Of a stretch of DNA of 25,007 nucleotides, positions 1 through 25,007 are shown piece after piece; position 1 is the stretch's first letter; each line of letters begins with the position of its first letter. The position numbers were made by a program, and so were the translations under genes. This DNA comes from a virus: positions 1 through 25,007 of the IMG/VR virus record IMGVR_UViG_3300042475_001932, one strand, 5' to 3'. The notes beneath the pieces were generated by a model that was not told the DNA's origin, ran no database searches, and was given only the letters and a program-made list of their open reading frames with translations.

Positions 1-671
1 GCGTGTCTCGCACGCAGGAAGTCGTAGACAAGGCCGGACGCGATAGCGAACTGGCTCGCCAAAAGGTGCTCAAGACCATCGAGGTCAAGCGCGACCTTGA
101 AATGCGTCTTGTCGGCAACTTCGCTTCCGTTGTGGAATCCGGCGCTACGACCCGCAAGAGCGCGGGCCTTCTGGCGTTCCTGACCACGAACACCTCGAAG
201 GCCGGTTCGGACGGCGGTTTCTCCGCTGGTATCGTCTCGGCGGCTACCAATGGAACCCAGCGCACCTTTACGGAAGCTCTGGTGAAGTCGGTGCTTGCCA
301 CGGCGTTCTCCAACGGCGCTACGCCTACGCAGGCTTACATGGGTCCGACCCACAAGCAACAGTTCTCGGCCTTCACCGGTATTGCGGACATTCGTTCGGA
401 AGTGTCGGGCAAGGGTATGGCGACCATCTACGGCGCCGCTGACATGTACGTGTCGGACTTCGGGGCCATTACCCTGATCCCGCACCCCTACGGTCTGACC
501 CGTGACTGCGTGTTTGTTGACCCGAACTACGCCAAGGTCGCCACGCTTGACGGCCTGAAGTCGAAGGAACTTGCTTCCGCCGGCGACAACATGAAGTTCC
601 TGATCACGCTTGAAAAGGGCTTGGTCGTGGCGAACGAGAAGGCTCACGCGGTCATTCGCGACCTTACCTGA
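1..671 (+). CDS. Major capsid protein, SU10/DUF5309 type (5' truncated by window edge)
   Basis: This is the C-terminal part (about 222 residues visible) of the major head protein, which forms the icosahedral shell. The frame is already open at base 1; the GTG at position 3 is not a credible start because DUF5309 proteins are usually about 300 residues and begin with an N-terminal arm that is missing here. Recognisable family features are the helix around 'ELARQKVLKTIEVKRDLE', the 'TTRKSAGLLAF' segment, the 'GTQRTFTEALVKSVL' helix, 'MGPTHKQQFSAFTG', and the 'YVSDFGAITLIPHP' strand followed by 'CVFVDPNYAKVATLDGLKSKELA'. The family uses an HK97-like fold. Portal and terminase genes would be expected further left. 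Function is assigned from family resemblance; confidence is high. Confidence 0.9.
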   Translation, partial: VSRTQEVVDKAGRDSELARQKVLKTIEVKRDLEMRLVGNFASVVESGATTRKSAGLLAFLTTNTSKAGSDGGFSAGIVSAATNGTQRTFTEALVKSVLATAFSNGATPTQAYMGPTHKQQFSAFTGIADIRSEVSGKGMATIYGAADMYVSDFGAITLIPHPYGLTRDCVFVDPNYAKVATLDGLKSKELASAGDNMKFLITLEKGLVVANEKAHAVIRDLT

Positions 672-686
672 TCTCTCCCCTGACTA

Positions 687-720
687 GAGGCCGCTCCGTC
701 GTGGGCGGCCTCGCTTCTTT
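687..720 (+). terminator. Terminator-like hairpin after the capsid gene
   Basis: An 8-bp perfect GC-rich stem (GAGGCCGC at 687-694 with GCGGCCTC at 705-712) and a 10-nt loop are followed by a T-rich tail (GCTTCTTT). It begins 15 nt after the capsid stop codon and ends just before the ribosome binding site of the next gene. It is likely an intrinsic or partial terminator that makes capsid mRNA more abundant than the downstream transcript. The tail is not an unbroken T run, so read-through is expected. Confidence 0.7.
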
Positions 721-729
721 GAGGACTAT

Positions 730-1050
730 ATGGCTAACAACATTTCCAAAGCTTCCCTTGCGGCCCAAGCCAAGATTGATGAGGAAGCCGCAAAGGTTCT
801 GAAACAACGCGCGGCACGGCAAGCCGCCGCCGTGATTGATGAAAAAGCCCCCGACCTGGTAGATATTCGCATCCTCCCGTTGGGTGACGGCAAGGTGTCA
901 ATGGGCATCCACATTGCCGGGATTGGTGACGCGCATTACGAGCGCGGCGAGATTGCCAAGGGCTGGCTTCGGGAGAACGCCGAGGCGCTGGAATCGCGCG
1001 GGTTTGCCGAGATTATCGAGCCTGTCGAGCCTGTCGAGCAGGTCGCTTAA
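730..1050 (+). CDS. Small head/neck-region protein, unknown function
   Basis: A 106-residue acidic protein with a good Shine-Dalgarno (GAGGA at 721-725) ahead of ATG 730. The N-terminal half (residues 5-40) is Ala/Lys/Glu-rich and helical, possibly coiled-coil. The middle ('VDIRILPLGDGKVSMGIHI') looks like beta strands. The C-terminus is a short EPVEPVEQ repeat encoded by a 9-bp tandem duplication near 1020. I do not recognise the family. Its place directly behind the capsid gene fits a decoration, head-stabilising or connector accessory protein, but that is inference from position only. Confidence 0.75.
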   Translation: MANNISKASLAAQAKIDEEAAKVLKQRAARQAAAVIDEKAPDLVDIRILPLGDGKVSMGIHIAGIGDAHYERGEIAKGWLRENAEALESRGFAEIIEPVEPVEQVA

Positions 1051-1052
1051 CC

Positions 1053-1412
1053 GTGAAGAATATGTATCTCACGACCACGGAAGCCGGGATCAAGCATTAC
1101 ATGGTGCTTGACGACAACGGCGCGTTTATCGGCTTCCGTGCCATCGGTGAGACAGATGACGTCATTGAACAGAACAAAACCGAAGCCCTGCACAATGACG
1201 GATACACGTCGGATCGCTCAATGCGCCGGGCGGCTCGCATCCCGTTCATCATTGGCCAGAAATGGCTAAACGAGGAAGGCTGGTGGTTCATGGACGCCGG
1301 TCACGACCCTGACGTCGCGGTAAAGCTGGCCGCAAAGCTTAACTCCAATGAGTACATGTATTTGCGGACGGCTGATGGTCAGCTAGGCGTGAGCAACGGG
1401 GTTATTCGCTAA
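1053..1412 (+). CDS. Conserved-looking head protein, unknown function
   Basis: A 119-residue protein two bases after the previous stop. The GTG at 1053 gives the longest frame; ATG 1062 is an alternative three codons in, and no strong Shine-Dalgarno decides between them. It has a mixed alpha/beta composition with aromatic patches ('EEGWWFMDAGHDPDVAVKL', 'NEYMYLRTADGQLG'). No catalytic motif, signal peptide or membrane segment is visible. It lies between the capsid and adaptor genes, where neck or head-completion proteins are usually encoded. Function unknown. Confidence 0.75.
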   Translation: MKNMYLTTTEAGIKHYMVLDDNGAFIGFRAIGETDDVIEQNKTEALHNDGYTSDRSMRRAARIPFIIGQKWLNEEGWWFMDAGHDPDVAVKLAAKLNSNEYMYLRTADGQLGVSNGVIR

Positions 1413-2042
1413 ATGGCCCTGACCACCTACGGCGGGTTGATCGCCGCAATCCCGACATGGGCGACCTACACCGACCTTAGCGCGGCCCAGCTTGCGGAGT
1501 TTGTCGCGTGGGCCGATCAGGAGATAGCTAGGCGTCTGCGTTCCAACCTGTTGCTGACTTCCGACACGGTCACGCTAACGGCTGAAACCATCTCGCAACC
1601 TACCGGCTTTCTGGCTTTGCGGCGCATGTATCTTAACACCACGCCGCGCCGGGAATTGCAGACCACAACGCCAGAGGGAGCAATGGACCTGTCAAGCCGC
1701 ATCGTGTCGGGAACCTACCCGTCGCATATTGCGGTGGAAGGTACGTCTTTCCGGCTTGCCCCGGTATTTACCGGCATCACCACAACGGCGACGGCCCTTT
1801 ACTACAAGCGCCAAGCCGCCATGAGCGCCGACAGCGACACAAACGTGGTTCTTGACGCTTACCCCTACCTGTACCTTTACGGCGCCCTAGAGGCCTTGTT
1901 TAGCTTCAAGGAAGACGACAACAACGCCGACCGCTACGGCCAGAAGTTCGGGGCTTTAATTGAAGACATCAACACCCGCGATGCGAAGGACGTGACAAGC
2001 GGCCCGCTGCAAGGCACGCCGTATCAGGGCGGCGTGGTCTAG
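1413..2042 (+). CDS. SU10-type head-tail adaptor protein
   Basis: A 209-residue protein whose ATG directly follows the preceding stop (TAAATG). The order of elements fits the phage adaptor family of SU10-like podoviruses: an N-terminal helical part ('LSAAQLAEFVAWADQEIARRLRS'), a beta-rich centre ('DTVTLTAETISQPTGFLALRRMYLN', then 'AVEGTSFRLAPVFTG' and 'ATALYYKRQAA') and a C-terminal helical part starting at 'YPYLYLYGALEALFSFKEDDNNADRYGQKF'. Adaptors of this kind form a 12-mer ring under the portal. The call rests on pattern resemblance and position three genes behind the capsid gene. Confidence 0.75.
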   Translation: MALTTYGGLIAAIPTWATYTDLSAAQLAEFVAWADQEIARRLRSNLLLTSDTVTLTAETISQPTGFLALRRMYLNTTPRRELQTTTPEGAMDLSSRIVSGTYPSHIAVEGTSFRLAPVFTGITTTATALYYKRQAAMSADSDTNVVLDAYPYLYLYGALEALFSFKEDDNNADRYGQKFGALIEDINTRDAKDVTSGPLQGTPYQGGVV

Positions 2043-2281
2043 TGAATTTCCCGATAGGCGGCATCCCGGCAACCCTTGGGGCTTATCTGCAAGAGCTAGA
2101 GGACCGGGTGGCGGAACTGGAAGACCCTAAGTCACCCAAGGCCCCCTACGCCTGCGCGCAAGCTGATTTGCCTAGCCCCGCAACCTACATCAATGCCGTT
2201 GTCTACGTGACCGACGTAAAGCGCTTGGCGCACTCGGACGGTACGAACTGGAAGCGGGCTGACACCGGAGCGAACCTCTAA
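2042..2281 (+). CDS. Small structural protein with N-terminal coiled coil
   Basis: A 79-residue protein starting at GTG 2042, which overlaps the adaptor stop by one base (TAGTG), so it is probably translationally coupled. Residues 13-28 ('LQELEDRVAELED') are a short heptad helix suited to trimerisation. The C-terminal part ('AYACAQ'-like segment through 'VVYVTDVKRLAHSDGTNWKRADTG') matches a short beta module seen repeatedly at the ends of phage tail and fibre proteins. It may be a minor fibre or neck appendage. Exact role unknown. Confidence 0.7.
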   Translation: MNFPIGGIPATLGAYLQELEDRVAELEDPKSPKAPYACAQADLPSPATYINAVVYVTDVKRLAHSDGTNWKRADTGANL

Positions 2282-2685
2282 TGGCCTTGAAATATTCCAC
2301 CACGCTCCGCAACGCCCAGCTTGACGCCGTAACTACGGCGGTCGGCACGTCGGGCATCCTGCGGATCTACAGCGGGTCACGCCCGGCCAACGTCGCGGCG
2401 GCTATTTCCGGCACGTTGCTTGCCGAATGTGTCTGCAACGCCTCAGCCTTTGCGGCGGCGGCTTCGGGCGGCGTGCTTACGGCCAACGCCATTGCCGACG
2501 ATTCCAGCGCTAACGCGAGCGGCACGGCAAGCCACTACCGGCTTTTCAGGTCAGACGGCACTACAGCGGTCATTGACGGCGATGTATCCACCTCGGGCGC
2601 TGACCTGAACCTTGACAACACGTCGATAAATTCTGGTCAGGTGGTCAGCATTACCAGCTTCACCATTACCGCTGGGAACGCCTAA
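2281..2685 (+). CDS. Beta-rich phage structural protein, unknown role
   Basis: A 134-residue Ala/Ser/Thr-rich protein; ATG 2281 overlaps the previous TAA by one base. It has no charged clusters or membrane segment and has alternating hydrophobic residues typical of a beta-sandwich ('HYRLFRSDGTTAVIDGDVSTSG', 'VVSITSFTITAGNA'). Proteins of this type are common, still uncharacterised, in structural operons of phages with related capsids; I recognise the type but not a name. It lies in a continuous run of coupled structural genes. Confidence 0.7.
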   Translation: MALKYSTTLRNAQLDAVTTAVGTSGILRIYSGSRPANVAAAISGTLLAECVCNASAFAAAASGGVLTANAIADDSSANASGTASHYRLFRSDGTTAVIDGDVSTSGADLNLDNTSINSGQVVSITSFTITAGNA

Positions 2686-3147
2686 ATGGGCGACAACGTC
2701 GGCTATACACCGGGATCGGGCGCAAAGGTCGCAGCCCGCGACGTCACCTATTCAGGCGAGGCTGCACTGGCGCAGTCGGTCGGTTTGGTTACGTTCTCAG
2801 GCGAAGATGACGCGAAAGTTGCAACCGACGTCAGTGTTGACAACGGCTTTCCGGTTCAAGCGGTGGGCGAGTTGATCGAGGTGCTACAGGCCACTCGCTC
2901 GCTACTGCAATCCCTAAGCCGTAGCATCGGCCTGGTAATGCCCGACACCGCAAACCGGATGCGCGTGGCGATTGGCGCGATTGATGCGTCATTGACTTTG
3001 GCAACCGTTACGACGGTTGGCACGGTTACGACGCTCTCGACCATGACCAATCAGACCAACATAGGCGGCAACCCGGCCTTTGAACAAATCCCGGCCTTGA
3101 TGCGCGTTGCGGCGGACGGCCTTCGGAACAGGATTAACGTCACATGA
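2686..3147 (+). CDS. Phage structural protein, unknown role
   Basis: A 153-residue protein with ATG directly following the previous stop. The N-terminus ('VGYTPGSGAKVAARDVTYSGEAALAQSVGLVTFSGEDD') is beta-rich. A helix follows (about residues 63-85, 'VGELIEVLQATRSLLQSLS'), then a Thr/Val-rich stretch and a C-terminal segment ending 'MRVAADGLRNRINVT'. It overlaps the next gene by 4 nt (ATGA). No enzymatic motif is seen. Composition and context suggest a minor virion or assembly protein. Confidence 0.7.
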   Translation: MGDNVGYTPGSGAKVAARDVTYSGEAALAQSVGLVTFSGEDDAKVATDVSVDNGFPVQAVGELIEVLQATRSLLQSLSRSIGLVMPDTANRMRVAIGAIDASLTLATVTTVGTVTTLSTMTNQTNIGGNPAFEQIPALMRVAADGLRNRINVT

Positions 3148-4577
3148 CGACAACGGTTGGCGTTCGTAAGATACTGGACCTGAAGCGCTGGGAATTTTGC
3201 GCCCCGCTTCCGACTTCGACGGTTGCGGCCTCGTTTGTCGTGTCCTCGCGCCACTATCGCCAACAGCAGCTCTATATGGTGAGCAACACGGTTGCTTATC
3301 TGTACCAGCCGAATGAAGACGCTTTTGTTCAGTTGGCTTCCCCGGCCCTTGGCGGAACCTTCGGCGCGGGCGCTTGCGGTGCGGCGGCGGGGTTCTCGAC
3401 AGGCTCGACGGTGGGCGCGGCGTCCCTGACGGCGACGGGCGGCACGACTTCGACTATCATCACGAACCAGACCTTGGCGCGCGATCTACGCGGCTACAGC
3501 GTGCAGATTTTGGCAGGCCCTAACGCCGGGGTAACCCTGCCAATCGTTTCCAATACGATCAGCTCGAACGCGACCATCACCGTTGCGGTTCAAGCTTCGG
3601 CGTTCTCCGCGTCAACGGTTTATCGCCTGATGACCCCGGTCTGGTACGTGCTGAGTGCAGGTACGTTGGCCTCGGGCATTTTTAAGAAATACTGCTTTGC
3701 GACCAATAGCTGGGTGACGCTAACGCAAACCGGCCTCCCGGCCACAATCAGCACGGATAGCAAGCTGATCTCTACGCCAAGCTGGATTGACACCGGATTC
3801 AACACGTTTGCGACCGGCACCGCCACAAGTGCGACCGGCACGACGCTTGTCAACTCCGCTAAGGCGTGGACGACGAACCAGTGGGCTAACTCGCAAGTTC
3901 GGATTACGGGCGGGACGGGCGCGGGGCAAATCCGCATTATCACGTCAAACACCGGCACGACGCTCACGGTTCCAACCTGGACCATCACGCCTGACGCAAC
4001 CTCGGTCTATGCCATCGAAGGCAACGACGACTATCTCTATTACATCGGCTCCAACGTAGCCACGACCTACCGTTATTCGATCACGTCCAACACTTGGACC
4101 ACACTGGCGCCCACGGCGGCGCGTGCAGCCGCGCCCACGACCGGCATGTCGGGGCATTGGGTTTGGGGATCGACCGAAACGGATTGGACCGCCGAAAACG
4201 CTATCAAGAACGGGCGCTACATCTACTCGTTCCGTGGCGGCGCTGGTATGGTGCTGGACGCCTACGACATCGCGCTAAATACGTGGGTGTCGGGCATCAC
4301 GGTAAGCCCGGCGGCGGAAACCTTCACGACCGGCTCGAAATACGCTTACAGCGGGAACTATCTGTATATCCAGAAGGACGCGACGGGCCGCTGGTTCCGT
4401 TACAACTTTGCCACGCAGGAACTGGATGGATGGTCAACCATGACCTACACCCAAGGCGCGGCGGTTCTAGGTGATACGGCCTTTGACGTGACCTATCACG
4501 ACGGCGCGACGGACGTTGTTTATATTCAGATGTTCCTGAACACCTCGACGGTTAATCTGCGTCAGATGGTCGTCTGA
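3144..4577 (+). CDS. Kelch-like beta-propeller structural protein with two inserted beta modules
   Basis: A 477-residue protein coupled to the preceding gene by ATGA. Several segments resemble kelch blades: 'KKYCFATNSWVTL', 'YRYSITSNTWTTLAPTAARAAAPT', 'LDAYDIALNTWVSG' and 'WFRYNFATQELDGWSTM'. Between blades sit two copies of a roughly 70-residue beta module (about 95-165 and 227-297). Each begins with a T/S-A-T-G-T/G-T segment, passes through a G-x-x-V-x-I/R-x-G-x-x-A-G turn, and ends near 'TVYRL' or 'SVYAIEG'. Propellers of this kind may serve as tail or head appendages that bind sugars or partner proteins. Position among small structural genes supports a virion role; the exact site is unknown. 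Confidence 0.7.
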   Translation: MTTTVGVRKILDLKRWEFCAPLPTSTVAASFVVSSRHYRQQQLYMVSNTVAYLYQPNEDAFVQLASPALGGTFGAGACGAAAGFSTGSTVGAASLTATGGTTSTIITNQTLARDLRGYSVQILAGPNAGVTLPIVSNTISSNATITVAVQASAFSASTVYRLMTPVWYVLSAGTLASGIFKKYCFATNSWVTLTQTGLPATISTDSKLISTPSWIDTGFNTFATGTATSATGTTLVNSAKAWTTNQWANSQVRITGGTGAGQIRIITSNTGTTLTVPTWTITPDATSVYAIEGNDDYLYYIGSNVATTYRYSITSNTWTTLAPTAARAAAPTTGMSGHWVWGSTETDWTAENAIKNGRYIYSFRGGAGMVLDAYDIALNTWVSGITVSPAAETFTTGSKYAYSGNYLYIQKDATGRWFRYNFATQELDGWSTMTYTQGAAVLGDTAFDVTYHDGATDVVYIQMFLNTSTVNLRQMVV

Positions 4578-4600
4578 CCGCCGCTTAGGGGGTCCTTGCC

Positions 4601-5128
4601 ATGTTTCTGACGCTCCTACGCGCCGCCGTTGCCGGGGCCATCATTGGCACCGCCGCGCAAACGCAAGCGCCGGACGTCGGGGCGGCTTCGGGTGCGGTTC
4701 TCGTTACGGCGACCGCTTCCGCAACCCAAGCGGCGGACACCGGATCGGCAAGCGGTGCGGTTCGCATCACCGCCACGGCTTCGCAAAGCCAAGCTGATAA
4801 CACCGGGGCCATTAGCGGCGCGGTACGCGTTACCGGCGCCACAGCGGTCACGCAGGCCGATGACACCGGGGATGCAACGGGTTCTGCCCCGCTTGCGCCC
4901 ATCGTCGGCACGGCAAGTTCTACGCAAGGGCCGGACACCGGATCGGCAACTGCCCTGCTTACCGGATGGGCGCCGGTTGCACCGCCTTCGACTACATGGA
5001 CGCCGGTATCCGACCCGTCCGCTGCGGATTGGGCGGGTGTTTCGGGGCCTTCTGGCGATTGGTCCCCCGTCACCGGCCCGTCAACCGCTTGGACCGCCGT
5101 AACGCCGCCCGTCACGGTATGGAGCTAA
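4601..5128 (+). CDS. Two-part repeat protein (Ala/Thr repeat plus Trp decapeptide repeat)
   Basis: A 175-residue protein with a purine-rich Shine-Dalgarno (AGGGGG) upstream of ATG 4601. The N-terminus (1-19) is hydrophobic and could be a signal-like or docking helix. Residues 20-122 hold about five degenerate ~21-residue units with the core T-Q-x-x-D-x-G-x-A-S-G-A-V. Residues 123-175 hold a second repeat with Trp at 123, 133, 144, 154, 164 and 174, with Val three residues on and Pro two residues before the next turn. Trp-repeat tails of this sort occur in phage structural proteins. It is a likely minor virion protein; fold and partner unknown. Its repetitive DNA produces long false frames on the opposite strand. 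Confidence 0.7.
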   Translation: MFLTLLRAAVAGAIIGTAAQTQAPDVGAASGAVLVTATASATQAADTGSASGAVRITATASQSQADNTGAISGAVRVTGATAVTQADDTGDATGSAPLAPIVGTASSTQGPDTGSATALLTGWAPVAPPSTTWTPVSDPSAADWAGVSGPSGDWSPVTGPSTAWTAVTPPVTVWS

Positions 5129-5132
5129 CCTA

Positions 5133-5729
5133 ATGCCATCCAGCTACACAACCAGCCTGCGGTTTGAAGCCCAGCTCACCGGGGAGAACCTGAACACTTG
5201 GGGCGCGCTGCTCTCCAACACGCTCGCGCGGGTTGACGATGCGATTGCGGGCTATCTCTCGATTGCCATCACCGGCAACTACTCGATCACGGCGGCAAAC
5301 ACGAACGCCAGCGCCGATGAGGCTCGCCGGGCTCACTTGAAGTTCACCGGCACGTTGGCGAGCAATGCGACAATCACCATTCCAAGCGTGTCAAAGGCGT
5401 ATTGGATATGGAACGCCACGAATAGAACGCTAACCATTACGACCGGCTCTGGTTCCACCTACGCCATTGAGGCGGGTGACAAGCTTCCGGTTTGGTGCGA
5501 CGGAACCAATGTCAACGGGCTGGCCTATGGGTCCTATACCCTGAAAGAGTACATCGCCGCGCAGGTTCTGGCGTCCTCGACGTCTTATCCGTCCATTGTC
5601 GGGAACGCGGGCAAGTACCTCTACACCGATGCGGCCTCGGCCTATTGGCGCCAGCCTGCCACCTCCGACCTTTCCGATTATCAAACCGCAATCGTTGGCC
5701 TACAGGTCGCGATGGCCGTTGCGCTTTAG
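5133..5729 (+). CDS. Phage tail/structural protein of the 'ENLNTWG' type
   Basis: A 198-residue protein with GGAG Shine-Dalgarno nine bases before ATG 5133. The N-terminal half has a pattern I recognise from many podovirus and siphovirus structural operons: 'ENLNTWGALLSNTLARVDDAIAG', then 'AHLKFTGTLASNATITIPSV', 'YWIWNATNRTLTIT' and 'AGDKLPVWCDGTNVN'. The C-terminus is short and variable, as in that family. Homologues are usually called tail fibre or hypothetical structural proteins, with no established biochemical role. Confidence 0.75.
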   Translation: MPSSYTTSLRFEAQLTGENLNTWGALLSNTLARVDDAIAGYLSIAITGNYSITAANTNASADEARRAHLKFTGTLASNATITIPSVSKAYWIWNATNRTLTITTGSGSTYAIEAGDKLPVWCDGTNVNGLAYGSYTLKEYIAAQVLASSTSYPSIVGNAGKYLYTDAASAYWRQPATSDLSDYQTAIVGLQVAMAVAL

Positions 5730-5741
5730 GAGCCTTGACCG

Positions 5742-6155
5742 ATGCCCACAACTCCCAACAGCATTATCACGCCGCAAACCGCGATTAGCCGAACGGCTAT
5801 CCTGACGACCGCTGACATCGCATGGAACGCGCCCGTCAACGTCGTTAACCTGTTGCTTGCGGCGGATAACGTCAACGGCTTCCGGGGAACCAGGCTTTAC
5901 GCCATCCCGCGCGTGGCTATCGCTACGGCGAACAACATCGCGCTCTATGAGTACACCGGCACGACCTACACGCTGATCGATAGCGCCCTGATGGCCGTCA
6001 GTACCCCGACCGCCTCGGTTGCCAACGCCAAGACCGACTTTGGCTATTCGGAAGACGTGCCGCTTATCGTGCGCGCCGGTTATGGCCTTGTTGCCGCTTG
6101 TGGCCTTTCGGCGGCTAACGGCATCGTCGTAAAGCTAGAGGGCGGCTTGCTCTAA
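5742..6155 (+). CDS. Small phage structural protein, unknown role
   Basis: A 137-residue beta-rich protein with a strong AGGAG Shine-Dalgarno ahead of ATG 5742. Sequence features such as 'LLLAADNVNGFRGTRLYAIPRVAIATANNIALYEYTG' suggest a jelly-roll or Ig-like sandwich. There is no catalytic motif or membrane helix. It overlaps the next start by one base (TAATG). Context implies a virion appendage component; the family is not recognised by name. Confidence 0.7.
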   Translation: MPTTPNSIITPQTAISRTAILTTADIAWNAPVNVVNLLLAADNVNGFRGTRLYAIPRVAIATANNIALYEYTGTTYTLIDSALMAVSTPTASVANAKTDFGYSEDVPLIVRAGYGLVAACGLSAANGIVVKLEGGLL

Positions 6156-6703
6156 TGGCAACCGGGCAAAAGCTTCGGGGTTTTGTCGGGCAGGGGATGA
6201 GCGGCTTGCGTAAAGCCAAGTCGCCGCTGTCTTACGTTTATTCGCCGGGCTCTTACACCTTCCGCCCGACCAAACCCGGCTGGTATCGGTTTGTGGTTTG
6301 GGGCGCGGGCGGCGCGGGAAACGCGACTGGCGCGGCTTCCGGTGGCGGCTTGGTTATTGCTGACCGGGTGCTTTCTGTGGGCCAGTCGGCTGCAATTGTT
6401 GTTGCCGCAACAGGCGGCGCGCAGTCGTCGGTGACGTTTCCAGACGGGTCGATAATCACGGCAACCAGCGGCGTTGATGGGTTGGCTTCACCGGGTGGCG
6501 TAGGTTCAGGCAACGCACAGCTTGGCGACATTACGGCCAGCGGTGGAGCCTCCACGATTTTCGGAACGGCGGGCGCGGGCGCATCGTCGGGCGTCTATGT
6601 TGGCGGATCAGGTGGGGGTACTGGTCCGGGCGCTGGCATTGCGGGAACCTCTTTTTCTGGTTCTGGCCTCTGCATCGTTCACCAGACCCGGCTGCGACCG
6701 TGA
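6155..6703 (+). CDS. Glycine-rich structural protein
   Basis: A 182-residue protein. Residues 25-50 ('YVYSPGSYTFRPTKPGWYRFVVWGAGGAG') match the start of the glycine-rich domain used at fibre tips of many phages. A long Gly/Ala/Ser-rich region follows to residue 165. The last 15 residues are an abrupt basic/hydrophobic tail ('CIVHQTRLRP') rather than the usual hydrophobic strand that closes such domains, so the 3' end could have been altered. It overlaps the next gene by 4 nt (GTGA). Probably a fibre-tip or adhesin-like component. Confidence 0.65.
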   Translation: MATGQKLRGFVGQGMSGLRKAKSPLSYVYSPGSYTFRPTKPGWYRFVVWGAGGAGNATGAASGGGLVIADRVLSVGQSAAIVVAATGGAQSSVTFPDGSIITATSGVDGLASPGGVGSGNAQLGDITASGGASTIFGTAGAGASSGVYVGGSGGGTGPGAGIAGTSFSGSGLCIVHQTRLRP

Positions 6704-8226
6704 AAATAGCGCTTGAAGTTCCCCCCGGCCTAAACACGGATGACACCGCCTATGCGGCATCACCGGCATGGGCGGACGGGTCCAACATGCGCTTTCGCCT
6801 TGGTCGCCCGCAAACGATCGGCGGCTGGGAAGGTATCATCGCCACGGCCCTGACCGGCGTTTGCCGAACCGTGTTTAACTGGACCGATAACAACAACACC
6901 CTGAACATCGCGTTCGGCACGCATAGCGCCCTTCAACTGTATCAGGGCGGCTCGCTCTACACGATAACCCCGTCAAGCGGCTTTACGGCTGGCCAGATCG
7001 ACGGCACCGGCTCGACGGGCTGGGGAACCGGGGCCTATGGAATAGGCGATTACGGCGAGCCTTCCGCAACTGACTATTTCCCGCTCACGTGGTCATTCGG
7101 CGCTTACGGTCAAACCCTGATCGCCAACCCGCGCGGGCAGGGCATCTTTCAGTGGTCAAACAACACGGCCAACGTCGCGGTGACCGTCACCAATGCCCCC
7201 GCCGTTGTCACCTATTGCGGCGTTGCGCCTACCCGGCAAATCTTCGCGTTCGGGTGCAGTGAGGAAGTCGGCGGGGCATTTAATCCGCTGTGTATCCGTC
7301 ATTCCAGCATTGCCGATGCGACGGATTGGACCACGACAAGTTCCTCGGCTTCTACGGCGCGAGAGTACGTGCTTCCGGGTGGCGGGCGCATTGTAGCCGC
7401 TCGATTGGTAGGGCGTAACTGGCTGGTATGGACCAATCACGGCCTTTGGGTCGGCACCTATTACGGCCAGATCGGTCGTGTGTGGTCATTCGATAAGGTG
7501 GGCGACAAGTGCGGCTTGATCGGCCCTAACGCGGCGGCGGTGCTAGGCTCTACGGCCTATTGGGTAAGCCCTGACAGGCAGTTTCATAGCTACAGCCTCG
7601 GCGGCGTGGTCATGCCGATTGCCTGCCCGGTTCGGGAAGAGTTTGGCGACAATCTGGCGTCGTCTCAGGGTGATAAAGTCGTCGCTTCGTCCATTGCCGA
7701 ATATGGCGAGATCAGATGGGATTATCCCGACAGTCGCGACGGGTACGAAAACAGCCGATACGTTGCCTTGGCCGTTGAAGGAAACGACGCGGGAAACTGG
7801 TACAAGGGCGAGATGGCGCGAACCGCTATGGTTGACGCCGGGCCTTCGTCCTACCCCATCGGCGTGACCTATGGCGGGATGACCTACTTTCACGAAAAGG
7901 GCAATTCGGCGGACGGTGGAATCCTGACCTCGTTCATCGAAACCGCCGACATTTACCTCGATGAAAACCTTGTTTTCCTGACCCGTTCCGTCTGGCCCGA
8001 CATTGCCGATCAGGTGGGTCCGGTAGCGTTGACCATGACCACGCGCTTCTACGCGCAAGGCGATGCTACGGCGTCCGCGACTTACTCTGTGGCGCCGGGA
8101 CAGGATACGGTGGACTTCAAAACCAAGGGCCGGTTGTTTCGGTTCAAGTTTGCCGGGGCAAGTGCGCCGTCGTATTTCCGCATTGGGCGCATCCTGGTAG
8201 ATGGCAAGCCGGGCGGGCGCAAATAG
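6700..8226 (+). CDS. Large tail hub/stabilisation-like protein
   Basis: A 508-residue protein starting at GTG 6700 within the stop of the previous gene. The N-terminus ('PPGLNTDDTAYAASPAWADGSNMRFRLGRPQTIGGWEG') follows a pattern common to podovirus tail-hub or P22 gp10-like stabilisation proteins: a short start, then a 'W-x-D-G-x-x-x-R-F-R-x-G-x-x-x-x-I-G-G-W' signature. The body has WD/propeller-like strands and ends in a small beta domain (about 430-508). Such proteins plug and extend the portal-adaptor channel. Family assignment is by pattern only. Confidence 0.65.
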   Translation: MKIALEVPPGLNTDDTAYAASPAWADGSNMRFRLGRPQTIGGWEGIIATALTGVCRTVFNWTDNNNTLNIAFGTHSALQLYQGGSLYTITPSSGFTAGQIDGTGSTGWGTGAYGIGDYGEPSATDYFPLTWSFGAYGQTLIANPRGQGIFQWSNNTANVAVTVTNAPAVVTYCGVAPTRQIFAFGCSEEVGGAFNPLCIRHSSIADATDWTTTSSSASTAREYVLPGGGRIVAARLVGRNWLVWTNHGLWVGTYYGQIGRVWSFDKVGDKCGLIGPNAAAVLGSTAYWVSPDRQFHSYSLGGVVMPIACPVREEFGDNLASSQGDKVVASSIAEYGEIRWDYPDSRDGYENSRYVALAVEGNDAGNWYKGEMARTAMVDAGPSSYPIGVTYGGMTYFHEKGNSADGGILTSFIETADIYLDENLVFLTRSVWPDIADQVGPVALTMTTRFYAQGDATASATYSVAPGQDTVDFKTKGRLFRFKFAGASAPSYFRIGRILVDGKPGGRK

Positions 8227-8561
8227 TGTGGGCGCAATGCCGCGACTGGCTTGTGCCGATCATGGTGGATACGACCGAGGCTGAGGTATTGGCCGACCTA
8301 GAAGCCAATCGCGCGCAGCTATGGATGGGCGATGGCGCGGCGATGGTGCTGCAACTGCTAACCCCGCCGCCGACTTTGCATATCTGGTTGGCCGGTGGTG
8401 AACTAGGCGGGCTTCTCGACATGCGCGGCGGAATGGAAGCTTGGGCTAGATCGCAAGGTTGTGAAGCCGTGACGATTAATGGCCGACGCGGCTGGGACCG
8501 GGTGTTAAAACCCTACGGATATGAGCCTGACGGCGAAGAACTACGGAAGGCGTTGAAGTGA
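8226..8561 (+). CDS. GNAT-like small virion-associated protein (T7 gp13-like type)
   Basis: A 111-residue protein with GTG start overlapping the previous TAG by one base. It has the shortened acetyltransferase-like layout seen in small proteins of podovirus structural operons. An N-terminal helix with 'EVLADLEANRAQLWMGDGAAMVLQLL' leads into the strand 'LHIWLAGGELGGLLDMRGGMEAWARSQGCEAVTINGRRGWDRVLKPYGYEP'. The ending 'GRRGWDRVLKPYGY' resembles the C-terminal motif of GNAT folds ('GRxxWxRxLxxxGF'). T7 gp13 and relatives are needed for internal-protein assembly. The acetyl-CoA loop is not convincing, so enzymatic activity is doubtful. Confidence 0.65.
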   Translation: MWAQCRDWLVPIMVDTTEAEVLADLEANRAQLWMGDGAAMVLQLLTPPPTLHIWLAGGELGGLLDMRGGMEAWARSQGCEAVTINGRRGWDRVLKPYGYEPDGEELRKALK

Positions 8562-9517
8562 AGAAAAAGAGCAAGCAAACCACGAACCAAAACACCACGG
8601 CCACCATGACGCCGACAAACCCGCAATGGGTTACGGATAGCGTTCAGGGCCTTGGTGGCAGGATTACCGACACTTTTAAGGGTCTAGACCCTTACAGCCT
8701 TGTTCCGGGGGCCGATCCCCTGCAAACGCAGGCGGCAACCAGTGCGGCGGGGCTTACCACGTCTCCGAACTACGGGCGGGCGACCGACATCCTTGGCCGC
8801 GTGGCCGGGGCGGGTCCGTCAACCGTTCAAGCGGGTGATATTCAAGGCGGTATTGCCGGGTTCATGAATCCGTACATGAAGGACGTGGTTGACACCTCGC
8901 TTGCCGATTACAACCAAGGGGCAGGCTACACGCGCGCCGAAAACAAGCTGGCCCTAGCTGGTGACACGACGTTCGGCGGTTCGGGCGGGGCAATCCAAAC
9001 CATGCTCTCGAATGACGCTCTGGATCGCGGGCGCGGTACATTGGCGGCGGGCTTGCGTTCGGGTGCTTATGACCGTGCGGCATCGCTGGCGGCGCAACAG
9101 GCGAACATGAACCAGCAGGCCAGCCTCGCAAGCGGCCAATTCAACGAACAGGCCCTGTCGCGCCAAGGAGACGCCGCTACGGGCATGGCAAGCATTGCCG
9201 GGGCTCAAGGGGCTGACAGCCGCGCTAACATCGGCACGCAAGCCGACATCGGAGCCATCCTGCGTCAGATTGCAGCGGCTCGCGCGGGCGCGCCTATTGG
9301 AGCGCTTGGGGCGGAAAGCGGCCTGATTGGTGGCCTGCCTCTAGACATGTTCCGAGGCTCCAACGCGACCGGCTCGCTAAGTGGCACGACCAAAACCACA
9401 CAGAGCGGTATGGACATTGGGCAACTTCTGCAAATGGCGGCGGGCGCGGGTCTAATGTTTGCTCCAGGCGGGCAAGCGGCAGGTGGTGCTTTGCTTGCTG
9501 GCGGCGCGAAAGGTTAA
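8558..9517 (+). CDS. Probable internal virion / ejection-complex protein
   Basis: A 319-residue protein with GTG start coupled to the previous gene (GTGA). It begins with a Lys/Thr/Asn-rich flexible segment, then 'NPQWVTDSVQGLGGRI', a pattern I have seen in phage internal proteins. The rest is Ala/Gly/Gln-rich helix ('AASLAAQQANMNQQASLASGQFNEQALSRQGDAATGMAS'). The C-terminus has a hydrophobic Gly/Ala stretch (about 287-319, 'LLQMAAGAGLMFAPGGQAAGGALLAGG') that could insert into membranes. It lies immediately upstream of the other internal-protein candidates. Function inferred from composition and context. Confidence 0.65.
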   Translation: MKKKSKQTTNQNTTATMTPTNPQWVTDSVQGLGGRITDTFKGLDPYSLVPGADPLQTQAATSAAGLTTSPNYGRATDILGRVAGAGPSTVQAGDIQGGIAGFMNPYMKDVVDTSLADYNQGAGYTRAENKLALAGDTTFGGSGGAIQTMLSNDALDRGRGTLAAGLRSGAYDRAASLAAQQANMNQQASLASGQFNEQALSRQGDAATGMASIAGAQGADSRANIGTQADIGAILRQIAAARAGAPIGALGAESGLIGGLPLDMFRGSNATGSLSGTTKTTQSGMDIGQLLQMAAGAGLMFAPGGQAAGGALLAGGAKG

Positions 9518-9521
9518 ATCA

Positions 9522-10931
9522 ATGGGCATTTTCGGCGGCGTTGGTCGCGCTCTTAGCAAACCGGGCGCGGATGGTTTGTCACTTGGCGAACGACTTGCCA
9601 TCTTTGCAACTGCGGCAGGCGGTGACATTGGGTCGGCTATGGCTATCCGCAATGCCCCGGCACAACGGGCGCAACTTGCCCAACGGGATGCTTTCGGTAG
9701 GCAACTGGCGGGGATGCTTGGCCCTCAGTACGCCGAAACCCAAGGCGCGGGCGCGGCTATTCAAGCCCCGTCAATGCCGGGAATGCCGCAAGCCGAAGCC
9801 GCCCCTGAATATCAATGGCAAGCGCCGCAGCGCATCTCGGACGGACTAAACATCAATAGTCCCGAGTTGGGTGCGTTAATGTTGCAGGCTCAAAATGCCA
9901 AGTACGACATGAGCGGGCTCATGGACGTATTGAAAGCGCAAAAGCCGGACATTGCGTTTACGCCGTCAAATGAAGCGTATGACAAAGGAACGGGACGCCT
10001 GACGGGCATGGTTGCGCCGAAGACTGGCGAGGGCCAAACCTTGCGCCGAGACGCATTGGGCGGCATTGCGGGTATTGAAAACGCGCCAAATTACACCCGC
10101 GCGTTGATGGAATCCGAAGCCGCCAAAACGATGGGGCAGGAAACCGCCAAGGCCGGGTTTGATATGGTGGAAGTCAAGATAGGCGGGCAGGTAGCGCAGC
10201 TACCGCGTTCGGTCGCGCTTCCGCTTATTACGGCGGCGTTTGGCAGAGACTATCCTAACGGCCTGCCGGAGAATTTTGGGCGCACTGTTGCACCCGAAGT
10301 GCAAACCTACAGAACCGACGCGGCCAAGGCGCAAGTCGAGCGGGACTTCACGCGGCCCAAGGCGCAAGCCGCATTGTCTGCAATGGACGCCAAAACGAAG
10401 GTTGTTGACGACGCCATCAACCGTGTGTTGGGCATTAATGTTGACCCGCGCACCGGCAAAGCCGTTCAAGGGCCATCTATGGTTAGTGGCTGGACTACGG
10501 GTGCGGGGTCGGTGCTTGCCGGGATTCCAGGTTCCCCGGCTAAGGATTTGCAGGCGGCAATTGAAACCATCAAGGCCAATATCGGCTTTGATGAACTGCA
10601 AACCATGCGCGACAACTCACCGACAGGCGGGGCGTTGGGGCAAGTGGCCGTGCAGGAACTTGAAGCGTTGCGCGCCACGCTTTCAAGCCTTGACCAAGCG
10701 CAGTCGCCCGAACAGGTTGTGGCATCCCTGAAGCGGATTCAGGAAATTAGACGCGATTCAGCGGCCCGTCGCCGGGAAGCCTTTGACGCCACATATGGCA
10801 ACCCATCGGGCGGCGCTCCCGTTGCGCCAGCCCCCGTTGCGCCAGCCCCCGCACAACGCGTCCGCAATAAAGTCTACCAAACTCCGCGCGGACCTTTGGT
10901 CTGGACGGGCACGGGATGGATGCAACCGTAA
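9522..10931 (+). CDS. Probable internal virion protein (helical)
   Basis: A 469-residue protein. The open frame extends back to 9459, but ATG 9522 is chosen because it lies 4 nt after the previous stop and the upstream 21 residues would overlap that gene. It starts with a membrane-active looking segment ('GIFGGVGRALS...LGERLAIFATAAGGDIGSAMA'). A long helical region follows, with 'FDELQTMRDNSPTGGALGQVAVQELEALRATLSSLD', a motif I recognise from podovirus internal or structural proteins. A Pro/Ala linker made by a 15-bp tandem repeat (10821-10850) precedes the tail ending 'TPRGPLVWTGTGWMQP'. It is likely part of the DNA-ejection apparatus. Confidence 0.7.
   Translation: MGIFGGVGRALSKPGADGLSLGERLAIFATAAGGDIGSAMAIRNAPAQRAQLAQRDAFGRQLAGMLGPQYAETQGAGAAIQAPSMPGMPQAEAAPEYQWQAPQRISDGLNINSPELGALMLQAQNAKYDMSGLMDVLKAQKPDIAFTPSNEAYDKGTGRLTGMVAPKTGEGQTLRRDALGGIAGIENAPNYTRALMESEAAKTMGQETAKAGFDMVEVKIGGQVAQLPRSVALPLITAAFGRDYPNGLPENFGRTVAPEVQTYRTDAAKAQVERDFTRPKAQAALSAMDAKTKVVDDAINRVLGINVDPRTGKAVQGPSMVSGWTTGAGSVLAGIPGSPAKDLQAAIETIKANIGFDELQTMRDNSPTGGALGQVAVQELEALRATLSSLDQAQSPEQVVASLKRIQEIRRDSAARRREAFDATYGNPSGGAPVAPAPVAPAPAQRVRNKVYQTPRGPLVWTGTGWMQP
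10821..10850 (+). repeat. 15-bp tandem repeat, two copies
   Basis: Two perfect copies of GTTGCGCCAGCCCCC, encoding V-A-P-A-P twice in the linker of an internal virion protein. A hinge of this kind is likely to vary in length between relatives. Confidence 0.85.
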
Positions 10932-12940
10932 TGCGCGAGATGACAGACGCCGAAGTGTTTGGCAGCCCCGTTCGCGTGCCCCAAACGGGCGCGCCGCGCG
11001 TGCCAAGGGGCATCCGCAACAACAACCCCGGCAACATCGAAGACGGCCCTTTTGCGCGCTCACAGCCGGGCTACAAGGGCAGTGATGGGCGGTTTGCCAT
11101 CTATGAGACCCCCGAGGCCGGAACCGCCGCTAAAACGGCTCTGCTGGGCTCCTATGGCCGCAAGGGGATCAACACCGTTGAAGGTGTCGTGAACCGTTGG
11201 GCGCCACCGTCCGAAAACGACAGCAATTCTTACGCGCAATTTGTATCGCAGAAGCTGGGCGTTGATCCTCGCGCACCGTTGGACATGAACGACCCGCGCG
11301 TCCTTTCGGAGCTATCGTCGGCAATAGCGCAACGCGAAAATGGTGTTGCGGCGCCATCGTCAATGCCGGGCGTTGAAATGTCTGAATCCGAAGTGTTCGG
11401 AAAGCCCAAGCCCCCGCCGTTTCCGGGTCAACCGGGTGCGGTTCCCATCCCTCAAATGGGGCCGGGCGTTACGATGGAACGCGCTCCCAATCCAAACGCC
11501 ATGCCAAAAGCTGACGTGCTGGGCGAGGCGTGGAGCGGCTTCACGCAGCCATTCCGCGACATTGGCGCAAACTTCACGGAAGGCGTGGCAGACGCTAACC
11601 GTAAACTGGCAAACCCGGCTTCTACGTTGCCGACCAGCCTTGGCGGGTTCGTCAAGGATCAGGTCAGGGGCATTGCAGACAGCGCAAACATTCCACTCAG
11701 CGCGTTGGGTTTGTTTGGTGCGCCGGTTCAAGCCGTTGTACGTCCGATTTCGGCGGCGGGTGCGCGGGCGGGCCTAAAGCCGTCCGTTGGCGGCGATCTG
11801 ACCCTCAAAGACGGAAAACTAGCCGTCACCCCGTATCGCCAAACCAGCGGACGCGAGGCGCAAGCAGTTATTGAAGGCAACCTAAACACGGCGCTGTCTG
11901 GTGCGCGGCCTGCCGGGCCTGCTGCGCCTCCAAGATTGTCAGTCAAAGACCCTGAAGCGCTTGTGACGGCGCTTCAAACCCAAAAGACGGCAGCTTATGC
12001 TCGAGTGAAGGCTCTCGGCGGGGCTTATGACGGGAAGTCAGCGGCGCAACTTCGCAGCTCGATTACAACCGACCTTATTGCGGAGGGGTTGGACGCCGCC
12101 GCGCATCCCGGCGCGTTCTCGGTTGTGAAGCGTTTGGATGACGTGTTAACCGGAAAGCAGCCAATCACGCTGGACGAGCTGGATAAGCTGCGTCAAGTCG
12201 CGTGGCGCAACGCGGCTGGGCTCAAAGGCCCAGACAAGGGCGCAGAGCGTTATTTTGGCAGCAAAATTATAGATAAGATTGACGATTTTATCGAAAACGC
12301 CCAGCCGTTCCAAACGCTTGGCGGAAATCCCGCCGAACTAAACGCCGCGATTAAAGAAGCCCGCGCGGCCAATCAGCGTTATCGCAACACGCAAATTGTT
12401 GCGGACAAGGTGGATTCAGCAGAACTTCGCGCATCAACCACTTACGCGGGCGGAAACAAAGCCAACGCGGTGCGTGAAAACGTTCGGCCTTTGGTGGATC
12501 GTACTAGCGCCCAACGGATGCGCGGCCTGACCAAGCCGCAAGAAAAAGCAGTTCGGCAAGTTGCAACCGGAACCCCAGCGGCCAATACCGCAAGATTGGT
12601 CGGCAAGCTGGCCGATCCTCGCGGGCTTCTTGGAATGGGATTTCAAGCCGCGCTTCAGACGGTGCTTGGCCCGGCGTCGGGCGGTTTGTCGGGCATTGCC
12701 ATTCCTTTGGGAGCCGCCGCCAGCGAGGCCAGCAATGCGGCCACAATGGCGAGCGTAAAAAAGCTGCTCGACCTGTTTGCTAACGGCCCAAGGCCGGGTC
12801 TTTCGGCTGCACCTGGAATTGCTGGCCCTTACGCGCCCTTGGCTTTGCCTTCGCGGGTTGCCGGGTCAGGCGCGTTGATTGCCCCTCTACCTCAGGTCCA
12901 GCGACCCACCGCAAAGCCAAAAGCCACCGTGAAACGATAG
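10931..12940 (+). CDS. Virion-associated lytic transglycosylase-like internal protein
   Basis: A 669-residue protein. ATG 10931 overlaps the preceding TAA by one base and is preferred over ATG 10916, which gives five more residues. Residues 25-37 carry 'PRGIRNNNPGNIE', the signature of phage virion lysozymes that open the peptidoglycan during DNA injection. The domain runs to about residue 140 ('LDMNDPRVLSELSSAIAQREN'). 'EVFG' motifs occur at the N-terminus and again after the enzyme domain. The remaining 450 residues are helical with a Pro-rich linker, and the C-terminal region near 570-640 is Gly/Ala-rich and hydrophobic. Role inferred: cell-wall-degrading ejection protein analogous to T7 gp16. 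The catalytic Glu cannot be fixed without a structure-based alignment. Confidence 0.8.
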   Translation: MREMTDAEVFGSPVRVPQTGAPRVPRGIRNNNPGNIEDGPFARSQPGYKGSDGRFAIYETPEAGTAAKTALLGSYGRKGINTVEGVVNRWAPPSENDSNSYAQFVSQKLGVDPRAPLDMNDPRVLSELSSAIAQRENGVAAPSSMPGVEMSESEVFGKPKPPPFPGQPGAVPIPQMGPGVTMERAPNPNAMPKADVLGEAWSGFTQPFRDIGANFTEGVADANRKLANPASTLPTSLGGFVKDQVRGIADSANIPLSALGLFGAPVQAVVRPISAAGARAGLKPSVGGDLTLKDGKLAVTPYRQTSGREAQAVIEGNLNTALSGARPAGPAAPPRLSVKDPEALVTALQTQKTAAYARVKALGGAYDGKSAAQLRSSITTDLIAEGLDAAAHPGAFSVVKRLDDVLTGKQPITLDELDKLRQVAWRNAAGLKGPDKGAERYFGSKIIDKIDDFIENAQPFQTLGGNPAELNAAIKEARAANQRYRNTQIVADKVDSAELRASTTYAGGNKANAVRENVRPLVDRTSAQRMRGLTKPQEKAVRQVATGTPAANTARLVGKLADPRGLLGMGFQAALQTVLGPASGGLSGIAIPLGAAASEASNAATMASVKKLLDLFANGPRPGLSAAPGIAGPYAPLALPSRVAGSGALIAPLPQVQRPTAKPKATVKR

Positions 12941-13115
12941 GAAACGCGGCGGCTCCATAAACCATTGCGACAACTTCGGGCCAGCTATCGGACTGCGCGG
13001 CAACTGCTGCAAAGCCTGATGTGTAAAGCGCCCACCAGAAGACCGCTGACCAACGAATGACAAGGCGGTCAGTCACAACGTCAAATTCCGCGTCCACGAC
13101 GTCGGGTAATTCCAT
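12780..13115 (-). CDS. Possible antisense membrane protein (weak call)
   Basis: A 111-residue frame on the opposite strand, overlapping the 3' end of the lysozyme gene by 161 nt and filling most of the 262-nt gap behind it. Two hydrophobic segments are visible ('VFWWALYTSGFAAVAAQ' and 'VVAMVYGAAAFPIVSRWLLALRWV'), with an acidic start ('MELPDVVDAEFDVV') and a basic Pro/Lys/Arg tail. The GGGGG immediately before the ATG is too close for an ideal Shine-Dalgarno; a TTG at 13139 is an alternative start. It could be a holin-like or superinfection membrane protein, or a chance frame. It is the only leftward gene candidate inside the structural block. Confidence 0.35.
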   Translation of the reverse strand: MELPDVVDAEFDVVTDRLVIRWSAVFWWALYTSGFAAVAAQSDSWPEVVAMVYGAAAFPIVSRWLLALRWVAGPEVEGQSTRLTRQPAKAKPRARKGQQFQVQPKDPALGR

Positions 13116-13142
13116 CCCCCTATCGTACACGAGGCACAAGCC
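12941..13142. other. Gap without a certain gene
   Basis: Rightward coding is interrupted between the lysozyme gene and the 19-residue mini-ORF. I see no clear promoter, terminator or long hairpin. The only content is the 5' part of the weak leftward membrane-protein frame. Confidence 0.5.
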
Positions 13143-13202
13143 ATGTCCACCGGCACAATCACCGGCCAGTATCGGGTGGCTGCAATGCGTGGGTTTGACT
13201 AA
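13143..13202 (+). CDS. Nineteen-residue mini-ORF before the first appendage gene
   Basis: ATG 13143 follows a plausible ACGAGG Shine-Dalgarno by about nine bases. The frame (MSTGTITGQYRVAAMRGFD) ends with TAA directly abutting the ATG of the next gene. It could be a leader peptide that couples translation, a remnant of a larger protein, or chance. It is not recognised. Confidence 0.4.
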   Translation: MSTGTITGQYRVAAMRGFD

Positions 13203-13997
13203 ATGAACCTCGGCCTAGGCTTGTCGCTGTCATCGGCCCGCGCTGCAAGTGGCGGAGGTGCGTCCTACAGCGCAGAGGCTACGGCCCTGTTCGCGCGCAT
13301 GTCTACCCAACCGGACGATACGCGCAAGGCGTTGATCAATACGTTCATCGTCGGCCTGACCACGGCAAGCCTCTGGACCAAACTGGACGCGCTCTATGTG
13401 TTTGCGGCGGGTGATACACAAGCGGCGCTGCTAAACTGGAAGGGCGCGACCTTTGACGCCTCTGAGGTTGGCTCGCCAGTGTTTACCGCTGATAGGGGCT
13501 ACGCCTCCGCAGCAGGTGCTTACATCGACAGCAACATGGCGCAAAACGTCGGCGGAACGCAATACACCCAAAATGCCGCAGTCTTTGGATGTTATAACAA
13601 CGTCGCCGGGACTGATGGCCAATACCTCATGGGCCTTGTGACCAACGGCTCGACGCGGGTTATTCCGAAGACGGCGCTGGGCGGCGGCAACTGGCGGCAG
13701 AACACTGGCACGACGGTCACGATTCCTGACGGGACCGTGGCGTCGCGCGTGGGGGCCTGGTCCGTGGTGCGTGAAAATTCCACCACGCAGACGATCCGCC
13801 AGAATGGCGCTCAGATACACAGCGGCGCCGCAAATTCCACCGCGCTGATCGCGGAAGACTTTGTGTTCCTGCGGGCCTCGGGCGCGGACGGTTCGGGCCG
13901 GGTGGCAACGGGGATTATCGGTGCAATGACGGGCGCGGAGGAAGCAACTTATCGCGGCCTTGAACTGACCTTCTTAACCGCCATTGGGGCCAACTGA
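13203..13997 (+). CDS. Tail appendage / receptor-binding protein, LamG-like
   Basis: A 264-residue protein. Residues 1-13 (MNLGLGLSLSSAR) are an N-terminal leader shared with the next gene, followed by a Gly-rich hinge. The body from residue 22 ('YSAEATALFARMSTQPDDTRKALINTFIVGL') through 'KLDALYVFAAGDTQAALLNWKG', 'FTADRGYA' and 'AVFGCYNN' to 'VFLRASG' matches a concanavalin/LamG-like module very common on phage fibre proteins. Such modules bind surface glycans. The gene overlaps the next by one base (TGATG). It probably sits on the tail and recognises the host surface; the ligand cannot be predicted. Confidence 0.75.
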   Translation: MNLGLGLSLSSARAASGGGASYSAEATALFARMSTQPDDTRKALINTFIVGLTTASLWTKLDALYVFAAGDTQAALLNWKGATFDASEVGSPVFTADRGYASAAGAYIDSNMAQNVGGTQYTQNAAVFGCYNNVAGTDGQYLMGLVTNGSTRVIPKTALGGGNWRQNTGTTVTIPDGTVASRVGAWSVVRENSTTQTIRQNGAQIHSGAANSTALIAEDFVFLRASGADGSGRVATGIIGAMTGAEEATYRGLELTFLTAIGAN

Positions 13998-16282
13998 TGA
14001 ACCTTGGCTTAGGGCTGTCGCTATCTAGCGCAAGAACGGTAAGCGCACCAACGGCAGAGCCGTCGCTAATTACGTCGCTTGACTTCGGACGCCTTACGCG
14101 TGCGGGCGCTGGTGGAACGCCTATTGCCACGAGCGGCAGCGCCATCACGTCAGCCTCAATCAACAGCGGCACCAATTCTAACCATTGGCAGATCACCTCG
14201 GCGGGCATCATCACGCCTAGCGCCACGGGTGTTACTGCTGGCTTGTCGGCATCCTACACGCTCAACGTCACGGCCACCAACGCCACCGGCCCGACAACGG
14301 GTTCCATCACAATCAACACCGAGGCCAACGCCTACGACATCACGGGCGCGGATATAACAGCCGGTAACGCAGAACTAACAGCGGTCACGACGCACCTTGG
14401 GACGGGCGTTGCTGTGGCCACAAATATTTACATGCGCGCCGGAACGCAGTTGAGCTTCACGACCACGACCGAAGCCTCTTGGTTCAAGAACAAGGCGCAC
14501 ACGGCGGAAGTCACGTTCCAGGGTCGCACGACAATCGACAATAACCCGCCAGTTTTGGACTGCGCGGCGGACGTGTTTGGTTCGGCATGGAACAACTTCC
14601 GCTTTAAGAACATGAAGTGGAATCTGCGTTTCCTCCGCGAGACGATGGGCGACACGACCTATGCCGTCCGGCTTTCCAGCACCATCGGAAAGATTGTCTG
14701 GGAAGATTGCGACATCGCGGGCGATTGCCTCACATTAGAGCCTGGACAGCATTACAAAGGGTTTTTTGGCATTAGCAATTCCGGCACGACCAACGTCGCG
14801 GCGGCTGATATTCAAATTTTGGGCGGGCGCATCCACGGCCTTTGGCGCTCGGTCAACGCGGCCCGGTTTACATCTCCGGTAGGTGGACCATGCCTGCGCT
14901 TCAAGATGAACGATGTAGACGTTTACGATATGGGCCTTGACGGGCTATACATCGCAAATGAGTGGACCAACATCGAGGTAACAAACAACTATTTTCACAG
15001 CCCATATATCAACAAAAAACGTCTTTTCTTGTCGGACTCGCAAGATGATGTTTATGTCCGCAACACGGCATGGACCGGCGCGGCAGATGGCAAAAAACTG
15101 TTTATGGTCTGGGCGGGTCAATTCCGCTCCGTGGCCGGGTCGGCAGATTGCCTCTACATGCAAGGGGCGACGGGATCGCCGCGCGTCAAGCTAGTGCGGG
15201 ATGCGACGGGAAATATCGTCTTCACGGCTGCGGATTCGAGTGGATCAAACGTCATTACCATGACCTCGGCCAGCACCTACAGCGGCGGATCTTTCAAGAT
15301 GGTGGTGGCCGTGTCGGTTGATACCGATGGCACGTCCCGCATGTATATCTGGAAAGAACAAAACGGCGGGGGCGGTTCGTGGTCATCGGCGGCAAGTGCG
15401 GCGTCGTCAGGCTCAACCATAAACCTGAATAGTGGAGGCGTCTCCCTTGGTGGAACGCCGACAAAAACCGAGAAATTCCACGGCTACTATAACCGCCTGT
15501 TCATATGGTACGGCATCGCGCCGGACATCACGTCAACGACGGTTCAAAACTACATCATCGACAGTTCCAACGGACGCGACACGGACGTCGCCACGTTAAT
15601 TGCGGCTTACGGAACCCCGATTCTGCAACAGGAAGGTGATACAGCTTACTGGAACTCTCTCTCATCTGCGGTTGGGACCGGGGGCGATTGGGATGACGTA
15701 GGGCAGGTGGAAATTGACCACGGTGACTTGATCCAGACAGCAGCCAACGCCACGGTGAACGGCTGGACGTTTACGGATAACGTCCTTTCGTCCGGCTTTG
15801 ATGTTTCCAGCCAGTACGCCCGCGCAACTGATCCAGACGGACTCTATGAACAATATTACGAAATGCAGGGCCTGTTCATGGAGGACATCAACACCGGCAA
15901 TTACATGACCGGCGCGGTGATAGACCGCAACATCATCATGTGCGCGTCAGGCTGGGCTATCGCGCCCTACAACGGCAAAGACTGCTTTATCCGGGATAAC
16001 GTCGTTTTTGTGCCCGATGAGTGGGGCTATGACGTTTCCAACTATCCGACAGTCCGCATCTTGGAGCATGGTTCCGCGCCCAACACCGGGGGCAACACCG
16101 TAACCAACAACTGGGCATATTCCTACACACTAACAGTCGGATCAACGGGTACAGCTAACACCACGACACCGGCCAACAAAGGCGATGGCGTGACCCCTGC
16201 AAACTACAGCAGTCACATGGCGGCGGGTGCGGCTCCTACTACAAAAGCTGAAATACTGGCCTTTGTTGCAGGGGCGATTTGA
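13997..16282 (+). CDS. Tailspike-like appendage: cadherin-like domain, beta-helix with inserted LamG
   Basis: A 761-residue protein with the same leader as the preceding gene (MNLGLGLSLSSAR). Residues 40-107 look like a cadherin/Ig-type domain ending 'GSITINTEANAYDI'. Residues 110-340 show right-handed beta-helix turns ('VWEDCDIAGDC', 'IQILGGRIHGLWRSV', 'FKMNDVDVYDMGLDGLYIAN', 'NIEVTNNYFHS'). About 345-540 is a LamG-like insertion ('KKLFMVWAGQFRSV' through 'KFHGYYNRLFIWYG'). Helix turns resume near 590 ('VEIDHGDLIQ', 'VNGWTFTDNVLSSGFD', 'VIDRNIIMCASGWAIAPYNGKDCFIRDNVVFVPDEWGYD'). Beta-helix spikes often hydrolyse or deacetylate capsule sugars; acidic residues and HxD near 'DHGD' could be catalytic, but this is unproven. 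Confidence 0.75.
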   Translation: MNLGLGLSLSSARTVSAPTAEPSLITSLDFGRLTRAGAGGTPIATSGSAITSASINSGTNSNHWQITSAGIITPSATGVTAGLSASYTLNVTATNATGPTTGSITINTEANAYDITGADITAGNAELTAVTTHLGTGVAVATNIYMRAGTQLSFTTTTEASWFKNKAHTAEVTFQGRTTIDNNPPVLDCAADVFGSAWNNFRFKNMKWNLRFLRETMGDTTYAVRLSSTIGKIVWEDCDIAGDCLTLEPGQHYKGFFGISNSGTTNVAAADIQILGGRIHGLWRSVNAARFTSPVGGPCLRFKMNDVDVYDMGLDGLYIANEWTNIEVTNNYFHSPYINKKRLFLSDSQDDVYVRNTAWTGAADGKKLFMVWAGQFRSVAGSADCLYMQGATGSPRVKLVRDATGNIVFTAADSSGSNVITMTSASTYSGGSFKMVVAVSVDTDGTSRMYIWKEQNGGGGSWSSAASAASSGSTINLNSGGVSLGGTPTKTEKFHGYYNRLFIWYGIAPDITSTTVQNYIIDSSNGRDTDVATLIAAYGTPILQQEGDTAYWNSLSSAVGTGGDWDDVGQVEIDHGDLIQTAANATVNGWTFTDNVLSSGFDVSSQYARATDPDGLYEQYYEMQGLFMEDINTGNYMTGAVIDRNIIMCASGWAIAPYNGKDCFIRDNVVFVPDEWGYDVSNYPTVRILEHGSAPNTGGNTVTNNWAYSYTLTVGSTGTANTTTPANKGDGVTPANYSSHMAAGAAPTTKAEILAFVAGAI

Positions 16283-16329
16283 TGACCCAGCCATCCCACG
16301 CCACCCCGCACAAGAGAACCGCACCATGA
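16282..16329 (+). CDS. Fifteen-residue coupling mini-ORF
   Basis: ATG 16282 overlaps the tailspike stop (TGATGA), and its own TGA overlaps the ATG of the next gene (ATGA at 16326). It encodes MTQPSHATPHKRTAP. Both junctions are perfect coupling arrangements, so ribosomes could pass from the tailspike to the lysis gene through this peptide. No function is implied for the peptide itself. Confidence 0.35.
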   Translation: MTQPSHATPHKRTAP

Positions 16330-16583
16330 GCGCTGAATCCTGGGTAGCCATTGCCGCCCTGACATTTGTCGTCGTTGTCCAAGCGGGCGCATCAATCTGG
16401 TGGGCGGCTACGGTCAATTCCAAGGTCGCGGCGTTGGAAGCAGCGGCCAAAAGCCACGGTGACCTACGCGACATTGTGATTGAGATGCGTACCGAGATGC
16501 GGGGATTTCAAGGCGTCATCCGGGATTTAGCCGAGGGTATCAAAGACCTTCGCCGTCCAGCCCGGCGCGGGCAAGAGGGGTAA
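16326..16583 (+). CDS. Single-TM membrane protein of the lysis region
   Basis: An 85-residue protein. The frame is open back to 16227, but ATG 16326 is preferred because earlier starts overlap the tailspike gene and GAGAA lies at a usable distance. One transmembrane segment (about 6-30, 'WVAIAALTFVVVVQAGASIWWAAT') is followed by a helical, charged cytoplasmic or periplasmic tail ('LRDIVIEMRTEMRGFQGVIRDLAEGIKDLRR'). Small proteins of this plan lie beside holins in many phages. It could be an antiholin, a class III holin-like protein or a spanin-like factor. Context (holin candidate and endolysin next) supports a lysis role. Confidence 0.65.
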   Translation: MSAESWVAIAALTFVVVVQAGASIWWAATVNSKVAALEAAAKSHGDLRDIVIEMRTEMRGFQGVIRDLAEGIKDLRRPARRGQEG

Positions 16584-16590
16584 CGTCCCG

Positions 16591-16824
16591 ATGGGCAAGG
16601 TGTTCCGCGATCTATTCACCGGCACGGATGGCAAGACCTTTGCCATCGGGCGGATTGCATCGGTCCCCACGCTCTTTTCCGGCCTTGGCCTTCCCCTTGG
16701 CGCTTTGGCAATGGGCCAGACGCTGGACTTCGCGGCCCTTGGCGTCTTCTACGGCGGCGTTGCTGGTGGCGTTGCGGCGCTTATTGGCTTAACATCACAT
16801 ACAGAACCCAAGAGTGGCGAATGA
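16591..16824 (+). CDS. Holin candidate (two hydrophobic segments)
   Basis: A 77-residue protein with a GAGGGG Shine-Dalgarno before ATG 16591. It starts with a short basic/acidic segment ('GKVFRDLFTGTDGKTFAIGRI'), a start seen in small phage holins. Hydrophobic segments follow at about 22-42 and 46-67 ('FAALGVFYGGVAGGVAALIGL'), then a charged tail. It overlaps the endolysin start by 4 nt (ATGA). Size, two membrane segments and position directly before a peptidoglycan hydrolase make it the best holin candidate in the window. Confidence 0.7.
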   Translation: MGKVFRDLFTGTDGKTFAIGRIASVPTLFSGLGLPLGALAMGQTLDFAALGVFYGGVAGGVAALIGLTSHTEPKSGE

Positions 16825-17246
16825 AATACGCACTTGGCCCGAAATCGCTTGCCAAGCTGGACGGCGTGCATCCGGATCTAGTCAAGGTGGTCAAGCGCGC
16901 CATAACCCTCACCCGGCAGGACTTCATGGTTCTGGAAGGTGTCAGGACACCCGCCCGCCAAGCTGAATTGTACGCGCAAGGCCGCACAAAGCCCGGCCCC
17001 AAGGTCACATGGACGATGACATCCAATCACTTCCGCAAGGCGGACGGCTACGGCTATGCGGTTGATCTCTGTCCCTTCCCGGTAGACTGGAACACGGCGT
17101 CGAAGTTTGACGACATTGCAGACGCGATGGAAAAAGCGGCTAAGGCGGAAGGCGTTGCAATCCGGTCAGGTATGGATTGGGACCGCGACGGCAAGCGCCG
17201 TGAGGTTCGGGAGACGGATTCGCCTCACTTTGAGTTGGCCCGTTGA
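16821..17246 (+). CDS. Endolysin, M15-family peptidase (L-alanyl-D-glutamate type)
   Basis: A 141-residue protein coupled to the holin gene. It has the metallopeptidase M15 / VanY-like signature: an early 'VLEGVRTPARQAELYAQGRT' motif, zinc-ligand segment S68-N-H70 leading to A80-V-D82-L, and P135-H136 in 'ETDSPHFEL' as the third ligand. 'SGMDWDRDG' before it matches the loop that precedes the final motif in phage T5-type endolysins. It has no signal peptide, so release to the periplasm would need the holin. The enzyme would cut the peptide stem of peptidoglycan. Length is normal for the family. Confidence 0.92.
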   Translation: MKYALGPKSLAKLDGVHPDLVKVVKRAITLTRQDFMVLEGVRTPARQAELYAQGRTKPGPKVTWTMTSNHFRKADGYGYAVDLCPFPVDWNTASKFDDIADAMEKAAKAEGVAIRSGMDWDRDGKRREVRETDSPHFELAR

Positions 17247-17428
17247 TCGATAACACCCTTCCGATGGTCGCAGCGGTCCTGCACCGTGCCTATCGGGAGA
17301 ACCGCCGCGCCTACGTCGAGGAAGCGTCACGGTTGATCCCTACAATGTCACCGTGGCCCAAGCGGCGAAGTTCCAAACGTAGACCCATTCCCGGCGTCAT
17401 TGACGCACCTACGGACAGCGAGGGCTAG
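17243..17428 (+). CDS. Small basic protein, unknown function
   Basis: A frame of 61 residues if it starts at TTG 17243, which overlaps the endolysin stop (TTGA); ATG 17264 gives 54. The N-terminal half is helical ('MVAAVLHRAYRENRRAYVEEASRLI') and the C-terminal half is very basic and Pro-rich ('PWPKRRSSKRRPIPG'). It fits exactly between the endolysin and the phosphoesterase, whose GTG start overlaps its TAG. The basic tail might bind nucleic acid; no family is recognised. Confidence 0.55.
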   Translation: MIDNTLPMVAAVLHRAYRENRRAYVEEASRLIPTMSPWPKRRSSKRRPIPGVIDAPTDSEG

Positions 17429-18534
17429 TGCCTACACCTGCACGAACGGACGAGGGGCCGCGTTCGCGCCGCTCCGTCAAAGAGCGCATCGAGGCCAAAC
17501 TACGCCAAGGCCATAGGCCAAGAGGCATGACGGGCAATGGCAACGGGGCCGTTGCGGAAGCGGCGTTAGAGGCGGTTGCAGAGGGCGAGTTTGCCACGAC
17601 CGCCGCGTTCAAGTCGGCCATGCTGGACTTGCCGCCGGAATGGGAACCGGATTGGTCCCTATACAGGGCGCAACGCTACCAGCAGCCCGTTCCACTGTCG
17701 GTGCTGACACCGGCCCTAGAACCCTTCCCGATGGCCCCTAGCGGCACGCCACAGCGTATCCTAGTCATCGGCGACCTACACAATGACCCGCGCCACGAAC
17801 ATCGCCTGAAGGTGCTAACGTGGGCGGCGCGCATGGCAAGCGAACACCGCTACGACCGCATCATCCAGGTTGGCGATTGGTCAACCTTTGACAGCGTGAA
17901 CCAGCACGACGACAACGCCACGGTGGCCGCAAGGTCCAAGCCATCGGTGAAGGTCGATCTGGAAAACCTCACCCAATCGCATCAGGCCTTCCGACGCGGG
18001 ATGGCGGAAGACTATCGCCCCAAGCTCGACTTTCTGCTAGGCAATCACGAGAACAGGCTAGAGCGGTTTGAAAATGCCAACCCGGAAAGCGTCGGAACCT
18101 TCACCCTCGCAAGGGATGAAACCTTTGCACAATTCGGCTGGCGGTCACGACCTTATGGCGAACTGTTCTATGTGGAAGGTGTCGCTTTCACCCACCATCC
18201 CACTAATGGCGCTGGCCGCGCTTATGGCGGCAAAACCGGCCCGCAACGGGCAGCAAACGAAAGCACCGTCCCTGTAGTCAGCGGTCACACTCACAGACGC
18301 CAAGTGCATGATAGCCCGAAGATCGGCCCGGTTGACGTCATTAGCATGGTCGAGGTCGGATGCGGCCTTCTCTGGGGCGAAGTCGAATCCTACGCACGTC
18401 ACGGCCTGACGGGCTGGTGGCACGGCCTAGTGCCGATGACAGTGCAAGGCGGGGTCATCACCGATCTTGAGTTCAAGTCAATGCTGACAATCCGTGACCG
18501 TTACAGCGATGACGGCGCTGACGTGAGGTCATAG
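17428..18534 (+). CDS. Calcineurin-like metallophosphoesterase
   Basis: A 368-residue protein with GTG start overlapping the previous stop by one base. Residues 1-60 are basic and helical, possibly a small HTH ('RSRRSVKERIEAKLRQGH'). From residue 110 the metal-binding motifs appear in order: G115-D-L-H118, G149-D-W151, G205-N-H-E-N-R210, H256-H257 and G286-H-T-H289. All expected ligands are present, so it should be active on a phosphate ester, possibly a nucleic acid or nucleotide; substrate unknown. It follows the lysis genes, an unusual neighbourhood for a DNA-processing enzyme. Its TAG stop lies inside the first 12-bp direct repeat flanking the hairpin element. Confidence 0.88.
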   Translation: MPTPARTDEGPRSRRSVKERIEAKLRQGHRPRGMTGNGNGAVAEAALEAVAEGEFATTAAFKSAMLDLPPEWEPDWSLYRAQRYQQPVPLSVLTPALEPFPMAPSGTPQRILVIGDLHNDPRHEHRLKVLTWAARMASEHRYDRIIQVGDWSTFDSVNQHDDNATVAARSKPSVKVDLENLTQSHQAFRRGMAEDYRPKLDFLLGNHENRLERFENANPESVGTFTLARDETFAQFGWRSRPYGELFYVEGVAFTHHPTNGAGRAYGGKTGPQRAANESTVPVVSGHTHRRQVHDSPKIGPVDVISMVEVGCGLLWGEVESYARHGLTGWWHGLVPMTVQGGVITDLEFKSMLTIRDRYSDDGADVRS

Positions 18535-18543
18535 GGCTTGGCG
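18532..18543. repeat. Left 12-bp direct repeat flanking the hairpin element
   Basis: TAGGGCTTGGCG occurs here and at 18750-18761, in the same orientation. Each copy is separated by exactly 4 nt from the ends of the 198-nt inverted repeat. This copy contains the phosphoesterase stop codon. Confidence 0.85.
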
Positions 18544-18547
18544 GGAA

Positions 18548-18745
18548 GCTGCGGCGTGTATGCGCCCTTACGGGTAGCATAAACCCAACGGCGAACCAGT
18601 GGGCGTTGGCGCGAACCCGCAGCCCAAACACCCTAGCGCATATCACTGGATTGGTGTAGGGTTTTCTTGCTGCGGCGGTGGTGACACGGCCCATTGGTCC
18701 GCCGCTGGGTCGATGCTACCCGCAAGGCCGCATCCCCGCCGCAGC
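18548..18745 (-). repeat. 198-nt long inverted repeat / giant hairpin element
   Basis: Positions 18548-18604 pair with 18689-18745 in one unbroken register: 48 of 57 positions are Watson-Crick complements with no bulge. After a roughly 12-nt internal loop on each side, a second stem follows (18617-18623 with 18669-18675, and 18630-18635 with 18657-18662), leaving an apical loop of about 21 nt. Of the nine mismatches in the outer stem, four become G-U pairs if the leftward strand is transcribed, but only one if the rightward strand is. No T run follows on either strand, so it is not a standard intrinsic terminator. It fills the gap between two convergent genes and may be a MITE-like insertion or a structured RNA. 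Strand is given as minus because of the G-U bias. Confidence 0.85.
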
Positions 18746-18748
18746 GGC

Positions 18749-19018
18749 TTAGGGCTTGGCGTCATCCAAAAACAACAGCCCTTCCGCTATTGCCTCGATT
18801 TCCGGTTTCGCAGACTGAATAGCGTCCTGCATCTCGTTGAGCGCAATCCGGCGCGTAAAAGGGTCTGACATGCGCTCCGCGTCGTTTGACATCAACAGGA
18901 TCGCCACAAGCATTTCAGCCTTGCGGGTCGTCGTCGGCGGGTCAGCTAGGGCCATCCAATCCATTCGCGATAGTACCGCGCGTTTTTCGTTGCGAGCAAC
19001 AAAAAAACTTTGTAACAT
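18749..19018 (-). CDS. Small helical protein, unknown function
   Basis: An 89-residue frame if it starts at ATG 19018; ATG 18964 would give 71 residues, and neither has a good Shine-Dalgarno. Residues 30-89 read as a genuine helical protein ('TTTRKAEMLVAILLMSNDAERMSD', 'NEMQDAIQSAKPEIEAIAEGLLFLDD'). The first 18 residues cover an AT-rich palindrome and may not be translated. It is convergent with the phosphoesterase, with the hairpin element between them. If that element is an insertion, the gene originally ended ten codons further on. No family recognised. Confidence 0.55.
   Translation of the reverse strand: MLQSFFVARNEKRAVLSRMDWMALADPPTTTRKAEMLVAILLMSNDAERMSDPFTRRIALNEMQDAIQSAKPEIEAIAEGLLFLDDAKP
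18750..18761. repeat. Right 12-bp direct repeat flanking the hairpin element
   Basis: This is the exact second copy of TAGGGCTTGGCG. On the leftward strand it encodes the last codons of the 89-residue gene (A-K-P) and part of its stop. The pair of copies looks like a target-site duplication. Confidence 0.85.
18983..19006. repeat. AT-flanked palindrome
   Basis: A GTTGC-GA-GCAAC core is flanked by five T on the left and seven A on the right. It stands out in this GC-rich DNA. It overlaps the -35 element of the candidate rightward promoter and lies within the 5' part of the leftward gene, so it could be an operator. Confidence 0.5.
18990..19018 (+). promoter_or_regulatory. Candidate sigma-70 promoter for the spanin genes
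   Basis: TTGCGA at 18990-18995 and TAACAT at 19013-19018 are separated by 17 nt; each matches consensus at four of six positions. It would read toward Rz/Rz1 with a leader of roughly 185 nt. It is plausible because the hairpin element and the leftward gene separate the spanins from the main late operon. Confidence 0.35.
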
Positions 19019-19026
19019 AAACTGTT

Positions 19027-19162
19027 CATCGGGGCTGCAAGCCCGATGGCCGGGATCGGTTGCCAACCGATTTTAGGCGGGTACCAACCGTCCAAGGGAC
19101 GTTTCTGTGGCATCCCAAGGCCCTTTCTTTTTTCAAGCACCGCGCCGCCCTTATGGCGGCGC
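19027..19162 (+). promoter_or_regulatory. Structured leader ahead of the spanin genes (three hairpins)
   Basis: Three stems lie between the candidate promoter and Rz. CATCGGG/CCCGATG spans 19027-19048. ATCGGTT-GCC-AACCGAT spans 19055-19071 and is followed by TTT, so it could be a weak terminator. A perfect 8-bp GCGCCGCC/GGCGGCGC stem with a 5-nt loop spans 19142-19162. The last lies 46 nt before the Rz ATG. Together they suggest control of spanin expression by RNA structure; no known riboswitch class is recognised. Confidence 0.45.
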
Positions 19163-19208
19163 ACCTTTGGGCTTTTCCTCTGCCGCAGCGCCCGTTATTG
19201 GAGCCCAC

Positions 19209-19568
19209 ATGCTTCCCATTCCCCTAACCCCCCGCCTTATCCTAACCGGAATAGCCGCTACAACCCTTCTAGCGACCGTGGGCGGGTTATACTGGAAGGG
19301 TAGACACGATGCCGCCGAACGGGCCAAGGCCGCTGTAGAGGCATCCCAAGCCGCCCAGCGTCAAGCCGAAGTCACCACGACCGCGCTGGATGAACATTCC
19401 ACCCGCACCGTGATTATCAGAGAGCGCCAAGATGCAGCCGTCCAGATCATCCAAGCCGCGCCGGGTTCTGATAGCCCGGTCCCTCCTCTTGTGCTCGATG
19501 CTTGGCGTCGTGGGTTGCTCAACGATTCAGGCACCGCCGACCCCGATAGTCCCGCAAGCGTTCCGTGA
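19209..19568 (+). CDS. Rz: Rz-like inner-membrane spanin (i-spanin)
   Basis: A 119-residue protein. ATG 19209 has GGAG six bases upstream; the frame is open back to 19077, with GTG 19107 a second possible start. One N-terminal membrane anchor is visible (about 9-27, 'RLILTGIAATTLLATVGGLYW'), then a periplasmic helical region rich in Ala/Glu/Gln ('AERAKAAVEASQAAQRQAEVTTTALDEH'), as in Rz proteins. The decisive evidence is the lipoprotein gene nested in the +1 frame at its 3' end. Rz and Rz1 together fuse inner and outer membranes in the last step of lysis, so the host is Gram-negative. Confidence 0.85.
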   Translation: MLPIPLTPRLILTGIAATTLLATVGGLYWKGRHDAAERAKAAVEASQAAQRQAEVTTTALDEHSTRTVIIRERQDAAVQIIQAAPGSDSPVPPLVLDAWRRGLLNDSGTADPDSPASVP

Positions 19569-19737
19569 GCCTTGCCGTCGACCCGACCCGTCATCCGTGG
19601 CGACCGTGGGCGACCTAGCCAGCTTCTCAGTCCGTCAAGATGCGGCGCTGTCCGTGTGCGATTCTGCCCGGTCAGCCCTTGTCCAGATTATAGATGGAAC
19701 GCAGGCCCCGAAGCGGAAACGGTTTGGGTTGTTCTAG
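19432..19737 (+). CDS. Rz1: Rz1-like outer-membrane lipoprotein spanin (o-spanin)
   Basis: A 101-residue protein starting inside Rz and overlapping it by 137 nt in the +1 frame, the classic embedded or overlapping spanin layout. The signal peptide has a basic n-region (R10-R11, R16) and a hydrophobic core ('SLLLCSMLGVVG'). A lipobox V-V-G-C places the lipidated Cys at 29. The mature part begins with a Pro-rich stretch ('STIQAPPTPIVPQAFREP'), typical of Rz1. Its TAG shares the palindrome CTAG with the stop of the leftward gene that follows. Confidence 0.87.
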   Translation: MQPSRSSKPRRVLIARSLLLCSMLGVVGCSTIQAPPTPIVPQAFREPCRRPDPSSVATVGDLASFSVRQDAALSVCDSARSALVQIIDGTQAPKRKRFGLF

Positions 19738-19946
19738 GGCTTATTGTCTCCTGCAACAATGGCCCGGCATGCAGGGCAAACCGCGCGGTTTCCGGGACCA
19801 ATTTTCCAGCCTTGTTCTCTAGCTTCTGCCCGCGCGCCGGAAGCATTTCGACCTTGCGGGTTATCGTTCCTGTCGGACCAACAATTATTATACGGCCCGT
19901 TGCCGGGCTTGCGCTCGTCGCACATAACTTCGACATACAGCCCCAT
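19734..19946 (-). CDS. Small Cys-containing (zinc-ribbon-like) protein
   Basis: A 70-residue protein; ATG 19946 overlaps the stop of the upstream DUF551 gene (ATGA). Cysteines at 9, 22, 57 and 60, with the last pair as C-P-A-C, and the segment 'EAREQGWKIGPGNRAVCPAC' follow a pattern common in small early phage proteins thought to bind zinc. It is the last gene of the leftward operon and ends tail-to-tail with Rz1. Role unknown; host-takeover or nucleic-acid binding are possibilities. Confidence 0.75.
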   Translation of the reverse strand: MGLYVEVMCDERKPGNGPYNNCWSDRNDNPQGRNASGARAEAREQGWKIGPGNRAVCPACRAIVAGDNKP

Positions 19947-20269
19947 CACTTCACCCCTGGTTCTGAGGGAGGGGAAGGGAGAGGTTGCCAGTGGGTGAAG
20001 TAGTTAGGATTGGCGTGAAAGCGGTCTTTCAATTGGCCGTCGTTAACCCAGCCTTCCTCAACCGCGCCCTCGACCTCTATCTGGCCGCGCGGCAGGCCGT
20101 CTTGCCAGCACACGACCTCGCGACATTTGTGGTTGATCGAACCCGCCAAGATCGGCGTCCCATCCCTCGGAGACGTCGCAATATCCCGCCACCCGCTCAC
20201 TGGTAGGGCTGAGGGTGCGCGGGTGTTCCATGCTCGGAGCTTCAACTCAACCTGTTCACTACGGCTCAT
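19946..20269 (-). CDS. DUF551-type protein
   Basis: A 107-residue protein. The core 'GWRDIATSPRDGTPILAG', 'REVVCWQDGL' and the C-terminal 'YFTHWQPLPSPP' are the hallmarks of the DUF551 domain, widespread in phages and without a known activity. The N-terminal 'VELKLRAWNTRA' resembles the tail of Lar-like small phage proteins, so the gene may be a fusion. It is coupled by ATGA overlaps on both sides. Confidence 0.85.
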   Translation of the reverse strand: MSRSEQVELKLRAWNTRAPSALPVSGWRDIATSPRDGTPILAGSINHKCREVVCWQDGLPRGQIEVEGAVEEGWVNDGQLKDRFHANPNYFTHWQPLPSPPSEPGVK

Positions 20270-20280
20270 GGTGTGGGGTC
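20263..20280. repeat. Gene-junction repeat, copy 1
   Basis: An 18-bp sequence (GGCTCATGGTGTGGGGTC) covering the stop/start overlap between the 73-residue and DUF551 genes. It is identical to 20481-20498. Confidence 0.8.
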
Positions 20281-20487
20281 TCCGATAGAGGTGTCAGTTG
20301 CCTCGACCAAACCGCTGTCGAGACCGCAGTAGAGGCAGACCGCGACCTCCCTGGATTGATTTACCGGTTGGGCAACGTCACGCTCGCATGTTCGGCACGT
20401 CGCGGCGGTTACTGGCTCATCAGCCAGCCAGCCGAGCGTCCAAGGCCAGCAGGCGACTTGGCGCGCATGAACCAATCGGAGGCTCAT
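20266..20487 (-). CDS. Small zinc-ribbon-like protein
   Basis: A 73-residue protein with C31-x-x-C34 and C51-x-x-C54, spaced as in a zinc ribbon, and a Trp-rich N-terminus ('VACWPWTLGWLADEP'). It is coupled by ATGA overlaps to both neighbours, and an 18-bp DNA repeat spans each of its boundaries. Function unknown. Confidence 0.75.
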   Translation of the reverse strand: MSLRLVHARQVACWPWTLGWLADEPVTAATCRTCERDVAQPVNQSREVAVCLYCGLDSGLVEATDTSIGDPTP

Positions 20488-20498
20488 GGTGTGGGGTC
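20481..20498. repeat. Gene-junction repeat, copy 2
   Basis: This is the identical 18-bp copy at the junction between the 113-residue and 73-residue genes. The adjoining TCCTTAGCTTGAA is shared in turn with the next junction at about 20832, so three successive gene boundaries carry related DNA. Confidence 0.8.
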
Positions 20499-20825
20499 CT
20501 TAGCTTGAATGGCCTTCAGCATTGCGAGGATCAGGGCTAGGGCGGGGGTGGGGGCGTAAGCAGTGTCGAGGTGCTTTGCGCGCCAGTTCACGCCCCATCC
20601 ATCGCCGCGAAAGCGCTGGAACAGTTCGACTTCGTACTTCGGCAACACCCGCTCGCAGAGGGCCAGAGCGGCGTCGAGGGAGGTGGTGTACAAAGCAGCG
20701 TGTGTCGGGTCTTTTTCACCAGCGGGCGGATTGTCTTGAACAAGCGCATACCAGATAGCCCGGTCGATGTGGCGATCCGGCCCCGTCGCCCCCTCCACCC
20801 GCTCGATAAGGTCTGTGAGGCTCAT
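20484..20825 (-). CDS. Phage ABA-sandwich-like small protein
   Basis: A 113-residue protein. It starts 'LTDLIERVEGATGPDRHIDRAIWYAL', continues 'YTTSLDAALALCERVLP', 'GDGWGVNWRA', and ends 'APTPALALILAMLKAIQA'. This order is one I associate with the phage ABA-sandwich family, common in early operons and without a proven role. It has ATGA overlaps at both ends. Confidence 0.75.
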   Translation of the reverse strand: MSLTDLIERVEGATGPDRHIDRAIWYALVQDNPPAGEKDPTHAALYTTSLDAALALCERVLPKYEVELFQRFRGDGWGVNWRAKHLDTAYAPTPALALILAMLKAIQAKDPTP

Positions 20826-21148
20826 GTCGGCTCCTTAGCTTGAAGGGCTCGGGCGGCCATGTCGGCGGCCTCTAAGAAGTGGTCGCACTTAGCGGCCATA
20901 GCATAGACCGAACGCATCAGGCCGGGGTCGGCGAAACGCGCTTGGGGGGTGGCCCGTGCGTTCAGATCGGCGGCTAGTTTTTTCGCCTCCGTCGCCTTTT
21001 CCCTCAGAGCCTCCACCAGTTCCCGCTTCTCGTCGGCTGCGGCAATGAGCGCGTAAAGCTCGTCGCATGTAATTATGTAGGACATGCCGTCCGTATCGCG
21101 TTCCCATTGGGCGACCCGGTTTTTCAATTTCTTCAGGTCTTCATCCAT
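20822..21148 (-). CDS. Helical small phage protein
   Basis: A 108-residue protein, almost entirely helical. An N-terminal charged helix ('DEDLKKLKNRVAQWERDTDG') leads into 'CDELYALIAAADEKRELVEALREKATEAKKLAADL', a likely coiled coil, and the end is a variable Ala-rich helix. It is similar in style to Ea22/Ead-like proteins of lambdoid phages. Three nucleotides separate it from the upstream gene. Function unknown. Confidence 0.7.
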   Translation of the reverse strand: MDEDLKKLKNRVAQWERDTDGMSYIITCDELYALIAAADEKRELVEALREKATEAKKLAADLNARATPQARFADPGLMRSVYAMAAKCDHFLEAADMAARALQAKEPT

Positions 21149-21151
21149 TGG

Positions 21152-21838
21152 CTAGGTCTCCTGTGAGGTGGGGGAAACTTTTGGCTCGCGCGGCACATCA
21201 ACCCATTCAAGCGGGAACGTATGTTCCATCTGCCGCTCCAACTCAGCCACTACCTCCCGCAGTCTGGCGTTCTCGGTAGCCTCGTCCGACCCGGCGCGCA
21301 CAAGGTCGGCAACGTCGGACTTCAGGCGCTCGACTTCGGCCTCTGCGGCAAAAGCGCGGGCTTTCCACGGAGCGTTTTCGGCAACCCTCTGCCCTTGTTC
21401 CACAAGGTCTGCCGTGAGGTCGCCACGAATAAACGCCCTCACCTCGTCCCGCTCCTTAGCAAGCTTGGCGTTCAGGGGCGCCAGACCGCCGATGGAGGAC
21501 CGCAGTCTGGCGTTCTCGGCCTCTGCCTCGGATAGGCGGTCAAGGAGGGACACGCTCGTCACCCCCTTCAGGCGCTCGACCTCGGACGCCAGCTTATCGG
21601 CCCGCATCTCTGCCATCATGGTAGCGCTGGTGGCTTCGTCTAAAGAGGCTTTCAGCCCATCAACCGGAGACGGTCGGGAGAGCCATTGATCGGCTTTGGC
21701 GAGGGACTCCCTGTCCTTGAAGTTGTCGGGGTCGTAACCGCTATTTGGATGCTTGCGCTTCACTTCGGCCAGATAGCTGTCCAGCACAAGCCAGCTTGAC
21801 GGATCAATAATCCGCGCCAGTTCCTCTCGTTCGGTCAC
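21152..21838 (-). CDS. Chimeric coiled-coil protein, Ea22-like
   Basis: A 228-residue protein. Residues 1-59 ('REELARIIDP...SLAKADQWLSRPSPV') are homologous to the start of the gene at 22519-22851. Residues 68-91 ('EATSATMMAEMRADK' and 'EVERLK') match residues 111-134 of the gene at 21844-22416. The rest is a long coiled coil with repeated 'EAEVERLKSDV' and 'ENARLREVV' segments. It appears to be assembled from pieces of its neighbours. Ea22-like proteins are early-expressed and poorly understood. Confidence 0.75.
   Translation of the reverse strand: MTEREELARIIDPSSWLVLDSYLAEVKRKHPNSGYDPDNFKDRESLAKADQWLSRPSPVDGLKASLDEATSATMMAEMRADKLASEVERLKGVTSVSLLDRLSEAEAENARLRSSIGGLAPLNAKLAKERDEVRAFIRGDLTADLVEQGQRVAENAPWKARAFAAEAEVERLKSDVADLVRAGSDEATENARLREVVAELERQMEHTFPLEWVDVPREPKVSPTSQET
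21602..21638. repeat. Duplicated coiled-coil coding block, copy 1
   Basis: A 37-bp stretch matching 22051-22087 with three differences. Both encode the E-A-T-S-A-T-M-M-A-E-M-R segment in the same frame. Confidence 0.8.
21801..21829. repeat. 29-bp identical block, copy 1 (N-terminal module)
   Basis: Identical to 22814-22842; encodes E-E-L-A-R-I-I-D-P at the start of the 228-residue gene. A second shared block (21661-21682 with 22695-22716, and 21690-21705 with 22724-22739) lies at the other end of the module. Confidence 0.85.
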
Positions 21839-21843
21839 TTCGT

Positions 21844-22416
21844 CTATCCCGTAGCTAGAGCGATGGCGGCGTTGATGCGGTTCACCAAATCGCGTGGTTC
21901 GCGTTCGTAATCTGAGTGCTCGGAGCCTGCGTATTCGCGATTGTCAGCTTCCTCGCCGATAAACGCCGCCGCCGATCTTAGCGCCTCCAGCATTGCAGGG
22001 GCGGCAATGTCGGACTTCAAGCGCTCGACTTCGGCCTTCCACTTATCCGCTCGCATCTCAGCCATCATGGTTGCGCTGGTGGCTTCGGCGAGGGTGGCCT
22101 CTGCGGCCTCGGCTCGGGCAACGGCCTCAATCTCGCGCTGAGCAAATTCCAGCGCAGTCTCGGTGGCGTTCTGATGCATATCCACGCCAAACGCATCTTG
22201 AAGTTTTTCGCGGGCCTCCATCATCATGCGGAGTTTCTTGTTGTCCTTCAGCGCGTCGTCGCGTTCACCCTCCAGCCGGGTGATGGCGGCTGCGGCTTCT
22301 CGCATAGAAGGCAACACGCTGTCGTAAAGCACGCCTTGCGGCTTCGTGTTTTCGATCCACGCCGCCATGTCCGTAAGTTCGGCGGCCAGCGCCTTTATCG
22401 GTCTATCGTTTTCCAT
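21844..22416 (-). CDS. Ea22-like coiled-coil protein
   Basis: A 190-residue protein starting at ATG 22416, inside the last codons of the 39-residue gene. Helical throughout, with 'TRLEGERDDALKDNKKLRMMMEAREKL', 'EIEAVARAEAAEATLAEATSATMMAEM' and a C-terminal segment ('ALRSAAAFIGEEADNREYAGSE', 'DLVNRINAAIALATG') typical of Ead/Ea22 families. It shares a near-identical DNA block with the next gene downstream. Function unknown. Confidence 0.75.
   Translation of the reverse strand: MENDRPIKALAAELTDMAAWIENTKPQGVLYDSVLPSMREAAAAITRLEGERDDALKDNKKLRMMMEAREKLQDAFGVDMHQNATETALEFAQREIEAVARAEAAEATLAEATSATMMAEMRADKWKAEVERLKSDIAAPAMLEALRSAAAFIGEEADNREYAGSEHSDYEREPRDLVNRINAAIALATG
22051..22087. repeat. Duplicated coiled-coil coding block, copy 2
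   Basis: Partner of 21602-21638, located in the 190-residue gene. Confidence 0.8.
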
Positions 22417-22522
22417 CGCGAACCTCTTTCGGAACGTAGTGAGGCGAGATCGGCAACGGGCACCGCTTGTTGCATCGGCTCCAATCGTCGCCAGATTTGG
22501 CTTTGCATTTGGGGCACGTCAC
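22403..22522 (-). CDS. Very small four-cysteine protein (39 aa)
   Basis: A 39-residue protein from GTG 22522, which overlaps the previous stop (GTGA). Cysteines at 3, 6, 17 and 21 (start 'MTCPKCKAKSGDDWSRC') and the end 'SPHYVPKEVRDG' match the style of short zinc-binding phage peptides. It exactly fills the space between two operon genes and overlaps the next by 14 nt. It is short enough to be missed by automatic annotation. Confidence 0.65.
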   Translation of the reverse strand: MTCPKCKAKSGDDWSRCNKRCPLPISPHYVPKEVRDGKR

Positions 22523-22851
22523 TGTGTCTCTCCCTTGGCTTTGTCGTAGGCGGTGCGAGGCTCTGTTTCCCCGTCGGCGTCGTCCCCGAAGGTTCCGCCT
22601 CGCATGTAGTAGCCAAGGGCGCTTTCCAGTCCTCCGGGCACGTCGCCGCTGCCGGTAACTCGCGCGTGCCATCCTGCCCTGAATGCCCGATCCTCAACCG
22701 GAGACGGTCGGGAGAGGATTTGGTCGGCTTTGGCGAGGGCTTCGTCTTGCAGTTCTCGAATAAACGCCTGCTCGTCGGCGGGCATGTTGGCATTGAGCAT
22801 CTCAAACGCCTCCGGATCAATAATCCGCGCCAGTTCCTCTCGGTCATGCAT
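22519..22851 (-). CDS. Small protein sharing an N-terminal module with the 228-aa gene
   Basis: A 110-residue protein; ATG 22851 overlaps the previous gene by 8 nt. It begins 'MHDREELARIIDPEAF' and contains 'ALAKADQILSRPSPVEDR', the same module as the gene at 21152-21838. A 29-bp stretch (22814-22842) is identical to 21801-21829. After that comes 'AFRAGWHARVTG', a common phage segment. Function unknown. Confidence 0.7.
   Translation of the reverse strand: MHDREELARIIDPEAFEMLNANMPADEQAFIRELQDEALAKADQILSRPSPVEDRAFRAGWHARVTGSGDVPGGLESALGYYMRGGTFGDDADGETEPRTAYDKAKGETQ
22814..22842. repeat. 29-bp identical block, copy 2 (N-terminal module)
   Basis: Partner of 21801-21829, in the 110-residue gene. 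Confidence 0.85.
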
Positions 22852-23146
22852 CGGTCGCCCTCCCGTGTTTGATGCCTGCGAGGGCCATGCCAACGCTGCT
22901 GAAACGGTCAAACATTCCCGCGCGATATTCTGCCGAAACTCGCTCGTTCGCGCTGATAAACTTAATTGCGATTTCCCTCGCCGCCAGCAGGTCAGGGTCT
23001 ACCTTTGGCGGTGGGGTCCAGCCTTCACGGGCTAGGCGGGCGGCGATGACCCTACTATGGGGATCGTCGCCCGGCTGTTCCACAAAGAGGCGCCACGCTT
23101 CATCGGCCCGCGCCTCGTCCAGTTCTTCCAATGTTAGGTCGCTCAC
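22844..23146 (-). CDS. Hypothetical early protein
   Basis: A 100-residue protein. The open frame reaches 23206, but GTG 23146 is preferred because it overlaps the HNH stop (GTGA) and removes a 60-nt overlap. Acidic N-terminus ('SDLTLEELDEARADEAWRLF'), then 'DDPHSRVIAARLAREGW' and 'EIAIKFISANERVSAEYRAG'. It is helical, with no known motif. Coupled within the leftward operon. Confidence 0.65.
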   Translation of the reverse strand: MSDLTLEELDEARADEAWRLFVEQPGDDPHSRVIAARLAREGWTPPPKVDPDLLAAREIAIKFISANERVSAEYRAGMFDRFSSVGMALAGIKHGRATDA

Positions 23147-23496
23147 TTCATGCCTCTTGTCTGTTGAAACCCGCGCGACGGAATCCGCGCCTTGCTTTTC
23201 GGCCACTGGCCTAGATGCTTTGCCCTCATCCGCGCCGTTTTGCTTTTCGTGGAAACGTCGGCCTTGGTCTTGGCCTTGTGTTCGGCATCCAGGATCGGCG
23301 CGAGGTTGCTTTCGCGGTGTTCTCCGCCGTTGATCAGCGCGACGATGTGGTCAAGCTGCCACTTGTCACCGGCCATGATTTTTCGGCCTGAACGATAACA
23401 CTTGCCGCCATACGCCTCGAACACGCGGAGCCTGACGCGCGCCGGGATGGCCGCGTTGTCGGTCTTGCCGATCCACTCGTCAACGGCTCGGGACAT
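23143..23496 (-). CDS. HNH endonuclease
   Basis: A 117-residue protein. ATG 23496 is preferred over 23523 because the sequence 'MSRAVDEWIGKTDNAAIPARVRLRVFEAYGGKCY' matches the usual start of small phage HNH enzymes. The core has D49-H50 in 'WQLDHIVALINGG', N65 in 'ESNLAPIL' and H73, the D/H-N-H triad. The first zinc knuckle has only C33, with Ser at 36, as in the non-zinc branch of this family. It overlaps the upstream gene by 17 nt. HNH enzymes here may act in packaging, recombination or as a homing nuclease. Confidence 0.85.
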   Translation of the reverse strand: MSRAVDEWIGKTDNAAIPARVRLRVFEAYGGKCYRSGRKIMAGDKWQLDHIVALINGGEHRESNLAPILDAEHKAKTKADVSTKSKTARMRAKHLGQWPKSKARIPSRGFQQTRGMK

Positions 23497-23659
23497 CAGG
23501 AGCCATCCCGCCAAGTTCCTCATAGGCTTTCCGGATCAACCGTCGAACCGTTGGCGCTTCGTGCCGGTCGCCGTGGTGGTATTGCAGAGATTGCAACGCC
23601 TTTTCGTCGTCGTCGGTCATGCGAAACAGTTTCGTTTTCAAGGTTGGCTTGTCGCTCAT
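23480..23659 (-). CDS. Small RHH-like DNA-binding protein
   Basis: A 59-residue protein from ATG 23659, with a strong GAGGAAC Shine-Dalgarno on the leftward strand. The frame is open to 23767 but would overlap the upstream gene. 'TLKTKLFRMTDDDEKALQSLQ' followed by 'EAPTVRRLIRKAYEELGG' fits a ribbon-helix-helix layout: one strand, then two helices. It may regulate the operon. The fold is predicted from pattern only. Confidence 0.6.
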   Translation of the reverse strand: MSDKPTLKTKLFRMTDDDEKALQSLQYHHGDRHEAPTVRRLIRKAYEELGGMAPDVPSR

Positions 23660-23699
23660 GTGTTCCTCGTGGTCCAAGTTATCCGATATCGCGGGACGG

Positions 23700-24044
23700 T
23701 CAAGCGGCGACATCGTTGCGCGCGAAAATCCGCACATTGGGGCGCGCGACTTGCTCATGCTCGACACCCGCCAGCGTTGTCTGGCCTAGCCGGGTAATCC
23801 GAAACTCGACGTCGCCATAGCGCCACCAGTCGGGCTTCATAACCTCGAACTCCCCCGGATTGCGATCAACCCACGCGACCAATCGCCCACGACACAAGGT
23901 GTTCAAGCGGTTAGTGTAGGTGTGAACCTGCGAAGGCGTCATAAGGTCAAACTCCCTCGCTATCTCGGCTACCGTTGCCGCGCCTTCGGATAGGTATTGC
24001 AGGAGCCTATGGCCCTTTCCGTTCGGGCTGATCTTTGTGGTCAT
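23700..24044 (-). CDS. Winged-helix DNA-binding protein
   Basis: A 114-residue protein coupled by ATGA to the gene upstream. Residues 10-55 look like a helix-turn-helix ('HRLLQYLSEGAATVAEIAREFDLMTPSQVHTYTNRLNTLCRGRLVAWV'), followed by a wing ('DVEFRITRLGQTTL'). It could be a transcription or replication regulator. No partner is known; the position next to recombination genes is the only clue. Confidence 0.65.
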   Translation of the reverse strand: MTTKISPNGKGHRLLQYLSEGAATVAEIAREFDLMTPSQVHTYTNRLNTLCRGRLVAWVDRNPGEFEVMKPDWWRYGDVEFRITRLGQTTLAGVEHEQVARPNVRIFARNDVAA

Positions 24045-24487
24045 TCAAGTTCTCCAAGCATCGCGCGGGCTTCACGTTCCAGCGCGTCGCAGTTTAGGCC
24101 GGGAATTAGATGCTCAACGATTAGCCGCTTGGCGCGGTCAAAATATCGCGTAAATTCGTCGTGTTCCATTTTGTCGAATGACACGGAGCGGGTGACGGTC
24201 ACAATCTGGCCGTTGCGCTGCTTGACCTCGCGGGTCAGTCCAAGGCGCATTTTCATCCATTCGTGCAGATCGTCTGGGCCTATCTCTTGATCCAGGTTGT
24301 CAGCGACAACGGTTAAGAGCCCCCTGTAAAGCCGGTTTTGAGCGGAGGAACGGCGCGGCTGACGCACTGTGATTGCCAGCGCCTTTCCCGCTGGCAAGGC
24401 CATTAGTGCTTCACCGTCAAGCGGAGCTTCCGGCATAAGGAAACTGCCGCGCCGCTGAACCATAATCGGGGGTTTTTCATCGGCCAT
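24041..24487 (-). CDS. NinB-like recombination protein
   Basis: A 148-residue protein. 'GKALAITVRQPRRSSAQNRLYRGLLTVVADNL' resembles the 'R-S-x-x-Q-N-x-x-x-W/Y' core of NinB-like proteins. 'HEWMKMRLGL' and 'TRSVSFDKMEHDEFTRYFDRAKRLI' follow, as in phage proteins that help strand annealing. It sits 2 nt downstream of the ERF gene, supporting a recombination role. Family assignment is by partial pattern, so moderate confidence. Confidence 0.55.
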   Translation of the reverse strand: MADEKPPIMVQRRGSFLMPEAPLDGEALMALPAGKALAITVRQPRRSSAQNRLYRGLLTVVADNLDQEIGPDDLHEWMKMRLGLTREVKQRNGQIVTVTRSVSFDKMEHDEFTRYFDRAKRLIVEHLIPGLNCDALEREARAMLGELE

Positions 24488-24489
24488 TG

Positions 24490-25007
24490 CTAACCCCCCG
24501 CACGGTCATTTCCGCGCCCGGCCATAGCCTGCGGAGCGTTGCCAAGAGTTCCGCGAAACTCGGCATCTAGCGCGGCTTCCTCCGCTGCTACGGACGCAGC
24601 GCCGTCCAATTCCTCGCGAGCCAAGATCAGCTTGTCGCGCAAAGCGTCGAGCCATTGAAACGGAACCTCGGCGGTCCATTCGTCAAACGTGTCTGTAAGG
24701 CGCGCCAGTTCGTCAGCGTCGGCCTTTGCAATCATGTCGTTGATGCGCTTGTGGTCGCCGTCTCGCGTGGCCTGTGCGGGGATTTTGCGGCCATGAGGCG
24801 CGTTGTTCTCGGGCGGCGGCGCAGGGCGCGGCCCAATGGGTGCGGGTGACGGCTTGGCCTTAGTCGCAGCGGCCCCATCGTCGTCGTCAGGAGAAACGCC
24901 TACAAACGCCGACAACGCATATCGGCGGGCGTAGGTCACGGCAGACCCGTAGGCTTGCGCGTCGACCTTGCCTAGCGGAATGGTGAGCGAACCCCGCATC
25001 CATTCCC
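24490..25007 (-). CDS. ERF-family ssDNA-annealing protein (5' end beyond window)
   Basis: This is the C-terminal part of an Erf-type single-strand annealing recombinase. The frame stays open to the window edge (it reads E-W before the internal ATG 24999), so the start lies beyond 25007. 'LTIPLGKVDAQAYGSAVTYARRYALSAFVGVSPDDDDG' is the family signature, followed by a Pro/Ala linker and a helical C-terminal domain ('WLDALRDKLILAREELDGAASVAAEEAALDAEF'). It would promote annealing during phage genome recombination or repair. It is the most upstream visible gene of the leftward operon. Confidence 0.85.
   Translation of the reverse strand, partial: EWMRGSLTIPLGKVDAQAYGSAVTYARRYALSAFVGVSPDDDDGAAATKAKPSPAPIGPRPAPPPENNAPHGRKIPAQATRDGDHKRINDMIAKADADELARLTDTFDEWTAEVPFQWLDALRDKLILAREELDGAASVAAEEAALDAEFRGTLGNAPQAMAGRGNDRAGG

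Follow-up and report, generated by a model that had tools for sequence, protein, structure and literature searches.

BIMEs, which are inverted REP pairs, are among the closest described counterparts of the locus studied here, as both comprise two inverted palindromic units with a short spacer, are intergenic and could form a long RNA hairpin. Long imperfect hairpins, proposed to act in retro-regulation, also occur at the transcript borders of phages and are typified by lambda sib and the T7-type RNase III hairpins, to which the hairpin described below may be regarded as analogous, being likewise long, imperfect and located at a phage transcript border. As reviewed in PMC2229807, the RNA-folding bacterial MITEs (ERIC, RUP, NEMIS and RU) resemble the present element in being short and non-coding and in possessing inverted repeats, terminal direct repeats and an RNA fold. 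A further comparison is offered by STAXI and the L17 downstream element, two candidate structured RNAs from comparative genomics, the latter of which is located in a 3' UTR; for these, as here, UNCG and GNRA loops and G-U pairs serve as criteria for distinguishing RNA from DNA and for identifying the strand (PMC2864571).

The long hairpin and its direct repeats

The window, i.e. the whole stretch of 25,007 bases analysed here, is an entire IMG/VR record and derives from a tailed phage, of which it covers a part; the capsid protein is SU10-like. The hairpin lies between two convergent genes. On the plus strand, a rightward late gene (17428..18534) encodes a calcineurin-like metallophosphoesterase of 368 amino acids (Pfam PF00149, E 5e-7; PHROG 221, E 3e-30), while on the minus strand a leftward ORF of 105 amino acids (18749..19066) starts with TTG, with an ATG possible at 19015, belongs to no family and has no homologues in IMG/VR or phages.

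The original prediction described an imperfect inverted repeat bracketed by a perfect direct repeat, and the whole of this geometry is confirmed. The two arms (18548-18604 and 18689-18745) are 57 nt each with 84 nt between them, 48 of the 57 positions (84%) are complementary in an ungapped comparison, and gaps of exactly 4 nt on each side (GGAA and GGCT) separate the arms from two perfect copies of the 12-bp repeat TAGGGCTTGGCG. The first copy (18532..18543, plus strand) contains TAG, the stop codon of the phosphoesterase gene, and the second (18750..18761, plus strand) shares bases with the stop codon of the leftward ORF. The 4-nt ends of the element do not form an inverted repeat with each other (GGAA versus AGCC). 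The proviso that the 12-mer might be a frequent word of this genome does not apply, as TAGGGCTTGGCG occurs exactly twice in the 25 kb, at 18532 and 18750. The remaining sequence-level statements of the original prediction are correct as well, including that joining the flanks at one repeat gives the leftward ORF ten further codons (YDLTSAPSSL) followed by a stop.

The long hairpin is real and far above chance. Its arms are the sole inverted repeat of at least 22 nt within 400 nt across the whole window, and the best ungapped 57-nt inverted pair has 48/57 matches at the hairpin versus 30-32/57 in shuffled or other 3-kb segments. The 230-nt stretch has a folding energy of -137.7 kcal/mol (z -7.2) on the plus strand and -134.5 kcal/mol (z -8.3) on the minus strand.

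The whole hairpin has no counterpart in Rfam or in the phage and plasmid collections, and no Rfam family matches the element even at permissive thresholds. Whole-element copies are absent elsewhere in its own record, BLASTN of the whole element gave no match in phages, plasmids or the 12 related records, and exact core patterns, which diverged copies can escape, found no whole element in IMG/VR and GTDB genomes. Neither a tRNA nor a tmRNA was detected at the element by ARAGORN. A 28-bp match to a Novosphingobium plasmid looks like chance, the matched site being unannotated and without a hairpin of this kind, while the IMG/VR pattern matches L028-L041 were rejected as lacking a related fold.

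Other sequence features are present in the vicinity. The 8-mer TAGGGCTT has one further occurrence, at 19735, where an Rz1-like spanin gene has its stop codon. TAGGG followed by a T-rich stretch recurs at 18532, 18658, 18750 and 19735 on the plus strand and at 18635 on the minus strand, and this motif sits in each of the direct repeats, immediately 5' of each structured unit described below, and, as TAGGGCTT, on the Rz1 stop. Three consecutive small palindromes (CATCGGG..CCCGATG, ATCGGTTGCCAACCGAT and CGTCCAAGGGACG) are located at 19020-19105, upstream of the leftward ORF, the last of which is the sole terminator-like site in 17.2-20.6 kb.

The three-way-junction unit in three phages

Each half of the hairpin fits one shared three-way-junction unit of approximately 76 nt. 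The halves start with GCTGCGG, end with CCGCAGC and contain two small hairpins, and RNAalifold on the two of them yields a three-way junction composed of a closing stem (P1) and hairpins P2 and P3. W_left (18548..18623, 76 nt, predicted RNA sense minus) and W_right (18669..18745, 77 nt, predicted RNA sense plus) share the P1 stem GCUGCGG/CCGCAGC, while the P2 and P3 loops are UUCG (18595-18592) and GUAA (18571-18568) in W_left, and UCCG (18698-18701) and GCAA (18722-18725) in W_right. The two units are in opposite orientation, back to back, with their 5' ends 45 nt apart, and the spacer between them (18624..18668, 45 nt) forms a weak hairpin of its own and contains no promoter recognisable in a regional scan. 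Folded alone, the window units have only modest stability (z -1.1 to -2.8). Fold conservation within the unit is not significant when the two window arms are compared, as 0.137 of the simulations were as good with the nine differences present, and since this is no better than chance placement of the differences, outside evidence is needed for the unit fold.

Such evidence comes from a covariance model of the two window halves (R1), which represents the complement of the predicted sense strand, with little effect on scores, and which among 113 records in total matches only the window, L006/L013 and G071. The L006 match (8267-8338, identical to L013 4018-4089) scores 28.7 bits (E 0.0057 in 257 kb; 0.0006-0.001 per record), compared with 13.4 bits for a sequence-only model on the same unit, which is the most stable of all units when folded alone (-47.8 kcal/mol, z -5.5). 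G071 (59,155 b) is one of 80 added records picked solely for encoding a related capsid protein; its match at 55639-55711 scores 36.8 bits (E 2.7e-5), and BLASTN of the right arm against this locus gives 83% identity over 41 nt (E 3e-7). R1 found nothing in 50 of these 80 records, and G071 alone stood out in the other thirty; 20 further records (more than 3 Mb, four plasmids included) gave nothing below E 0.7, and over all of these added records, with 3.1 Mb of plasmids among them, R1 gave no match below E 0.25 apart from G071. A weak match (20.8 bits, E 0.36), which falls inside a transglycosylase gene of a Microcystis phage, was set aside.

A search with a pattern drawn from every unit known at that point returns only L006/L013, and is no independent evidence, as L006 was used in its design. 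A descriptor scan over 566 kb for a UNCG hairpin, a GNRA hairpin and a closing stem ranks the known units on top, with shuffled sequence giving 3 matches at equally loose thresholds. In L004 (7549-7653), a 20-nt inverted repeat (GGTAGCTGCGG/CCGCAGCTAC) is located at the late-gene end, i.e. the late/early junction; this palindrome has the stem sequence of the window units (GCTGCGG) but not the inner fold (z -0.7), and R1 is negative there.

Two further uncultured phage lineages thus have a single copy of the unit, each at a gene border different from that in the window. There are only three independent loci, of which L006 by itself is marginal. The back-to-back pair in the window lies between convergent genes; the L006 unit lies downstream of an Rz1-like gene and of a terminator-like hairpin, and overlaps the end of a leftward ORF; and the G071 unit lies between a rightward ORF and a leftward gene cluster, the first gene of which encodes a PTH2-type peptidyl-tRNA hydrolase. 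These sites, all at gene borders, are non-equivalent, which suggests that the element moves or has been repeatedly acquired. No direct repeats are seen around the single L006 and G071 units. The G071 PTH2 gene (L133 1100-1408; Pfam E 5.6e-18) starts approximately 90 nt from the unit, and a scan of two other PTH2 phages, which revealed no convincing unit, led to rejection of a unit-PTH2 association. A reading of the L006 unit as an attachment site was also rejected, the tyrosine integrase of this phage being approximately 3 kb away from it.

These positions also bear on whether the hairpin is a bidirectional transcription terminator. Its location between convergent genes would suit such a function, as would that of the L006 unit just downstream of the last late gene, but a terminator is very unlikely, as the hairpin is followed by no T-run on either strand, the terminator scan is negative there and intrinsic terminators are several times shorter. 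Moreover, L006 already has a terminator-like hairpin before its unit, and the G071 unit is not at a convergent border.

The loops of the four units, in the order W_left, W_right, L006 and G071, are UUCG, UCCG, UGCG and UCCG in P2 and GUAA, GCAA, GUGA and GCAA in P3, when read on the predicted sense strand, which is minus for W_left and plus for W_right, L006 and G071. The only positions that vary among them are N in UNCG and both N and R in GNRA. The P2 stem of L006 still pairs despite an almost complete change in sequence. RNAalifold on an unguided MAFFT alignment of the four units recovers P1, P2 and P3, with double changes at 7 of 23 pairs, although the covariation test is small, as there are only three independent loci. 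A hand alignment anchored on the loops, which was chosen to pair and therefore leans towards structure, has 90 of 96 cells paired and compensatory changes at 12 of 24 positions, a result reached by none of 20,000 column shuffles. There are 10 G-U versus 2 A-C cells on the sense strand, some of them shared by descent. UNCG loops are extra stable when closed by a C-G pair; here, the P2 loop has G-C or U-G as its closing pair, and is thus not of the extra-stable form.

The loop types, the compensatory changes and the excess of G-U over A-C cells support the view that the unit has been under selection as RNA. The original prediction, which treated the hairpin as element-like and considered a constraint on the direct repeats, remains apt in the former respect, but did not recognise the arms as structured units in their own right, and the constraint is likely to be an RNA fold.

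The site downstream of the phosphoesterase gene

Relatives of the phosphoesterase are encoded on 12 IMG/VR contigs, none of which carries the hairpin, and none are found in GTDB genomes. The nearest of them, L003 (phosphoesterase 98% identical), diverges from the window directly after the stop codon, and similarity resumes at window position 19209; the intervening gap holds a leftward HNH gene. L006 and L013, which are identical over 5.75 kb, have an HNH gene in the post-phosphoesterase gap as well, and this gap is therefore a replaceable slot. The occupants differ, comprising leftward HNH homing-endonuclease genes at 6158-6730 in L003 and 6061-6897 in L006, the latter of which overlaps the phosphoesterase tail. 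The capsid gene of the window (3-668) is absent from all phosphoesterase-sharing contigs (versus G001-G012), many of which are fragments, and the lysis-end cassette seems to have been exchanged between phages with different head genes. The folding-energy minimum of L003 (181-410) lies inside a tail-type gene (128-790) and represents a long self-complementary coding stretch.

The left end of the hairpin may be suspected to be a remnant of protein-coding DNA, namely the terminal part of an HNH homing-endonuclease gene that has since been lost, as leftward genes of this type occupy the same slot in L003 and L006 and a short junction similarity (TPKLP/TPQLP) is present. This is highly improbable, since the peptide encoded by the arm has no significant relatives, no open frame with relatives, whatever its length, runs through the arms, and both the inverted copy and the G071 relative would be left unexplained, the latter contradicting this reading by having the full structure at a site without an HNH gene.

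The original prediction of a MITE-type mobile element with a target duplication would in its simplest form involve DNA only, i.e. a foldback MITE that was mobilised by a transposase of the host and duplicated 12 bp of its target, the resemblance of its arms to RNA folds being incidental. Perfect 12-bp repeats exactly 4 nt from both arms, the clean tail-to-tail overlap of the flanking genes obtained on excision, and the absence of any copy from the 12 phosphoesterase-relative contigs agree with this; units at non-equivalent places elsewhere likewise speak for mobility. The empty-site junction with a single 12-mer (GTCATAGGGCTTGGCGTCATCC), by contrast, was not found among the same 12 contigs. 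Furthermore, L006 and the window share a 17-nt stretch (GGGAAGCTgCGGCGTGT; 16/17 identical) that lies just within the left arm and spans the proposed left boundary, a score reached by only 1 of 5000 random segment pairs. Such a match would be unexpected for an element starting at 18544, and part of the supposed element may therefore be ancestral. Given this match and the missing empty site, the MITE reading is only partly supported. Its DNA-only form is unlikely, as the outermost 4 nt differ from ordinary inverted-repeat tips, loop variation between the phages is restricted to N and R, the single L006 and G071 units are without direct repeats, and no paired relative occurs in anything searched.

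The L006 sequence at this junction, resembling the left end in the window, implies that one unit could be ancestral there, in which case the second might have arisen by local inverted duplication, the resident unit being copied in inverted form by template switching during replication and the 12-mer being duplicated too. The arms indeed resemble each other (84%) far more closely than they do any other member. Inverted duplication is nevertheless quite unlikely, because the other relatives have no unit at the post-phosphoesterase junction, a simple template switch would not place direct repeats equidistant on both sides, and the arms are 16% diverged, yet the repeats are identical.

Possible role and relation to known systems

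The explanation preferred here, which is judged narrowly probable, is that the long hairpin comprises two back-to-back copies of a structured element of approximately 75 bases, which is mobile or exchanged, was inserted as a dimer and is active at transcript borders. As the unit occurs in single copies elsewhere in two phages and matches no known RNA family, the hairpin probably represents a mobile, RNA-like element of small size that has so far gone unrecognised, as opposed to an ordinary terminator. The unit would move or be exchanged between phages, and would have entered the window site as an inverted pair (palindromic dimer), leaving the 12-bp target duplication. It may then act at transcript borders, namely where the rightward phosphoesterase mRNA and the leftward-ORF mRNA would each have their 3' end. 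In a read-through transcript of either strand, one sense and one antisense copy would pair into a hairpin of approximately 198 nt (about -135 kcal/mol), which would protect the mRNA 3' end from exonucleases or undergo cleavage by RNase III, and would insulate the convergent phosphoesterase gene and leftward ORF from each other. Against this explanation, the two small folds would lose out to the long hairpin if both copies were on one transcript.

A more far-reaching reading, considered doubtful, is that the unit represents a new class of mobile structured RNA of temperate phages, i.e. a three-way junction of approximately 75 nt with UNCG-like and GNRA loops, which spreads between gene borders, can insert as a pair with a 12-bp duplication and has its own function in trans, e.g. 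by serving a junction-binding protein as decoy or scaffold. A trans-acting three-way junction would need the copies in the window to be transcribed separately, for which no promoter is recognisable in the spacer. With its three independent loci, the unit is a candidate new structured RNA of phages. If it is a real RNA family, it would be an unrecognised structured RNA of uncultured phages that moves between gene borders like mobile elements, and the four unit sequences suffice as the seed of a covariance model for metagenomes. RNA-fold mobile elements duplicating into inverted pairs would also provide a route to long hairpin RNAs at convergent gene ends.

In comparison with the STAXI and L17 elements (PMC2864571), the window unit has a different fold, matches no Rfam family and is found only in these phages. 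Terminal inverted repeats like those of MITEs are present as the 57-nt arms, 4 nt inside the direct repeats, while the searches of its own record, of phages and plasmids and, by exact core patterns, of IMG/VR and GTDB genomes revealed neither multiple whole copies nor an insertion sequence sharing these ends. The window element differs from the RNA-folding MITEs reviewed in PMC2229807 in having neither a whole-copy family nor a parental insertion sequence, in its non-inverted outermost bases, and in that its arms are themselves units occurring singly elsewhere. An inverted pair of palindromic units, as in BIMEs, is present at 18548-18623 and 18669-18745, and a RAYT-type Y1 transposase (PF01797), also expected of BIMEs, is absent from the five records tested, in which the controls were positive. 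Unlike the REP, which is a hairpin of 20-40 nt, the window unit is a three-way junction of 72-77 nt, and its pair is flanked by a 12-bp direct repeat, with no large copy number seen. As for the lambda sib and T7-type hairpins, to which no sequence relation is expected, the window hairpin may be set apart from them in being built of two copies of one unit.
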